NCBI GenBank assembly: GCA_002862085.1
Contig: PKCK01000063.1
Coordinates: forward strand, 62,001 to 126,000
Reading direction: 5' to 3'
Origin: Planctomycetota bacterium
GTDB lineage: Bacteria > Planctomycetota > UBA1135 > GCA-002686595
Length of the DNA stretch: 64,000 nucleotides
A program made the position numbers and the translations under genes. Below, one piece after another: positions 1-64,000 of the stretch (position 1 is the stretch's first letter; each line of letters begins with the position of its first letter). The notes under the pieces are model-generated. The model was not told the origin of the DNA and did not search any database. It saw nothing but the letters and a program-made list of their open reading frames with translations.

Positions 1-1372
1 CGACGATCTCTCCTGCGCTCGCCGTGTCCTGGTCCACCAGAACGTGGATGGTCTCCGGGCGAAGCTGCTCGACATTCGCTCGTTGCAGGCGGTGGGTCTC
101 CACGACGCGCGTCGGGGTGAGGAACACGCCTCGTTCTCGGGTCGAACGGACCTCGTGAGGGACGACCTCCGTGCTCGGGTGCAGGAAGTAGCTCATGAAG
201 AGCCCCGCCTCGGCCCAGGAGCCGCCCGGATTCCCGGTGAGATCGATGATCCAGTGGGACTCCTGGCGGAAGAGTTCGGCGACCTCTGCGAGTGCGGGCT
301 CCAGGGTCGGCGCTTCCGAGAGCGGGCCGGGGTCGGGGCCACGGAAGCGGAAGCTGCCCAACCTCAGGAAGGCCACCTCCTCGCCCGATGGTGTCCTGAG
401 CAGCCGAGCCTCCATGCCGAACGCCTCCATCCACTCGTCCGAGAGAAGGCCCACCCCGACGGGATCACCGGGCCCGCGGCGCGCATCCCTGTACCAGCGG
501 CGACGGGCGCGCAGTGCCTGCCTCGGTGCGCGAGCGGTGGGACCACCTCCCCGTGATGCTGCGCTGCCAGGATCCAGGCGCTCCGCGAGCTCCAGGGGGT
601 GCAGGCGGTACCTGAGCCCGCCAGGAGCGTCACCGCCCTCGAAGACTCCGGCGTTCCTGAGGAGGCCGAGGTGCATCCGGCCTCCGGCGGCCGAGGTCAC
701 CTCCAGTCGAGCGACGGAGCCGAGCGCGCCTCGGATGAGCAGCTCTGCGTCGTGCGCGGTCTCGACGGACACGCCGTCGACCGAGGCCAGTGGCCACCAC
801 TCGAGCGGCTCGGCCAGCGCGCGAAGCCTTTCCCCCTCGCTCCCCGGGTGGTTCGGTCCGAAGGCGGCGCTGGCGCGGAGGAACGCCGCCGCGCGGGCCG
901 GGCTCAGATCCGAGACATCGGTCGCTCCGCAGCTCTCGAGCCAGCCAGCGCGCGCGGCGAGGGCCTCCTCGATGCTGCGCACGTTGGGGCTGGGGAGCCC
1001 GGCGTGAACCCGTCCATCCAGCTCCACGAACTGGACCCACTCCGGCTCTGCGACGGGGCCGGACCAGAAGCGGGGCGAGACGGTGAGCCCCGCGTGGGGG
1101 TCGTCGAGATCCGAGAGCAGGGCCCTCATCACTCCGTAGAACGCGGCGGGCGAGGAAGCCTCCACCGCAGCGACGCGATAGCGGGAGCGGAGGTCTTCGG
1201 CGCTGACCCCGGCCGGATCCAGTCCTTCGAACTGGGTCTCGATCGTGTCGACATAGGCGTCGAACGTCGCTTGCCGAAGACGCTCGTCGAAGACCGTGCC
1301 GTCGACGCTCTTGCAGCCGGCCGTGCTGAGGGCGCTCGTCACTGCGAGCCAGAGGAGGACCCGTCCCGACAT
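1..1372 (-). CDS. S41-family peptidase, lipoprotein-like, C-terminus cut off by the window edge
   Basis: Secreted or lipid-anchored serine protease of the S41 (C-terminal processing / tricorn-like) family. The frame opens with ATG at 1372 and stays open to base 1, giving 457 codons without a stop. The N-terminus is a signal peptide ending STAGC, a weak lipobox. A helical region follows, then a PDZ-like stretch (WWPLASVDGVSVE, around residues 180-230). The family hallmarks are DLTGNPGG near residue 374 and DTASAGEIV at the edge, which holds the nucleophile Ser of SAGE. The Lys part of the dyad lies outside the window. The gene starts 6 nt after the galE stop, so it is probably co-transcribed with aroA-galE. 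No functional link to galactose metabolism is visible. The family call is firm; the substrate is unknown. Confidence 0.85.
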   Translation of the reverse strand, partial: MSGRVLLWLAVTSALSTAGCKSVDGTVFDERLRQATFDAYVDTIETQFEGLDPAGVSAEDLRSRYRVAAVEASSPAAFYGVMRALLSDLDDPHAGLTVSPRFWSGPVAEPEWVQFVELDGRVHAGLPSPNVRSIEEALAARAGWLESCGATDVSDLSPARAAAFLRASAAFGPNHPGSEGERLRALAEPLEWWPLASVDGVSVETAHDAELLIRGALGSVARLEVTSAAGGRMHLGLLRNAGVFEGGDAPGGLRYRLHPLELAERLDPGSAASRGGGPTARAPRQALRARRRWYRDARRGPGDPVGVGLLSDEWMEAFGMEARLLRTPSGEEVAFLRLGSFRFRGPDPGPLSEAPTLEPALAEVAELFRQESHWIIDLTGNPGGSWAEAGLFMSYFLHPSTEVVPHEVRSTRERGVFLTPTRVVETHRLQRANVEQLRPETIHVLVDQDTASAGEIV

Positions 1373-1378
1373 CTGGTG

Positions 1379-2395
1379 TCACTGCGAGCGGTAGCCGTCC
1401 GGGTTCTTCGAGAGGAATCCCCAAGCATCCCCGATCACATCGCGGACATCCCCCCTCCGGGGGACCCAGCCCAGGACGTCTTTCGCGCGGGAGCCTCCCG
1501 ACACCAGCTTGGCGGGATCACCCTCTCGGCGCGGCACGATCTCGGCGGGTATCGGATGGCCCGTGATCTCGCGGGCCGCGTCGATGATCTCCTTCACGGT
1601 GAACCCCGTGCCCGTGCCGAGATGGCACCGAAGGTTGCCGCGATCGAGCTGCAGGTGCTTCAGGGCGCGCAGGTGCGCGTCAGCGAGATCGATCACGTGG
1701 ATGTAGTCACGGATGCAGGTGCCGTCGCGCGTGTCGTAGTCGTCGCCGAAGATCTTGATCTTCTCGCGCCGGCCGAGCGCGACCTGGAGGACCAGCGGAA
1801 TGAGGTGCGTCTCCGGTTCGTGGTCCTCGCCGATGCTGCCGTCGAGCGAGGCGCCCGCGGCGTTGAAGTAGCGCAGCGCCGCGTAGCGAAGCCCATAGGC
1901 GTGACTGTAGTCGGACATCATGTGCTCCATGTGGAGCTTGGTCCGTCCGTAGGGATTGATCGGGTCCTGAGGGTGGCCGTCCGGGATCGGGATCTCCCGC
2001 GGCTCTCCGTAGGTCGCGCAAGAGCTGGAGAAGACGATGTCCCTCACTCCAGCGGCCCGCATCTCCTCGAGCAGGTTCCAGGTCGCATGGACGTTCTCCA
2101 GGTAGTACTTGGCGGGGTCGGTCACGGACTCCCCCACGTAGCACTTCGCGGCGAAGTGAATGACAGCTCGTGGAGCGTGCGCGTCGAGTGCGGCGCGGAT
2201 GGCCCCGCGGTCCTTGAGATCGGCCTCCACGAGAGGGGCGGTGATCGCCTCGCGGTGTCCGCTCGAGAGATCGTCGAGGACGACGACCTCCACGCCGCAG
2301 CGCTGGAGGGCCGCGACGCAGTGGCTGCCGATGTAGCCCGCGCCACCGCAGACAAGGATCGGTCCCTCGGGAGCTGCGCTGAGGAGATCGCTCAT
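1379..2395 (-). CDS. galE: UDP-glucose 4-epimerase
   Basis: Interconverts UDP-glucose and UDP-galactose in the cytoplasm, supplying precursors for polysaccharide or lipid glycosylation. At 338 aa it has the usual length for an extended short-chain dehydrogenase. It shows the NAD-binding GGAGYIGSH near residue 17, the catalytic SSSCATYG segment and the YGRTKLH (YxxxK) motif, followed by the RYFNAAGA and GTGTGFTV stretches typical of GalE. It lies between aroA (42-nt gap) and the S41 protease (6-nt gap), all on the minus strand. A TAAGAT hexamer sits exactly 6 nt before the ATG, so it may also have its own leaderless promoter. Confidence 0.95.
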   Translation of the reverse strand: MSDLLSAAPEGPILVCGGAGYIGSHCVAALQRCGVEVVVLDDLSSGHREAITAPLVEADLKDRGAIRAALDAHAPRAVIHFAAKCYVGESVTDPAKYYLENVHATWNLLEEMRAAGVRDIVFSSSCATYGEPREIPIPDGHPQDPINPYGRTKLHMEHMMSDYSHAYGLRYAALRYFNAAGASLDGSIGEDHEPETHLIPLVLQVALGRREKIKIFGDDYDTRDGTCIRDYIHVIDLADAHLRALKHLQLDRGNLRCHLGTGTGFTVKEIIDAAREITGHPIPAEIVPRREGDPAKLVSGGSRAKDVLGWVPRRGDVRDVIGDAWGFLSKNPDGYRSQ

Positions 2396-2401
2396 GGGGT
2401 C

Positions 2402-2407
2402 ATCTTA
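2402..2407 (-). promoter_or_regulatory. Putative -10 element (TAAGAT) of galE
   Basis: TAAGAT on the minus strand, then GACCCC, then the galE ATG. The 6-nt gap leaves almost no room for a 5' UTR, suggesting a leaderless transcript. The same TANNNT-to-start spacing recurs across the window. No -35 box was identified. Confidence 0.4.
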
Positions 2408-2437
2408 GCGGTTGATGAAGCAGCGGTCTCCGTCGTG

Positions 2438-3853
2438 TCACGCCCCTGCGGCGGAGAGGTCCTGCCAGAAGGTGGGCCAGGACTTCGAGACGCAGTCGGG
2501 GTCCAGGATCCGCGCGTGAGGTTCGAACAGTGACATCAGGGCGAATGCGAAGGCCATGCGATGGTCGCCTCTCGGGTCGAGCGGCACGGGCGAACTCGGG
2601 CGTCTCACCCTCGGTCCGATCCTCAGAGTGCGATCGCTCGAATCCACCTGGAACCCGATCGCGATCAGCCCCTCTGCCAGCACGGCGATCCTCGAGCTCT
2701 CCTTCCCCGGGAGCGTCTCGAGTCCGGTGAGCTCGAGCTCCTCACCGCGATCCGCGAGGAAGCCGCCGACCGCGGCGAGGACGGGGGCGACATCGGGAAC
2801 CCCGGAACAGTCGATGACGCCGCCGCGCGTGGGTGCTCCGGAGAGTCCCAGCTGCTCCTCGCTGGAGAGCGATGCGTCGCAGCCCAGCCGCGCCATCAGG
2901 GTCGGGAAGGCCGCGTCAGGCTGAGCGGATCCGACCCCCACGCCCCGAACGGTGGTCGCCTGGCCGCCGCACAGAGCGCCTGCGGCGAGCGCCACCGCCG
3001 CGCTGCTCGCGTCGGCCTCGATCCGGATCGAAGCCCGTGGAGCGCGCAGCGGTCCGCGGATCGTGAAGCGCGTCGCATGGCCCCGCGGTCCGTCCCCGAC
3101 GACGGAGGTGCGGGTGATGACCGCGCCGAAGCGTTCCAGGACCGAAGCCGTGATGTTCACGTAGCCCTCGCTCGGGATGGGGCCAACGACCCGTAGTTCG
3201 TGATGGCCTTCATGGCTCGCGAGCGCGACGAGGAGCGCGGACACCTCCTGGCTGGATCCGGGCTCGACGAGCTCCAGTCCTCTGGGCGGCGTCGCCGCCG
3301 TGAGGAGCGCCGGCCAGCCGTTCTCGAGGCCTCCATGCTCCACGCCGGCCCCGGCCGCTCGAAGTGCGTGGAACAGCGCCGGGCTCCGACGATTCGTCAA
3401 GGTCCCCGCGGGAACGATCTCGGCGCCGCTGCCTGCTGGCCGCCCGAGAGCGGCGATGGCGGTGAACAGTCGGGCCGAGGTCCCCGACTCCCCGACCGGG
3501 AACTCCACCCAGGGGCGCTGTCCCTCGACAGGACCTGGAGGTGCGCCGATCAGGGCCCCGCGTCCGACGCGCGGGATGAGCGCCGTCGCGAGCAGGTCGT
3601 CCGCCTTCCCCTCGGACGGAAACCGGGCTCCGCCCACCCTCGCGCACCGCAGCGCGTGGAGCACGTCCCCTCCGGCCGGGAGACCCTCGAAGCGCGTCTC
3701 GCCCTTCGCGAGGAGCGCGCAGGCGAGGACGCGCTGCGCGACCGATTTGGAGGTCGGCACCCGGACCTCGCCCTGGATCCGGAGCCGGGGACCGAGTGTC
3801 CGCGCCGCGCCCTGCCGTGGGTCCTGGGTGCTGTCGCCGTCGGAGGAGGTCAT
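2438..3853 (-). CDS. aroA: 3-phosphoshikimate 1-carboxyvinyltransferase (EPSP synthase)
   Basis: Sixth step of the shikimate pathway: transfers enolpyruvate from PEP to shikimate-3-phosphate. The 471-aa protein is divergent, but the recognisable active-site motifs are all present in order: PTSKSVAQR near residue 33, GESGTSARL (family form GNAGTAxR), SSQEVSALL, ADASSAAVALAAG, PDVAPVLA with its Asp, LPGKESSRI with Lys/Glu/Arg, DHRMAFA, and SKSWPTF with the C-terminal Lys. It is therefore probably active. It has an extra N-terminal stretch of about 20 residues. It is transcribed divergently from purC across 68 bp and is first in a likely aroA-galE-S41 unit. A TACGAT hexamer about 30 nt upstream of the start could be its promoter. 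Confidence 0.9.
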   Translation of the reverse strand: MTSSDGDSTQDPRQGAARTLGPRLRIQGEVRVPTSKSVAQRVLACALLAKGETRFEGLPAGGDVLHALRCARVGGARFPSEGKADDLLATALIPRVGRGALIGAPPGPVEGQRPWVEFPVGESGTSARLFTAIAALGRPAGSGAEIVPAGTLTNRRSPALFHALRAAGAGVEHGGLENGWPALLTAATPPRGLELVEPGSSQEVSALLVALASHEGHHELRVVGPIPSEGYVNITASVLERFGAVITRTSVVGDGPRGHATRFTIRGPLRAPRASIRIEADASSAAVALAAGALCGGQATTVRGVGVGSAQPDAAFPTLMARLGCDASLSSEEQLGLSGAPTRGGVIDCSGVPDVAPVLAAVGGFLADRGEELELTGLETLPGKESSRIAVLAEGLIAIGFQVDSSDRTLRIGPRVRRPSSPVPLDPRGDHRMAFAFALMSLFEPHARILDPDCVSKSWPTFWQDLSAAGA

Positions 3854-3921
3854 GGGGTCAGCCGGTTCATGGAACCGCCTGAATCGTAGCGTGGAGCCGA
3901 TGTCGGTCGCATCCTCTGGGC

Positions 3922-4821
3922 ATGAGCGACGTCTACCTCGGCAAGAGCGACCGCCCCCCTGGCCTGAAGCAGGTGGCCTCCGGCAAGGTGCGCGACATCT
4001 ATCGGCTGGACGACGACCACCTGCTGTTCGTCACGTCCGACCGCGTCTCTGCGTTCGACGTGGTGATGGATCAGGGACTGCCGGGGAAGGGACGGATCCT
4101 GACGGCCATCGCCGCCTACTGGTTCGAGGAGACGCGCGACATCGTCGCGAACCACCTGGTCTCGACGTCGATCGAAGACGTGGAGGGCCTGGACCCGGAG
4201 TGGCGCGAGCGACTGCGCGGTCGGGTCATGATCGTTCGGGAGACGACGCCGGACCCGATCGAGTGGGTGGTTCGCGGGTACATCGCGGGCTCCGGTTGGA
4301 AGGAGTACCAGGAGTCCGGCACCGTGTGTTCCATTCCGCTGGCCGCGGGCCTTCAGCAGGCTTCGAAGCTCCCTCATCCGATCGTGACGCCGACGACCAA
4401 GCACGAGGAGAAGGATCGACCGCTGTCGCCGGCGGAGGCCGAGCAGCTCGTCGGCGCCGAGCGATGGGCCCACGGGAAGGACCTTTGCCTGAAGCTGTAC
4501 GCGCGGGGGGAGCAGGTCCTCGCCGGGCACGACCTGATCCTCGCGGACACCAAGTTCGAGCTTGGCGTACGCGGCGGCGAGGTCCTCCTGATCGACGAGG
4601 CGCTCACGCCCGACTCCTCGCGGATGTGGGCCGGGAACGACTACGCGGTCGGGATCAGCCCGCCGAGCTTCGACAAGCAGATCCTTCGGGATTGGCTCGA
4701 GACGCTGGATTGGGACAAGCAGTACCCGCCGCCGACCCTCGACGCCGCGGTTCTCGAGCGCGTCGCAGAGAGGTACCGGGAGGTCTGCAAGACCCTGACG
4801 GGCTCCGCTCCCGTCGATTGA
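3922..4821 (+). CDS. purC: Phosphoribosylaminoimidazole-succinocarboxamide synthase (SAICAR synthetase)
   Basis: De novo purine synthesis: ATP-dependent ligation of aspartate to CAIR. At 299 aa it is of the longer SAICAR synthetase type. Family stretches include SGKVRDIYRLDDDHLLFVTSDRVSAFD at the N-terminus (shown in halves: SGKVRDIYRL and TSDRVSAFD), the WVVRGYIAGSGWKEY segment, the ADTKFELG motif and LIDEALTPDSSR near the C-terminus. It stands alone, with no other pur genes in the window. It is divergent from aroA and convergent with the DUF1501 gene, which ends 52 nt away. Confidence 0.95.
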   Translation: MSDVYLGKSDRPPGLKQVASGKVRDIYRLDDDHLLFVTSDRVSAFDVVMDQGLPGKGRILTAIAAYWFEETRDIVANHLVSTSIEDVEGLDPEWRERLRGRVMIVRETTPDPIEWVVRGYIAGSGWKEYQESGTVCSIPLAAGLQQASKLPHPIVTPTTKHEEKDRPLSPAEAEQLVGAERWAHGKDLCLKLYARGEQVLAGHDLILADTKFELGVRGGEVLLIDEALTPDSSRMWAGNDYAVGISPPSFDKQILRDWLETLDWDKQYPPPTLDAAVLERVAERYREVCKTLTGSAPVD

Positions 4822-4873
4822 GGGCCCTCGATCGTGCGCGCCCGGGCCGCAGGCGAGGCCGGGTCGAACACCC

Positions 4874-6322
4874 TCAGGCGAAGATGTCGCTCACCACGCG
4901 TCCGTGGACGTCGGTGAGGCGGAAGTCGCGCCCCTGGAGCCGGTAGACCAGGCGCTCGTGGTTCACCCCGAGGAGGTGGAGCATGGTCGCGTGGACGTCG
5001 TGCACGTCCATCGCGCCGCTCACGGGCGCGAACCCGATCTCATCGGTCTGTCCATGGGAGTGACCGGGTTTGACGCCCCCGCCGGCCATCCAGAGCGTGA
5101 ACGCCTCGACGTGATGGTCCCGTCCGAGTTCCTTCCGCACCTCCCCGAGGGGGGTGCGTCCGAACTCGCCGCCCCAGACGACGAGCGTGTCCTCCAGCAT
5201 CCCGAGGGACTCCAGGTCCCGGACGAGCGCGGCTGACGCCTGATCGACCTCCCGGCACCGGGCCTCCAGCGGGCCACCGAGGTGATTGTTGGGGTCGCCG
5301 TGATGATCCCAGTCCGTGTGGTAGAGCTGGACGAATCGTGACCCGCGCTGCAGCAGCCGCCGCGCGAGCAGGCAATTCCTGGCGAAGGAGGGCGCGTCGG
5401 GGTCCACGCCGTAGAGGTCGAGCGTGGCCTTCGACTCGGAGTTGAGATCGATGACGTCGGGCGTGGACGCCTGCATGCGGTGCGCGAGCTCGTAGGTCTC
5501 GACGCGATCCGCGATCGAGCGCTCGCCCATGCGCTTCGCGGTGAGCCTGTCGAGACCCTGGATGAGCTCGATCGTCTCGCCCTGGGCCGCGTCGGAGATC
5601 CCCTCCGGCGTGCCGAGGTCGAGGACCGGATCGCCGCTCGCGCGGAACGGGGTGCCGCTGCAGGCGGATGGCAGGAACGCGTTCCCCCAGAGCGGCGCAC
5701 CGCCACGCGGCCCCCTCGGGCCCGACTGCAGGACCACGAACCCCGGGAGATCGTCCGCCTCGGCTCCGAGCCCGTAGAGGCTCCAGGAACCGAAGCTCGG
5801 CCTGCCGAAGAGTCCGTGCCCCGTGTTCATGAACAGCTTCGCAGGACCGTGGTTGATCTCCTTGCCCTGGACCCCGCGCAGGAAGCAGAGCTTGTCAGCG
5901 ATCTTCCCGATGTGCGGGAGCAGCTCCGAGACGGGGGCCCCGGATTCACCGTGTCTTTCGAACCGACGGCGCGTTCCGAGCAGCTTCGAGCGCGCCGGGT
6001 CGATGAAGGCGAAGCGTCGCCCCGTCGCGAGGCTCGGCGGCAAGGGTTCCCCGTCCAGCTTCTGAAGCGCTGGCTTGGGCTCGAAGAGCTCCAGCTGGCT
6101 CGGGGCGCCAGCCATGAAGAGCCACACGACGCGCTTCGCCCGAGGTGCGTGGTGGAGACCGACCGCCCCCTGTCGACGAGGCGCGAGACCCGCGACGCCG
6201 TCACGGGCGAAGGCGTCGCCGAGCGCCAGGGCTCCGAGTCCGGAAGCGCTCGCCCGGAGGACGTCTCGGCGAGCGATCCGAAGGCGTCGCTGCCGCGTGG
6301 ACTCCTGGTTCGATCGACTCAT
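4874..6322 (-). CDS. DUF1501 domain-containing exported protein
   Basis: A 482-aa member of the DUF1501 family (alkaline-phosphatase-superfamily fold), which is greatly expanded in planctomycetes and almost always encoded beside a DUF1549/DUF1553 cytochrome protein. The N-terminus carries a twin-arginine-like run (RQRRLRIARRDVLRASASG) before a hydrophobic stretch, so export by Tat is likely. Recognisable segments are VVWLFMAGAPSQLELFEPKP, LFMNTGHGLFGRP, the GGEFGRTP motif and GKDHH-like GRDHH. The ATG at 6322 is chosen because it overlaps the upstream stop as ATGA; the open frame further upstream is only antisense to the neighbour's codons. The biochemical role of the family is unresolved. 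Confidence 0.9.
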   Translation of the reverse strand: MSRSNQESTRQRRLRIARRDVLRASASGLGALALGDAFARDGVAGLAPRRQGAVGLHHAPRAKRVVWLFMAGAPSQLELFEPKPALQKLDGEPLPPSLATGRRFAFIDPARSKLLGTRRRFERHGESGAPVSELLPHIGKIADKLCFLRGVQGKEINHGPAKLFMNTGHGLFGRPSFGSWSLYGLGAEADDLPGFVVLQSGPRGPRGGAPLWGNAFLPSACSGTPFRASGDPVLDLGTPEGISDAAQGETIELIQGLDRLTAKRMGERSIADRVETYELAHRMQASTPDVIDLNSESKATLDLYGVDPDAPSFARNCLLARRLLQRGSRFVQLYHTDWDHHGDPNNHLGGPLEARCREVDQASAALVRDLESLGMLEDTLVVWGGEFGRTPLGEVRKELGRDHHVEAFTLWMAGGGVKPGHSHGQTDEIGFAPVSGAMDVHDVHATMLHLLGVNHERLVYRLQGRDFRLTDVHGRVVSDIFA

Positions 6323-9141
6323 GGGGCGTGCGTGAACTCCCCCATGTTGAACAGCGCGCGGGCGAAGCCGACCCAGGCGGCTCGCTTTCCGTCTCGATCG
6401 CGCACTGATCGGATGAAGTCGACGAGCAGGTCGAGCTCTTGGTTGGAGGGCGATCGTTGAAGCGCCCAGCCGAACGCGGCGACGATTCGCTCCCCGTCGG
6501 GCACGTCGCCGTCGGGGCCGACCTCCCGATCGAGCCGGGCCACGAGCTCGCGGGCGAGCTCCATGACCTGGGGGTCGTTCACCAGCGCGAGCGCCTGGAG
6601 CGGTGTCCGCGAGGTGGTCCGCCGCACGCAGCTCGCATCCCGGCCCGGTGCATCGAAGGTCCCGAAGAACGGATAGGGAGAGGAGCGCCAGATCCGCGTG
6701 TAGAGGGAGCGTCGGTAGCGTCCTTCTCCAGCCGGACTCCTCCAGCTCTTCTTCGTCTGCGTGAACGCGAAGACTCCGGGCGGCTGCGGAGGCTCCACCG
6801 GAGGGCCGAAGGGACGCGCGACGAGGCGCCCGCTCGCGACGAGCATGGCGTCTCGAATCGCCTCCCCACTCAATCGACGCAGTTCGCGGCGGCCGACCAG
6901 GACGTTGTCTGGATCCTGATCTCGCAGCGCGGGATCGACGCCCCTCCCCTGGCGGTACGTCCGCGACAGGACCATCTGCCGGAGGAGGTGCCGGCGCGAG
7001 TCCCCGCTCGCGAGCATCTCCCCTGCGAGCCACTCCAGCAGCTCCGGATGGGAGGGACGAGCGCCGCGAACGCCGAAATCGTCGACCGTCTCGACGAGCC
7101 CGCGTCCGAAGAGATGGCTCCACCACCGGTTCACGGTGACCCGACGCATCAACGCGTTCTCCGGCCCGACGATCCAGCGCGCGAAGGCGAGGCGGTCCTG
7201 GGGCGGTTCCTGTCCGCTTCGATCGAGCGCCGCCGGAACGTGAGGAGCGACCAGCTCGCGCGGCTCCATGAAGGAGCCTCGCTCGAAGCGCCTCGTCATT
7301 CGCGGGATGGTCCTCTCCTCGAGGACGAGGGTCGTCGGAACGTTCGGGCGCAGGCGCCGGTGGAAGTCGAGCGCCTGGGACGCTTCGCGCCACTCCTCCG
7401 GTACGAGCGGGTTCTCCGGGTCGAACGTGGCGGCGAGGCCGAGGCGGAACGAGCCGAGGGTCCGATTGGCGCCGGCCTCCTGGACGAGCTCGAGCTTCAG
7501 CTCGGAGCCGGCCTCCAATTCCTCCTCGAGCGTGAGGACGAGCACCTCGGGCTCACTCCAGTCCTCGGGGAGCGACCAGCCGGTCTCGGGATCGTCGTCG
7601 ATGACACCCGGCATGGCGACGCCGCGGGGATCCGGGCGAGGGGTGTCGGGTCCGACTGGGTCTCCACCTCGTGACGCCCGCGCCGAGTCGATCCCGATCG
7701 TTCTCCACTCGGCGTCCGTCTCGGTCGCGACGCGGACGAGGAGACGGACCTCCTGGAGCAGGAAGGTCCGCTTGCGACCCCGGCCCGGGCCGCCCTGCGG
7801 CAGCGCTTCGATCCGCAGATGGCGCGCGCCCGTTGGAGGGACCAGCCCTTCGAGGGTGTAGGTCGAATACACGGCGTTCTGGCCGAGGACTCGGTAACCA
7901 CCGTCCTCCTCGAGCCGGAGCTCCGGCCCGTTGGATCCACGCGCGCTGGAGGGCTGCCAGGTCCTGAACGGCCCCTGAGCCGCGGCGCGTCGCAGGGAAA
8001 GCTCGGTGATGAGCCGCGCCTCTTCAGCCTCGAACGTGGCGACGGCTTCGCGTTCGAGCTCGTCCCGGGGGACGAGCAGTCTCGGCGCATCGGTCACGCC
8101 GCCGTCTGCGGTCGAATTCAAGTACGCGAAGAGACCGAAGTACTCGGTCTGCGTGATCGGATCGAACTTGTGCGTGTGGCACTGCGCGCACCCGAGCGTG
8201 GCTCCGAGCCAGACCGTGCCCGTGGTGGCGACGCGGTCGATCACCGCGTTGATCCGGTTCTCCTCGTCCTTCGCCCCGCCCTCCTGATTGATCTGAGTGT
8301 TGCGGTGGAAGCCAGTCGCGATGCGCTGCTCCCTCGTGGCGCCGGGTAGCAGGTCGCCGGCGAGCTGCTCCACGCTGAATGCGCTGAAGGGCTGGTCCCC
8401 GTGGATCGAGCGGATCACCCAGTCCCGCCAGGGCCAGATCGATCTGCCTCCGTCGATCGTGTAGCCGTGGCTGTCGGCGTAGCGCGCTGCCTCCAGCCAG
8501 TAGCGCGCCCAGTGTTCCGCGTGGGCCATGCTCGCGAGCAGCCGATCCACCTCGGCGGCGTAGGCCTCCTCGCTCGGGTCGTCGAGGAAGCGGGCCACGT
8601 CCTCCCTGCTCGGAGGAAGCCCCGTGAGGTCGAAGTGCATCCGCCGGAGGAGCTCGCGGGGCTCCGCAGGAGCCGCGAATCCGAAGCCCTCCGCCCGCAA
8701 GCGAGCTGCGATGAAGCGATCGATCGGCGCCAGGTCGCCAGCGCCGGCGAGGGCCGGTGGGGTCACGCTCCTCAGTGCGCCGTACGCCCAGTGCGGCTCC
8801 CAGAGCCCGCCAGCCTCCAGCCAGCGTCGGAGCGTCTCGAGGTCCTCGGCGGAGAGCGGCGAGCCCGCCTCCGGCGGCGGCATCCTCTCGAACTCGTCGG
8901 ACGTGGTGACGCGATGGAGCAGTTCGCTGAGGTGGGGAGCTGCTCTGTCGACAGCCCCCGGACCGCCATCGGTTCCGATCAGGCCCTCCTCGGTGTCGAG
9001 CCGCAGGCCCGATCTCCGAGCGGCCTCGTCCGGGCCGTGGCACTCGAAGCAATGCTCCGCGAGGATCGGCCGGACGTCTTCGGTCCAGCTCGGCGCCCCT
9101 TGCAGGGCAGCGGCGATGAGCAACGGAGCGGCGCTCTGCAT
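6319..9141 (-). CDS. PSCyt1/PSCyt2/PSD1 (DUF1549-DUF1553) cytochrome-type exported protein
   Basis: A 940-aa planctomycete-type protein. It starts with a short signal peptide, then a cytochrome-c-like PSCyt1 domain with CFECHG near residue 32, DUF1549 (PSCyt2, LRRMHFDLTGLPPS and a second heme-type CAQCHTHKFDP near residue 320), a lectin-like middle region around residues 390-570 with many sheet-like repeats, and a C-terminal DUF1553 (PSD1) containing NRWWSHLFGRGLV and RRTTSRTPLQALALVND. It is translationally coupled to the DUF1501 gene by an ATGA overlap. The pair is widely presumed to act in extracytoplasmic degradation or electron transfer, but no substrate is established. A TAGCTT hexamer lies 6 nt upstream of the ATG. 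Confidence 0.92.
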   Translation of the reverse strand: MQSAAPLLIAAALQGAPSWTEDVRPILAEHCFECHGPDEAARRSGLRLDTEEGLIGTDGGPGAVDRAAPHLSELLHRVTTSDEFERMPPPEAGSPLSAEDLETLRRWLEAGGLWEPHWAYGALRSVTPPALAGAGDLAPIDRFIAARLRAEGFGFAAPAEPRELLRRMHFDLTGLPPSREDVARFLDDPSEEAYAAEVDRLLASMAHAEHWARYWLEAARYADSHGYTIDGGRSIWPWRDWVIRSIHGDQPFSAFSVEQLAGDLLPGATREQRIATGFHRNTQINQEGGAKDEENRINAVIDRVATTGTVWLGATLGCAQCHTHKFDPITQTEYFGLFAYLNSTADGGVTDAPRLLVPRDELEREAVATFEAEEARLITELSLRRAAAQGPFRTWQPSSARGSNGPELRLEEDGGYRVLGQNAVYSTYTLEGLVPPTGARHLRIEALPQGGPGRGRKRTFLLQEVRLLVRVATETDAEWRTIGIDSARASRGGDPVGPDTPRPDPRGVAMPGVIDDDPETGWSLPEDWSEPEVLVLTLEEELEAGSELKLELVQEAGANRTLGSFRLGLAATFDPENPLVPEEWREASQALDFHRRLRPNVPTTLVLEERTIPRMTRRFERGSFMEPRELVAPHVPAALDRSGQEPPQDRLAFARWIVGPENALMRRVTVNRWWSHLFGRGLVETVDDFGVRGARPSHPELLEWLAGEMLASGDSRRHLLRQMVLSRTYRQGRGVDPALRDQDPDNVLVGRRELRRLSGEAIRDAMLVASGRLVARPFGPPVEPPQPPGVFAFTQTKKSWRSPAGEGRYRRSLYTRIWRSSPYPFFGTFDAPGRDASCVRRTTSRTPLQALALVNDPQVMELARELVARLDREVGPDGDVPDGERIVAAFGWALQRSPSNQELDLLVDFIRSVRDRDGKRAAWVGFARALFNMGEFTHAP

Positions 9142-9147
9142 CGCATC

Positions 9148-9153
9148 AAGCTA
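9148..9153 (-). promoter_or_regulatory. Putative -10 element (TAGCTT) of the DUF1549/DUF1501 unit
   Basis: TAGCTT, then GATGCG, then the ATG at 9141 on the minus strand. The 6-nt gap matches the leaderless arrangement seen elsewhere here. Confidence 0.35.
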
Positions 9154-9220
9154 ACAGACCCTTCGCCGGCACGCGGCGAGGTGAGCTCTGTCGACTCGCG
9201 GGACCAAGGCGCGGGTGAGC

Positions 9221-11320
9221 TCAGCTGGACCGGTCCTGCCAGGGCATCGCGTACATCTCGGGCTTGATGTCCTGGATGAGTGTGGATCGCCCGAACTCGA
9301 TGTCGCTGCCCACCTCGGCGACCACGCGCCGCAGTCGCTCCATCCCGATCAGATCGGACAGGAGCCGGATGGAACGCAGCTTGTCGCGGAGCCTTCGGCA
9401 CTGGAGCTCCGCCACGCGCTGCTGGGTGATGTCGCCGCTCCCCGCGTGATGGCAGAGCGTCAGGATCGATGTCAGATGCTCCAGCGTCTTACCGAGGCGC
9501 TGGAGGGGGATCTGAGCGCGCGTGAGTTCGAGCTGGAACCACAGGTTGATGCCCAGGTTCTGCCAGCGAACGAAGCGCAGCCGTCGCTCGGACCATCGCG
9601 CATACCCCCTGAGGCGACGAGGCAGGCCTCGGTAGCGAGGGTGGAGGGCCGAAGGCACGAGGCGCGCGGGGAGCCGAGCGAGGTCGGCCGCGAGGTTGAG
9701 CACGATCCAGCCGACGAGCCGGTAGAAGCTCGCGTTCCGGAGAAGACGCGCCGTCGCCTTGGCGACCCGCGCGGGGTGCCTCAGCGTCTCCATCGGGCCG
9801 ATGCGCAGGATCGCCTGATCAGGGCCCATCGGGCGGCCGTCGCTGTCGAGGTTGATGCTCTGGATCACTCCGAGCATCCCCGCCATGTACCGCTCGGTGA
9901 AGCGGCTCGTGACGTCCTTCACCATCCCCATCAGGATCAGGTCGTCCTCTCCCTCGACGACTCCGAACACGTGCATGTTGGCACGGCTGTCGGAGACCCT
10001 CTGCGAGGTGTGGAAGGTCCGACCTCCGAGGACGTGCTCGGTGGCAGCCTGAGATTCCATCGCGGTCCCCGACGCGGCGCTCTTCGTCAGGTCACGGAGC
10101 CCGGCGAGGTCGACGCCATCGGCGTCCTGCTGAAGCGACAGATGGCTCAGCGCGCGTGACTGCAGCGCGCCGCCGAGGACCGAGCCGAGGTTCAGGCGCG
10201 GGAGTTCATGCTTGATCACCTTCCCCCCCACGCCGCTCCGCAGTCGCGCGAAGTAGGCCGCGTCCGTGGCCATCATGCGCTGATATCCCGAGGACATGGC
10301 GGCGAGCATGCAGCGCCCCATCCGCAGGCAGTAGAAGAGGACCTCGACGCCGTCGGCTTCGATCTGGTTCCGGCGCGGGATGGGGAAGTTGGTGAACTCC
10401 ATCCGCGAGTTGTGGTTCGCCATGAAGGCGCTCACCTCCGTGGAGTGGCAGCTGAAGCCCCAGTCGGTGGGCTCACCGTCCTCCGAGATGTCGCCGACCG
10501 CGACATCGTGCACCGGAAGTTCCACCAGGAACAACCCGACCTTCTTCCCGTGCTTGCCGATCCGCGCGACCAATCCAGCGAGCGCGCCATGGCTCGCGTT
10601 GGTGATGTACATCTTGGCGCGAGGGCCGGTTGCGTGGAGTCTGTAGCAGTCGCCTGCCTCGTCCAGCTCGACGTAGGCCTGGACCTTCTTCGCGTTGACG
10701 CCGACGCCGACCTCGGTGAGAGCGAACGCCATGAGGCGCCCCTCGCTGAGCATCGGGAGGAACGTGCGCTTCTGTACGTCGGTCCCGTAGGCGAGAAGCG
10801 AGCCGGCGCCGATGGTGAGCTCACCGGAGATCTCGACAGCGAGGGCGCCGAGTCCGTTCGCGGCCAGCTCCTCCTCCACCACCGCGAGCGCTCCGTAGTC
10901 GCCGTCCGCCCCGCCGTAGTCCGCGGGCACGGTGAACCCGTATCCCCGCTGATCCGCGATCGTCTGGCGCAAGGCGGCGGAGAGCTTCGCGTCCGCCTCG
11001 AACGCCTCCCCCTTCGCGAGGCAGCGAAGCGCGGCGTCGACGACCGCCTTGCCTTCCTTGGTGAGCTTGGAGCCGATCTGCGCGCCCGAGCCGAGCTCGG
11101 CGGGGTCCGGCAGCGGACCGTACACCAGCCGCTCGACGAGGCCGCGTCGCGACGCCCCCAGCCGGCGCTGGGCGGCCGCCGCCGAGTCGTCGAGCGCCGC
11201 CACGTCCTGCGCCTGCTGGGCGTCGCCGGCGGCCGCCAGGGCCTGCGCTGCCGTGGAGCCACCCGCTCCGGGAGCGGCCGGGCCTTCGGCCGGTGTGCTG
11301 TCGTCGAGGAGGTCTGTCAT
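9221..11320 (-). CDS. Acyl-CoA dehydrogenase, FadE type with DUF1974-like C-terminus
   Basis: FAD-dependent first oxidation step of fatty-acid beta-oxidation. The 699-aa protein has a low-complexity Ala-rich N-terminus (about 60 residues), an acyl-CoA dehydrogenase core (YGFTVPADYGG, LAYGTDVQKRTFLP, FALTEVGVG, AKMYITNASHG) and a long helical C-terminal extension like the DUF1974 part of E. coli FadE. The C-terminus lacks an obvious membrane anchor, whereas E. coli FadE has N-terminal membrane segments and is about 115 residues longer. No fadA, fadB or acyl-CoA ligase is nearby, so it is an isolated beta-oxidation gene. It is divergent from mtnA across 157 bp. Chain-length specificity cannot be read from sequence. 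Confidence 0.87.
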   Translation of the reverse strand: MTDLLDDSTPAEGPAAPGAGGSTAAQALAAAGDAQQAQDVAALDDSAAAAQRRLGASRRGLVERLVYGPLPDPAELGSGAQIGSKLTKEGKAVVDAALRCLAKGEAFEADAKLSAALRQTIADQRGYGFTVPADYGGADGDYGALAVVEEELAANGLGALAVEISGELTIGAGSLLAYGTDVQKRTFLPMLSEGRLMAFALTEVGVGVNAKKVQAYVELDEAGDCYRLHATGPRAKMYITNASHGALAGLVARIGKHGKKVGLFLVELPVHDVAVGDISEDGEPTDWGFSCHSTEVSAFMANHNSRMEFTNFPIPRRNQIEADGVEVLFYCLRMGRCMLAAMSSGYQRMMATDAAYFARLRSGVGGKVIKHELPRLNLGSVLGGALQSRALSHLSLQQDADGVDLAGLRDLTKSAASGTAMESQAATEHVLGGRTFHTSQRVSDSRANMHVFGVVEGEDDLILMGMVKDVTSRFTERYMAGMLGVIQSINLDSDGRPMGPDQAILRIGPMETLRHPARVAKATARLLRNASFYRLVGWIVLNLAADLARLPARLVPSALHPRYRGLPRRLRGYARWSERRLRFVRWQNLGINLWFQLELTRAQIPLQRLGKTLEHLTSILTLCHHAGSGDITQQRVAELQCRRLRDKLRSIRLLSDLIGMERLRRVVAEVGSDIEFGRSTLIQDIKPEMYAMPWQDRSS

Positions 11321-11464
11321 GGAACTGTCCCTTCCCTTAACTCATCGGACCCTCAGTCGTATGCGGCAAAGTCAAGTGCTCGGGAGTGATCCGCTTTCGT
11401 ACTTCGACCGTCCCAGACCGATGAAGCTGTCCGCATTGGGGAGACGGGCCCGCGCCCCGATCGC

Positions 11465-11470
11465 TACCCT
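11465..11470 (+). promoter_or_regulatory. Putative -10 element (TACCCT) of mtnA
   Basis: TACCCT, 7 nt, then the mtnA ATG at 11478. It supports that start and suggests a leaderless mRNA. Confidence 0.4.
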
Positions 11471-11477
11471 TCGCCGC

Positions 11478-12551
11478 ATGAGCGCTCCCATCGAACTCCC
11501 CTTCGAGACCCTCTCGTGGCAGGGCGGGCTCGACGGTCACGTCCGCATGATCGAACAGACCCTCCTCCCCCTCGAGGAAAAGCAGATCGAGGTCCGGACA
11601 GTCCCCGAGATGGTCGACGCGATATGGCGCCTGGCGGTGCGCGGCGCTCCTGCGATCGGCGTCGCCGCTGGATTCGGGATGGTCCTGGGGGTGCGGGGCG
11701 CCGGACCGGACGACGACGTTCTCGAGCTGGCGCGGGAGACCAAGCGCACGCTCGACGCGGCGCGCCCGACAGCGGTCAACCTCATGTGGGCGACCGACCG
11801 CGTGCTTCGTCACCTGGAAACGGTCGATGGCGACGGAAGCGAGCTCAAGGCTGCCTGTCTGAGGGAGGCCATCGCCATCTACGACGGCGATCGCGCCACC
11901 TGCAGAGCCATGGGCGAGCTCGGCGCTGGGCTCATCACCGATGGGGAGTCGCTCCTCACTCACTGCAACGCTGGCGCGCTGGCCACGGCCGGCATGGGGA
12001 CCGCGCTCGCGCCGATGTACACCGCCCATGCCCAGGGGAAGCGCATCGCTGTCTTCGCCGACGAGACGAGGCCTCTGCTCCAGGGGGCCCGCATCACCGC
12101 GTGGGAGCTTCAACGCGCGGGGATCGACGTGACCCTGCTCACGGACGGAATGGCCGCCCGCGTGATGGACGAAGGGAAGATCGACCGGGTGTTCGTGGGC
12201 AGTGACCGGATCACTCGCAACGGTGACGTCTGCAACAAGATCGGTACCTTCCAGGTCGCTCTCGCCGCCAGCCACTTCGGGGTCCCCTTCCATGTCGTGG
12301 CTCCCCTCTCCACCGTGGACCCTCACCTTCACTCCGGTCGGGATATTCCGATCGAGGAGCGGCCCGCCGAGGAGATCACCGAGGGCTTCGGTCGGCGCAC
12401 CGCCCCGCAGGGAGTCAAGGTCTACGCCCCGGCGTTCGACGTCACTCCGGCGAGTCTCGTCACCTCCATCATCACCGAGGTCGGGATCATCGAGAGACCG
12501 GACACCGAGAAGGTCGAGGATGCCCTTCGGCGCGGCGGCGTGAGCCTCTGA
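11478..12551 (+). CDS. mtnA: S-methyl-5-thioribose-1-phosphate isomerase
   Basis: Methionine salvage: isomerises methylthioribose-1-phosphate to methylthioribulose-1-phosphate. At 357 aa it has normal length. Motifs are RGAPAIGVAAGFG near residue 55, LTHCNAGALAT with the catalytic Cys, and GSDRITRNGDVCNKIGT with the catalytic Asp; DETRPLLQGAR is also typical. The eIF2B-alpha relative is less likely because both catalytic residues are present. Upstream in-frame starts exist, but ATG 11478 matches family starts and has a TACCCT box 7 nt before it. No other mtn genes are in the window. Confidence 0.95.
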   Translation: MSAPIELPFETLSWQGGLDGHVRMIEQTLLPLEEKQIEVRTVPEMVDAIWRLAVRGAPAIGVAAGFGMVLGVRGAGPDDDVLELARETKRTLDAARPTAVNLMWATDRVLRHLETVDGDGSELKAACLREAIAIYDGDRATCRAMGELGAGLITDGESLLTHCNAGALATAGMGTALAPMYTAHAQGKRIAVFADETRPLLQGARITAWELQRAGIDVTLLTDGMAARVMDEGKIDRVFVGSDRITRNGDVCNKIGTFQVALAASHFGVPFHVVAPLSTVDPHLHSGRDIPIEERPAEEITEGFGRRTAPQGVKVYAPAFDVTPASLVTSIITEVGIIERPDTEKVEDALRRGGVSL

Positions 12552-12630
12552 CCGGGACCGGGCGGGTCACATCGAGACGGACGCCGGACCCGCTGGTAGG
12601 CGGGCTCAAGGCCGACCACGCGGCCTACCG

Positions 12631-12648
12631 ACGGAGCCGTCACTCCGT
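12631..12648 (+). terminator. Possible mtnA terminator hairpin
   Basis: ACGGAG and CTCCGT form a 6-bp stem with a 6-nt loop, followed by TTCTC. It lies about 80 nt after the mtnA stop and just before the H1-like gene. A weaker 7-bp pair (GGTAGGC at 12595-12601 with GCCTACC at 12623-12629) precedes it. Confidence 0.3.
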
Positions 12649-12684
12649 TTCTCGAATTGCCGGTCCACCCCCGGCGACATCCTC

Positions 12685-12942
12685 ATGAGCGCCAAGAAGT
12701 CCCCCGCCAAGAAGCCTGCCGCCAAGAAGAAGGCGACCGCCCGGAAGAAGGCGACCGCAGGCAAGCCCGCGAAGACGGGGCGGAAGCCCGCAGCGGCCCC
12801 CAAGCCGAACGAGATGGAACCCGACGTCCTGGAGTTCATCCAGGCCATCGACGACTACAAACGCCAGGCCGCGCGGCCTTTCCCTTCCTGGTCGGAGATC
12901 CTCGAGATCGTCAAGCGCCTCGGCTACGAGCGCGGCGAGTAG
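12685..12942 (+). CDS. Small histone-H1-like basic protein with conserved C-terminal helix domain
   Basis: An 85-aa protein in two parts. Residues 1-42 are almost only Lys, Ala, Pro, Arg and Thr with [12 protein letters not shown]-type repeats, as in H1 C-terminal tails and bacterial HU/H1-like proteins, so non-specific nucleic-acid binding is likely. Residues 43-85 form a compact segment ([20 protein letters not shown], then [12 protein letters not shown]) with no recognised fold name. The gene's 3' end overlaps the convergent glyA 3' end by 19 bp. The basic tail is seen directly; the DNA-binding role is inferred. Confidence 0.75.
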
Positions 12943-14189
12943 ATCGGTTTGTCGGCGGTGAGCGCCGCCACCTCGCCGCGAACGCGCTCGATGACAGCAT
13001 CGCTCTCGGGCGCCCGTAGCACGTCTGCGATCCAGGCGCCGAGCGCGCCCATGTCAGCCTCGTCCAGGCCTCGCGTCGTGATCGCAGCCGTGCCCAGTCG
13101 GATGCCGGACGCCTCCATGGGAGGGCGTTCGTCGAAGGGGATCAGGTTCTTGTTGCAGGTGATCCCCACCCTGTGCAGCGCGTCCTCCGCCGCGGCGCCG
13201 GAGAGTCCGATGCTCCCGACGTCGACGAGCATCACGTGGTTGTCCGTGCCGCCGGACACGATGCGGATGCCGGACTCGCTCAGCGTGTCGGCGAGCACTC
13301 CCGCGTTGGCGACGACCTGCGCCGCGTAGTCCTTGAAGGAGGGCTGGAGAGCCTCACGGAAGGCGATCGCCTTCGCCGCGATGACGTGCATCAGCGGGCC
13401 TCCCTGGCCGCCGGGGAAGAGCGCGCTGTTGACGCGAACGATCCGGTCCTTGGGGCAGAGGATCAGGCCCCCCCGGGGTCCACGCAGCGTCTTGTGCGTG
13501 GTCATCGTGACGATGTCCGCATAAGGGATCGGGCTGGCGTGCGCGCCCCCGGCGACGAGGCCGGCGATGTGAGCCATGTCGACCATGAAGAGTGCGTCGA
13601 TCTCCTTCGCGATCGCGGCGAAGGCCGCGAAATCGATCGGCCGTGAGTAAGCGGACGCACCGGCGATGAGCATCCTCGGGCGCAGCTGGAGGGCTTGCTC
13701 GCGCACCTGATCCATGTCCAGCCGCTCGGTCCCGCGATCCACGCCGTAGCTGTGGAAGTCGTAGAAGACACCGCTGAAATTCTTGACGTGGCCGTGGGAG
13801 AGATGGCCCCCGTGATCCAGCGACATCGCGAGGACCTTGTCCCCGGGATCGAGGACCGCCATGAACGCGGCCATGTTCGCCTGCGTGCCGCTGTGCGGCT
13901 GAACGTTCGCCCGCTCTGCGCCGAAGAGCTCCTTCGCGCGATCCCGGGCGAGGTCTTCCACCTCGTCGACGTGCTCGCATCCGCCGTAGTAGCGGCGGCC
14001 CGGGTAGCCCTCCGCGTACTTGTTGGTGAGCGCAGTGCCCATCGCCGCCATCACCTCCTCCGAGGCGTGGTTCTCGGAAGCGATCAGTTCGAGCTGGGCC
14101 TCCTGGCGCTCTTCTTCACGGTGGATGGAGGCCCAGACGGCCGCGTCGGTGTGGAGGGCGGTGCTCGCCCCGGGAAGCGTGTCAGTCAT
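12924..14189 (-). CDS. glyA: Serine hydroxymethyltransferase
   Basis: PLP enzyme that interconverts serine and glycine and charges tetrahydrofolate with a one-carbon unit. At 421 aa it has the usual length. Motifs are [52 protein letters not shown] and [12 protein letters not shown], with the PLP-binding Lys in the last; [17 protein letters not shown] follows. It overlaps the convergent H1-like gene by 19 bp at the 3' end. No riboswitch-like leader is visible in the 119 bp upstream. Confidence 0.96.
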
Positions 14190-14268
14190 CGTTCTTCGGA
14201 CGCCACTCGGCGCTCAGCGCGAAGAGTAGTGCCCTGATGACCCTGATCGCAACGAGAGCGACGCTCTA

Positions 14269-14302
14269 CACCGAGAAGTCTCGGTGCAGCCCACGCGGGC
14301 TG
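14269..14302 (-). terminator. Tandem hairpins after the MORN lipoprotein gene
   Basis: Two abutting perfect hairpins: CACCGAG-AAGT-CTCGGTG (14269-14286) and CAGCCC-ACGC-GGGCTG (14287-14302). They sit just downstream of the MORN gene stop on the minus strand and upstream of glyA. There is no T-run, so factor-independent termination is uncertain. Confidence 0.35.
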
Positions 14303-14308
14303 CGACGA

Positions 14309-15595
14309 TCAGCCCGCACGCAGCTCGCCGTTCAGGTCGTACTCCAGGAAGGGATCGGGCGCCTCGCCCTCGACCGGAAGTGGAGCGGCCGAGCTTCCCA
14401 GTTCCGCGGCGCGGGCGCGGGCGCTGTCACCGAGCGGCCCGACCTTTCGGCCGTTCTCGAAGACCCCGCTCGCCTGCTCCATCAGCTGCCCGGACTCGTC
14501 CCAGACGAAGTGCTCTCCGGTCAACTTGTCGCCCACGAACGACCCGACGCTCTTGCGCAGACCCGTGGGGTGCCATGTCTGGTGGAGCCCATTGCGCTGC
14601 CCGCCGCTGTAGGTCTCGACGGCGAGGAGCTGTCCGTCCGGGGCCCAGTCCCGTGCGACCCCGGTCCGGGCTCCTGCCTTGTGGAGAACGAGCGCCTGGA
14701 GGTTCCCGCTCGGGTGCCAGGAGCGCAGGACGCCCTCCATGAGTCCGTTCCGATAGACGACCTCGATGTGGCGCTCACCGTTCTCGTGGAACGTTCGATC
14801 GACGCCCACGATCTTCCCGGCGTCCCACGTTCGCCTGGCGCGCACCTGCCCCGACTCGAACCAGAACGTCTCCTCGCCGTGAACGAGTCCGTCCTTCGTC
14901 TGTTTGACGTGTTGACGCTGGCCGCTCGGATACCACGCCTCGAACGCGCTGACCGGGACGTCGGCCTCGAACGCGACACGCTGGAGGACGGTCCCGTCCT
15001 CGGCGAGGGACTCGAAGACGCCCTCCTTCTTCCCCGAGACGAACCTCCCCCGCTGCCCGACGGCGCCGCTTTCCCAGTACTCGACGAGTTCGCCGTCCTC
15101 GAGTCCGTCGACGAACGCTCGCTTCGACTTGATCTTTCCGGAGGGGTAGAAAGTGGTCCACTCCCCCACCTGCCTGCCCTGCTCCAGACTGCCGCGCTCG
15201 GCCTCCTCGCCGGTCGGATGCCAGCGCACCAGCGGTCCCTCGAGCGACCCGTCGACGTAGCTGTAGCGGGCCGCAGGGCTCCCGATCTGGTGGTACTCCA
15301 TCCAATCACCGATCTCCCGGCCTTGGTTGTCGTACTGGCCCTTCTTGGCGAGCGTCTGGTTCCTGTGGAACCACTCCCGCTCCCCGATGAACTGACCGTA
15401 GAGGTCGGTCCCCCTCGACTTGATCAGCTGTTTGGTCTCGGGGTCCCAGTACTCGAGGCGCGGAGACCCCGAAGCCGTCGACGCGGTGGCGTCCCCGCCG
15501 TCGCCTCCGCATGAGCAGAGTGTGAAGGCGCCGAGCAGGGCCAGGGCCGGGAGGAGGATCGTGGACGGGGCGGTGGAGGGTGTGCGTGACTCCAT
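14309..15595 (-). CDS. MORN-repeat lipoprotein
   Basis: A 428-aa surface or periplasmic protein with no enzymatic signature. A signal peptide ends LLGAFTLCSC, an acceptable lipobox with Cys 29 as the likely lipidated residue. From about residue 45 to 400 it is built from roughly 14 repeats of the MORN_2 type, each with the core pattern W-(H/Y)-P-(S/T)-G-(x)3-(S/R) plus G-(x)-(R/Q)-x-G, as in YPSGKIKSKRAFVDG and HPSGNLQALV. Such repeats form beta-hairpin solenoids. ATG 15595 is preferred over an in-frame start 14 codons upstream because a TACGAT box lies 6 nt before it and the signal peptide then begins properly. Confidence 0.82.
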   Translation of the reverse strand: MESRTPSTAPSTILLPALALLGAFTLCSCGGDGGDATASTASGSPRLEYWDPETKQLIKSRGTDLYGQFIGEREWFHRNQTLAKKGQYDNQGREIGDWMEYHQIGSPAARYSYVDGSLEGPLVRWHPTGEEAERGSLEQGRQVGEWTTFYPSGKIKSKRAFVDGLEDGELVEYWESGAVGQRGRFVSGKKEGVFESLAEDGTVLQRVAFEADVPVSAFEAWYPSGQRQHVKQTKDGLVHGEETFWFESGQVRARRTWDAGKIVGVDRTFHENGERHIEVVYRNGLMEGVLRSWHPSGNLQALVLHKAGARTGVARDWAPDGQLLAVETYSGGQRNGLHQTWHPTGLRKSVGSFVGDKLTGEHFVWDESGQLMEQASGVFENGRKVGPLGDSARARAAELGSSAAPLPVEGEAPDPFLEYDLNGELRAG

Positions 15596-15601
15596 GGAGG
15601 C

Positions 15602-15607
15602 ATCGTA
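15602..15607 (-). promoter_or_regulatory. Putative -10 element (TACGAT) of the MORN lipoprotein gene
   Basis: TACGAT, then GCCTCC, then ATG 15595 on the minus strand. The 6-nt spacing is identical to galE. Confidence 0.4.
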
Positions 15608-15894
15608 GCGGGCTCGCGTCGGCGAAGTCTCGCCCATACGAGCAGGGTTGCGGGGGCCCAGGGTGCCCCCTCGTCTCGACCCGGGACGTGGCCGTGTGAC
15701 GCCCCACCCTCCCTCCTCGGGCGCCAGCGCCGATCCCGGCCGCCATCAGGAGCCAACCGAACGCAAAACGCTCCAAAAGCCACAGGTCCACCCCCCCCAG
15801 AGGTCGATCCGTGGGTCACGCGGAGCGCTCGCCGACCCCCGGTCGGGCGAGGGTGACCCCGGCCGGGCAGGCCGGGCGCTCCCGGAGCATGGCA

Positions 15895-18516
15895 ATGATG
15901 GAACTCACGCAATTGAACTGGACCAGCGGCCTCAGGGCGGCGGCCTTGACCCTGGTGACGGCCGCGGCCGCGACGGCCCAGGACGGACCCTTCATCGCAC
16001 AGGACGGCCTCCTTGTGATCGAAATGGAGTCCGGTGGCGCAGCCGGGTCCTGGGAGAACGAGTCGGCGATCGGCGGATACGCCGGGTCGAGCTACATCCG
16101 ATGGGACGGTCCCAATCTCTTCAACCAGCCGGGCAGCGACATCTTCGGCTTCGACTTCGAGCTCCAGGAGGAGGGTCGATATCACTTCCGCCTGCACAAC
16201 CGCCACGACCACCCCGACAGCACCGAGGCGAACGACGTCTGGGTGCGCATGGACGGAGGGGCATGGATCAAGGTCTTCTCCTGGCAGCGGGGCCGGTGGA
16301 CCTGGGCGACGCAGCACGAGTTCGACCACCACGACAAGCCGCCCGCGGAGTATCAGCTCAGCGCTGGCTCTCACCGGATCGAATTCTCCGGCCGCAGCCA
16401 CGACTTCATGATCGATCGGCTGCACCTCTATCGCAGCCATGTCGGCAGCCCCCTCTCCCTCTCCCACCCGGAGTCTCCGCGGGGAACCGTCAACGACAGG
16501 CCTCTCCCCGGCATCCTTCTCCACCCCCGGGCAGTCCCCGCTGGCGACAACTTCCGCACCACGGTGCGCGTGGATGGCCGCAGGAGCTTCGACCCCGACG
16601 GTGACGCGATCAGCTATCGCTGGACCGTTCGTGGTGTGCGCTTCGACGGCAGCAGCACGCCCGGCCAGTCCCACCTCGACGTACGCGTCAGCGGAGACTT
16701 CGCGGTCCCGGTGAAGCTCGAGGCGTCGGACGCACAGGAGAGCGCTACGGAGTGGTCCTACATCAACATCGAAGGCCACGGGGCCACGCTGAGCGGCGGC
16801 GGCGCCGTCTGGCACCCCGTCACGCTCGACTTCCAGGGCCCCGTCGCCTCGGAGACGGCGGACGCCCCGAACCCCTTCCTGGACTACCGTCTCAACGTCA
16901 CGTTCACGGCGCCTGATGGCTCCGAGATGCTGGTGCCTGGCTTCTTCGCCGGCGATGGCCAGGGCGGGGGCGCGGGCGACGTCTGGCGCTGCCGGTTCAA
17001 TCCGGACCAGCCGGGAATCTGGAACTACACCGCGAGCTTCCGGAGCGGCACCGACGTGGCCGTCAGCCTCGCGCCGTTCGCGGGGGCGGCGCACTCCTTC
17101 AACGGCGCCAGCGGCGCGTTCGCGGTTCTCCCCCGAGACACGTCCGCGCCCGGCCTCCTGCGCGACGGTCGCCTCGAGTACGTGGGCGAGCATTATCTGA
17201 AGGCTCGAGACGGCGACTTCTTCGTGAAGACCGGGACGAACAGCCCCGAGAACTTCATGGCGTACAAGGGGTTCGACGACGTGCAGGACAACGGCGGCGT
17301 CGGCATCATCCACGAGTACGGCCCGCACCGAGGCGACTGGCGCGCTGGCGACCCGTACTTCCGCTCCGCGGACACGGGCGTCGATTCCAGGGGGATCATC
17401 GGTGCGCTGAACTACCTCGGGGAGCAGGGCGTGAACGCGATCTATTTCCTCCCGATGAACCTCGGGGGGGACGGGCAGGACACGTGCCCCTTCATCGGCT
17501 ACTCGAAGACGCGCTACAACAAGACCCACTACGACGTCAGCCGCCTCCATCAGTGGAACGCCGTCCTCAACCACGCTCAGGAGCGGGGGATCCTCGTGCA
17601 CTTCGTGCTCGCGGAGACCGAGAGCGGGAACGAGAACTGGCTCGACGACGGCGTCATGGGCCTCGAGCGGAAGCTCTTCTTCCGCGAGCTCTCGGCGAGG
17701 TTCGGATATCTGAACGGGGTCAAGTGGAACCTCTCCGAGGAGAACGACTACCCGGTCTCGGTTCTCCGTCAGATGGCGTTCTACATGGACGCCGTGGACC
17801 CGTACGGCCACATCACCGCGGTCCACACCCACCCGGACGACGTCGCGATCTACGATCGCCTCTACGGAGATCCGCTCTTCGACGCGGCGTCCGTGCAGTA
17901 CCTGCCCCAGTCCGTGGAGGGCATGACTCACCTCGTCCGTCAGGAGTCGAGGCAGGCGAGCCGCAAGTGGATCATCGACATGGACGAGAACGGCATGTGG
18001 GACGTGGGGCTCTCGGGCGGCAATGCGGCCGAGATGCGCCAGCGGGTGCTCTACGACGTCCTCTTCTCGAACGGCGGCGTCGAGTGGTACTGCGGCTACC
18101 ACGCACTCCCGCTCGGTGGCGACGTGCGCCTGGAGGACTTCCGGACGCGCGAGGAGATGTGGCGCTATTCGCGGATCGCCCGTGAGTTCCTCGAGGAGCA
18201 CTTCGACCTCGCCCAGGCCGTCCCGGGCGACCACCTGGTCGAGGCGGGCCCCTCCGAGTTCGGCGGCGCGGAGACCCTCCTTCAGCATCACCGGAGGATG
18301 GCCATCTTCTTGCCTGACGCCGAGACCGCACCGACGGTCGATCTTCGGCATCACGACGGCGTCTACTCGGTCCAGTGGATCTCACCGAGGACCGGTCAGG
18401 TCGTGGCTCAGGGCCCCGACGTGGCGCAGGCAGAGAGCACCACGACCGTGCTGCAGGTGCCCGTGGCCGAGTCGGGGGAGGACTGGATCGTCCTGCTCGA
18501 GCGCATCGCGGACTGA
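15895..18516 (+). CDS. Secreted DUF5060 glycoside-hydrolase-like protein with N-terminal binding module
   Basis: An 873-aa exported, modular protein. A signal peptide (to about residue 28) is followed by a beta-rich, carbohydrate-binding-like module (about 37-197), a PKD/cadherin-like region with DPDGDAISYRW (about 209-292), DUF5060 (about 303-411), a clan GH-A-like barrel (about 425-760) and a C-terminal sandwich resembling the 'putative collagen-binding' domain of such enzymes. E615 in WNLSEEN is the candidate acid/base; the Glu of MDENG near 699 is a candidate nucleophile. GH140-like apiosidases have a related layout, but the substrate is unknown. ATG 15895 is chosen because GGAG lies 7 nt before it; ATGs at 15889 and 15898 are alternatives. 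The first module recurs in the gene at 32547. Confidence 0.8.
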   Translation: MMELTQLNWTSGLRAAALTLVTAAAATAQDGPFIAQDGLLVIEMESGGAAGSWENESAIGGYAGSSYIRWDGPNLFNQPGSDIFGFDFELQEEGRYHFRLHNRHDHPDSTEANDVWVRMDGGAWIKVFSWQRGRWTWATQHEFDHHDKPPAEYQLSAGSHRIEFSGRSHDFMIDRLHLYRSHVGSPLSLSHPESPRGTVNDRPLPGILLHPRAVPAGDNFRTTVRVDGRRSFDPDGDAISYRWTVRGVRFDGSSTPGQSHLDVRVSGDFAVPVKLEASDAQESATEWSYINIEGHGATLSGGGAVWHPVTLDFQGPVASETADAPNPFLDYRLNVTFTAPDGSEMLVPGFFAGDGQGGGAGDVWRCRFNPDQPGIWNYTASFRSGTDVAVSLAPFAGAAHSFNGASGAFAVLPRDTSAPGLLRDGRLEYVGEHYLKARDGDFFVKTGTNSPENFMAYKGFDDVQDNGGVGIIHEYGPHRGDWRAGDPYFRSADTGVDSRGIIGALNYLGEQGVNAIYFLPMNLGGDGQDTCPFIGYSKTRYNKTHYDVSRLHQWNAVLNHAQERGILVHFVLAETESGNENWLDDGVMGLERKLFFRELSARFGYLNGVKWNLSEENDYPVSVLRQMAFYMDAVDPYGHITAVHTHPDDVAIYDRLYGDPLFDAASVQYLPQSVEGMTHLVRQESRQASRKWIIDMDENGMWDVGLSGGNAAEMRQRVLYDVLFSNGGVEWYCGYHALPLGGDVRLEDFRTREEMWRYSRIAREFLEEHFDLAQAVPGDHLVEAGPSEFGGAETLLQHHRRMAIFLPDAETAPTVDLRHHDGVYSVQWISPRTGQVVAQGPDVAQAESTTTVLQVPVAESGEDWIVLLERIAD

Positions 18517-18544
18517 ATCGACGACGTCAACGTGCATTCGCCTC

Positions 18545-18589
18545 GATCGCCAGAGGGCTCGACCGGATCGGTCAGGCCCTCTGGCGATC
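18545..18589 (+). terminator. Long perfect hairpin downstream of the DUF5060 gene
   Basis: GATCGCCAGAGGGC (18545-18558) pairs perfectly with GCCCTCTGGCGATC (18576-18589), 14 bp. The loop itself holds a 5-bp GACCG/CGGTC stem. It begins 28 nt after the stop codon. No T-run follows, so it is a terminator-like or mRNA-stabilising structure rather than a canonical intrinsic terminator. Confidence 0.5.
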
Positions 18590-18698
18590 CTCCACAGGAA
18601 GGGAGGAGGCGGCGCTCACTCACCGAGAACTGCTCCGTAGCTGGAACAGCCAGCGCCGCGCCTGCTGGCAAGTCCTCGGTGCGGCCCGCACGACGCGC

Positions 18699-18704
18699 TA
18701 TCCT
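18699..18704 (+). promoter_or_regulatory. Putative -10 element (TATCCT) of the sulfatase-family gene
   Basis: TATCCT lies 9 nt before ATG 18714. The context CTATCCTCCCCG is identical to that before the ABC substrate-binding gene at 58631. Confidence 0.4.
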
Positions 18705-18713
18705 CCCCGCAGC

Positions 18714-20240
18714 ATGGCCACCCGCCTCACGATCCCCCTCGCGGCCCTCTCCTTGTCCGCCCTCGCAGCGTGCTCGGGCGCTGACGGGGAATCGCGCCCC
18801 CACGTGATCCTCATCACGCTGGACACGGTTCGCGCCGATTTCCTCTCCTGCTACGGCGCGACCACGGGCGACACCCCCGCGCTCGATCGGGTGGCGCGCG
18901 ACGGAGCCGTCTTCGATCGCGCCGTGGCGGCCTCGGGCCTCACCCCCACGTCCCACGCCACGATCCTCACCGGGAAGTTCCAGTACGGTCATGGCCTGCG
19001 CGTGCTGGCCGCTCCGAGTGGATACCGCCTCGACGAGGACCAGACCGGCCTCGCCACCGCGTTCAAGGAGGCGGGTTACAGGACAGGAGCCATTCACAGC
19101 GCCTTCCCGGTCTCCGGCTACTTCGGCTTCGACAACGACTTCGACGAGTTCCAGTCGTTCGACGCGGCGATGGAGCTCGACGAGGACGGGAACAAGGTCC
19201 GCTGGGACATCGAGCGCTATCAGCGCCGATCCGACGAGACCACCGCGCGAGCACTGGAGTGGTTCACCCAGGCGGCCGCGGAGGGTGACGCGCCGGTCTT
19301 CCTCTGGCTCCACTACTGGGACCCCCACGATCCGGTGATCCTGCCCCCTGAGGACGAGCTCGAGGAGCTTCTCTACGACAGCGGGTCGGGCCGTCTGCTC
19401 GGTGATCTCTCGCGCATGTACGCGGCCGAGCTCCGCTACCAGGACCGGAACCTGGGCAGCCTCTTCCGGGGCCTGAGCGAAGCGGGCCTGATGGACGACA
19501 CCCTCCTCGCGGTGACCGCCGATCACGGCCAGGGCCTCGAGGACGGTCTGGCGATCCATGGCTGGTCGAAGCACCGCGTTCTCTACCGCGAGGTGGTTCA
19601 CGTCCCGTTGATCCTCAGGGGCCCCGGCGTCCTTCCCGGGACGCGAGTCCGTGATCAGGTTCGGACCGCGGACATCGCGCCGACTCTGATCGAGCTCGCC
19701 GGGCTCGAGCAGGGGCTGCTGGACAGCGACGTGGACGGGGTGTCACTCGTGGAGCGCCTCGACGGCCAGCCGCGTGGCCACCTCCGCGCGTACGGGGAGC
19801 AGATCAACGGGTACGACGACAATGCCGGGATGCGACGCAACCGAGCGGAGGCGGCGTTCCTGCACATGGTGTCGGACGGTGAATGGAAGCTCATCTATCG
19901 CCCTCACATGCCGGAGCGCAGCGAGCTGTTCCACATCTCGACGGACCCCAACGAGACGAGGAACGTTCGAGCGGCGCATCCAGCCGAGTATCTGCGGCTG
20001 ATGGCGGACCTCGCGGAGCGGAACCCCTGGGTCCTGGAGCCGTTCCCGGAGGTCTCGAAGCAGGTCGCGGGTGCTCCGGACCTCTCCAGCCTCGGCTATT
20101 CGGGCGCGGAACAGGGCGAAGCGAACTGGTACTGGACGTGCCCCGAGCACGGCGAGTACACGGCTTCGGAGCGCGGTCGCCACGATGCGGCCTGTGGTCG
20201 CATCCTCGTGCCCGTGGGGCAGTGGCGCGAGGCGCGCTGA
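18714..20240 (+). CDS. Sulfatase-family (alkaline phosphatase superfamily) lipoprotein with Thr at the nucleophile site
   Basis: A 508-aa exported hydrolase-type protein with lipobox LSALAAC (Cys 20). The core has metal ligands LDTVRAD (Asp 37 and Asp 42), TADHGQG and a downstream HGWSKH segment. In place of the formylglycine motif C/S-x-P-S-R it has T77-P-T-S-H81. Thr is the nucleophile in phosphodiesterases and phosphoethanolamine transferases of the superfamily, so sulfatase activity through formylglycine is not expected. The last 35 residues contain YWTCPEHGEYTA and AACGRIL, which resemble a small metal-binding tail. It follows the DUF5060 gene and precedes a pentaheme cytochrome. The fold is certain; the reaction is not. 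Confidence 0.82.
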   Translation: MATRLTIPLAALSLSALAACSGADGESRPHVILITLDTVRADFLSCYGATTGDTPALDRVARDGAVFDRAVAASGLTPTSHATILTGKFQYGHGLRVLAAPSGYRLDEDQTGLATAFKEAGYRTGAIHSAFPVSGYFGFDNDFDEFQSFDAAMELDEDGNKVRWDIERYQRRSDETTARALEWFTQAAAEGDAPVFLWLHYWDPHDPVILPPEDELEELLYDSGSGRLLGDLSRMYAAELRYQDRNLGSLFRGLSEAGLMDDTLLAVTADHGQGLEDGLAIHGWSKHRVLYREVVHVPLILRGPGVLPGTRVRDQVRTADIAPTLIELAGLEQGLLDSDVDGVSLVERLDGQPRGHLRAYGEQINGYDDNAGMRRNRAEAAFLHMVSDGEWKLIYRPHMPERSELFHISTDPNETRNVRAAHPAEYLRLMADLAERNPWVLEPFPEVSKQVAGAPDLSSLGYSGAEQGEANWYWTCPEHGEYTASERGRHDAACGRILVPVGQWREAR

Positions 20241-20476
20241 TCCGCTCCTCGTTCGCGTTGCAGCAGGGCCCGCCAGACCCGCTGCCCCGCCCCATGGTCA
20301 GGGGTGAGCTCTCACGAGGGGACGGTGATGCGGGACCCAGGAGCCCGCGAGGACCACCTCGTGGTTCGGCTTGCGCGACGGGACACCGCGGTGGACACTT
20401 GGACGCGGGCGCCGCTGTGTCGCGCTCCTCTCTTCCCGACTCCCAGGCTGCGAACCGCTCGATTCGCAGGGTCATC

Positions 20477-22567
20477 GTGCTGATCAAATCAAGCCCGGCG
20501 CGCTCGTCCGCGCTGGCTCTCCTCGTTCTTCCTGCCGCGGCCCTCACCGCCGGCACCGTGGCGACACCCGCGGCCCCCGCCCAGCAGAGCCAGGTCCCGG
20601 CGACGCTGAACGACTTCTTCCTGCCCGGGACGCAGCCGAACGAGCTCAACCAGCCGATCTTCGAATCGAGCAGCTGCGTGGTCTGCCACGCGAACTACGA
20701 CCCGGATCACGAGCCCTACGAGCAGTGGGCCGCCTCGATGATGGGCCAGGCGGGGCGCGACCCGATCTTCTACGCCACCCTCGCCATCGCGAACCAGGAC
20801 GTGGACTTCGGCGGAGAGTCCTGCCTTCGCTGCCACGCTCCCGGTGCCTGGCTCGACGGTCGCTCGACACCGACCGACGGGTCCTCGCTCGACCCGCTCC
20901 TCGGAGATCTCGACGGAGTCAACTGTCACTTCTGCCACCGGATGGTCGACCCCGTGGCCGACGCGGCCAACCCCCCGGAGGATCCCTCGATCCTCGCCGG
21001 GCTCGTGACGCCTGCGCTCGAGGAGCCTCACACCGGCTCCTTCGTCATCGACCCGGACGACAATCGTCGTGGCCCCTTCGAGCTGGTGAACTTCTTCTTC
21101 CACCAGTGGAGGGAGTCTCCGTTCCATCAGGAGTCGCTGATGTGCGCCACCTGCCACGACGTGTCGAACCCCCTCCTGGAGCAGCAGCAGGACGGCACGT
21201 TCCAGATCGGAAGCCTCGACTCCCCCCACCCGACCGCCAGGAAGGCGGACATGTTCCCGGTCGAACGGACCTACAGCGAGTGGGCCGCGAGCGTGTACGC
21301 CCAGGACGCCATCGAGACCGGCGGCCGGTTCGGCGGAGACAAGACCGCGGTCTCCTCGTGCCAGGACTGCCACATGCCCGACGCGCTCGGCACCGGCTGC
21401 AATCCGAACTTCGCGCCGCCCGTCCGTCCGGACATTCCGCGTCACTCCTTCGCCGGGGCGAACTCGTGGGTCCTGCGCGCGATCCGGTCCCAGTACAGCG
21501 ATACCGACACCGGTCTGACGCAGCAATCGGTGGACGACGCCGTGGCGCGGAACGAGGCCATGCTCGCCGCCGCGGCCAGTCTGGAGGCGGTTGTCGAGGG
21601 CGGTGACCTGCGGGTTCGGATCACCAACATGATGGGCCACAAACTGCCGACGGGTTACGGCGAGGGCCGTCGTATGTGGCTCGACGTCCGCTTCTTCGAC
21701 GCTGCTGGCAACCTCGTGCTGCAACGGGGCGGCTACGACCAGCTCACCGCTGACCTCGACGAGCAGTCCACCGAGGTCTTCGAGATCCTCCATGGGATCG
21801 ATGCGCAGATGTCGGCCGCGACCGGACTGCCCCAGGGGCCGAGCCTGCACTTCCTCCTGAACAACACCACCGACAAGGACAATCGCATCCCGGCCCGAGG
21901 ATTCCGCGGCGCGGTCTACAACGCCATCGGCGCGAAGGTCATCGGTGCCGTCTACGAGGACGAGCAATACTGGTCCGAGACCCTCTTCGCACTGCCCGGC
22001 GCTGCGACCCGTGCCGAGGTGCGCCTCTTCCACCAGACGACCTCCAAGGAGTACATCGAGTTCCTGCGGGACGAGAACGTGACCGACACCAAGGGGCAGG
22101 AGGCGTATCAGCTCTGGGAGATGTTCGGGAAGAGCGCCCCGGTCGAGATGGGCTCGGTGAACCTCGAGCTCGCCGACGTGGGCACCCTGGCCCCTCGCCC
22201 CCTCGCCCTGGGCAAGCTTCGAACGACCGGTGAGCGGGCCGAGATCAGCTTCGTCGGCTCGACGTCGGCCTCCGGCGGGGGCGGCGTCGTCAATCTGACC
22301 GGCGGCGACCCGAATCAGATCATGGTCCTCTTCGGCAGCAACGGTCAGGGCAGTCTCGATCGCGTGAACGGGACGGTGAACATCGTGAGCGGTGCCCAGC
22401 GCTACGCGACCGTCGTGCTCGACGCGAACGGTGAGGCGTCGATCCCCCTGAGCTTCGGACCTGGCGATGTGGGCCGGGACATCACCTTCCAGGCCTTCTT
22501 CCGCGACACCGCCGATCCCGTCGGGCTCAGCATGTCGAACGGTCTGCGCGTGGACGTCACCCACTAG
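20477..22567 (+). CDS. Exported pentaheme c-type cytochrome
   Basis: A 696-aa periplasmic protein with a signal peptide (to about residue 36) and five CxxCH heme sites: CVVCH (67-71), CLRCH (116-120), CHFCH (150-154), CATCH (223-227) and CQDCH (295-299). The spacing and IFESSSCVVCH opening recall the cytochrome c554/c-prime group. Residues about 350-690 are beta-rich without hemes and may mediate binding. The GTG at 20477 is chosen because AGGG lies 5 nt before it and a normal signal peptide then starts at once; the longer open frame upstream is antisense to the sulfatase gene's codons or follows it without a signal. Likely an electron-transfer protein; partners are unknown. Confidence 0.82.
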   Translation: MLIKSSPARSSALALLVLPAAALTAGTVATPAAPAQQSQVPATLNDFFLPGTQPNELNQPIFESSSCVVCHANYDPDHEPYEQWAASMMGQAGRDPIFYATLAIANQDVDFGGESCLRCHAPGAWLDGRSTPTDGSSLDPLLGDLDGVNCHFCHRMVDPVADAANPPEDPSILAGLVTPALEEPHTGSFVIDPDDNRRGPFELVNFFFHQWRESPFHQESLMCATCHDVSNPLLEQQQDGTFQIGSLDSPHPTARKADMFPVERTYSEWAASVYAQDAIETGGRFGGDKTAVSSCQDCHMPDALGTGCNPNFAPPVRPDIPRHSFAGANSWVLRAIRSQYSDTDTGLTQQSVDDAVARNEAMLAAAASLEAVVEGGDLRVRITNMMGHKLPTGYGEGRRMWLDVRFFDAAGNLVLQRGGYDQLTADLDEQSTEVFEILHGIDAQMSAATGLPQGPSLHFLLNNTTDKDNRIPARGFRGAVYNAIGAKVIGAVYEDEQYWSETLFALPGAATRAEVRLFHQTTSKEYIEFLRDENVTDTKGQEAYQLWEMFGKSAPVEMGSVNLELADVGTLAPRPLALGKLRTTGERAEISFVGSTSASGGGGVVNLTGGDPNQIMVLFGSNGQGSLDRVNGTVNIVSGAQRYATVVLDANGEASIPLSFGPGDVGRDITFQAFFRDTADPVGLSMSNGLRVDVTH

Positions 22568-22671
22568 GCCCCCCCGGATCCCGGACGCCCCACGGCGCGC
22601 TCGGATCGGCTCTCGTCGGCGCCGCGTCTCCCTGCCCGGGAGCGCGGCGTCATCCATGACGGCCGGTTTCG

Positions 22672-22677
22672 TAGGCT
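22672..22677 (+). promoter_or_regulatory. Putative -10 element (TAGGCT) of the gene at 22685
   Basis: TAGGCT lies 7 nt before ATG 22685, the same geometry as mtnA and the ECF sigma gene. Confidence 0.35.
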
Positions 22678-22684
22678 CCGTCCC

Positions 22685-23614
22685 ATGAGACTGCCGCTGA
22701 AGATCCTCGCGATCACGCTCGTCGGAGGAGCGCTGCTCCTCGTGGCCGGGTCCTTCCTCGTTCCCCCCGCCGCGAAGAGCGCCCTCGCCGAGGGCTCCCG
22801 CGCCGCCTTCGGCGTCCCCTCCAGCATCGCTGCCGTCGGGGCTTCGCCCGGCGTCTCCACGACGAGCGTGGAGTTCGTCGGTTACCGGCTCGAAACGACC
22901 GATGGCTTCACCGAGCCGATCCTCACCATCGGCCGGTTCGATCTCGGGGTGGGCACGCGGTCGCTCCTCGGCGAGACCAAGGAGATCGCACACCTGGTGC
23001 TCGAGGATGTCGTCCTGACGATCGAACAGGACGGCGCGAACCTCAACGTCGTCCCGATCATCCAGCACGTCAGGGCCCTTGGCTCGTCTTCGGATGGACC
23101 ACCTGCTCCTGACAGCACGACACGAATCGAGGATGGCGGCGAGCCGGAGGCTGTCGGCCCTCGCCTGCGCATCCGGAAGGTGGATATCAGGGGCCTTGCC
23201 GCGCGGGTGAAACTCGCGGGCGTCGCGGGCGTCGGCGCCTACGAGGGCACCGTCGCAGTGCCGGACTTCGTGGAGGACTTCGGCGGACGCAGCCCGAGTG
23301 GAGGAGCTTCGATCCCGGAGATCGCCGGCGTGCTCGTCGAGAGCCTGTTGAGCAGGGTCCTCGACGAGGCGGACGGTGAGGTCCCGTCCGAGGTCCTCAG
23401 CGCCCTCGAGATCGCCCTGGAGACCGGGCTCGACGGCGGCCTCGGCGCCGTCGTGGACGGGATCTCCGCCGAGGGGCAGCGGAGGCTCGACCAGGGCGAG
23501 GCGGCGCTGCAGAAGGCCGCCGAGAGGGCCCTGGAGGGGTCCTTGGACGACGCGCAGTCCGCGCTGGAGGAAGGGCTCAGCGGACTCCTCGGGGGCGATC
23601 GAGACCGGCGGTGA
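22685..23614 (+). CDS. Membrane-anchored protein of unknown function, AsmA-like N-terminus
   Basis: A 309-aa protein with one N-terminal membrane helix (about 5-27), then a beta-rich domain (about 45-195) resembling the start of AsmA/DUF748-type envelope proteins (VEFVGYRLE, LTIGRFDLGVGTRSLLG, IAHLVLEDVVLTIEQDGANLNV). The C-terminal third is Ala/Glu/Leu-rich and helical. No catalytic motif is visible. It converges on the giant membrane protein gene with 15 bp between the stop codons. Function is not recognised; lipid or outer-membrane maintenance is only a guess from the weak AsmA resemblance. Confidence 0.7.
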   Translation: MRLPLKILAITLVGGALLLVAGSFLVPPAAKSALAEGSRAAFGVPSSIAAVGASPGVSTTSVEFVGYRLETTDGFTEPILTIGRFDLGVGTRSLLGETKEIAHLVLEDVVLTIEQDGANLNVVPIIQHVRALGSSSDGPPAPDSTTRIEDGGEPEAVGPRLRIRKVDIRGLAARVKLAGVAGVGAYEGTVAVPDFVEDFGGRSPSGGASIPEIAGVLVESLLSRVLDEADGEVPSEVLSALEIALETGLDGGLGAVVDGISAEGQRRLDQGEAALQKAAERALEGSLDDAQSALEEGLSGLLGGDRDRR

Positions 23615-23629
23615 CCGGCTCGTGGATGC

Positions 23630-26600
23630 TCAACCGCGGGCGGCCGTGACGAATGAGCGGTGGTCGACGTCCGGGATCTCGAGGAGCACGTCGCCAGGGT
23701 CCCCCGCCGTCCCGTACTCCCCGAGCTCCCACACGTGGCGCCGATAGTCACGCACGTCGACGAGGCAAAGGGTCTGGATCGCACGCAGCGTGACGAGCTG
23801 CTCGGTGATGCGCGCGGGGTGGCGAAGCGCGTCGGCGAGCCGCGACTCCGTTGCCGAACGCGCCGCCTCCCGCTCGCTCGAAGGAAGCCTCGCCGCATCG
23901 AAGGCGGAGCGTGCTCCATCGACATCCGCGAGCAGCGTCGCCCAGGCGGCTCTCTTCACCCGGCGCCGTCGCATCGCCTCGGCCCCCACGTCACCTTGGC
24001 CTTGCACTCCGGCTTCGGTCCTGGACGCTTCCAGGAAGACACCGGAGCGGACGGCTGCTCGAAGCACACGCGCGCCGCCATCGGGACTGCGCCACCACTG
24101 CTCGAAGTGAACGCGCAGGCGAAGCGCCAGCAGAGGGCGCCGGCGCGGGAGTCCGAACCGGAGCGCATCGCAAGTCGCTTCCGCCAGCACCTCGGCGCCG
24201 AACAGCCCGGATCGAATCCCGTCGTCGTCAGCGACCACGATCAGCGCGAGCGCGCGCAGCGTTTCGCGATCCTGCTCGATCGGCACGCCCAGCGCGGTGG
24301 AGAGCCTCTCCAGCAGACCGTCGGCGAACTCGCGCTCGAGGTGCCGCAGGCAGCGCGTGGTTCGCGCAGCGTGGGCCGTGAGGCGATCTCGCATGGCCGG
24401 GTCGGCTCCGAGGAACTCCGCATCGGCCGCGACGTGTGGAGTCCGACCATTCCCGTCCGGCGGGCCCTCGAGTCCGGGAAGTGTGAGACCACAGTACTCG
24501 GGGTCGAGGATCGCTCGAAGCTCGGTGGCGGCGAGTGCCCCGGGGCCCCGCATGCGATCGATCTTCCGCGCAGCAGCGTGGAAGTCCGCTTCGCCCCCAG
24601 CGCCACCCGACAGCGCGCGTTCCGGGCGCCGGATGGTGGCGACGGCGCGCGCGAGCGCCCTGCACGCCAAGACGGCGGCGCGGAAGCCGACCGCAGCCAG
24701 CCGGAACGGCGCGAACCAGACCTTCCCGCCCTCGATCCACTCGGCGTAGAGGAGGCGCGGATTGAGGACCCTGGATTCGAGGGGCAGCTCGTGAAGAGGC
24801 GAGGTGCCGAAGACGGTGCGCACGAGCGCCCTCCGATCCTCCCTGAGGCGCGCGAGCACCTCCTCCCCGAAGCGGCACGCCACCTCGGCGTCTCGAGCCG
24901 GCGACGCGTCGAGGAAGTGAAGGGCGGTGAACGCCGTCGTGAGCTGCGCGGCGCGGCCCCTCGCACTCGCGCGGACGGCGTTCTCGTCGGCGTCGCCCTC
25001 GACGCGCGGCGCGGCGCGTCCGAGCCAGGCGTCGTAGCGAGTCCGCTCCTCCGGCGCGGCACGATCGAGCTCGGAGAGCGGGATGGCGTGCGCGTTGTAG
25101 TCCACGATCAAGCGGGCCGAGCGGCTGGACAGGGCTCGGGTGATCGAGTGGAACCACAGATACGGTCCCCTGATGAACGCGCGCCTGCGCTCGAGGTCGA
25201 GGCCCCGGAGCGTTCGTCGCATCGAAGCGTCGACGCGCCCCGAGTGACCGATCATGCGCTGCAGTGCGAGGTTGCCGAGGAGCTGGCTCGTCGCACGCGT
25301 GTCCGAGTGCACGAGAAGTGCGCCATCGAGCAGATCGCGGTAGAGCATCACGGAGCGAGCCACCGCGTCGAAGCCGACGTCTTCGGAAGGTGGTGAGACA
25401 CCGGCGGTCATGAAGCGATCGAGGCCGCCGAGGAAGCGCGCCACGTCCTCCTCGTGCCGCTCGGAGGCGAGGGTGCCCTCGCGCAGGATCCTCTCGGGCC
25501 TGAAGACTCTTCCTCCAAGCAGCGCGGCGTCCATCTCCCGTGCCCGCGCCTTGATGCTCTCGGTCAGGTGCAGGAACTGGGCTCGGGCGACCTGCTCGTG
25601 AAACACCGTCGCGTCCCTCGCCAGTCGTTGCAGCCAGGTGCCGATCCCGAGGAACGCGAGGCAGATGGAGCCGAGCACCACCAGGACGACGCCGGTCAGC
25701 CGCTTCACCACGTTGAAGACGTCGAGCACGAAGCCCCTCAAGCCGCTCAGATCTCGCGCTGCGCCCTGGCTCAGCGCCTCTGCGTCCTCGCCGGGCGCTG
25801 CCTGAGACGCCTCCGTCAGCAACACCGCGTCATCGGGATCGAGACCGAATCCGCGGAGAAGAAGCAGGAGCAGCAAATAAGCGCCGCCGATGGCCAGCAG
25901 CCTCACGGCAGGCCTCGCAGACCGCGCCACCAGCGTCGAGCCGACACGCCCGACCAGCTCCCCGGGCGTCAGGGTGCCCCGCAGGTCGCCCCACCAGAGA
26001 ATGCCTCGATGGAGCGCTGCGGCCGAGCGCGCTGCGCTTCTGAGGACGCGCGCAGCGAGGCGACGATCGGGGAGATGGCTCGCCTCCGCGGGGACCCACC
26101 GGCCCACGAGGGGCGCGCGACTCAGCGGCGAGCGCGAGATGATCCTCGCGCCCCTCGCCAACCGCGCCACGGCGTCGGGGCCGATCCGGGCCGTGACCTC
26201 CTCGCTGCGTATGCTCGAGAGCGTGTCGAGGAGGCCCTCCGCGATCGGTAGACCGGCCCTCCTCGCCGCGCGGGCGTCCTGGCGCGGACCGACGTCTGGA
26301 ACCTGCTCCGTGGCGGCCGCTCGGAGGCATCTCAGGCGCCCGGCGGCGAGCTCCTCACGCTCATCCGCAGCCATGGAATCCAGCGCCTGAGCGAAGAGGC
26401 CGTCGAGCACGCTTCGTACGTTCAGGAGGCGCGACCGGACGGTCGAAGAGCGCTCGCGTGCCTCCCTGCGTTCAGCAGGAGTGGGGAAGACCAGCGTCTC
26501 CCCCATGAGGAGGCGTGCGTTCTGACGAACGATGCGATCGAGTCCCCGGAGGAGGAAGTTCAGCGCACGGTAGAGCCGGATCACCGGGAGCAGCAGCCGC

Positions 26601-27766
26601 AGTGAGCGAGCCAGCTTCTGAACTCGGAGAGCCTTGAGCAGCGGCGCCAGCTCTGCTGAATTGGCGTTGATCGCGAACAGGCCGAACGGAATCGCGGGAA
26701 GGAGATCCGTGAGGACGTGTCGCTTCAGCCAGGACGGATTGAACCCGAGGTGCGCCGCCTTCACGAGGAAGTCCACGACGAGGAAGGCGCAGACCGCGGT
26801 GTCCGTCCACAGGAGCCAGCTGGATGAGCCGTACCAGATCGATGCGAAGAGCAGGCCGATCACCAGCACGATCGCGAGGAGGACCATGCGGTCCCAGAGC
26901 ATGACTCTGCGGCGGCCGAACGCCTTCTCCAGCCGGACCTGAAGCAGCAGCTCCAGTCGTTCGACCTCCAGCCTCCTCATTCGACGGAGCAATCGCCGCC
27001 TGGGGCCGCGCATACCGCCATCACGCGCGCGCTCCACGTGCTGAACGTGCCAGTCCAGAGCGCGACGCGCTTCCCCGAGCAGGCGTACGCCGACCCGATC
27101 CTCGACCTCGAGGGCCACGACGAGTGTCTCGTCCGCGTGATCGACGAGGCGCCCGGCCCAACCCGCGCGAACATCGGGATCGGGAGGTGCATCCTCGACG
27201 GCACGGCTGAATTGCAGGCGCAGCGCCTTCTGGACCCGGAGCGCTTCCTCGACGACGGTCCGGCGATCCGGCTGCTCCGAAGGCCCGATTCGCCCTGCGC
27301 GCCCCTCCACGTGAGAGCGGAGCTCCTCCGTGGCGAGGAGGGAATCGAAGAGGCGATCTCGGAGCCCAGAGGTCCCCTCACCTCGATCGTCCGCGGAGCG
27401 AAGCTGGTGGGCTTCGTCGGCCAGCCGTTCGCGCTGGCGCAAGGTCTCGCACAGAAGGTGGGCGGACAGCGCCTCGGCGTGACCTGCGGCCTCCACCAGG
27501 CCAGAGCGCTGCAGCTGCTCCATCCAGCCGAGCGTCACCGGAAGCACTGGGTGGGCTTCAGGCTCCCCTTCGATGAGCGCACTGCGGCACTCCGCGTCCA
27601 GCAGGCGCCGCTCGAACGCGCAGAGGCGCGCTGCGGCCTCCGGCCCGCCGAGACGAGAACGGGCCACCGCGAGCTCGCGCAGCTCCGCCTCCAGCTCGGG
27701 CAGCACACCCTCCAGGGCGACTTGCACCCTTTCGAGGGCGGGATCTCGGGGTTCGGGGTGAGCCAC
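23630..27766 (-). CDS. Giant membrane protein with voltage-sensor/ion-channel-like segment, unknown function
   Basis: About 1378 aa from a GTG at 27766. Residues 1-288 are helical and charged (many E/R/L, coiled-coil-like). A hydrophobic block follows (about 293-400), with two membrane helices, an acidic segment (TDTAVCAFLVVDFLVKAA) and a helix rich in regularly spaced Arg/Lys (ALRVQKLARSLRLLLPVIRL), resembling S1-S4 of voltage-gated channels, although no pore filter is visible. Two further membrane helices lie near 622-640 and 690-712. About 650 soluble residues with no recognised domain complete the protein. A longer frame runs upstream to 28834 but is antisense to the divergent gene. GGGAG 11 nt before the GTG is a weak ribosome site. 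It shares a 213-bp upstream region with the gene at 27980. Confidence 0.65.
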   Translation of the reverse strand: MAHPEPRDPALERVQVALEGVLPELEAELRELAVARSRLGGPEAAARLCAFERRLLDAECRSALIEGEPEAHPVLPVTLGWMEQLQRSGLVEAAGHAEALSAHLLCETLRQRERLADEAHQLRSADDRGEGTSGLRDRLFDSLLATEELRSHVEGRAGRIGPSEQPDRRTVVEEALRVQKALRLQFSRAVEDAPPDPDVRAGWAGRLVDHADETLVVALEVEDRVGVRLLGEARRALDWHVQHVERARDGGMRGPRRRLLRRMRRLEVERLELLLQVRLEKAFGRRRVMLWDRMVLLAIVLVIGLLFASIWYGSSSWLLWTDTAVCAFLVVDFLVKAAHLGFNPSWLKRHVLTDLLPAIPFGLFAINANSAELAPLLKALRVQKLARSLRLLLPVIRLYRALNFLLRGLDRIVRQNARLLMGETLVFPTPAERREARERSSTVRSRLLNVRSVLDGLFAQALDSMAADEREELAAGRLRCLRAAATEQVPDVGPRQDARAARRAGLPIAEGLLDTLSSIRSEEVTARIGPDAVARLARGARIISRSPLSRAPLVGRWVPAEASHLPDRRLAARVLRSAARSAAALHRGILWWGDLRGTLTPGELVGRVGSTLVARSARPAVRLLAIGGAYLLLLLLLRGFGLDPDDAVLLTEASQAAPGEDAEALSQGAARDLSGLRGFVLDVFNVVKRLTGVVLVVLGSICLAFLGIGTWLQRLARDATVFHEQVARAQFLHLTESIKARAREMDAALLGGRVFRPERILREGTLASERHEEDVARFLGGLDRFMTAGVSPPSEDVGFDAVARSVMLYRDLLDGALLVHSDTRATSQLLGNLALQRMIGHSGRVDASMRRTLRGLDLERRRAFIRGPYLWFHSITRALSSRSARLIVDYNAHAIPLSELDRAAPEERTRYDAWLGRAAPRVEGDADENAVRASARGRAAQLTTAFTALHFLDASPARDAEVACRFGEEVLARLREDRRALVRTVFGTSPLHELPLESRVLNPRLLYAEWIEGGKVWFAPFRLAAVGFRAAVLACRALARAVATIRRPERALSGGAGGEADFHAAARKIDRMRGPGALAATELRAILDPEYCGLTLPGLEGPPDGNGRTPHVAADAEFLGADPAMRDRLTAHAARTTRCLRHLEREFADGLLERLSTALGVPIEQDRETLRALALIVVADDDGIRSGLFGAEVLAEATCDALRFGLPRRRPLLALRLRVHFEQWWRSPDGGARVLRAAVRSGVFLEASRTEAGVQGQGDVGAEAMRRRRVKRAAWATLLADVDGARSAFDAARLPSSEREAARSATESRLADALRHPARITEQLVTLRAIQTLCLVDVRDYRRHVWELGEYGTAGDPGDVLLEIPDVDHRSFVTAARG

Positions 27767-27979
27767 GGTGCAGAAGTCTCCCGAGCGGACCGGATCCTCG
27801 ATGCGCGATTCAGCGGAATCCTTGCGCGATCGAACGATCAGCCTCCATTCGCGGAAGCCAAACCACCCTCGAATGGATCCATCGTCCGCGCGTAGGCCGC
27901 TAGGATCCCGGAGCAGAGCCGCGCGAGAGGCTCCCGGTGCCCCCGCCGGCAATACCTCCTCCCGTCCTCCACAGATGCC

Positions 27980-28753
27980 ATGACAGACGCCCCGACGAGC
28001 TCGGAATCGAGCCAGCCAAGCGCCGCGAAGTCCCTTCGGAAGGAGTCCGTCTGGGAGGTCTATTACCCGTTCAACGCGGATCAGGACAAGGACGCCGTCC
28101 CGGTGGCCTCCTTCCCCATGATCATCTACTTCTGGCCGTCGCTGGTCACCTTCCTCGTGTGCGGCGTCATCCAGCTGATCGGCGGCGGACCAGTCGGTGA
28201 GGAGGGGTCGTTCACCGGCTCCACCCTCGGGTGGTGGGCGACGGGCGCGCTCGCGTTCAACCTGATGATCATCGTGACCGACCTGGATCAGAAGAAGTTC
28301 ACGATCTTCATCCTCGTCTTGCTTCTGGCCGCGCTCGGGGCCTACGTCGGCAAGCTCCAGGGGTGGGGCGTGATCGGTCTGATCGGCGGCTGGTTCGGCG
28401 GGCTCGAGATCTACTACAGCACCCACACGTACTTCATCGTGGGCTTCTTCCTGGCGCTCTTCTTCGTGGTCGGGATGACGACGCCGCGATTCAACTACTG
28501 GCGCCTGGAGCCCAACGAGTTCGTCCACTACATCCAGCCCTGGGGACGCGACCAGAGCATTCCGCGCCTCGGGAGCACGGTGAGCAGGGAGGTTCCTGAC
28601 GTGCTGGAGCTCATCTTGACGTTCGGCGGTGGGACGATCGTGATCAAACGAGAAGGCCAGGTGGTGGCACGCATCGAGCACGTTCCCTTCCTGGGGAAAC
28701 GCATGAAGTCGATCGAAAGACTGCTCGGCGTCACGCGGGTCCAGCAATCCTGA
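27980..28753 (+). CDS. Five-helix membrane protein, unknown function
   Basis: A 257-aa inner-membrane protein. After about 45 polar residues (WEVYYPFNADQDKD) come predicted helices at about 47-68, 83-101, 107-124, 129-143 and 151-167. A cytoplasmic-type domain of about 85 residues follows (FNYWRLEPNEFVHYIQPWGR, then LILTFGGGTIVIKREGQVVARIEHVPFLGKRM, quoted in parts). The tail resembles a small beta-domain. I do not recognise a family. It is divergent from the giant channel-like gene and 37 nt upstream of the M18 peptidase. Confidence 0.75.
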   Translation: MTDAPTSSESSQPSAAKSLRKESVWEVYYPFNADQDKDAVPVASFPMIIYFWPSLVTFLVCGVIQLIGGGPVGEEGSFTGSTLGWWATGALAFNLMIIVTDLDQKKFTIFILVLLLAALGAYVGKLQGWGVIGLIGGWFGGLEIYYSTHTYFIVGFFLALFFVVGMTTPRFNYWRLEPNEFVHYIQPWGRDQSIPRLGSTVSREVPDVLELILTFGGGTIVIKREGQVVARIEHVPFLGKRMKSIERLLGVTRVQQS

Positions 28754-28790
28754 CCAGCTCAGCTCAGTCCTCATCCACGCCTCCCCGTTC

Positions 28791-30077
28791 ATGTCCGATC
28801 TTCGCGCCGTCGCCCTGGGTCTCGCCGACTTCATCGACGCCTCACCAAGCCCCTATCACGCGTGCGCAGCGGCCGCCGCGCGTCTGGAGGCGTCGGGTTT
28901 CTGCCGCCTGGACGAGCGGGCGGCGTGGGACGCGATCCCCGAACGTGCGTATCTCCAGCGCGGGGGATCGCTCATGGCATGGGCGCTCCCGGCCGATGCC
29001 GACCCGGCGGAGGGTTTCCGGCTCGTGGGTGCCCACACGGACAGCCCCAACCTGCGCGTCAAGCCCCGCCCTGACACGGGCGGCGCGGGGTTTCGGCAGG
29101 TGGGGGTCGAGGTCTACGGCGGCGTTCTCCTCAACTCCTGGCTGGACCGCGACCTCGGCCTCTCCGGGCGCGCATGGATCGACGAGGGCAACGGGCTCGA
29201 GGAGCGGCTCTTCCTCGTCCAGCGGCCCGTCATGCGGGTCCCCCAGCTGGCCATCCATCTGGACCGCGCCATCAGCCAGGAGGGTTTGAAGCTGGATCGG
29301 CAGCAGCACATGGCCCCCATCACGGCTGTGGGCGAGCGCCGCGAGGGCGCGTTCCGCGAGCTCCTCGCCGCGGAGATCGACTGCGACGTCGCGGCGATCA
29401 AGTCATGGGACGCCATGCTCCACGACTTGACTCCGTCGCGACTCATCGGAGTCGACGAGGACATGCTCGCGGCCCCGCGCCTCGACAACCTCTGCAGCGC
29501 CTACCTCGGGCTGGAAGCGGTGATCGCCGCCGCGGAGACGGGCCCCCGACGGGGCGTGGCCGTCACGCTCTTCGACCACGAGGAGGTGGGCAGCGGGAGC
29601 CGCGGGGGCGCGGACGGGCCGATCCTCGGCGACGTGCTCGAGCGACTCGTGCTGGCGCGCGGAGGTTCGCGCGAGGATTTCCTCCGGTGCCTCTCGGCGT
29701 CTCTGTGCATCTCCGCCGACATGGCCCACGCCGTTCACCCGAACTACCGCGAGCGTCATGAGCCGGATCACCACGTCCACCTCGGTGCGGGGCCCGTCAT
29801 CAAGATCAACGCCAACCAGCGATACGCCACCGAAGCGGAGACCGAGGGCTTCTTCCAGGCGGCCTGCGAGCGGGCTGGGGTGCCGTATCAGAAGTGGGTC
29901 ATGCGAACCGACATGGCCTGCGGGTCCACCATCGGCCCCCTGACCGCGTCGCAGCACGGGATACGCACGGTGGACGTCGGATGCGCTCAGCTGTCGATGC
30001 ACAGCGCCCGCGAACTCTGCAGCAGGGACGACCCTGGATTCATGCTTGCGGCTCTCGTGGAGAGCCTCGTCGGCTGA
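28791..30077 (+). CDS. apeB: M18 family aminopeptidase
   Basis: A 428-aa cytoplasmic zinc aminopeptidase of the aspartyl-aminopeptidase/M18 family, acting on peptides with acidic or neutral N-termini. Metal-binding and catalytic motifs are VGAHTDSPNLRVKP, the APRLDNLCSAY segment, LFDHEEVGSGSRGGA with the two Glu residues, and ISADMAHAVHPNY. Near the C-terminus are DMACGSTIGP and DVGCAQLSMHSARE. Length and motif order are typical. It converges on the ATP-grasp gene with 14 bp between stops. Confidence 0.93.
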   Translation: MSDLRAVALGLADFIDASPSPYHACAAAAARLEASGFCRLDERAAWDAIPERAYLQRGGSLMAWALPADADPAEGFRLVGAHTDSPNLRVKPRPDTGGAGFRQVGVEVYGGVLLNSWLDRDLGLSGRAWIDEGNGLEERLFLVQRPVMRVPQLAIHLDRAISQEGLKLDRQQHMAPITAVGERREGAFRELLAAEIDCDVAAIKSWDAMLHDLTPSRLIGVDEDMLAAPRLDNLCSAYLGLEAVIAAAETGPRRGVAVTLFDHEEVGSGSRGGADGPILGDVLERLVLARGGSREDFLRCLSASLCISADMAHAVHPNYRERHEPDHHVHLGAGPVIKINANQRYATEAETEGFFQAACERAGVPYQKWVMRTDMACGSTIGPLTASQHGIRTVDVGCAQLSMHSARELCSRDDPGFMLAALVESLVG

Positions 30078-30091
30078 AGCGCTGATGGCCG

Positions 30092-31018
30092 TCAGCGCGG
30101 GTGTTCCAGCCCGACCAGCTCGGGCGCGCACTGTCCGAAGTAGTACGTGTAGCGCGCATTGACCTCGGAGACAGCGTGCAGGCGGCGCGTGCCGGCCTCG
30201 TCGCGCCAGGTGAACGCGTCGATGCCCACGGGTCCGAAATACCCGATGTCGACGAGGCGCTCGGCGACTCGCTGAAAGGCGCGACGCAGCGCGTCCTGGA
30301 CGTCTGGAGCAGCTTTTGCCGGCGAGGTTTGACGGGGACCGGGCCGCGCGCTCCCGGCATGGCGAACCGCCGGCGCCGACTGGATCGCACCGTTCGATCC
30401 GATGTGTCCATGGATCGCGAACTCCTCCTCGAGGTCGAGCATCGGCGCGATGTCGATCGGACCGCTGGCCAGACGCTCCCTGACGAAGGCGGTCACGGGC
30501 GCCGACGGCGTCTCGGCGACGATGCGATCGCGACCGGCGGCGCACAGTGACCCGCGCAGGATCCATGCCGGAGGCTTTCCTGAAGGCCGCGGCGGCGCGG
30601 TGTCCTCCATCGCGGCGAGGACGTCCTCGGCCGAACCGCACGTCACGCGCCCGCGAAGCGGGGCCGCGTCGATGAAGGTCTCACGCGCGTTCGCCCGGAT
30701 CAGCGCTTCCAGGTCAGGGGCTCGAGGCAGCGTGAGGCCACGCGCGCGGAGGAGCTCCAGCGCGTGAGGAGTCGGAGACCACGCGAACCCCCTGCGCGCC
30801 AGGCCGGAAGGTCCGCGCCCGCCATCGGCGTCGCAGTCGCTGTGCTGCGTCACCTCCCTCCCGAGCAGGGAGCGAGCGGCACCCGCACGTACGGCTTCGG
30901 GGATCGGTTCCACCCTCCTCCAGTCCAGCCCTGCTCGCAGCGCGGCCAGCTCCGCCTCCGCCTCGAGCCAAAGGCACCAGCCCCCGGCCCATCGCGGGCG
31001 TGTCGCCCACCAGATCAT
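30092..31018 (-). CDS. ATP-grasp superfamily protein, unassigned ligase
   Basis: A 308-aa protein. The C-terminal part has the ATP-grasp metal-binding layout VGIDAFTWRDE...HAVSEVNARYT, in which the Asp, Glu and Asn ligate Mg-ATP in carboxylate-amine ligases. A central PAWILRGSL segment may hold the nucleotide-binding residues. The N-terminal 90 residues are not recognised. Starts with ATG 31018, which overlaps the DUF455 stop as ATGA, so it is translationally coupled as the third gene of an operon. The substrate is unknown; ATP-dependent ligation of a carboxylate to an amine is the family expectation. Confidence 0.7.
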   Translation of the reverse strand: MIWWATRPRWAGGWCLWLEAEAELAALRAGLDWRRVEPIPEAVRAGAARSLLGREVTQHSDCDADGGRGPSGLARRGFAWSPTPHALELLRARGLTLPRAPDLEALIRANARETFIDAAPLRGRVTCGSAEDVLAAMEDTAPPRPSGKPPAWILRGSLCAAGRDRIVAETPSAPVTAFVRERLASGPIDIAPMLDLEEEFAIHGHIGSNGAIQSAPAVRHAGSARPGPRQTSPAKAAPDVQDALRRAFQRVAERLVDIGYFGPVGIDAFTWRDEAGTRRLHAVSEVNARYTYYFGQCAPELVGLEHPR

Positions 31019-31869
31019 CGGTCCCGTGCAGGCCGGACGCTCCGAGGTGACCGTCTCGTCGTCTTCGACCCTGCAGCGGCGAGCCCATCGAGGAACGCCT
31101 CGGACAACCCGGCGCGCCGACGCTGCGGACGCTGGAGGGGGTGCCCTCTCATCACCGATGGGGTCAACGGAGCGGGAAGCGCCGCAGCCCATCGGTCGAA
31201 GTCAGGACCGCTATCCGGGTTGCCTCCATCGAAGTGCGTGAACCAGCGCGCCGCGAAGCGGACGTGCGCGACTTCTTCTCGGCCAACACGCTCGACCACC
31301 CGCGCGGATTCCGGGTCCCCGGCGGCCTCGAACTGCCCAGAGAACCGCTCTGCGTGCTCGATGTTGGCGCCCTCGAAGCCAAGCCCCAGCAAGGCGACGA
31401 ACATCCTCGGGTCCGTGCACTGCTTCGCCTTCACCCAGAACCAGTCACGAACCGGGTGAGCGCCGTAGTCCGCGCCGTGCGCCCGCAGTCGGTCCCGGTA
31501 GAGCCGCCCGTGCCGGAGCTCGTCGTCCACGAGACGGAGAAGGCCACGCCGGAACTCGGGTGGAGCGTCACCGAACAACAGATACGCCCATGCGAAGAGC
31601 TCCGCCGCCTGGATCTCGTGATGGAGGAAGAGGTGGAGCAGGCGCACGCGCGCGTCGGCGGTCTTGAGCGCTCCGGCTCTCGGGATACGCTCCGCCCTCT
31701 CACCGAGCTCCACACCCGTTGGGCGCCCGGGCTCCATGGCGAGGACGACTTCACGCGGAGGCGCATGGGCGGGGTCCATGAGCTCTGGCCGCGGCCCGGG
31801 CGCCAGCTTGCTCTCGGTGGTCACGGCGCGGATGAGGGCGACGCACCACTCCTCTGCCGAATCGATCAT
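31015..31869 (-). CDS. DUF455 ferritin-like di-iron protein
   Basis: A 284-aa all-helical protein of the DUF455 family, related to ferritin-like oxygenases such as the tRNA hydroxylase MiaE. Candidate iron ligands are in place: HHEIQAAE (Glu 85/90), DDELRH (Glu 117, His 120), GANIEH (Glu 171 region) and REEVAH (Glu 199, His 202). That gives two E..ExxH halves, so a di-iron site looks intact. It is preceded by a SUI1-like gene and followed by an ATP-grasp gene, both with ATGA overlaps. An oxygenase or hydroxylase role is inferred; the substrate is unknown. Confidence 0.85.
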   Translation of the reverse strand: MIDSAEEWCVALIRAVTTESKLAPGPRPELMDPAHAPPREVVLAMEPGRPTGVELGERAERIPRAGALKTADARVRLLHLFLHHEIQAAELFAWAYLLFGDAPPEFRRGLLRLVDDELRHGRLYRDRLRAHGADYGAHPVRDWFWVKAKQCTDPRMFVALLGLGFEGANIEHAERFSGQFEAAGDPESARVVERVGREEVAHVRFAARWFTHFDGGNPDSGPDFDRWAAALPAPLTPSVMRGHPLQRPQRRRAGLSEAFLDGLAAAGSKTTRRSPRSVRPARDR

Positions 31870-32270
31870 GACGTCCCGCGCTTCACCTTCACGCGACAGG
31901 AGGTCTCGAGGTACGACGCGACCCGATCCACCTGGCGGCCCTGGACCACCACCGACCCTGCTTCGATCCTCGCGCCCGCGCCGAGGGCCCGGCCGCAGTC
32001 GCGGGCGATTTGCCTGAGAGCCGCGTCGTCGGGCGCTTCCGAGAGCCAGCGCGCCACTGTCACCTCCTTCCCCCCGCGGCCCTTCCTCTCGAAGCGGACC
32101 TCGACCACCCCACCGTCGCAGGCGTCGCTCGAGACGATCTCCTCCGCCGGGCTCGCCGGATTCGTGGCGCTCTCCCCGGATCGCGGCAGCGAGGCGAACG
32201 GGTTGCTGGTCAATCCGCCGACCGGGCCACCCAGATCGATCCAGGCCTTCTTGTCGCTCTTGCGTCCCAT
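31866..32270 (-). CDS. SUI1/eIF1-like translation factor (YciH family)
   Basis: A 134-aa protein. Residues 55-130 form a SUI1 domain, with VEVRFERKGRGGKEVTVARW (family GRGGKxVT), LRQIARDCGRALGAGA and VVVQGRQVDRVASYL (family IQGDxRxxVxxxL). The first 50 residues are low-complexity linker starting MGRKSDKKAWIDLG, as in bacterial YciH proteins. Bacterial YciH can bind the 30S P-site region and is thought to tune initiation. First gene of a coupled three-gene operon (ATGA overlap with DUF455). Confidence 0.85.
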   Translation of the reverse strand: MGRKSDKKAWIDLGGPVGGLTSNPFASLPRSGESATNPASPAEEIVSSDACDGGVVEVRFERKGRGGKEVTVARWLSEAPDDAALRQIARDCGRALGAGARIEAGSVVVQGRQVDRVASYLETSCRVKVKRGTS

Positions 32271-32546
32271 GGCGTGGCGCGCCGGATTGTGCCCGGTCAC
32301 AGGCTCGCCGCGAAACCCGGGATCGGGGCGGAAGCGGCCCCCAGCGGGGCACTGAGAGGCCCCGAACGCCCCTGCTATGGACAATTCGTCGCAATCAATG
32401 GACGCTCTGGGTCGGGATTCGTCGCCGCGACGCTGGCGGTGCCCCCGACGTCGACCGGTTCGCTCTCCACGCCTGTCCCCGGTCGAGGCTTCACAGCAAC
32501 GAGGTGGTCCGCGCACGCGACCGCCCATATCCCCCATTTCAAGATC

Positions 32547-33554
32547 ATGCTTCGTCGACTCGCTTCGCGCCGACTGGTCTCGCTCGTCGCCGCCGCGCTC
32601 CCCGCGCTGGCGTTCACCCAGGGATCTGCCGCGGCCCAGGTCGTTTACGTCGCCCAGGACAACCTGGTGGCCATCCAGTTCGAGTCCGCAACCCTCGTTG
32701 ACGACTGGACGTTCTCCACCTCGACCTCGGGCTTCACGGATGCCGGCTACATCCGGTGGGACGGGCCCAACCTCTTCAACTCCCCCGGCGCGTCCGGGAT
32801 CTTCGGGTTCGATTTCGAGGTCCAGGTTGGAGGCAACTACCAGCTCCGCCTGAGGAACCGCCACGAGGATCCGGATCCGACCGAGCAGAACGACGTCTGG
32901 GTCCGGATGGATGGCGGCCAATGGATCAAGACCTTCTCGAACATGGCGGGCAGCGTCGGCGCATGGACCTGGGAGTCCAGGTTCGACTTCGATCACAACA
33001 ATCAGCCCGACGCCAACTACAACCTGACGCCCGGAGTGCATCGCATCGAGTTCTCGGGGCGCTCCTTCGGCTTCAAGATGGATCAGCTCCATCTGTACCG
33101 TCCCGGCGCGCCAGGCGCCCTCAGCGCGAACACGCCCGAGTCGCCCCGTCGTTTCGGGGAGAGCTACTGCTTCACGACCATCAACAGCACCGGGCAGAGA
33201 TCGACCATCACCGCCCTCGGGAGCCCCGAGCTCGACGACAACGAGCTGACGCTCACTTGCCGGAACCTCCCTCCGAATCAGTTCGGCATCTGGATCACCT
33301 CCCCTCAGCAGGGGTTCATGCCCAACATCGGCGGCACGTCCGCGAATCTCTGCCTCAGCAGCCCCGGTCGATACCAAGGGGTGTCGAACACCGGCACCGG
33401 GGAGACGAGCCTCGTCGTCGACCTCGACCGCCTGCCAAGGCCTGGGGGCTTCGCTTCCGCGCAGGTCGGGGCCACCTGGCACTGGCAGCTCTGGCATCGG
33501 GACGTCGGAGGTGACGCCAACATGAGCCGCGGTATGCGCTTCACGATCCAGTGA
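32547..33554 (+). CDS. Secreted two-module protein (binding-like module plus planctomycete NSTG-type domain)
   Basis: A 335-aa exported protein: signal peptide (to about residue 30), a beta-rich module (about 32-200) clearly homologous to the first module of the DUF5060 protein at 15895, then a C-terminal domain (about 205-335) starting YCFTTINSTGQ, with ELTLTC, LPPNQFGIW, Cys 269 and WHWQLWHRD. The latter is of a type common at the ends of planctomycete secreted proteins. No enzyme motif is seen. It may bind carbohydrate or serve as a surface display tail. The ATG at 32547 gives an immediate signal peptide. Confidence 0.75.
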   Translation: MLRRLASRRLVSLVAAALPALAFTQGSAAAQVVYVAQDNLVAIQFESATLVDDWTFSTSTSGFTDAGYIRWDGPNLFNSPGASGIFGFDFEVQVGGNYQLRLRNRHEDPDPTEQNDVWVRMDGGQWIKTFSNMAGSVGAWTWESRFDFDHNNQPDANYNLTPGVHRIEFSGRSFGFKMDQLHLYRPGAPGALSANTPESPRRFGESYCFTTINSTGQRSTITALGSPELDDNELTLTCRNLPPNQFGIWITSPQQGFMPNIGGTSANLCLSSPGRYQGVSNTGTGETSLVVDLDRLPRPGGFASAQVGATWHWQLWHRDVGGDANMSRGMRFTIQ

Positions 33555-33668
33555 GCCGACGCTGCTCTCCCGGGGCGTAGGCGGAAGGCGGTGGCTGGTC
33601 CGAGAGGAACGGCGGCCGCTTCGCTTCCCCCGCGTCGGAGCACGCGCCTCGATCCGCCTCGCAGGGGC

Positions 33669-33674
33669 TACCAT
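33669..33674 (+). promoter_or_regulatory. Putative -10 element (TACCAT) of the ECF sigma/kinase unit
   Basis: TACCAT lies 7 nt before the GTG start at 33682, consistent with a leaderless transcript and supporting the GTG. Confidence 0.4.
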
Positions 33675-33681
33675 TCTGGCC

Positions 33682-34281
33682 GTGTCCGATGTCACGAGAC
33701 TTCTCGACGCGCTCCGAGCGGGTGACGCCGGGGCCAACGACGAGCTGATCGCCACTGTCTACGGGGAGCTACGACGGCTCGCCGCTGGACAGCTCCGCCA
33801 TGAGCGTGCGCAGACGCTCGACGCCACGGCGCTCGTCCACGAGGCATGGATGCGTATCGCCGGGTCGGCGGAGACGCCCGGCGGCGCCGTCCCCGGGTTC
33901 CGCAATCGAGCGCATTTCCTCGGCGCTGCGGCGGAGGCCATGCGGCGCATCCTGATCGAACGAGCCAGGAGGCGACGCAGTCTCAAGCGCGGGGGCGGGC
34001 ACGCGAGGTCGGATCTCGAGCCCGATGCGATCGTGGCGCTGCCACCCTCGGTCGACCTCCTGGCCCTGGACGACGCGCTCGACCGACTCGCGATCGAGGC
34101 GCCGGAGAAGGCGAAACTGGTCGAACTCCGCTTCTTCGCGGGGCTCTCGATCGTCGAGGCCGCCGAGGTCCTGGGCGTTTCCCGCGCGACCGCCGACCGG
34201 AACTGGGCTCTCGCGCGCGCCTGGCTCTTCCGGGATCTCCATGACCCGACGCAAGGACCCGGGGTCCCCGAGGCGCGATGA
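33682..34281 (+). CDS. Planctomycete-type ECF sigma factor
   Basis: A 199-aa RNA polymerase sigma factor of the PF07638 (Sigma70_ECF) group, which is expanded in planctomycetes and usually paired with Ser/Thr kinases. Region 2 is near residues 20-100 (ELRRLAAGQLRHERAQTLDA, TALVHEAWMRIAG, RNRAHFLGAAAEAMRRILIE), with a basic RARRRRSLKRGGG stretch. Region 4 is near 130-185 (LVELRFFAGLSIVEAAEVLG, VSRATADRNWALARAWL). The gene begins with GTG and its stop overlaps the next gene's ATG (ATGA), so sigma factor and kinase are made together. Target promoters are unknown. Confidence 0.93.
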   Translation: MSDVTRLLDALRAGDAGANDELIATVYGELRRLAAGQLRHERAQTLDATALVHEAWMRIAGSAETPGGAVPGFRNRAHFLGAAAEAMRRILIERARRRRSLKRGGGHARSDLEPDAIVALPPSVDLLALDDALDRLAIEAPEKAKLVELRFFAGLSIVEAAEVLGVSRATADRNWALARAWLFRDLHDPTQGPGVPEAR

Positions 34282-37043
34282 ATCGCGATCCCTCGTCGGG
34301 TTCCGCCTCGCAGGAGCCGGGAGACGCTCCGCTGCGCGCCGTGGAGGCGCTCTTCCACGGCGCCCTGGAGCGTCCAGTTGGGGCCATGCGGGACGCTTGG
34401 CTCCGCGCTGCGACCGGAGGGGACGACCCGCTTCTCCTGCAGGTTCAGGAGCTCCTCGATGCGCACGAAACGGCCACCGGTTTCCTCGAGCGCGGGCCGC
34501 TGCTCGATTTCGGGTCCCTGCTCGACGATCCAGGGTCTGCCTTCCTCGATGTCGATGTGGGCTCCATCGTCGGCCCCTACCGCCTCGTGGAACGCCTCGG
34601 CGAAGGCGGCTTCGGAGTGGTTTATCGCGCAGAGCAGAGCGAGCCCGTTCGGCGCGACGTGGCGTTCAAGGTGATCAAGCTGGGAATGGACACCCGGCAA
34701 GTGATCGCGCGCTTCGAGACGGAGCGCCAGGCGCTCGCACGCCTCGATCACCCCTCGATCGCCCGCGTGCTCGACGCCGGACAGACCGACGGCGGACGGC
34801 CGTACTTCGTGATGGATCTCGTGCCAGGGATCGATCTCGCCCGCTACTGCGACAACGCCTGCCTGGGTGTCAGGCGACGCTGCGAGCTGTTCCTGGAGCT
34901 CTGCGCTGCGGTCCAGCACGCCCACCAGCGGGGAATCATCCACAGGGACCTGAAGCCCTCAAACGTCCTCGTCACGGAGAGCGGCGGGCGGGCTCTGCCG
35001 AAGGTCATCGACTTCGGGATCGCGAAGGCCGCGACGGACGAGTTCGACCCCCAGGACACCTTGAGGACCGAGCTGGGGCAGGTCATCGGAACGCCGGTGT
35101 ACATGAGCCCGGAACAGGCGCTCGGCCACGGCGACATCGACACGAGGTCCGATGTCTACTCGCTCGGCGTGATCCTGTACGAACTCCTGGCCGGTCGGCC
35201 GCCGCTCGAAGCGACCGAGCTCAGGGAGCGCGCCCTCGCCGGTGAACTGGCGATGTTCCTCGCCGATCACGAGGCCGACCTGCCCTCCTCCGCGCTCCTG
35301 GCCAGCGAGAACGCCACGGAGCTCGCTCGCTGTCGTGGCGGGTCCGTCGCGGAGATTCGCGCCACGATCCGGGGCGACCTCGACTTCATCGCACTGCAAG
35401 CGCTGGCCTTCGAGCGCGACCGCCGGTACGAATCCGCCGCGAGCCTGGCGCGAGACATCGAGCATGCTCTCGCCAATCGTCCGATCCAGGCGCGGCCACC
35501 GACCCTCACGTACCGACTACGGAAGTTCCTCCGACGCCATCGGATCGCTGCGGGCGCCTTCGCCGCGGTGGCCTCGGCCCTCCTGATCGGGCTCGTCGTC
35601 GCGTTCGACGCGCAGCGCGCGAGGCAGAGCCAGGCAGACGTCATCACCTCGGTCTTCACCGAGGCCACTCGGATGGACATCGGTGCGAGGAGCGCGCGAG
35701 ACGTTCAGCGTGAGGCGCAGGAGGCGTTCGGCGAAGCCCACCCGTTCGTCGTGGATGCCCTCTCGACACACGCCGCCCGACTCGAGCGGTCAGGCGACCT
35801 CGACGGCGCATTGGAAGCCCGGCGGCGCACGCTCGAGGTCGCCGAGCGCGCCCATGGGGCCAGATCTCCGGAGGTGAAGTTCGCCCGAAGTGCCCTGGGA
35901 ATGCTCCTGGCACGGGTCGGCGAGCCAGTGGCCGCGCAGGAGCAGCTCAACGCTGCGATCAACCTCGACGGCGACCTCTCACCGCCGGGGACGCCGTTCC
36001 TCAACGCCGCGCGCCTCGAGGTGGCCGCCCTCGCCCTGGACGAAGGGGACCTCGTCCGCGCGGCGATCCTCGCTGAATCAGCCGACGACATCGCCAAGGC
36101 GCTCGCGCCCAGCGATCGCCGCATGCGCGCGGACGCTCTCGAGATGCTGATCGACGTGCGCATCCGGGCCGGAGACGATGCCGGTGCGCGCCGCGCATGG
36201 AGCGAGCTCTTCCGGGTCCTCGAGCGCCTCTCCACCCCCCAGAGCATCGCTCTTCCGCGAGAGCGGATCCGATGTGGTCGCTGGCTGGCGAGCATCGGGA
36301 AGTCCGGCGAAGCCGCGCTCGAGCTGCGCAGGGCGATGGACGGGCTCGAACGGATCGAGAACGCCCCCCGTGAGCTCGAGTACAGCGCGGTCAAGGGATT
36401 CAACGAGGTCGCCTCGAGCGCGCGTGTCCCCCGCAACGTCCTGGACGAGGCGATGGCCCGTGAGTTCGAGCTCGTCAGGCGGATCTTCGAGCGAGGAACC
36501 GGGCCCTACCACGACGCACTTCGCTCGCTCGCGGAGCGGCACAAGGAGCGCGGCGAAGCGGCGCTCGAGCTCTCGCGGTTGCTCGACCTGCACGACTCCC
36601 TGACACGGGTCAGCGGATCGGAGGGCGCGCGCCGGCAACTCGCGCGTCAGCTCGGGGAGCGGGCCGTGGCTCTTCGAGTCGCAGACGGCCTCGACGAGGA
36701 CGACTTCCGCGTCGGCTGTGAAGCGGTCGCGGTCGCGCTCCAGGTGGATCCGCAGGACCCGGCGCTGGAGCTCGCGCAGATCGAGCTGCTCGCGCGTGCC
36801 GGGGATCGTTTGAAGGTCTTCGCCCTCGTGGAGGAGATGGAGAAGAAGCCGTCGTTCGACGAGCGTCATCCCGTCTTCCTGGCGGTCAAGGCCGTCGCCT
36901 ACACCTCCTCCCCCGTCCACGGCAGGAAAGCGAACGCCTATCTCGAGGAGGCCTTGACCCGTTCCCTGCAGCCGGAGTTCATGGCGGTACCAGGCCTCCA
37001 GAAGACACTCGGCTGGGCTCGCGGGATCGTGGTGGACAGCTGA
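34278..37043 (+). CDS. Transmembrane Ser/Thr protein kinase with TPR-like sensor region
   Basis: A 921-aa Hanks-type kinase. The kinase domain (about 101-390) has the Gly loop LGEGGFGVV, Lys 131, HRDLKPSN with catalytic Asp 224, DFG at 245-247 and TPVYMSPEQ in the activation segment. A single membrane helix lies near 425-447 (AAGAFAAVASALLIGLVVAF). The extracytoplasmic part has alpha-helical TPR-like repeats (ERSGDLDGALEARRRTLEVA and similar). The N-terminal 100 residues form a linker typical of planctomycete kinases. Coupled by ATGA to the ECF sigma factor, it probably controls that factor by phosphorylation, as in known ECF/kinase pairs; the signal is unknown. Confidence 0.92.
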   Translation: MNRDPSSGSASQEPGDAPLRAVEALFHGALERPVGAMRDAWLRAATGGDDPLLLQVQELLDAHETATGFLERGPLLDFGSLLDDPGSAFLDVDVGSIVGPYRLVERLGEGGFGVVYRAEQSEPVRRDVAFKVIKLGMDTRQVIARFETERQALARLDHPSIARVLDAGQTDGGRPYFVMDLVPGIDLARYCDNACLGVRRRCELFLELCAAVQHAHQRGIIHRDLKPSNVLVTESGGRALPKVIDFGIAKAATDEFDPQDTLRTELGQVIGTPVYMSPEQALGHGDIDTRSDVYSLGVILYELLAGRPPLEATELRERALAGELAMFLADHEADLPSSALLASENATELARCRGGSVAEIRATIRGDLDFIALQALAFERDRRYESAASLARDIEHALANRPIQARPPTLTYRLRKFLRRHRIAAGAFAAVASALLIGLVVAFDAQRARQSQADVITSVFTEATRMDIGARSARDVQREAQEAFGEAHPFVVDALSTHAARLERSGDLDGALEARRRTLEVAERAHGARSPEVKFARSALGMLLARVGEPVAAQEQLNAAINLDGDLSPPGTPFLNAARLEVAALALDEGDLVRAAILAESADDIAKALAPSDRRMRADALEMLIDVRIRAGDDAGARRAWSELFRVLERLSTPQSIALPRERIRCGRWLASIGKSGEAALELRRAMDGLERIENAPRELEYSAVKGFNEVASSARVPRNVLDEAMAREFELVRRIFERGTGPYHDALRSLAERHKERGEAALELSRLLDLHDSLTRVSGSEGARRQLARQLGERAVALRVADGLDEDDFRVGCEAVAVALQVDPQDPALELAQIELLARAGDRLKVFALVEEMEKKPSFDERHPVFLAVKAVAYTSSPVHGRKANAYLEEALTRSLQPEFMAVPGLQKTLGWARGIVVDS

Positions 37044-37074
37044 GCCAGGCGGCGCGGTGCGGCGGACGCGGCCA

Positions 37075-38721
37075 TCAGGGGCCGATGCGGAATCCCAGTG
37101 ACGCGAAGCGCTCCGCGAGATCGCGGCGGACGAGGAGATTGAACCACCCGGCTGCGCCGGGGTGGCGGAGCGAGGCGCCGACGTATCGCTCAGCGAGCCG
37201 CTCCGCGAGATCGGTCTGGAGGGGCGGTGCGCCGGCATACCGCAGTGCCAGCTCCGCGTCGGCGAGGATCAGGGGGGACACGCTTGCCAGAGGGCTCGGC
37301 CGGGCTCGAAGCACGTCGATGTGGAGAGCGCCCACACCGACCTCGATGCCGTAGGCGATCCCATCGCGCCCGAAGGTGATCCTGTTCGGCGCGGGCAGGC
37401 TCGCGATCTCCCTGGACGTCAGCCCCGTGAGGTCGAGGATCTTCAGCTCCGGGACGAGCCATCGGAACCGCTGTGCGTGCCTGTGCGCGATCGTCTCCCC
37501 GTCCAGTCCTTCGGCGACCGCGAGCAGGATCTCTCGGTCCCCCTCGAAGACCTCCATTCCGCTCGGACCGGCTTGTAGGCGCTCGACGGCGGTTCGCTCG
37601 GGCTCGGCAGCGTGATCGCCCTGCAGGGGCCACTCGCCTGCCGGGCTCTGCAGCCCGAACAGCTGCAGGCTGAGAGCGAGCCCGAGGCACCCGCGCTGGA
37701 CACGTGCGCCCTTCTCCGTCGGGATCGCGGCGGCGAGCCAGACCGGCGTGGCGATCGGCAGGGCGAGTCTCGAGCCGGCGTACCCGTCACCGCCCGAGGC
37801 GACGAGGATCACCGCTGCGAGCGCGGCGAGACCGATGAGGCCGCAGCGGAGGCTCCGCGCCGACCGCTCGTCCCCCTCCGCCGAGCGTCCGATCCATATG
37901 CACCAGAGCACCGCAGCGCCGAGGGCGACCAGCGCGATCCCGGCGGGAGTCCGGAGCGAGGCATCGAGGTAGTGAATTCCGTCCTGCAGCTCCAGGAGAC
38001 GACTGTCCGAGGATTTCGCGAAGAAGGACTGAGGTGCCCAGGTGCCGAAGAGGAGGAGCCTGCCGCCGAGAGTCGGGACGATCGTCGAGACGCAGCGGGC
38101 CAGGATGGACGGAGAGATGGAGCCGCGGTGGGCCCACAAGGCTGCGGCCGGCCCGAGGACGAACCCTTCGGGCCTCACCGCGCAGAGCACGACAGCGAGG
38201 GCGAGAGCGTCCCGACGATGCCCCCTGACCCCTGCCACGAGAAGAGCCGCCCACGCCGCGGCGAAGAGCGGCCCCTCGAGGCGATAACTCGCCGCCTCCA
38301 CGAGCCCCAGTGAACATGCCCAGCCTGCGGCCACGACGAGAGATCGAATCCAGCCCGCGCCGAGCGCCGCTGCCCCGAATGCGACCGCGAGCGCACCCAG
38401 CGCGAGCCACCCGAGGCAGACCCAGCCAGCCATCACCAGCGGATCCGCCGAGGGAGCGATGACCATCGTCGCCATCTTCACCATGACGTCCGCGGGGCTG
38501 GTCGAGCCCTCGACGGACGGCCGTCCGAGCTGGTCGCTCTCGAGCACCTGCGGCAGCACGCCGAGGTGGGACGCCCAGCCCCTCGCCTCGTGGAGGACGA
38601 CGAACACATCGTCCAGACTGCCCGCGATGGCGCCTTCGTGCGTCACTCCGGCAGCCAGCACGATCAGCGCCACGATCCACGCAGCAGCGATCATGGGTAG
38701 CCGGTTCGAGGGGGCGGGCAT
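37075..38721 (-). CDS. Polytopic membrane protein, GT-C-type glycosyltransferase-like
   Basis: A 548-aa membrane protein with about ten hydrophobic helices in the first two thirds (IAAAWIVALIVLAAGV, VMAGWVCLGWLALGALAVAFG, and others) and a soluble C-terminal part (about 390-548). The first loop has SLDDVFVVLHEARGW, the acidic-motif position of GT-C enzymes. A later loop has AVRPEG, as in the planctomycete and actinobacterial lipid-linked sugar transferases. Those marks suggest transfer from a polyprenyl-phosphate sugar, but acceptor and donor are unknown. ATG 38721 is chosen at the start of the first helix; the longer open frame beyond it lies in the intergenic region. Converges on the kinase gene with 31 bp between stops. 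Confidence 0.7.
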   Translation of the reverse strand: MPAPSNRLPMIAAAWIVALIVLAAGVTHEGAIAGSLDDVFVVLHEARGWASHLGVLPQVLESDQLGRPSVEGSTSPADVMVKMATMVIAPSADPLVMAGWVCLGWLALGALAVAFGAAALGAGWIRSLVVAAGWACSLGLVEAASYRLEGPLFAAAWAALLVAGVRGHRRDALALAVVLCAVRPEGFVLGPAAALWAHRGSISPSILARCVSTIVPTLGGRLLLFGTWAPQSFFAKSSDSRLLELQDGIHYLDASLRTPAGIALVALGAAVLWCIWIGRSAEGDERSARSLRCGLIGLAALAAVILVASGGDGYAGSRLALPIATPVWLAAAIPTEKGARVQRGCLGLALSLQLFGLQSPAGEWPLQGDHAAEPERTAVERLQAGPSGMEVFEGDREILLAVAEGLDGETIAHRHAQRFRWLVPELKILDLTGLTSREIASLPAPNRITFGRDGIAYGIEVGVGALHIDVLRARPSPLASVSPLILADAELALRYAGAPPLQTDLAERLAERYVGASLRHPGAAGWFNLLVRRDLAERFASLGFRIGP

Positions 38722-39310
38722 CCGGGAAGTCTGCCGGGGCTGGCAAGGAGCGCCTACGGCCTCTGCCGCATTCGGTCTCCGCGGTGCGGCCCCACGGCAA
38801 GGAGGAGGTCGTGAAGCCGTCGGGGGCATTCGCGGCCTGGTCGTGTCGGACAGGCCTCCTAACTCCTGCCCGAAGCGCCTGGCGCTCGCGGCGCTTCGGG
38901 CAGGCGATCGCAGGTGCGATCCCGTCGTGTTCATCGAGGAGGCTCGAAGGTGTTCCGCTGCTCGGTGCGCCAGCACGCGCCGGACCGACGATCGTACGGT
39001 CGAGGTCGGCACGTTGTGCGCTTCCGCACGCCTCGCCCGCTCCATCGTTCAGGCCAGCGACACGGGGAGATCGGAGCAGCCCAATCCGTTGCCTCTCAAC
39101 ATGCGCCCATCTACCCTTGCGAGCCCCAGGATCGGGTCGCGGACGCCTCCCGTGATCCTGGTGGCGTCGCGTCCCAGTACGGCGGCGAATCAGCCCCCCC
39201 CCGGCCGCGGCTGCGTGGAACACGGTTTGCAACCGCCGCTGGACCCGGGGAACGCGCTGAACCGCCGCTGTGATCGGCGGTCAGGCCCCCTCCAACGTCC
39301 TCCGACACTC
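38722..39310. other. 589-bp divergent intergenic region with a 15-bp perfect inverted repeat
   Basis: Lies between the divergent GT-C-like gene and the 1180-aa lipoprotein gene, so it must hold both promoters. No convincing ORF, tRNA or riboswitch is seen. The standout is an exact inverted repeat at 38865-38904. A CCGCCGCTG direct repeat occurs near 39231 and 39261. Confidence 0.6.
38865..38904. repeat. 15-bp perfect inverted repeat with 10-nt loop
   Basis: CCTGCCCGAAGCGCC (38865-38879) and GGCGCTTCGGGCAGG (38890-38904) are exact reverse complements. It is about 145 bp from the upstream gene's start and 406 bp from the downstream one. There is no flanking T-run on either strand. It could be an operator for a dimeric regulator, an RNA structural element, or a terminator of an unrecognised transcript. 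Confidence 0.7.
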
Positions 39311-42300
39311 ATGAGCGTCAAGAACTCCCGCTTCCGGCACCTCCTCGTCAGTGGCCCTGTCGACTCCGCAGTCCGGACCGCGCCCCGACGTCGGCGCACC
39401 GTCGCGGCGCTCGCCGCCGCTGCGGCGATGCCCCTCCTGGCCGCCACGGGATGCAACTCGACAGAATCCGCCGACGCAGTGTCGAGCACGGTCGGCGCGT
39501 ACGTGGTGGGTTCCGATGCGTCCTTCTTCGTGGACGAGAACTTCGGCGGGCAGGCTTCCTCCATGCGCGTCGCGCAGCAGTACTACGGCCGGCTCGTCAG
39601 GATCCAGGCGCAAGCGGGTCCGAACGTCACGGACGGACGTCTGACCCTGCACGAGAACTTCGTGGTCGATCCGCGAGCCGAGGACGCCTGGGACGAGAAC
39701 AGCTACGCCCTCGAGACGAATCCCGTGACCGGCGAGCAGGTCCTCTTCATCAAGGCGGACTACAACGACACCACCCTCGATCTGGGTGAGGCCGAGACCG
39801 GGCGCCAGCGCTTCGTTCGTCTACTCCGCGCCGCTGATGCGGGCACCCGCGTCGTCGCGGACAACGGCTTCGGACAGGCGGGGACGTACACCATGGTGCC
39901 GCGGAACGCGGCGTTCGTGGTCATCCTCGACGACCTCGTCGACCCCGAGACCCTGAACGCCGTGTCCGTCCGCGTCCAGGTCGGTGACCCCGCCGTGACG
40001 CCGTTCGAGGCCAGGGTGTTCCTCGACCCCAACCACGGGGACACGGTGACCTTCGCCGGGGCGTCCGGGCCGCAGTTCTTCTCCACGCGCCTCGTGATCG
40101 ACCCCGCGATCTCGGAGCTCGACTCCTTCAACTCGTCGACCCCCATCAGCGTCAATCTGCTGGGCTTCCCCGGGAGCGTCGATTCGAACGAGGCGAACGT
40201 CGAGGTTCGCTTCCCGACGCTGCAGGTCACGGGCCAGATCCAGCCGGTGCTCCAGAACGTGGGCGGCAGTCCGCTGACGACCTCGCAGAACGGCAGCTTC
40301 GATTTCAGTTCCTCGGCTCGGGAGGTGGTCCGTGCGTTCCGTGCCGGTGGCAGGACCGACGTCACCGGCGATCCCGGGAACGGCTTCCTGTTCGACGACA
40401 CAGCGCCGAGGGTGGTCGGGACGCGCGCCGCTGTCATCACCTCCCAGCCGGTGATCGAGGACGCCGCGAACCTGATCTTCACGCTGCCCGAGGTTCAATT
40501 CGCCTCTGCGGTCTGCGATATCGACCCGCGCGCCGGGGACCTGATCGCTCAGGCACCGTTCTTCGCTCGCGTTCTCGAGAGCTCCGCGCTGAGCGGTCAA
40601 GGCATCGCCAACAACCTGCGCGTCCAGCTCATCGTGACGCCGGAGGGTTTCACAGGGCCCGCGCAGTACCAAGCGTCGGGCCAGGGCCCCATCGCCTACA
40701 GGACCGCCTACGACGCAGTGGAAGACGCGACGCTGGCGTTCTGCTTCGTGGAGACGACGCCCCGGGCACCGGACTCCGACAACCCCACGAGCAACCTCTC
40801 CACCGACGTCGAGTTCACCGTTCGATTCAACGAGCCCATCGATCCCGGTCTGCTCGAGGCCTACGAGGGGGTCACGCTCCTCCGCAAGGACCCCTCGCTC
40901 GTGGGCGCGGGCGCCGCGGCGACGATCCTGCCGACCGACTACGTCCCGGGCACGGTCACGAACGACGCCAGCCTGGAGACCTTCACCTTCCGCCCGTTCC
41001 AGGACCTGGCGCACCTCTTCGGGAACGAGGAGAGCTACTTCTTCCAGATGCAGGGGGGCGCCTTCGGTCCTCGTGACCTGGCCGGCAACCCGGTCGTCGC
41101 GGTCCCCGACACCGTCGAATTCACGCTCGACACGAATCGGCCCGATCGCCTCACCGGTGGCCGCGTGATTCGCTTCACGTCTCCCGACGAGGAGTGGCCG
41201 TTCGGGGACCCGGCGGGGACGTTCCTCGAGTCCCTTCCGAGGAACGAGTGGTTCGGCAACGTGGACTACGACATCGTGAGGGGTCGGATCCGGCCCCGTT
41301 CCGTCGTCCGGAGTCAGGTCGTCGTGAGCCAGGATCCGGAGAACACCATCGTGTCCCAGATGTTCAACGGCCCCGGCACCTCGCTCCCGCTGAACCCGCT
41401 CGGCGCGCGAGTCCAGTTCGTGTGGCGCTACCTGGATGTGAACCTCCCCCTTCACACGAACCGGGACATCCGAACCCGCATCGACATGTCCTCACTGGAC
41501 CTCGACGTCGAGCAGATCCTGCTCAGTCCGCTGGGCTCCACTCCGGTCTTCGAGTCGTTCCCGGAGTTCTCGGTCTCGATGTCCCACTCGAGCCGAACCC
41601 CCGACGAGGCCGTCACCCCGCAGGGAGGGTTGACGAGTCCCGGTTCCGGACTCACGTCGAACTACGACGGGAACCAGCTCTCCCTCGTGGAGGACGTGCC
41701 GAAGCTCGTCAGCCCGCGACAGCGTGGATTCACGATCAACCCGGGTGACCGGACCGTGGCGGCCGACGGCACCGTGCTTCTCCCCCTGGCGATGAACCTC
41801 GGGCTGCCGGTCGAGCAATGGCTGACCTTCACGTGGCGCAACACCGCCATCGACGCCCGCGCAGGCACCACGGGCGCGCCGGCCACCCGCTTCGGACAGC
41901 TGACAGGCCTTCAGGGCTTCGATCCGACTCCGGATCCGATGGGCGGTCCGCCGGACTGCAACACGCCGTCCACACCGAACCCGATGTACGACGCTGGTGA
42001 GGTGCGCACCGCGGGGCTTCCCCTCATGGTGGACGTCCGTTGCTATCCCTCGAACGGAACGTCGTCGCAGAACCAGTTCGGCCACGCCTACGCGCACGCT
42101 CAGCCGGGCTCCAACCCGCCCGTCACGACGAACCTGCCGGGATTCCGAGCCTATTCGTCCGGCGGCACGAACCAGGGCGGCACGCTCTTCATCGTGGATC
42201 CCGACTCGCAGACGGTCGCCAGCGGCGGCTTCGATCCGACCTCGACGCCTCCCGGGGCACCGCTTCCGCCGGTGGACAACATCGTCTACTACGGCGCGCT

Positions 42301-42853
42301 GGACCTGGTCACACGCGTGAGTCGGATGCACTCGATCTTCTACCCGGCCTACAACTCCTCCCTCGGGCCGGACACGACACCCGAGGACATCGCCGGGGAC
42401 GCCACCTACAGCAACCCCAACTACCTCGCGCCGTTGACCGTCCCTTCGGTTCAGCCGCAGGGGACCGAGCTGCAGTTCGAGTACCGCGTGTCCCGCGCGG
42501 TCGCGTTCCCGAACGAGGCCAGCGAGACCACCTGGGCGTTCCGCCAGGACCCTTACGGCGACTTCTACGATTCCACGCCGATCAACTTCACGCCCCAGGA
42601 AGAAGAGGCCGGCGTGTCGCTCATCGGAGGCGCCTCGTGCTTCGACGGGTCGTTCGACTACCTCGTCGATAACGAGAACCCGAGCGTCGCGGGCGGCTTC
42701 GTCAACGGCTCGGATGCGTGGACGCCGTTCCTGAGTGAGATCTCGGGGATCGAGGGCGACTGGATCCAGGTCCGGGTCTCGTTCATCAACAACATCGCCA
42801 CGGGACAGTTCCCAGAGCTCTCGGCGCTCGGACTGAGCTGGGCGCAGAACTGA
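39311..42853 (+). CDS. Large Ig-like lipoprotein, unknown function
   Basis: An 1180-aa exported protein. After a basic N-terminus (RRRR near 28) comes a membrane segment and a lipobox LAATGC, with Cys 48 lipidated. The rest is almost entirely beta-strand sequence. Around residues 490-600 there is a bacterial Ig-like (Big_5/SbsA-like) segment, TNLSTDVEFTVRFNEPIDPG, that ends with PVVAVPDTVEFTLDT, and related DxxxxxVxxxF patterns occur before it. No catalytic motif was seen. A surface or outer-membrane-exposed structural or adhesive role is the most economical guess. A strong hairpin (42901-42938) follows the stop. Confidence 0.78.
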   Translation: MSVKNSRFRHLLVSGPVDSAVRTAPRRRRTVAALAAAAAMPLLAATGCNSTESADAVSSTVGAYVVGSDASFFVDENFGGQASSMRVAQQYYGRLVRIQAQAGPNVTDGRLTLHENFVVDPRAEDAWDENSYALETNPVTGEQVLFIKADYNDTTLDLGEAETGRQRFVRLLRAADAGTRVVADNGFGQAGTYTMVPRNAAFVVILDDLVDPETLNAVSVRVQVGDPAVTPFEARVFLDPNHGDTVTFAGASGPQFFSTRLVIDPAISELDSFNSSTPISVNLLGFPGSVDSNEANVEVRFPTLQVTGQIQPVLQNVGGSPLTTSQNGSFDFSSSAREVVRAFRAGGRTDVTGDPGNGFLFDDTAPRVVGTRAAVITSQPVIEDAANLIFTLPEVQFASAVCDIDPRAGDLIAQAPFFARVLESSALSGQGIANNLRVQLIVTPEGFTGPAQYQASGQGPIAYRTAYDAVEDATLAFCFVETTPRAPDSDNPTSNLSTDVEFTVRFNEPIDPGLLEAYEGVTLLRKDPSLVGAGAAATILPTDYVPGTVTNDASLETFTFRPFQDLAHLFGNEESYFFQMQGGAFGPRDLAGNPVVAVPDTVEFTLDTNRPDRLTGGRVIRFTSPDEEWPFGDPAGTFLESLPRNEWFGNVDYDIVRGRIRPRSVVRSQVVVSQDPENTIVSQMFNGPGTSLPLNPLGARVQFVWRYLDVNLPLHTNRDIRTRIDMSSLDLDVEQILLSPLGSTPVFESFPEFSVSMSHSSRTPDEAVTPQGGLTSPGSGLTSNYDGNQLSLVEDVPKLVSPRQRGFTINPGDRTVAADGTVLLPLAMNLGLPVEQWLTFTWRNTAIDARAGTTGAPATRFGQLTGLQGFDPTPDPMGGPPDCNTPSTPNPMYDAGEVRTAGLPLMVDVRCYPSNGTSSQNQFGHAYAHAQPGSNPPVTTNLPGFRAYSSGGTNQGGTLFIVDPDSQTVASGGFDPTSTPPGAPLPPVDNIVYYGALDLVTRVSRMHSIFYPAYNSSLGPDTTPEDIAGDATYSNPNYLAPLTVPSVQPQGTELQFEYRVSRAVAFPNEASETTWAFRQDPYGDFYDSTPINFTPQEEEAGVSLIGGASCFDGSFDYLVDNENPSVAGGFVNGSDAWTPFLSEISGIEGDWIQVRVSFINNIATGQFPELSALGLSWAQN

Positions 42854-42900
42854 TCCACTGCGACGAAGGAGCGCGGGCCCGAGGGCTCGGCGCGAGCGGC

Positions 42901-42938
42901 GAGGGCCGCGCTGGCGCATGATCGCCCGCGCGGCCCTC
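42901..42938 (+). terminator. Strong hairpin after the 1180-aa lipoprotein gene
   Basis: GAGGGCCGCGC (42901-42911) pairs perfectly with GCGCGGCCCTC (42928-42938), 11 bp, with a 16-nt loop. It starts 48 nt after the stop. The bases after it (TCCGTTCTCG) are only weakly T-rich. Confidence 0.55.
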
Positions 42939-43110
42939 TCCGTTCTCGAACACTCCCCTGACTCGAATCGAGGGTCATGTGCCCTTGGCTCACGGGCGCG
43001 CTTGAATCACCTCGAACGATTTCTCACGATCCGGCTGGCGGCCCTGGGACGCCGGGGCCTTTCTCCGGAGCCCTACCCCTGCACAACGTCACAGCAGGGG
43101 CGGGACAATC

Positions 43111-43167
43111 ATGAGCCAAGGAGGTGATCAGATGATGAGTGACGATAACCGGGGGATGCGTCGATAG
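43111..43167 (+). CDS. Candidate micro-ORF with near-perfect Shine-Dalgarno
   Basis: AAGGAGGTGATC (43118-43129) is complementary to the last 12 bases of a standard 16S rRNA tail. Seven nt after its GAGG core comes ATG 43132, opening an 11-codon ORF (MMSDDNRGMRR, stop TAG 43165-43167). An in-frame ATG at 43111, inside which the SD lies, would give 18 codons. A hairpin with a TTCG loop follows 50 nt later, so a discrete short transcript is plausible. The SD is by far the strongest in the window. Whether the peptide is made or the site acts as a ribosome-binding RNA cannot be told. No homologue is known to me. Confidence 0.35.
   Translation: MSQGGDQMMSDDNRGMRR
43118..43129 (+). promoter_or_regulatory. 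Extended Shine-Dalgarno of the micro-ORF
   Basis: Twelve contiguous bases (AAGGAGGTGATC) complementary to the 16S rRNA 3' end. The GAGG core is 7 nt before ATG 43132, ideal spacing. Such a long match is rare anywhere and stands out here because most genes lack an SD. Confidence 0.55.
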
Positions 43168-43216
43168 ACGAGCGCCCGACGGGTGCGCCCCTTGCGGGAC
43201 GCGTCCCCACACTCAA

Positions 43217-43250
43217 GGGGGCCCGCCAAGCTTCGGCTTGACGGGCCCCC
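43217..43250 (+). terminator. 15-bp hairpin with TTCG tetraloop
   Basis: GGGGGCCCGCCAAGC (43217-43231), loop TTCG, GCTTGACGGGCCCCC (43236-43250). One C-A mismatch breaks the stem. A C-TTCG-G tetraloop is exceptionally stable. The following bases GCCCGTTTCG hold only a short T-run. It may close the small transcript at 43.1 kb and act on the minus strand after the coiled-coil gene. Confidence 0.6.
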
Positions 43251-43401
43251 GCCCGTTTCGGCCCGCCGGGACCGAGATCGAGCGTGATGATCGGGCGAGC
43301 AGCCGCAGGTCGGCGGTGGCGCCCGCCGCGCCTGTCCGAGAGGCTCTCCGCGTCGAACAGAGCGCGCCCACGTGTCCCGAGGCGGCGTGACATGCCGCGG
43401 T

Positions 43402-44253
43402 TCAGTCGCGCCGAGCGGCCTCCGCACCGAGCTCTCGCTCGGCGAGAACCGCGTAGCTCACGGCGTCGACACCTGCTGACAGTCGATCGAGCTCCGCCTC
43501 CTGCTCGCTCCGCTTGCGTTCGAGGGCTCCGGTCAGCTGCTCGAGGCTCCCGACCTTGAAGCGCTCGGCGCTCTCCAGCGTGCGCTGACGAGCTTCGAGC
43601 ATCGCGATCAAGCGATCGTTGCGGGCGATCGATTCGACCTCGTTCTCCAGCTGAACCACCTGGGCCGAGAGCGTCGCCTGCTCCTCCTCCAGCTGTTCGA
43701 GGAGCCCGAGGAAGCGAGCCTCCTGTGTCTGGAGGTATTTGAGGTTGTGCTCGGCGTCCGCTGCGCGCGCGGCGTGTGCAGTCCGCGTGCGTTCGATCTC
43801 CCGCGCCTTCGAGCGGGCGCGGCGGAGGCTCATGACGTCCCCATCGAATTCGATGGCCGCGGGGCGAAGTGCGTTGCTGGCGAGCTGGGCCCTCGCCTCA
43901 TCGAGGGCGGGTCCGAGGACCGCCAGATCCCGCTCCACCATCTGCACCACGCGCGCGGACACCGCCCGCTCGTGCTCGAGCCGCCGGACCTCGTCCTGGA
44001 GGCTCGCCAGGTCCCTTCGGACAGCCTTGATCCGCTCTGGATACTGACGGCGGACCTTCTCGAGCTGCCGCCGAAGGACGACCGGATCCTCCAGGTTCGC
44101 ATCGACGTGGGTCTCGATGCGGCTCGTGACCTGATCGGCCAGCGCGCCCACGCGTTCGGGGCCGACGATCATTGCGGTGCCGCCCAGGACCGCGGCGGAG
44201 AGCGCGGTGCCGATCACGGCGGTGCGGAAGAGGGTCTTGAAGATGAAGCGCAT
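43402..44253 (-). CDS. Membrane-anchored coiled-coil protein
   Basis: A 283-aa protein with one N-terminal membrane helix (about 8-33, FRTAVIGTALSAAVLGGTAMI) and a long, heptad-rich coiled coil from about residue 60 to 270 (DLASLQDEVRRLEHERA, LLEQLEEEQATLSAQVV, LEARQRTLESAERF). Similar helix-plus-coiled-coil proteins occur in planctomycetes beside sigma/kinase genes. ATG 44253 is chosen because it opens directly on the membrane segment. It is divergent from the sigma factor at 44567 across a 313-bp gap, suggesting shared control. A periplasmic scaffold or envelope-spanning role is inferred. Confidence 0.8.
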   Translation of the reverse strand: MRFIFKTLFRTAVIGTALSAAVLGGTAMIVGPERVGALADQVTSRIETHVDANLEDPVVLRRQLEKVRRQYPERIKAVRRDLASLQDEVRRLEHERAVSARVVQMVERDLAVLGPALDEARAQLASNALRPAAIEFDGDVMSLRRARSKAREIERTRTAHAARAADAEHNLKYLQTQEARFLGLLEQLEEEQATLSAQVVQLENEVESIARNDRLIAMLEARQRTLESAERFKVGSLEQLTGALERKRSEQEAELDRLSAGVDAVSYAVLAERELGAEAARRD

Positions 44254-44566
44254 GGTTCCTCGAGGGATTGGGCCTGGCCCCGTGCTCGCTGCCAGCCTTC
44301 GGGCGGGCCTGGCGGGGCTCGGAACCTTGGTGGGCCTTTCCGGCGCCACGTTTCATGCTTCCCGCCGGTCATGGCCGCTTTTCTCCGTCCGTCACCCCAC
44401 CGGCAGACGCCCTGGGTCCCGTTGACGAGGCTTCACTGCGGCCTTGTCGATGGTTCTTCACACTCCCTGGTGAATCATCCGCCGGGGCGCGCGTAATGTC
44501 CGGGAACACCCCTAGCCATGCGCCTGTTGCGGCCTTCTGTCCACTCCGCTCCCTGCCCGCCAAGCT
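44254..44566. other. 313-bp divergent region between coiled-coil and sigma genes
   Basis: Holds the promoters of the divergent genes. I see no TANNNT box at the leaderless distance for either start. Small inverted pairs such as TTCAC/GTGAA near 44457-44474 and GCCAG/CTGGC near 44290-44312 could be operators. No ORF or RNA gene recognised. Confidence 0.4.
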
Positions 44567-45325
44567 GTGCACGACCTCACCACCGGCTTCATCGGCCGCC
44601 TCCGCGACCGTGATGGCGAAGCCTGGTTCGAACTCTGGGAGACCTTCGGGCCTGTCCTGCGCGGCCAGCTGGCTCGATGGGGACGTGGGCGCATCGGCTT
44701 CGAGACCGTCCAGGACATCAGCCAGGACACGATGATCGCCCTCGCGGGCGCGATCGATCGACACGACCCATCCAAGGGAGCCCGCTTCTCCACGTGGCTC
44801 CTCGCGATCGCCAAGTACACCCTCGGTGACGAGATCGACCGCCGCACCGCCCAGAAGCGCGGCGGTGGCGCCAGGCCGCTACCGCTCGACGGTTCCGTCC
44901 AGATCGATCCGGGCTCCGCAGTGCCCGGCCCGGATGCCAGCTATGAACTCGAGGTCTTCGACGCGAAGGTCGAGGCGGCCCTTCGCGGCCTCGAAAGGGA
45001 GATCGACCTGATCGACTTCGAGACCTTCAGGATGCGAGTGCTCGAGGGACAGAGCGGTCGGGCCGTCGCCCTCGCTCTCGGAACGTCCGAGCCCACGGTC
45101 AGCCGGCGGCTGAGCCGGGCACGAAACAGGCTCCAGGAGCTGCTCTTCGAGGTGTTCGCCCGCTTCTCGTTCGCAGAAGCCGAGTGGGAGGAGCTGGAGC
45201 GAAACGGACTCGGGCGGATTCCCACGAAGACCGCGGATGCAGCCTTCGACGACGCCATCGCCGAGATCTATGCCCGACTGGCACACCGTCGGGCGATGGC
45301 CTCCGCCCCGGTCACCGACCATTGA
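44567..45325 (+). CDS. Sigma-70 family (ECF-type) sigma factor with C-terminal extension
   Basis: A 252-aa sigma factor. Region 2 spans about residues 18-95 (WETFGPVLRGQLARWGRG, TVQDISQDTMIALAGAIDRH, GARFSTWLLAIAKYTLGDEI). Region 4 spans about 145-190 (FRMRVLEGQSGRAVALALG, TSEPTVSRRLSRARNRL). A 60-residue C-terminal tail after region 4 is unusual for an ECF factor and may be a regulatory handle. Starts with GTG 44567. The Ser/Thr kinase starts 57 nt after its stop. No anti-sigma gene is visible, so the kinase or the coiled-coil protein may regulate it. Confidence 0.88.
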   Translation: MHDLTTGFIGRLRDRDGEAWFELWETFGPVLRGQLARWGRGRIGFETVQDISQDTMIALAGAIDRHDPSKGARFSTWLLAIAKYTLGDEIDRRTAQKRGGGARPLPLDGSVQIDPGSAVPGPDASYELEVFDAKVEAALRGLEREIDLIDFETFRMRVLEGQSGRAVALALGTSEPTVSRRLSRARNRLQELLFEVFARFSFAEAEWEELERNGLGRIPTKTADAAFDDAIAEIYARLAHRRAMASAPVTDH

Positions 45326-45382
45326 CCCGCCTGCGGAGCCTCGGCTCCACGGCCACCACCACAGCGCGCACTGATTCCTGCC

Positions 45383-47575
45383 ATGGTTCAGCCCCTGATC
45401 GGATTCCTCGCCTTCGCCGTCGGGATCGTCATCATCGCGATGGCGCCCGTGGTGGCGGTCTGGCTGGTCATCCAGGCCCTGAAGGCGCTCGGGAACGTCG
45501 CTCGTCTTCTCGGCGCAGCGTTCCGTCACGTCCTTCGATTCGTCACAGGGGTCGCCGTCGACTGCCTCCGGTTCGCTGGCAGCATCCTCACCGCTAGCGT
45601 CGTCCTGCCCCTGACCCTCGCGAACCTCGCGCTTCTCCGCTTTCCGGCGGTCAAGCACTACGGCGGAGCCGTCGAGGACGAGCTCGTGAGCGCCTTCGCC
45701 TGTGTCTACCGCGTCGCGATCGGGCACCCGATCCGGCTCCTCGGCCTCGACGCACTCACCGACGGACTCGAACGCAGGCTGCCCGAGCTTCTCGAGGCAG
45801 AGCCCGTGACCGGAGAGGTCCGCCGCGGAAGGCGCTCCAGCGTCCTCTCACGCGTCCGCACCGGCGGGAGATCCGGCGCGAACGGCATCGCGCTCCGGGG
45901 CGGTGACGTACCGTGCTTCGAAGGCTACGACCTCATCGAGGAGCTGAGTCCCGGTGGATCCGGGGCTCGCATCTTCACCGCAGCGCCCACCCCCGCGCGC
46001 GCAGCGCAGTGGAGGACCAGTCTCGACCCGGCCCCCTCCAAGGTTGTGATCAAGGCGTTCGATCTCGGCTACGGCTCGACCATCCCTCAGATCGTGCGCG
46101 AGAGCCGGTCGCTGGACGCCGCGAAGCGACTCGGACTCGTCCTCGATCATTCGCTCCAGGAGGACGCGTTCCATTACGTGATGCCCTTCGTCCCCGGCGT
46201 CGATCTCGGCACCGAGACGCGTCAGCTCCACGCCACGAACCACGGCGACGGACTCGACGCGGACCGGCTCCGTACCGTCCTCGGATACGCTCGTGACCTT
46301 TGCGATCAGCTGACCCGGTTCCACGCGGAGGGCCTCTGGCACAAGGACATCAAGCCGTCCAACCTCATGGTGGATGGGAAGTGTCTTCAGGTCGTCGACT
46401 TCGGGCTTGTGACGCCGCTGGAGTCAGCGCTGACGCTCACGACCCACGGCACGGAGTTCTTCCGCGATCCCGAGCTCGTGCGGCTGGCTCTCGCCGGACG
46501 GCGCGTGAAGGACGTGGACGGGATCAAGTTCGACGTCTACAGCGCAGGCGCGGTGATCTACTCGATGCTGGAGAACAGCTTCCCGGCGCACGGATCCCTC
46601 TCCTCCATCAGCAAGCCCGCGCCAGCGGCCCTGCGCTGGATCGTGAGGCGTGCGATGACGGACATCGACAAGCGATACGCGTCCGCGGAGGAGCTCGGTC
46701 GGGACCTGGATGTTCTCATCGCGGCCAACGAACCGCACGACGTGAAGCCCGCTGACCTGCCTTCCGTCGACGGAGCCACCCCTCCCCCGCGACCGTTCAT
46801 CGACGAGGCGCGAAGAACGTACCGCGTGCGTCGCGAGAGCCCCCTCGAAGCGCAAGAGCGAGCCAGCATGGTGAAGATCGAGACGCGCAGGGGGGAGATC
46901 GAACGCCGCCGCAAGAGAGGGCGCGGCATCCTCAAGGCCGTGGGCGTCCTGGCGATCTTCGGAGGACTCACCGCTGGCGTCCTCGAGTCGCGGGCCTACC
47001 GCGAAGCGCGCGCGCGCCCAGCCGTCGATCACGGCTCGTCAGTGGCTCCGGGCCCCAGGCTCGAGTCCACCACCGCTGCCCCGGCGCCCCCGATCGAGTC
47101 GGTCCTCCACGGGGCGGTGCTGGATGACCTCGCCCGTTTGCGCACGGGCCGCCGGGTGCTTCTCGTCGCGGACCCCGCGAATCCCGGGGTTCGCCGAGAA
47201 GCCGAGAGGGCGGCCGTGCTCATTCGCTCTCTCGGCCTCGCCCCTGTTGGATTCACCGGGGACGCGAGGTCCACGGTGGACCCCGAGAACGTCGCCACCC
47301 TCAGCGACGCCCTCATCGCACTGGAGCAGCGCCCGAGCGGTCAGACCGCACGGCAGTGCCTGAAGGAGTTCCTCCGCGAGGCATCGGAGCTCGACGCCGT
47401 CCTGCACCTGAGCACGGCCGCGCACGGCCGAGGACTTCGCACGACCCTGGAGATGGCGGCGCACGTGAACGCCTTCCAGGGGCAGCAGGAGCCCACGGAG
47501 AGACAGGCCTCGCGCGATAGGACGGAAGTGGGCCCGTCGGCGCTCAGTGCATGGCGTGGACGCACCTCACATTGA
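45383..47575 (+). CDS. Membrane-embedded Ser/Thr protein kinase with extracytoplasmic domain
   Basis: A 730-aa kinase with an unusual order: two N-terminal membrane helices (about 4-30 and 66-85), a kinase domain (about 178-440), a third helix near 516-535 and an extracytoplasmic C-terminal domain of about 190 residues. The kinase has a degenerate Gly loop (LSPGGSGARIF), VVIKAFDLG with the ATP-binding Lys, HKDIKPSN (catalytic Asp near 320), VVDFGLV and GTEFFRDPELV in the activation loop. HKD instead of HRD is compatible with activity. The C-terminal domain (LRTGRRVLLVADPANPGVRR and following) looks alpha/beta and is not recognised. Downstream of the sigma factor and probably its regulator. 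Confidence 0.87.
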   Translation: MVQPLIGFLAFAVGIVIIAMAPVVAVWLVIQALKALGNVARLLGAAFRHVLRFVTGVAVDCLRFAGSILTASVVLPLTLANLALLRFPAVKHYGGAVEDELVSAFACVYRVAIGHPIRLLGLDALTDGLERRLPELLEAEPVTGEVRRGRRSSVLSRVRTGGRSGANGIALRGGDVPCFEGYDLIEELSPGGSGARIFTAAPTPARAAQWRTSLDPAPSKVVIKAFDLGYGSTIPQIVRESRSLDAAKRLGLVLDHSLQEDAFHYVMPFVPGVDLGTETRQLHATNHGDGLDADRLRTVLGYARDLCDQLTRFHAEGLWHKDIKPSNLMVDGKCLQVVDFGLVTPLESALTLTTHGTEFFRDPELVRLALAGRRVKDVDGIKFDVYSAGAVIYSMLENSFPAHGSLSSISKPAPAALRWIVRRAMTDIDKRYASAEELGRDLDVLIAANEPHDVKPADLPSVDGATPPPRPFIDEARRTYRVRRESPLEAQERASMVKIETRRGEIERRRKRGRGILKAVGVLAIFGGLTAGVLESRAYREARARPAVDHGSSVAPGPRLESTTAAPAPPIESVLHGAVLDDLARLRTGRRVLLVADPANPGVRREAERAAVLIRSLGLAPVGFTGDARSTVDPENVATLSDALIALEQRPSGQTARQCLKEFLREASELDAVLHLSTAAHGRGLRTTLEMAAHVNAFQGQQEPTERQASRDRTEVGPSALSAWRGRTSH

Positions 47576-47976
47576 CGGCGCCAGCGCCAAGGACGAAAAG
47601 GGGGCCCCGGGCGCGTTGGCTTTCGCCAGTCACCCAGGGCCCGATCCGGACGCCACGCCGGTCTCAACGGCGCCCACCGGCCCGAGGCAGCCAGATCCCC
47701 CTCAGCATGGCCGAGGGAGGAACGGCGCCCACAAGGGCGAGGTGGCTGGCGTACGGTGTGCCGCCAACCGCTGCGCGATGAGGCGACACTCGCTTCCTTC
47801 CACCGCACCGATCGGTGGCGGCGAGAGGAACTTGCGCCTTTCCTCTTGTTTGTCAGCGTGTCGCATGCAGCGTTCAGCGTAAGTCGTTTCCTTGCAAAAG
47901 CCTCCGCACCCACGCCCGACCTCGAATACGCGCTGGCAGCCCGGGCCCGAGCCCGCGCCCCGAGGCGCCGCCGCGA
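47576..47976. other. 401-bp convergent intergenic region, no recognised feature
   Basis: Between the kinase and the MCE-domain gene, which converge. Contains an AT-richer patch near 47840-47910, a 12-bp palindrome CACCGATCGGTG (47806-47817) and a GC-rich repeat (CGGGCCCGAGCCCG near 47940). No ORF with a convincing start and no RNA gene seen. Confidence 0.4.
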
Positions 47977-49470
47977 TCACGGCGCCGGCACCACCGTGGC
48001 GCCATCGGCGGCCACCAGCAGCACACCGACCAGGCGACCGTCGCTTCGCGCCATCACGGCGGCGCCGTGCCAGTCCGCCGTCAGCGGAATGGACGCATCG
48101 ACCGCCATGCCGGCCTCTTGCTCGGACAGCCGACTGCTGGAGATCGCCAGGGGTGCACGTCCACCATCGCGGACGACGATGAGATCCTCCGGCGCTCTCA
48201 GCTCGCGCTGTTCCACCCTGGCGGCCCCGGCCTGCTCGAGGCGCAGGTCGGCCCAGGCATCCCCGAGCGATGCGGAGGAAAGGCTGCGGAGTCCGCCACC
48301 TGCATCGCGAACGCGCCCCTCAGCCTCCAGCTCCGCCATCGAGAACGTCCTGCCCGCCACGGCCAGCCTCGCCTGGCCATCGCGTGCGGCAGGGGGAAGC
48401 CTGAGCACATCGCTCGGCCCGACGAGGCCGCTCTCGGTCACGAGCAGCCAACCTGCACGCGCAGAACCTCTGCTGAGCACGCGCCCTTCACTCCAGGAGA
48501 GCGTCGCGCGCGCCATTCGAGGGAGGGCCGAACCCACGGGAAGAAGGTCGTTGCCGACGGGCAGTGCGGGTGCCCACCTCTCCCACTCCGGCTCGGGGTC
48601 CGCCGCCAGCACGAATCGCGTTCCGGCAGTCACCGCCGCGCCGGCGTCGATGGGCGTCGCCATGGAGATCCCGCCGATCAGCGCGGTACGCATCGAATCG
48701 AGGTCGAGCTGCAGGCCGGACGTCAGCGAGACGCCGAACTCGACGCCCCCGGTCTCCCAGAACACCGATCGCTCGCGAACGAGCTGCGCGTAAGCCCGTC
48801 GAATGCGCGCGCGGATCTCGACGGAGGACGCGTCGCTCGCGAGGCCGACGGAGATCACGCTCCCGATCCGGACGCCGCGATATGCGATGCCAGCGCCCGC
48901 CTGAAGGCCGAAGCGCACCGGAGCCTCCAGCACGATCTCGAGGCCCTGACTTCCACTCAGCTCGTCTTCCAGCGGGGCGACCGACAGAGCAGTGAAGTCC
49001 AGGTTCCGTGGAGAGCCATCAGGCCCCGGATGAAGCGAGATGTACTGCGCTCCGATGATCGTCTCCAGTCCCGACACGGCATCCAGAGAGAGCTGCGGGC
49101 GGACGATCCAGAAGAGAGTCCCCGCTCTCGCGAGCCCGGCCGCGTCCTTGCGCAGCAAGACCTCGATCTGAACCTCGTCCCCGTCCGCCGCCTCTTCGAT
49201 GGAGACACGTCGCACCTCTCCGACCTGCGTGCCGAGGTAGCGCACGGCATCGCCGCGGCCGATCCCGTGTCCGTGTTCGGCGCGGATCAGCACCGTGGGC
49301 CCGCGCTGCTGAAGCGCGCGCAGCGCGAAACCGATCGAGAGACCAGCGGCCGCGAGGGGTACGAGCCAGATGAGACCGGTCAGCCCGCGGGTCGCAGGCG
49401 CGTCCTCGATCAGGGCGGCAGGCGCCTCGGCCTCGCCCCCGGGGCTCTCCAGGTCAGGAGTCTCCCTCAT
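47977..49470 (-). CDS. pqiB: MCE-domain (PqiB/MlaD-like) membrane protein
   Basis: A 497-aa protein with one N-terminal helix (about 30-50, GLIWLVPLAAAGLSIGFALR) and at least two MCE domains: VLIRAEHGHGIGRGDAVRYLG, then TQVGEVRRVSIEE (about 58-100), and VRFGLQAGAGIAYRGVRIGSV (about 185-215). PqiB proteins form hexameric tunnels for lipid movement across the periplasm. The last 180 residues are beta-rich and unrecognised. The gene overlaps pqiA by ATGA, so the pair is a translationally coupled PqiAB-like system. No pqiC-like gene is visible. Symbol by family, not orthology. Confidence 0.82.
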   Translation of the reverse strand: MRETPDLESPGGEAEAPAALIEDAPATRGLTGLIWLVPLAAAGLSIGFALRALQQRGPTVLIRAEHGHGIGRGDAVRYLGTQVGEVRRVSIEEAADGDEVQIEVLLRKDAAGLARAGTLFWIVRPQLSLDAVSGLETIIGAQYISLHPGPDGSPRNLDFTALSVAPLEDELSGSQGLEIVLEAPVRFGLQAGAGIAYRGVRIGSVISVGLASDASSVEIRARIRRAYAQLVRERSVFWETGGVEFGVSLTSGLQLDLDSMRTALIGGISMATPIDAGAAVTAGTRFVLAADPEPEWERWAPALPVGNDLLPVGSALPRMARATLSWSEGRVLSRGSARAGWLLVTESGLVGPSDVLRLPPAARDGQARLAVAGRTFSMAELEAEGRVRDAGGGLRSLSSASLGDAWADLRLEQAGAARVEQRELRAPEDLIVVRDGGRAPLAISSSRLSEQEAGMAVDASIPLTADWHGAAVMARSDGRLVGVLLVAADGATVVPAP

Positions 49471-50135
49471 CGCGCTCCCTCCTCCGTCCGGATCGGCGTC
49501 TCTTCCCACAGGGCGTGGGGATCGAAGAGCGCGGTGGCGGTCAGGCTCAGGAGCACGACGAGCGTGAACGACAGCGCCGCCGGTCCAGGCTGGACATCCA
49601 CGAGGTCCCCGACCTTCACCCATGCCACGACGACCGCGACCAGGAGCACATCCAGCATGCCCCATCGCCCCGAGAGGTCGACGACGCGCCAGCTCAGACG
49701 GCGCGCTCGGCGCTGGAGGCTCTGGCGGCCGGCGGTGACCGCGATGAGTCCCCCGAGCTTGAGCAGCGGAAAGACGATCGAGCAGAGGAACACCACGGTG
49801 CCGACGAAGAGGTCACCGCCACGCAGGAGGGCGAGAGCACCCGACCAGATGCTGGCTTCGCTGGAGTGTCCCATCTCCTCGATCCGCATGATGGGAAGCG
49901 TCACCGCGGACGGGAAGAGGGCCAGCGCGGCGAACGAGACGGCCGTCACCCGCGCGGAGACGTGAGACGCGCTGCTGGAGCGAACGGAACGCGGTAGCGT
50001 CGTCCGGCAACGCGGGCAGCGCGCCACCTGGTGAGGCCCGAGTACGGCGACCCGCGAGACCAGTCCACAGCACGGGCAGGACAGGAGCCGCCCCTGGTGA
50101 CGACCTGCGACCGGGCCCGGCGGAGTGATCTTCAT
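49467..50135 (-). CDS. pqiA: PqiA-family membrane protein
   Basis: A 222-aa membrane protein. The N-terminus has a zinc-ribbon pattern SCPCCG...CPRCRT (about 19-45). Four helices follow: VTAVSFAALALFPSAVTLP, VGTVVFLCSIVFPLLKL, LDVLLVAVVVAWVK and FTLVVLLSLTATALF. It is a single PqiA unit (E. coli PqiA has two). Coupled to the MCE gene by ATGA. The ATG at 50135 is backed by a TATCAT box 6 nt before it. Function in phospholipid transport is inferred from PqiAB. Confidence 0.85.
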   Translation of the reverse strand: MKITPPGPVAGRHQGRLLSCPCCGLVSRVAVLGPHQVARCPRCRTTLPRSVRSSSASHVSARVTAVSFAALALFPSAVTLPIMRIEEMGHSSEASIWSGALALLRGGDLFVGTVVFLCSIVFPLLKLGGLIAVTAGRQSLQRRARRLSWRVVDLSGRWGMLDVLLVAVVVAWVKVGDLVDVQPGPAALSFTLVVLLSLTATALFDPHALWEETPIRTEEGAR

Positions 50136-50141
50136 GCGGGG

Positions 50142-50147
50142 ATGATA
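50142..50147 (-). promoter_or_regulatory. Putative -10 element (TATCAT) of pqiA-pqiB
   Basis: TATCAT, then CCCCGC, then ATG 50135 on the minus strand; 6-nt gap. Confidence 0.4.
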
Positions 50148-50196
50148 GGCCCGGCGCGAAGGCGTGCGAAGGCACGTCAGGCGCTGGACGGGTGCA

Positions 50197-52143
50197 TCAG
50201 CCACACGGATCGAGGTCCATCGACGCCTCGCCGCTGGGTCCTGAAACAGGAGCGCCGCGCGGCGCACCACGTCCCCGGGCAGTCCCGCCGCGTCGCCTGC
50301 CACCCCCGCCGCTGCGCCCGGCGCGCACGGCGGGGTGCGACTTGAATCGCGTGAGGAGGTCGGGCCGCTCAGCTGACTCGAGACCCTCCACGACGAATCG
50401 GTACGACTCCGGAGCCTTCCAGCGAACGAGCGCCTTCTGGATCTTCCGCTCGCGCTCCCGCTTCGGAACGTAGGTCTCGGTGAGCGTGATCGGGTCGACA
50501 CCGCACACGTACTGCACGTTCGCCCTGGTCATCGGCAGCGGAATGAACTCCTGAACCTGCTCGGGCGAGTAGTTCCGGCTGAAGAGTTTCTCGAAGAGCT
50601 CGACGGCATCCTCCACCGTGGTGCCGGGGTGGCCGACGATGAAGTAGTTCACGAGGTGCTGGTCGCGCCCCATGTCCTCGCACTTGGAGCGGTACTCGGC
50701 CTCGTAGTCCTCGTAGACCTCGAAGCGAGGTTTGTTCATCGCCTCGAGAACCCGGTCGGACGCGTGTTCGGGCGCGAGCTTCATGCGGCCCGGGACATGG
50801 TGTTCCACCAGCTCGTGGTGAAGGGGAAGCATGGCCCCGTCCTTCCCGCGGAGCATGTCGTAGCGGATGCCCGAGGAGACGAAGGCGTGCTTCACGCCCT
50901 GCTGTTCACGAACCAGGGACAGCAGCCGACGGTATCCCTCGGTCGTCTTGTCCAGGCGCAGGGCCGGGCACGGATCAGGCGTGAGGCAATCACGGCCCAG
51001 ACACGCTTCCCCCTTCTCCAGGAGCTTGCAGCCCAGCCCGTACATGTTGGCCGTCGGACCCCCGACGTCGGTGATCGTGCCGCGGAAATCGTGGTGTCCT
51101 GCGAGCGCCGTCACCTCCCGGAGGATCGACTCCTCCGACCGGGACTGGATGCTCCGCCCCTGGTGGAAGGTGATCGAGCAGAACGAGCAGTCCGCCATGC
51201 AGCCTCGATGGGTGTTGACGCTCCAGCGCACCGGCTCGAGCGCCGCCACGCCTCCACGCCCCGCGTGGTCAGGGTGCCACTCCCTCTGGTAGGGCAGGTC
51301 GAACCAGCGGTCCACCTCCTCCTGTGGCGCGGGCGCCGCGGGCGGGTGCTGGAGCACGAACCGGCCTCCGTGCTCCTGGGCGAGGACGCGGGAGGATGGG
51401 CTGTTCTCCTCCCGAACGGCGTTGAAGAGCTCGATCAGGAGGGACTCGTCCGCGGCGAGCGCCTCGAAACTCGGGACATGACGGGCAGCTTTCGGCACCT
51501 CGGCCTCGCGGACGTGCTCGCAGGTACCAGGGATGCCCCCGAGGGGCACGCCGTCACGTATACGCGCCGCGACCTCGACGATCTGGCGCTCCCCCATGCC
51601 CCACACGAGCAGATCGGCCTTCGAATCCACGAGGATCGAGCGTCGGAACCGTTCGTCCCAGTAGTCCCAGTAGGCGAGGCGACGGGGTCCGGCCTCGAGC
51701 CCGCCGACGATGATCGGAACCCCTCGGAAGTGATGGCGTGCCTTCGCGGTGTAAGCGATCGTCGCTCGGTTGGGCCGGCCTGTCTCACCACCGGGTCGGT
51801 AGACGTCGACACGCCGTTTCTTCTTCGCTGCCGTGTACCCGGTGACCATGGAATCGATGGTTCCGGCGGTCACTCCGACGAAGAGGCGGGGCGCGGGGAG
51901 GCGCTCCCAGCCGGGGGTCCCGTCATCGTCAGCGATCTCGGGGCAGTCGAGGATCCCGACCCTGTAGCCCTCCGCCTCGAGGACCCGTCCGATCACGGCT
52001 CCGCCGAACGAGGGGTGATCGACGTACCCGTCGCCCGTCACGAGGACGATGTCGAGCTCGTCCCAGCCGCGAAGCGCCATCTGGGACCGCGTCCGCGGCA
52101 GGAACCGAGCCAGATGCTCGTCGGCGTTCTCGGGCTTTGCCAT
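50197..52143 (-). CDS. YgiQ-family radical SAM protein
   Basis: A 648-aa radical SAM enzyme of the YgiQ (UPF0313) family. An N-terminal segment (about 30-270) with DIVLVTGDGYVDHPSFG and GVTAGTIDSMV precedes the radical SAM core, whose cluster motif is CMADCSFC (C-x3-C-x2-C, near residue 319). Downstream features include a second Cys group (GLGCKLLEKGEACLGRDC) and APEHASDRVL. The C-terminal 35 residues are low-complexity Gly/Arg/Pro. The family's reaction is not established. ATG 52143 is preferred to a TTG three codons upstream. Confidence 0.9.
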   Translation of the reverse strand: MAKPENADEHLARFLPRTRSQMALRGWDELDIVLVTGDGYVDHPSFGGAVIGRVLEAEGYRVGILDCPEIADDDGTPGWERLPAPRLFVGVTAGTIDSMVTGYTAAKKKRRVDVYRPGGETGRPNRATIAYTAKARHHFRGVPIIVGGLEAGPRRLAYWDYWDERFRRSILVDSKADLLVWGMGERQIVEVAARIRDGVPLGGIPGTCEHVREAEVPKAARHVPSFEALAADESLLIELFNAVREENSPSSRVLAQEHGGRFVLQHPPAAPAPQEEVDRWFDLPYQREWHPDHAGRGGVAALEPVRWSVNTHRGCMADCSFCSITFHQGRSIQSRSEESILREVTALAGHHDFRGTITDVGGPTANMYGLGCKLLEKGEACLGRDCLTPDPCPALRLDKTTEGYRRLLSLVREQQGVKHAFVSSGIRYDMLRGKDGAMLPLHHELVEHHVPGRMKLAPEHASDRVLEAMNKPRFEVYEDYEAEYRSKCEDMGRDQHLVNYFIVGHPGTTVEDAVELFEKLFSRNYSPEQVQEFIPLPMTRANVQYVCGVDPITLTETYVPKRERERKIQKALVRWKAPESYRFVVEGLESAERPDLLTRFKSHPAVRAGRSGGGGRRRGGTARGRGAPRGAPVSGPSGEASMDLDPCG

Positions 52144-52200
52144 GACCGTCAAGGCGGGGCCGCGCGACCGTCGGACGCGCTTCGGGAGGAGTCAATGCAG

Positions 52201-52256
52201 CGAGGCGATCCGCCGGGGAATCGCCTCGTCCTGCAGGGTCGGGCGCGGGCCCGACC
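52201..52256 (-). terminator. Tandem perfect hairpins after rpmH
   Basis: GGTCGGGC-GCGG-GCCCGACC (52237-52256, 8 bp) and CGAGGCGAT...ATCGCCTCG (52201-52228, 9 bp, 10-nt loop). In the direction of rpmH transcription they lie 39 and 67 nt past its stop. Neither has a T-run. Confidence 0.5.
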
Positions 52257-52294
52257 GGCGCTGCTGCGCGCCGTCTCTTGCGGCGCGACCGGCC

Positions 52295-52420
52295 TCAGAA
52301 ACTGCCGTGTCGGCTGCGGTGACGCTTGTTGACCTTGCGGCCACCGGCCGTGCGCTGGCGCGAGAGGAAGCCCGTCTTCTTGGCCTTCTTGGACTTGCTG
52401 TTGCGAATCTTGAGCTTCAT
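52295..52420 (-). CDS. rpmH: 50S ribosomal protein bL34
   Basis: A 41-aa, strongly basic protein. MKLKIRNSKSKKAKKTGFLS and RQRTAGGRKVNKRHRSRHG match bL34, including the invariant GF(x)xRxxTxxGRKV core. In most bacteria rpmH lies beside rnpA and dnaA; here it sits alone between fumC and the YgiQ gene. The ATG is preceded by a 38-nt leader with TATCCT at its upstream end (52453-52458 on the minus strand), a reasonable promoter. Tandem hairpins follow the stop. Confidence 0.93.
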   Translation of the reverse strand: MKLKIRNSKSKKAKKTGFLSRQRTAGGRKVNKRHRSRHGSF

Positions 52421-52623
52421 GTCGGTTCGAGTTCGGCGATCGAGCGGAACAGGATAGGCCGAGGAGGGGCTACGGGGGGGCCGCGAAAGGGCCAAAAACA
52501 CTGCTGGCGACGGACCGGGGCCGCTGCCCGCTCCCGCGATGGCGGCACTGCCTCGGGATCCTCGGCTGAACGGCCCCGGCCGCCCCGGCGCGCAGGGGGG
52601 GAGCGTCAGCCCTCGGCTCCGGA

Positions 52624-54030
52624 TCACGCGGGACCGGTCATATCCGACGGAACCACGGCCTCATCGAATTCCTCCGCGGTCATCAGGCCGAGTGCCGTGA
52701 CGGCCTCCACGAGAGTGGTCCCGTCGAGATAGGCCTTCTTGGCGACCTTGGCGGCGTTGTCGTACCCGATGTGCCGATTGAGCGCCGTCACGAGCATCAG
52801 CGACTGCTTCATCAGCTGGTCGATCCGGTCGGCGTCCACATCGAGCCCGCGAATGCAGTTCTCGCGGAACGAGTCGGCGCCGTCCGCGAGCAAGCGAATC
52901 GACTCGAGCACGTTGTGGATCATCACCGGCTTGAAGACGTTCAGCTCGAAGTTTCCCTGGCTACCGGCCACGCCGACAGCAGCGTCGTTGCCGATCACCT
53001 GCGCGGCCAGCATCGTCAGCGCCTCGCATTGGGTCGGGTTCACCTTCCCCGGCATGATCGACGATCCCGGCTCGTTCGCAGGGAGCTTCAGCTCGCCTAG
53101 CCCCGAACGCGGGCCGCTCCCCAGCAAGCGGACGTCGTTGGCGATCTTCATCAGGGCGCAGGCGATGGACTTGAGCGCCCCGTGGCAGAACACCAGAGCG
53201 TCGTGGCCAGCGAGCGCGCTGAACTTGTTCGGTGCCGTGATGAACGGGAGCCCCGTCTCCTCCGCCATCACCGACGCGAAGCGCTCCGCGTAGCCGGGGC
53301 GAGTGTTCAGGCCCGTCCCCACCGCCGTGCCTCCCTGGGCCAGCTCGTACAGGGCCGGAAGGGTCGCTTCGATCGCGCGGATCCCATCGAGGACCTGCTG
53401 GCGCCAGCCCGAGACCTCCTGGGACAGCATCAGGGGCGTCGCATCCTGGAGATGGGTGCGCCCGATCTTGACGATGTCCTTCCAGGCCGCCTCCTTGTCC
53501 TCGAAGGCCTTCACCAGCTCCGCGAGGGACGGGACGAGGGTATGAACGATCTCCTCCGCTGCGGCGACGTGCATCGCCGTCGGAAAGGTGTCGTTGGACG
53601 ACTGGGCCCGATTGCAGTGGTCGTTCGGATGGACCGGATCCTTCGAACCCATCTCACCACCGACCAGCTGGATCGCGCGATTCGAGATGACCTCGTTGGT
53701 GTTCATGTTCGACTGGGTGCCCGACCCGGTCTGCCACACCACGAGGGGGAACTCCGCATCGTGATCACCCGCGATCACCTCATCGGCCGCCTCGATCATT
53801 GCAGCTCGCACGTGGGGCTCGAGCATGTCGAGCTCGCCGAGCTCGTCGTTCACGCGAGCCGCGCACTTCTTCACGAGCCCCAGGGCCCGGATCATGGGGC
53901 GGGTGAAGCGCTGACCGCCGATCTTGAAGTTGCCCAGGGAGCGCTGGGTCTGGGCGCCCCAGAGGGCGTTGACGGGCACCTCGATCGGGCCCATGGAGTC
54001 GGTCTCGGTGCGGGTGGGGATCGAGGACAT
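52624..54030 (-). CDS. fumC: Class II fumarate hydratase
   Basis: TCA cycle: fumarate to malate. The 468-aa protein has the family signature [15 protein letters not shown], the [20 protein letters not shown] segment, [19 protein letters not shown] and [18 protein letters not shown]. It is of normal length. A good Shine-Dalgarno (AGGAG, 54042-54038) lies 7 nt before the ATG, in contrast with most genes here. mdh, the next TCA enzyme, is 1.2 kb upstream on the same strand, separated by one opposite-strand gene. Confidence 0.97.
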
Positions 54031-54125
54031 CGCTGCGCTCCTGGGAGGACTCGTGCGGGCCCGGATTCGGGCCTCCTGGGAAAGGGCTCTGGCGGCCCGT
54101 GATGGGGCGATCGATGGCAGGAGAC

Positions 54126-54131
54126 TACCAT
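54126..54131 (+). promoter_or_regulatory. Putative -10 element (TACCAT) of the PqqB-like gene
   Basis: TACCAT lies 6 nt before ATG 54138. It decides this start over two earlier in-frame ATGs at 54099 and 54114. Confidence 0.4.
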
Positions 54132-54137
54132 CGCACC

Positions 54138-55202
54138 ATGCCTGACGCTCCTCAAGGGAGACACCGCGCGGTCCGCTTCCTCATCGCCAGTACGCTGGGA
54201 ATCGCCGCGGCGGCTTTCGCTGGGTCCTGCAGTCGGACGGAGGGATCCGCTCGGCCGACGACGCTGCAGGATGCAGGCGTGGAGCCGGGCAGCCCTTACG
54301 TTGTCGTCCTCGGGACGGCTCAGGACGGCGGCCTACCGCAGATCGGCTGTGGGCGGGAATGCTGTACCGCGGCGCGCCGCGATCCAGACCTGCGCCGGCT
54401 GGTGACGAGCCTGCTCGCGGTCGACCCCGTCGCCGATGCGAGGTACCTCCTCGACGCGAGTCCGCACCTGCCGGAGCAGGTCGAGCGCGCGCAGCCCTTC
54501 GGGGTCCGCTCGGCGACCAGTGATCGGCCCGCCCTGTTCGAAGGGATCTACGTCACACACGCCCACCTCGGTCACTACGCGGGGCTCGCCTATCTGGGGC
54601 GAGAGGCCTACGGCTCGGCGGAGACGGTCCTTCACGGGACCCCGAGCCTGCTCGGCTTCCTGAAGAGCAACGGCCCCTGGAGTCTCCTCTTCGAGGCTGG
54701 CCACCTCCGCGGAGAGCCACTTCCGGTGTCGGACACGAGCCCGGAGGAGAGAGTGCCGACGGACTTCAGGCAGGACGAGCAGAGCAACTCCCTGGCGATC
54801 AGTGCCTTTCAGGTTCCCCATCGCGGCGAGTTCAGCGACACGGTCGGCTTCCTCATCGAAGGACCGGCCCGCTCTCTTCTCTACATCCCCGACATCGACA
54901 AGTGGGAGCGCTGGGACGTCCCCATCGAGGACTGGATCCGCGTGGTGGACTACGCGCTCCTCGACGGAACCTTCTTCGGGCCGAGTGAGCTACCCGGGCG
55001 GCCGATGAGCGAGATCCCCCACCCCTTCATCGTCGAGTCCATGCAGCGACTCGGAGCGCTTCCGGCGGCCGAGAGGGCCAAGGTCCACTTCACGCACCTG
55101 AACCACTCGAACCCTGCGGCGGATCCGCGAAGCCCGGAGGCCCAGAGAGTGCGCGACGCGGGCTTCACCATCCTCGAGGAGGGGCAGATCTTCCCGCTCT
55201 AG
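54138..55202 (+). CDS. Exported PqqB-like metallo-beta-lactamase-fold protein
   Basis: A 354-aa protein. A signal peptide ends FAGSCS, a weak lipobox (Cys 31). The mature part opens [20 protein letters not shown], as in PqqB-like proteins, with a Cys cluster (CGRECC, 71-76). The metal-binding motif is HAHLGH (141-146), with Gly where typical MBL enzymes have Asp. Later segments [12 protein letters not shown] and FTHLNHSNP supply further His residues. No pqq genes are nearby. It is probably a hydrolase or metal-binding protein; PQQ synthesis is unlikely. Convergent with mdh (13 bp between stops). Confidence 0.78.
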
Positions 55203-55215
55203 AGTCGTCTCGGTC

Positions 55216-56172
55216 TCAGAAGAGCCCGAGGTCGCGCATCGCGAGGACGTCCTCGTGGATCGCGCCTGCCGTCTTCTGGAGCAGCGCGCGGGACTCCGCG
55301 CGGAGAGGCAGCTCCACGATACGCTCGACTCCGCCGGCGCCGAGAATCGCGGGGACGCCCATGTACAGGTTCTCGATCCCGTACTCACCGTTGAGGAGAC
55401 ACGCGCAGGGAAGGAGCCGTTTCTCGTCCCGCAGGATCGAGGCGGCCATCGCGACGGACGCCGATGCCGGCGCGTACCAGGCGCTTCCGGTCTTGAGGAG
55501 CTTCACGATCTCGCCGCCACCCTTCTTGGTCCGCTCTCCCATCGCCTCGACGGCATCACGGTCCAGCAGGTCGAGGACCCCGATCCCACTGACCGTGCAG
55601 CGATCCGCCATCGGAACCATGGAGTCCCCGTGCGCCCCGAGGACCATGGCGTCGACGTCCTGAACGGCCGCGCCCGTTCCCTCGGCGATGAACCACGAAT
55701 AGCGCGCGGAGTCCAGCACGCCCGCCATGCCGATCACTCGCCGGGACGGGAACCCGAGATGATGCCGGATCAGCGTGACCATGGAGTCCAGTGGGTTCGT
55801 GACGACGATCACGATCGCCTCGGGAGACCCCGCGCGGATGTAGTCCGCCACGCTCCGCATCACCTGCCCGTTGACCTCGAGCAGATCAGAACGGCTCATC
55901 CCGGGCTTGCGAGGGAGGCCTGCGGTCACGATGAAGACGTCGCTGTCCTCCGTGTCCGCCGGGTCGTTGGTCCCGACGACGCGGCTCCCGAACCCCTCGA
56001 TCGCCGCGGACTGGTTCATGTCCAGAGCGATGCCCTGGGGTCGCCCCTCGGCGATGTCGATCAAGCAGATCTCCGGCGCCAGGTTCTTGAGGGCGGCGAG
56101 GTGTGCACAGGTGGAGCCGACGTAGCCGGCACCGACGACTGTCAGCTTCTTCTTGGGGATCGCGTTACTCAT
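55216..56172 (-). CDS. mdh: Malate dehydrogenase
   Basis: TCA cycle: malate to oxaloacetate with NAD. The 318-aa protein belongs to the LDH-like MDH branch. It has TVVGAGYVGSTCAHLAA (NAD loop), VTAGLPRKPGMSRSDLL (substrate-binding Arg residues; RKPGMSR has Arg rather than the Gln of lactate dehydrogenases), VVTNPLDSMV and GAHGDSMVPM with the catalytic His. A TATCCT box lies 23 nt upstream of the ATG. Functionally linked to fumC downstream. Confidence 0.95.
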   Translation of the reverse strand: MSNAIPKKKLTVVGAGYVGSTCAHLAALKNLAPEICLIDIAEGRPQGIALDMNQSAAIEGFGSRVVGTNDPADTEDSDVFIVTAGLPRKPGMSRSDLLEVNGQVMRSVADYIRAGSPEAIVIVVTNPLDSMVTLIRHHLGFPSRRVIGMAGVLDSARYSWFIAEGTGAAVQDVDAMVLGAHGDSMVPMADRCTVSGIGVLDLLDRDAVEAMGERTKKGGGEIVKLLKTGSAWYAPASASVAMAASILRDEKRLLPCACLLNGEYGIENLYMGVPAILGAGGVERIVELPLRAESRALLQKTAGAIHEDVLAMRDLGLF

Positions 56173-56269
56173 CGCAGGGGCAGGTCTGAGCAGGCAGGAT
56201 AATCAGCGCCGGGCGCTGGCGCACGGGATCACCCACGGCGCCGGCGTGCGTCGCATCCAGCCAGCCGCC

Positions 56270-57301
56270 TCAAGGCGCCAGGATCTCGGTCGCAGCCGCC
56301 ACGAGGGTGTCGACGTCCGCTTGCCCGACGTCGCAGTGCGTGACGAACCGAAGCACCTGGGGCCCGATGGGCATGACCTTCACGCCGCGGTCTCCGAGCG
56401 CGCTGGAGAGGTCGGCTGCGCTCATCCCCGACCGGGAGACCTCCACCATGACGATGTTCGTCTCGACCCTCCCGGGATCGGCCTCGAGCCCATCGAGGGC
56501 ATCGAGGCGCTCTGCGAGGTTCCGGGCAAGTGCGTGGTCGAGGGCGAGGCGCTGGACGTTGTCAGACAGCGCGACCCGCGCGGCGGCGGCGATGAGGCCA
56601 GCCTGACGCATCCAGCCGCCCAGTCGCTTGCGGACACGCATTGCACGCTCGACGAAGTCGTCATCGCCCGCGACCACCGATCCCACGGGAGCCCCGAGTC
56701 CCTTCGAGAGGCAGAGCGACACGGAGTCCACCAGGCTCGTCCATATCGGAGCGGCGCGACCCGAGGCCACCACGGCGTTCGCGAGCCGAGCTCCGTCGAG
56801 ATGAACGGGGATCCCGCGCTCCTTCGCCACCTCGCAAACGGCCGCGAACTCGTCCATCGGAACGACCACCCCGCCCGCCACGTTGTGGGTCTGCTCGAGG
56901 CACACGAGCGCCGTCCGGGGGCAGTGGATGAAGTTCGGCCGCACCATTTCGGCCACCTCGGCGGGATCCATGCGCCCGTCAGCACCGCCCAGGGTCATGC
57001 TCTGCAGCCCGTGGAGAAAGCCTGCGGCTCCCCCCTCGAAGGTGGTCACGTGCGCCCACCGCTGACAGATGATCTCGTCCCCCGGGCGGGTCCAGGACCC
57101 GAGCGCGACCTGGTTCGCCATGGTTCCCGAGGGCACGAACAGGGCGCGCGGCTTCCCGAGCCACTCCGCCGCCTCTGCCTCGAGGGCTCGCACGCTCGGG
57201 TCCCCGTCGAGGACGTCGTCCCCCACCTCGGCCTCCAGCATCGCCGCCCGCATCGCGGCGCTCGGGCGTGTGACGGTGTCGCTACGAAAATCAGCAGCCA
57301 T
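56270..57301 (-). CDS. ltaE: Low-specificity L-threonine aldolase
   Basis: PLP-dependent cleavage of threonine or allo-threonine to glycine and acetaldehyde. The 343-aa protein has FRSDTVTRPSAAM at the start, GDDVLDGDPSVRALE, FVPSGTMANQVAL, HLDGARLANAVV and SVSLCLSKGLGAPVGS, with the PLP Lys in LSKGLG. It follows the aminotransferase by 8 nt, so the two are an operon. Confidence 0.92.
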   Translation of the reverse strand: MAADFRSDTVTRPSAAMRAAMLEAEVGDDVLDGDPSVRALEAEAAEWLGKPRALFVPSGTMANQVALGSWTRPGDEIICQRWAHVTTFEGGAAGFLHGLQSMTLGGADGRMDPAEVAEMVRPNFIHCPRTALVCLEQTHNVAGGVVVPMDEFAAVCEVAKERGIPVHLDGARLANAVVASGRAAPIWTSLVDSVSLCLSKGLGAPVGSVVAGDDDFVERAMRVRKRLGGWMRQAGLIAAAARVALSDNVQRLALDHALARNLAERLDALDGLEADPGRVETNIVMVEVSRSGMSAADLSSALGDRGVKVMPIGPQVLRFVTHCDVGQADVDTLVAAATEILAP

Positions 57302-57309
57302 GGCCTCGG

Positions 57310-58485
57310 TCAGATCTCACGGTTCTCGAGATGCTCGCGCACGCGGCGGAGCCCCTCACGGATGTTCTCAGCGCTGTTGGCGTAGCTGAATCGCATGTAG
57401 CCCTCACCGAAGGCGCCGAAACTGGTCCCCGAGAGGCAGGCCACACCAGCGTCGTTCAACAGCTCGTGCTCGAGCACCCGGCTCTCTATACCGGTCCCCT
57501 TCGTGTTCGGGAAGGCGTAGAAGGCGCCCTTCGGCATCACGCAACTGAAGCCCGGAATCGAATTCAGCTCGGCATGGATGATCTTGCGCCGCTCGTCGAA
57601 GGCCGCGAGCATGCGGTCGACGGCGTCCTGGGGACCGCGCAGCGCCTCGATCGCCGCGACCTGCGTGACCGCGTTGGCGCAGCTCGACGAGTTGATCTGC
57701 AGTCGCTCCGCGTGTTCCACGAGGTGCTTGGGCCAGATCCCGTAGCCGAGACGCCACCCGGTCATGGCGTACGTCTTGCTCCAGCCGTCCAGGACGATCG
57801 ATCGATCCCTCAGGGAGTCGTACTGCAGGATCGAGACGTGCTCCTCGCCGTCGTAGAGCTGTCGGCTGTAGATCTCGTCGCAGAGCACCGTCACGTGCGG
57901 ATGCGCTTCGAGACCGGCGACGAGCGCGGCGAACTCGGCGCGCGGGACGATCCCGCCGGTTGGATTCGCCGGCGTGTTGACGATCAGGAGCGAGGTCGCG
58001 GGTGTGATCTGTGCGAGCACCTCCTCGGCGCGGAAGGCGAACCCCCTCTCCTCGGGCAGCGCGTAGGGAACAGCGCGGGCCCCCGACCAGTGGATCACGC
58101 TCTCGTAGATCGGGAAGCCCGGGTTCGGGTACAGGATCTCCTTGCCCGGTTCTCCGAACATCATGATCGCGTAGAACATCGTCGGCTTGCCGCCAGGCAC
58201 GATGAGCACCTGGTCCGCGTCCACCTCGGCGCCGCGGAAGTCTCGGATGTTGTCGACGACGGCCTCCCGAAGCTCCGGGATCCCCTTCGCGGGCGTGTAC
58301 TTGTGCCAGCCGTCGGCGAGGGCCTTCTTGCCGGCCTCGACGATGTTCTCGGGCGTCTCGAAGTCCGGAGCTCCGATGTGCAGGTGAACGATGTCCTTGC
58401 CAGCGGCCTCGAGGGCCTTCGCCTTGGCGAAGACCTCGAAGGCCGTTTCGGTCCCGAGGACGGACATGCGGGCGCTGAGGGTCAT
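57310..58485 (-). CDS. Class I/II pyridoxal-phosphate aminotransferase
   Basis: A 391-aa fold-type I aminotransferase, probably aspartate-type. Motifs are HLHIGAPDFETPENI, YTPAKGIPELREAV, NTPANPTGG, LCDEIYSRQLYD and LDGWSKTYAMTGWRLGY, where the Lys (about 237) binds PLP. A close alternative is a LL-diaminopimelate-type or alanine aminotransferase; substrate cannot be fixed from motifs. ATG 58485 is used; the in-frame extension to 58566 is unlike other members. Operon with ltaE. Confidence 0.9.
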   Translation of the reverse strand: MTLSARMSVLGTETAFEVFAKAKALEAAGKDIVHLHIGAPDFETPENIVEAGKKALADGWHKYTPAKGIPELREAVVDNIRDFRGAEVDADQVLIVPGGKPTMFYAIMMFGEPGKEILYPNPGFPIYESVIHWSGARAVPYALPEERGFAFRAEEVLAQITPATSLLIVNTPANPTGGIVPRAEFAALVAGLEAHPHVTVLCDEIYSRQLYDGEEHVSILQYDSLRDRSIVLDGWSKTYAMTGWRLGYGIWPKHLVEHAERLQINSSSCANAVTQVAAIEALRGPQDAVDRMLAAFDERRKIIHAELNSIPGFSCVMPKGAFYAFPNTKGTGIESRVLEHELLNDAGVACLSGTSFGAFGEGYMRFSYANSAENIREGLRRVREHLENREI

Positions 58486-58618
58486 CTCTCGAACGATCCT
58501 TGTGACTTCTTGGCCGGAGGAGGGCCCGGCAGGGCTTTGGTCCCCGCGAGCTCCGATCGTGATCACGGGCGCAGAGGATACTGCCCCGGCCGACTGTGGC
58601 CGAGCCGCGCCGCCCGAC

Positions 58619-58624
58619 TATCCT
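58619..58624 (+). promoter_or_regulatory. Putative -10 element (TATCCT) of the ABC transporter operon
   Basis: TATCCT, then CCCCGT, then ATG 58631; 6-nt gap. The same CTATCCTCCCCG block precedes the sulfatase-family gene. Confidence 0.4.
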
Positions 58625-58630
58625 CCCCGT

Positions 58631-59704
58631 ATGAGCCGCCAACCCCTTTCCCCGAGCCCCTCCAGGCTGATCCCGCTGCTCCTGACGTGCACCGCCCTCG
58701 CGGGCTGCGGGAGGGAGCCGGACCTCGTCGTGAGGGTGTCCCTCGATCAGATCTTCTCGGAGGAGCTGATCCGTGAGTTCGAGGCCCAGACGGGCCTCGA
58801 CGTGAAGGCGCAGTACGACATCGAGCAGACGAAGACCGTCGGCCACGTGAGGGCCATCATCGAGGAGGCGCGGACCCGTCCGCGCACGGACGTCTTCTGG
58901 AACAACGAGATCGCGCAGACGATCCGTCTCGCCGAGCTCGGGCTGCTCCAGCCGTACGAGTCCCCGGCGGCCGCCGACGTCCCCGCCACGTTCAAGGACC
59001 CCTCCGCCCTCTGGGTCGGCTTCGGTGCCCGTGCTCGGGTCCTCATCGTCAACACCGATCTCGTCGCCGCGGGCCAGGAGCCGTCGGGGACGCTCGATCT
59101 GTTCGACGAGCGGTGGCGAGGCAAGTGCGGGATCGCTCGTCCGCTGACCGGAACGACGCTCACCCACGCCACCGCGCTCTACCAAACGATGGGCGAGGAG
59201 TGGACAGCCGGCTTCATGAACGAACTCGTCGAGGCGAATGGGAAAGGGCAGGTCCAGATCCTCGAGTCGAACGGTCAGGCCATGAAGCTCGTGGAGAACG
59301 GAGAGCTCTCCTGGGCCTTCACAGACACCGACGACTTCAACGTCGCACGCATGGACGGAAGCCCGGTCCAACGCGTCTATCCCGATCAGGTGGTCGCGAA
59401 GGGCTGCCTGCAGCGCGACGGCGAACCCCTCGGGACCCTCTTGATCCCGAACAGCATCATGCTGCTCGCGGACGCCCCCCACCCGGAGAACGCGAAGCGC
59501 TTCATCGACTGGGTCCTCTCCAAGGAGCTGGAGGAGCGACTCGCGAACTCGCGGTCGGCCCAGATCCCCGTAAGGAGAGATGTCCCGCGTCCGGCGCACG
59601 TCGGCAAGATCGGTGACTTCCGCGCGATGGGAGTCGACTACGTGACGCTGGGGCGGACCATCGGCGAGCGCACGGAGGCGCTCAAGGAGATCTTCCTTCG
59701 CTGA
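58631..59704 (+). CDS. ABC transporter substrate-binding lipoprotein (iron-type, FbpA-like)
   Basis: A 357-aa periplasmic binding protein with lipobox ALAGC (Cys about 26). It matches the Fe(III)/FutA-FbpA family: FEAQTGLDVKAQYDIEQTKT, DVFWNNEIAQTIRLAELG, FGARARVLIVNTDLV and the DFNVARMDGSPVQRVYPDQ segment. Tyr and Asp residues that could ligand iron are present but I cannot assign them. Followed by a permease and ATPase, giving a complete importer. Cargo could also be another small ion such as thiamine. Confidence 0.88.
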   Translation: MSRQPLSPSPSRLIPLLLTCTALAGCGREPDLVVRVSLDQIFSEELIREFEAQTGLDVKAQYDIEQTKTVGHVRAIIEEARTRPRTDVFWNNEIAQTIRLAELGLLQPYESPAAADVPATFKDPSALWVGFGARARVLIVNTDLVAAGQEPSGTLDLFDERWRGKCGIARPLTGTTLTHATALYQTMGEEWTAGFMNELVEANGKGQVQILESNGQAMKLVENGELSWAFTDTDDFNVARMDGSPVQRVYPDQVVAKGCLQRDGEPLGTLLIPNSIMLLADAPHPENAKRFIDWVLSKELEERLANSRSAQIPVRRDVPRPAHVGKIGDFRAMGVDYVTLGRTIGERTEALKEIFLR

Positions 59705-59790
59705 CGAGCACACCGCGGCCCTGAGCTCGCTGGCGGCACACGGAGTCGCCTGCTCGAGACCCTGCTTTCCAGCCGCGCCAGAGACCGCCG

Positions 59791-61662
59791 ATGGGACCCC
59801 ACGCCGCAAGACCGAGCCGGATGCTCAGCTGGCCCGCCCTGGGCGCGTTCATGGCTGTCGGGCTCGCGCCCCTCGCGGTCATGTTCGTACGCCTGCAGGA
59901 GGATCCACGCGCGATCGCGGCCCTGATGGATGAGCGCACGCTGGGCCTTTTGGGCCGGACCACATTGCTCGGATGTGGCGCGGCGCTCGTCGCGCTGGTG
60001 ATCGGTCTCCCCTTCGGCTTCCTCGTCGCCAGGACGAACGTCCCCGGCGCCGCGGCGCTCCGGACGCTGGGCGTGGTCCCGATCCTGGTCCCCCCGATCA
60101 TGCTCGCGATGACCTGGACGATGGTGCTCGACGCGAGGGGTCCGCTGATGTGCGCTCTGATCCTCGGCTTCGCGACCTTCCCCCTGGTGAGCCTGTTCAC
60201 GAGCCGCGCAGCCGAGCGGATCGACACCAGGCGGGAGGAGGCCGCCCGCCTCATCGGCGGCCTGCCGGCGGTCCTCTCGCTGAATCTCCAGCTCGTCCTC
60301 CCAGCGGCCCTCGGTGGCGCGCTCCTGAGCTTCATCGTTGCGATCAACGACTTCGCGCTTCCCGACTACGTGTCGGCGGTGGGGAGGAAATTCAACGTCT
60401 ACGCGGGGGAGGTCTTCAGCACCTGGCAGGTCGACGGAAAGGAGGCCCGAGCCGTCGCGACGGCGCTCCCACTGGTCGCCCTGACCCTCCTCGCGATCAC
60501 GCCGCTGCTCATGCTGAGGCGTCGTGATCAACTCACCACGATCGACGGGGATTTCGAAGCGCCGGGCCGCATCCAGCTCGGCCGCTGGCGGTCGGTCGCG
60601 ACCACCTTCTGCGTCCTCGTGGTCGCGGTCGCAGCCATCCTCCCCATCGGCCGCCTCGCCTACGAAGCCGGTGGAGGTCCGCGGGTCTTCAGCGGGATCT
60701 CCATCAGGCGAGTCGCCTGGCTCCAGGGCGGCGGCGCTGCTGCCAATGCTCCCGCTCCGACCGGGAGCCCGGCCGGCGGACAGGACCTCTCCAAGGCCGC
60801 TCGCGAGGCCACCGTCGAGAAGTCCCAGAACGCCGCCCTGCTCTCCGCCGGGCTCGAGCCGCGGGCGCAGCCTCCGGCGCAGGTGGCCCCATCGGCGATG
60901 CGCAATCGAGCCGTCGACCTTGCAGCGCCCGAGGTCGCGGCCGCCATCGCCGCACGCGAAGGTGACGACGTCTCCGACGCCGGCGGCGGCATCCCCGTGT
61001 TCGTCGGCAACCTCCGGGCCGCGTTCGCGCGCGCGTTCGAACTGTCGAGAGAGAGCCTCGCCTCCAGTCTGCTCATCGCGTTGCTGACCGCGTCGATCTG
61101 CCTTCCGCTGGCGCTCGTCCTGGGCCACGCAGTGCGAAGGTCGCGCCGAGGCGCGCTTCTCCAGGTCGCGTCCCTCCTCCCGCTGGTGGTCCCTGCGACC
61201 CTCTTCGGCATCGGCACGATCGTGCTGTGGAACAGGGAGTTCTCCGCTCGCTTCTACGACAGCCAGGGCCTCGTGGTCCTCCTCTTCGTCGGACGGTTCC
61301 TCGGCATCGCGGTGCTGATCGTCTCCGGCGCCATCGCGTCGTACAGCGTCAGGCTCGAGGAGTCAGCGCGCCTCGCTGGTGCCGGCCCGATCGGTCGCTT
61401 GTTCATGGTGGTCGCGCCAGGCATCTGGCCGACCCTCGTTGGAACATGGATCGCGATCTTCGCCCTGTCGATCCGCGAACTGGACGCAGCGGTGCTCGTC
61501 CCGGCCGCCAACGACACCGCCATGTTCCGCGTCTTCAACGCGGTCCACTTCGGTCGCGACGACTTCGTCTCCGCCCTGGCGCTCCTCGTCATCTTCTCCA
61601 TCCTCCTGCCCGGCGCCCTCTGGTCCCTGTTCTTCAGGGCTCGCCTGCGTTTCCTGCCGTGA
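59791..61662 (+). CDS. ABC transporter permease (FbpB-like, two-domain)
   Basis: A 623-aa permease fused from two BPD_transp_1 halves (about 60-240 and 420-610). Both have the EAA-type loop (EEAARLIGGLPA and EESARLAGAGPI). Between them, residues about 309-403 form an Ala/Pro/Gln-rich insert with no hydrophobic helix, longer than in typical FbpB proteins. An in-frame ATG at 59821 is an alternative start. It overlaps the ATPase start as GTGA. Confidence 0.88.
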   Translation: MGPHAARPSRMLSWPALGAFMAVGLAPLAVMFVRLQEDPRAIAALMDERTLGLLGRTTLLGCGAALVALVIGLPFGFLVARTNVPGAAALRTLGVVPILVPPIMLAMTWTMVLDARGPLMCALILGFATFPLVSLFTSRAAERIDTRREEAARLIGGLPAVLSLNLQLVLPAALGGALLSFIVAINDFALPDYVSAVGRKFNVYAGEVFSTWQVDGKEARAVATALPLVALTLLAITPLLMLRRRDQLTTIDGDFEAPGRIQLGRWRSVATTFCVLVVAVAAILPIGRLAYEAGGGPRVFSGISIRRVAWLQGGGAAANAPAPTGSPAGGQDLSKAAREATVEKSQNAALLSAGLEPRAQPPAQVAPSAMRNRAVDLAAPEVAAAIAAREGDDVSDAGGGIPVFVGNLRAAFARAFELSRESLASSLLIALLTASICLPLALVLGHAVRRSRRGALLQVASLLPLVVPATLFGIGTIVLWNREFSARFYDSQGLVVLLFVGRFLGIAVLIVSGAIASYSVRLEESARLAGAGPIGRLFMVVAPGIWPTLVGTWIAIFALSIRELDAAVLVPAANDTAMFRVFNAVHFGRDDFVSALALLVIFSILLPGALWSLFFRARLRFLP

Positions 61663-62351
61663 TCGACCAGCAACAGAACGTCCCCGCGATCAGCTGCGCG
61701 AACCTGAGCGTCACGGCCGGCCCGGTCACTCTGATCCGGGACATCTCCCTCGACGTGGCGCAGGGAGAACACGTGCTGCTCGTGGGTCCGTCGGGAAGCG
61801 GGAAGACCACGCTCCTCCGCGCGATCGCCGGACTCGTGGTCCCCGCTGCAGGTGAGGTCTCCCTGTTCGGCCGCATCGCAAGCGTGCCGGGAAGGACTCC
61901 TGTACCGCCCGAGGACCGCGGCACCCAGATGATGTTCCAGGGGGGCGCACTTTGGCCGCACCTCTCCGTCGCCGGGACCCTCGAATTCGTCCTCAAACGA
62001 CGAACCTCGCTCGACTCCAAGGCCCGCGGTTCACGAATCGGCGAGCTCCTCGAACTCGTCGACCTCGAGGGGTTCGAGACGCGCCGCGCGCCCAGCCTCT
62101 CGGGCGGCGAGGCCCAGCGACTCGCTCTGGCGAGGGCCCTCGCGGCCGAGCCCCGGATCCTGCTGCTCGACGAGCCCCTCGGCCCGCTCGACGCTCCGCG
62201 GCGACAGGCGCTGCTGGATCGTCTCCTGGACCTGGGCGGCCGATTCGACCTCACCGTGCTCCATGTCACGCACGATCCCTCCGAGGCCAGCCGGATCGCG
62301 ACCCGGACCATCTCGATCCGGGAAGGCGGTCGTCTGGCGGCCTCCGACTGA
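61659..62351 (+). CDS. ABC transporter ATP-binding protein (FbpC-like)
   Basis: A 230-aa ATPase. It has Walker A GPSGSGKT (43-50), a Q-loop (MMFQGGALWPHL), signature LSGGEAQRLALARAL, Walker B ILLLDEPLG and a switch His (HVTHD). It lacks the C-terminal regulatory domain of classical FbpC (about 350 aa). The GTG start overlaps the permease stop, GTGA, so it is coupled. Confidence 0.9.
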   Translation: MIDQQQNVPAISCANLSVTAGPVTLIRDISLDVAQGEHVLLVGPSGSGKTTLLRAIAGLVVPAAGEVSLFGRIASVPGRTPVPPEDRGTQMMFQGGALWPHLSVAGTLEFVLKRRTSLDSKARGSRIGELLELVDLEGFETRRAPSLSGGEAQRLALARALAAEPRILLLDEPLGPLDAPRRQALLDRLLDLGGRFDLTVLHVTHDPSEASRIATRTISIREGGRLAASD

Positions 62352-62441
62352 GGGCCTCCCGCGACCTCTCGCCGCGGGGATTCGCTTCCCCCTCGATGCG
62401 CTGGCGTGACCGCGCCCCGGAAGGTGAGCTATGAGGGCGCC

Positions 62442-63467
62442 ATGCGAATCGTCTCGGGAATCGTCGTGCTGCTCCTCGCGAGCTGGTTCCTCTCCGCGCT
62501 CCTCGGAACGCCGGAGGAGTCCGCGGCGGCGCAGACCCCGACCGAGTGGATCAGCTCCTCCCAGTGCGCGGAGTGCCACCAGCAGATCTACGACGAGTGG
62601 AAGAGCTCGCCCCACGCGAACGCGTGGAACAACGAGGACGTCAGGGCGCAGTCGGACGACTTCGCCAACAAGGACTGCATCGACTGCCATGCGCCACGTC
62701 CGGTCTTCGAGACGGGTCTCGGCAAGCGCGTGCTGCCCCGCTCGGCGAGGCGTTCGGAGGGCGTCGACTGCCTGACGTGCCATCTCCTGCCGGACGGTGG
62801 CATGGCGGCGACCATCACCAATCCCCGCGCAGCCTGCCAGCCCACGACGCGCCGCGAACTGCAGCGAGTGAGCCTCTGCGCCGGGTGCCATGACCAGCAC
62901 AAGACCGTCCAGCAGTGGAAGGCAACGCCCCACGCGGAGCACCGTGAGGGCTGCATGGAGTGCCACATGCCCTACCGGGACGGGACGCCGGAGGGCGGGC
63001 GTGTCCACGTCATGCCGGGGGGGCACTACATCGAGATGGTCCGCTCGGCGGTCGAGCTCACGGCGGCCCGCGGAGCTGACGGAGTGGCACGAGTGACGCT
63101 CGAGAACACCAGCGGCCACGCTTATCCCACGGACGAGCGCAGTCGCGCATCGGATCTGTGGTGGCGCACCCTCCCGGCCGAGGAGGGTGTGGAACCCGGT
63201 CCGTGGACCCACCTCCACAGGATCCGGGACCCCTACCGCCACGAGAAGGACCTCGCCAGCACACTGCTCCACTGGGGTGAGACCCGGACGCTCAGGGTCG
63301 AGGACAGCGACGGGACGGCCGTTGAAGGGCGTGTCGAGGTGGTCCTCGTCTACAAACGAACGCCCTACTACCGGGATACGGAGACGGGCCTCGCGATGCA
63401 TCTGGTCGACGTGGAGGACCCCTTCCAGGACTCCGACCTCGTCCACCGCGTGACCATCGAGCCTTGA
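62442..63467 (+). CDS. Pentaheme c-type cytochrome, cytochrome c554-like
   Basis: A 341-aa protein with an N-terminal membrane/signal segment (about 4-24) and five CxxCH sites at 42-46 (CAECH), 79-83 (CIDCH), 110-114 (CLTCH), 146-150 (CAGCH) and 171-175 (CMECH). QIYDEWKSSPHANAW after the first heme is typical of the cytochrome c554/c-prime domain. The C-terminal 130 residues are beta-rich. ATG 62442 has GAGGG 5 nt before it. A lipoprotein gene follows with a TTGA overlap. Electron transfer is certain in kind; donor and acceptor are not. Confidence 0.9.
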   Translation: MRIVSGIVVLLLASWFLSALLGTPEESAAAQTPTEWISSSQCAECHQQIYDEWKSSPHANAWNNEDVRAQSDDFANKDCIDCHAPRPVFETGLGKRVLPRSARRSEGVDCLTCHLLPDGGMAATITNPRAACQPTTRRELQRVSLCAGCHDQHKTVQQWKATPHAEHREGCMECHMPYRDGTPEGGRVHVMPGGHYIEMVRSAVELTAARGADGVARVTLENTSGHAYPTDERSRASDLWWRTLPAEEGVEPGPWTHLHRIRDPYRHEKDLASTLLHWGETRTLRVEDSDGTAVEGRVEVVLVYKRTPYYRDTETGLAMHLVDVEDPFQDSDLVHRVTIEP

Positions 63468-64000
63468 GGACCGCGTCGGCTGTCATGGTCGCTCTGGCGT
63501 TCGCCGGCTGCGGCGGGGGTGAGGACGGCGTCGAGGTCGAACGCCCCACGGCACCGGTTCACCGGCAGCTTCGTGATGTCCTGGACGCCGAGATGATCCG
63601 TCGGGGGCTCCACGTGCGCCGGGACGTCGGACGCTCTCGGGAGCTGCGCGACGACACGGGAGTCCTGCCCCCGGGCGTCGAGGTCGACCCGGGCCCGCCT
63701 GCGATCGCGGCCGACGCCAGATCGGCGACCGCGGACGCTTCCCCCGCCGCGCCCCCGCCCGTCCTGCAGCTGGATCCGGATCTCGTCGAGTTCCGGGACG
63801 CGATGGTGGACCTCGTGTTGTCGACCCCGGAAGCCCTCGAGCGGGCCCGGGGCGACGTCGCGGGGCTCGGGCCGGACATGACCCCCGTGATCGTCCGGGG
63901 ACTGGAGGACCACCAGCGACCGGCGCTCGAGCGGAAGGCGCTGGTCGACCTCGGCGCGGCGCTCCCCTCTGCCGAGATCGCCATGGCCCTCTGTCAGGTC
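63464..64000 (+). CDS. Lipoprotein, C-terminus beyond the window
   Basis: An open frame to the window end (179 codons). The start is probably TTG 63464, which overlaps the cytochrome stop as TTGA and gives a full signal peptide (LRTASAVMVALAFAGCGG, lipobox AFAGC). The ATG at 63485 would leave it too short. The mature part is Asp/Arg/Ala-rich with no recognised domain in the visible portion (VHRQLRDVLDAEMIRRGLHV and following). Confidence 0.6.
   Translation, partial: MRTASAVMVALAFAGCGGGEDGVEVERPTAPVHRQLRDVLDAEMIRRGLHVRRDVGRSRELRDDTGVLPPGVEVDPGPPAIAADARSATADASPAAPPPVLQLDPDLVEFRDAMVDLVLSTPEALERARGDVAGLGPDMTPVIVRGLEDHQRPALERKALVDLGAALPSAEIAMALCQV

Follow-up and report, generated by a model that had tools for sequence, protein, structure and literature searches.

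The question raised by this locus is which of three overlapping genes belong together, and what they do. The window, by which we mean the whole stretch of 64,000 nucleotides that was analysed from a planctomycete contig, holds on its minus strand genes for a SUI1/YciH-like protein, a DUF455 protein and an ATP-grasp ligase (Table 1). A sequence-only reading of the window took all three as one operon and suggested, as an inference, a substrate associated with the ribosome or tRNA. We argue that the distribution of these genes across the Planctomycetota supports a smaller unit.

Table 1. Genes and gene overlaps of the locus, in window positions
Feature	Position	Strand	Basis
SUI1/YciH-like protein	31866..32270	-	134 aa; PF01253 E 1.1e-7
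DUF455 ferritin-like di-iron protein (putative), first gene of conserved pair	31015..31869	-	284 aa; PF04305 E 1.3e-41
ATP-grasp ligase, uncurated family, second gene of conserved pair	30092..31018	-	308 aa; family profile, fold, conserved residues
ATGA overlap, SUI1 stop / DUF455 start	31866..31869	-	junction DNA
ATGA overlap, DUF455 stop / ATP-grasp start	31015..31018	-	junction DNA; recurs in homologous pairs

The gene layout itself is as first described, to the base. The junction DNA was checked and reads ...GTC ATGA and ...CCG ATGA, and both 4-base overlaps are real. That the three products are made in fixed proportion does not follow from this layout, since overlapping genes do not reveal the ratio of their products. 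Overlaps of 4 bases are common in bacterial operons, so a single one means little. Several features surround the three genes. An M18 aminopeptidase gene (28791-30077) is convergent with the ligase gene at a distance of 14 bases, and is found at that site in relatives of genus g1 only. An ECF sigma factor gene overlaps one for a Ser/Thr protein kinase with TPR repeats (33682-37043), and a similar layout is seen near the pair locus in genus g1. There is also a minus-strand frame of 1734 aa (23630-28834) that has no Pfam match and overlaps plus-strand frames. It is probably, at least in part, a mechanical frame of high-GC DNA.

The distribution was examined in 392 Planctomycetota genomes, many of them drafts, with the 61 genomes of the host's order as a subset. 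Four weak DUF455 matches (family f52), 2 DUF455 matches below cut-off and 2 weak ligase matches were excluded from the tally by hand. Across the phylum the ATP-grasp gene is found in 96 genomes, DUF455 in 116 and both in 94 (Fisher 4e-66, uncorrected for kinship). Kinship was handled only by counting families. Both genes are present in 25 families, the ATP-grasp gene alone in 1 and DUF455 alone in 2, which gives p 3e-20 if there are 101 families, the highest family label seen. Within the order the ATP-grasp gene is present in 35 genomes, and all 32 with DUF455 over the cut-off have it (32/32). The pair has a wide range, is mostly single-copy and occurs in about a quarter of the sampled planctomycete genomes, complete ones included. 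The relatives found are planctomycetes wherever they have names, Poly30 and Pla86 among them.

There are exceptions. A ligase is present without a detected DUF455 in two genomes (G223 and G020). Genomes with DUF455 only belong mostly to family f17, which has a divergent subfamily, then to f71 with copies of a second type, and then to contig ends. The neighbours of the f17 genes (L130-L137), which have no such ligase, vary and include a methyltransferase and an aldehyde dehydrogenase-like gene. In Pla86 (G024) there is an additional ATP-grasp gene that has no DUF455 partner, and two overlapping genes for ABC-transporter permeases come after it (L056:6650-9591).

The two genes are also neighbours. 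Leaving aside family f32, they are adjacent in 63 of the 67 genomes that have both, across 23 families, and several of the exceptions are contig ends (L141, L143, L144). Neighbouring pairs are on the same strand throughout, with the DUF455 gene first. In f32 the 27 genomes with the ATP-grasp gene all have DUF455 as well, at a distant locus. Both genes are kept there though unlinked, so the association is not hitch-hiking alone.

The form of the link is equally regular. A 4-base overlap (ATGA or GTGA) between the DUF455 stop and the start of the ligase gene is present in 35 of the 44 adjacent pairs with separate genes that were examined, and this recurrence across many families puts the overlap beyond chance. 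The two are fused into a single reading frame in at least 13 genomes of five families: f25, f26, f69, f75 and f1 (G018, G422). In a quick DUF455 tree the fusions of the first four families form one clade. Those of f1 fall in the other half of the tree, so at least two fusion events are likely. We conclude from the sequences that fusion probably arose two or more times, although 25 of the 64 inner branches of this tree are open and the number of events is approximate. Co-occurrence, constant order and strand, overlap and fusion establish in the sequence record that the putative di-iron enzyme and the ligase are linked, as had been proposed, and the residues of both putative active sites are intact.

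The third gene behaves differently. The window SUI1 gene is the only one detected in its genome. Its product scores 32.7 bits against the SUI1 domain (PF01253, gathering cut-off 25.5) and 43.3 bits against the YciH equivalog (TIGR01158), which requires 111.65. If SUI1 faced the ribosome, the pair might modify a macromolecule linked to the ribosome or tRNA by RimK-like tailing and hydroxylation; the sequence-only reading had suggested an oxidative or ligative modification of such a target. Among the sampled genomes of genus g1, those with DUF455 do have the SUI1 gene directly upstream of it (here with an overlap), and in G019 and G021 SUI1 is likewise next to the pair. These genomes all belong to family f1. 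Across the phylum SUI1 is found in 74 of 96 genomes with the ligase and in 70 of 296 without it, an uncorrected odds ratio of about 11. This is far looser than the association of DUF455 with the ligase, and it may reflect lineage and genome size. Within the order there is no association at all (24/35 with ATP-grasp vs 17/26 without, Fisher p = 1.0). SUI1 is undetectable in 22 of the 96 ligase genomes of the phylum and 11 of the 35 of the order, and it was not found in the fetched pair neighbourhoods outside f1. In OFTM34 (L037) a SUI1 gene stands beside DUF455 without the ligase. On this distribution SUI1 is rejected as an obligatory third component. SUI1 is a lineage-limited operon companion of the pair and not part of it, and its presence does not support a ribosome or tRNA target. 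The sequence-only reading had proposed that the link be judged by whether the three genes are neighbours in other genomes; by that measure DUF455 and the ATP-grasp gene are partners and SUI1 falls outside the unit. A RimK-type model reaches only E 0.05, in 1 of 40 diverse ligase sequences, and the closest ligases use amino acids or peptides. We consider modification of such a macromolecule quite improbable.

What can be said of the ligase? It has no Pfam match and no NCBIfam match above cut-off (best 9.7 bits). A phmmer match to a fragment of an Xaa-Pro dipeptidase is probably a chance one, repeated by no family profile. In the PDB, the family profile finds BesA (4e-6), DcsG (5e-5), PGM1 (5e-5) and a peptide ligase from Streptomyces. 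An AF2 model built from seven sequences (pLDDT 72.6, weak in its N-terminal third) has 340 Foldseek matches at E<=0.001 and the fold of an ATP-grasp enzyme, and the top places in VIA go to PGM1 (3wvr), the Streptomyces enzyme and BesA. By profile and model, the nearest solved relatives appear to be amino-acid and peptide ligases (BesA, PGM1), distant ones at 13-17% identity in structure alignments. The ATP/metal-site residues are conserved as D267 and an E/D-x-N-x-R motif (E285, which may be D or E, N287 and R289). Among the 40 sequences D267 and R289 are invariant and N287 is kept in over 90%. Before the glycine-rich loop, where a lysine is usual, most f1 members, this one included, have an arginine and others a lysine. 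The BesA equivalog model (NF042917) does not match the window ligase at E<=1 and weakly matches 3 of the 40 (best 3.2e-6). There are weak NCBIfam matches to LdmS among them as well.

One can imagine from the fold that the pair builds a ribosomal peptide product of a graspetide- or pheganomycin-like kind from a precursor encoded elsewhere. PGM1, the nearest fold, links small core peptides with an amino acid that is non-proteinogenic (PMC8939145). However, no short reading frame that could be a precursor peptide is conserved near the pair beyond close relatives in 54 genomes, and the wide, mostly single-copy range is unlike that of a secondary-metabolite cluster. No conserved third gene was found either, as the neighbour genes that cluster across 62 loci all belong to generic families (sulfatase, DUF1501, protein kinase, ABC transporter). 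With neither a conserved third gene nor a precursor beside the pair, a free metabolite is a likelier substrate than a clustered ribosomal peptide, and we regard the peptide product as rather improbable. Carriage of the ligase by viruses was searched for and not found. Plasmids yielded no ligase, and DUF455 in two Neisseria records only, which by their length are likely to be chromosomes filed as plasmids.

The DUF455 protein is a full member of PF04305 by the curated score (143.2 bits, cut-off 34.3). Its AF2 model (pLDDT 89) is a ferritin-like four-helix bundle. Six residues, E90, E117, H120, E166, E199 and H202, are invariant in 28 homologues and follow the order E, ExxH, E, ExxH; their assignment as iron ligands is by pattern and putative. 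The same order is found among the ligands of ADO, the aldehyde-deformylating oxygenase. The label of a MiaE-type enzyme given at first is not supported, as no MiaE match was found in Pfam at E<=1 or among the PDB matches listed; such an absence is no proof against it. All Foldseek matches of the DUF455 model have E above 0.001, and in the VIA ranking ADO stands level with Dps-like and bacterioferritin folds, at Z 13-15. Ferritin-like folds also serve in iron storage or peroxide detoxification, so the oxygenase chemistry is only predicted.

It is worth considering that DUF455 is a ferritin for iron storage or protection from peroxide and that the ATP-grasp enzyme produces a small molecule that binds iron. 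The link would then be iron homeostasis and not consecutive catalysis. Ferritin, bacterioferritin and Dps-like folds do stand level with ADO in the structure list, but the alignment of DUF455 with ADO and VlmB spans about 187-190 residues (190 for VlmB), against about 145 with ferritins. In part of f32 a ferrochelatase gene lies near the ligase gene (3 of 10 f32 loci), and in two f32 genomes a HemN-type radical SAM gene overlaps it; these arrangements are at L111:4153-7519, L113:4307-7719 and L125:999-2051. This makes a heme or iron link possible there, as a lead only, and such neighbours are seen in f32 only. We find iron homeostasis an unlikely basis for the pair.

We argue, with a probability of roughly 0.6, that DUF455 and the ATP-grasp ligase form a two-enzyme module of the Planctomycetota: a ligase and a di-iron oxygenase that successively transform one small substrate derived from an amino acid. 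The catalysis, the order of the steps and the nature of the substrate are what we infer. By analogy with BesA and PGM1, the ligase would use ATP to activate a carboxylate as an acyl-phosphate and then join it to an amine, and its substrate may be an amino acid or short peptide. DUF455, with a predicted carboxylate-bridged di-iron site, would use O2 to hydroxylate, N-oxygenate or cleave the product of the ligase or its precursor. The two enzymes would work in sequence, and since natural fusions exist they are probably in contact. The unit looks like an undescribed step of a chemical pathway. More tentatively, and below even odds, the new ligase family and the ligase-linked DUF455 may together make a cofactor or metabolite, derived from an amino acid and unknown from other bacteria, by an undescribed pathway widespread in the Planctomycetota.

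DUF455 has long been listed as a domain of unknown function. Our literature search found no function for it in titles or the opening lines of abstracts, no joint mention with ATP-grasp and no mention of PF04305; COG2833 came up only on another subject. If the more tentative reading above is true, it would be the first biochemical role for DUF455. At the very least, the tight pairing supplies DUF455 with a concrete and testable partner, a single uncurated ligase family, and it narrows the chemistry to a ligation and a probable O2-dependent step. For structure and assay, the fusions found in nature can serve as ready constructs. The breadth of the pair, which extends to complete genomes, makes deletion and metabolomics feasible in a laboratory strain.

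The known systems can be compared in turn. BesA (L-propargylglycine-L-glutamate ligase, 8yi6) is the best profile match. The folds align at Z 14.6 over 248 residues (rmsd 4.7) with a similar G-x-x-G-x-F/D metal-site region, but identity is 15% and no member of the ligase family qualifies as a BesA equivalog. BesA acts in an amino-acid pathway of Streptomyces, in which the di-iron enzyme, BesC, belongs to another fold class. PGM1 (pheganomycin peptide ligase, 3wvq/3wvr) has the top fold (Z 15.8, 250 residues, rmsd 4.6, 14% identity), but here there is a widespread pair and not a cluster, with no precursor peptide detected nearby. ADO and the azoxy synthase VlmB share the ferritin-like di-iron fold with DUF455 (Z 14.6 and 13.3), at 15-18% identity and with no substrate known to be shared. 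Within PF04305 the DUF455 proteins linked to the ligase form a subfamily distinct from those of f17 and f71 and from second copies, all of which have no such ligase adjoining. The SUI1 protein resembles YciH and other bacterial SUI1 proteins in its SUI1 domain. It differs in falling below the NCBIfam equivalog cut-off and in an extra N-terminal motif of the LTHNPFAxL type, GGLTSNPFASL in the window, that the SUI1 proteins encoded next to DUF455, with or without the ligase, have in common.
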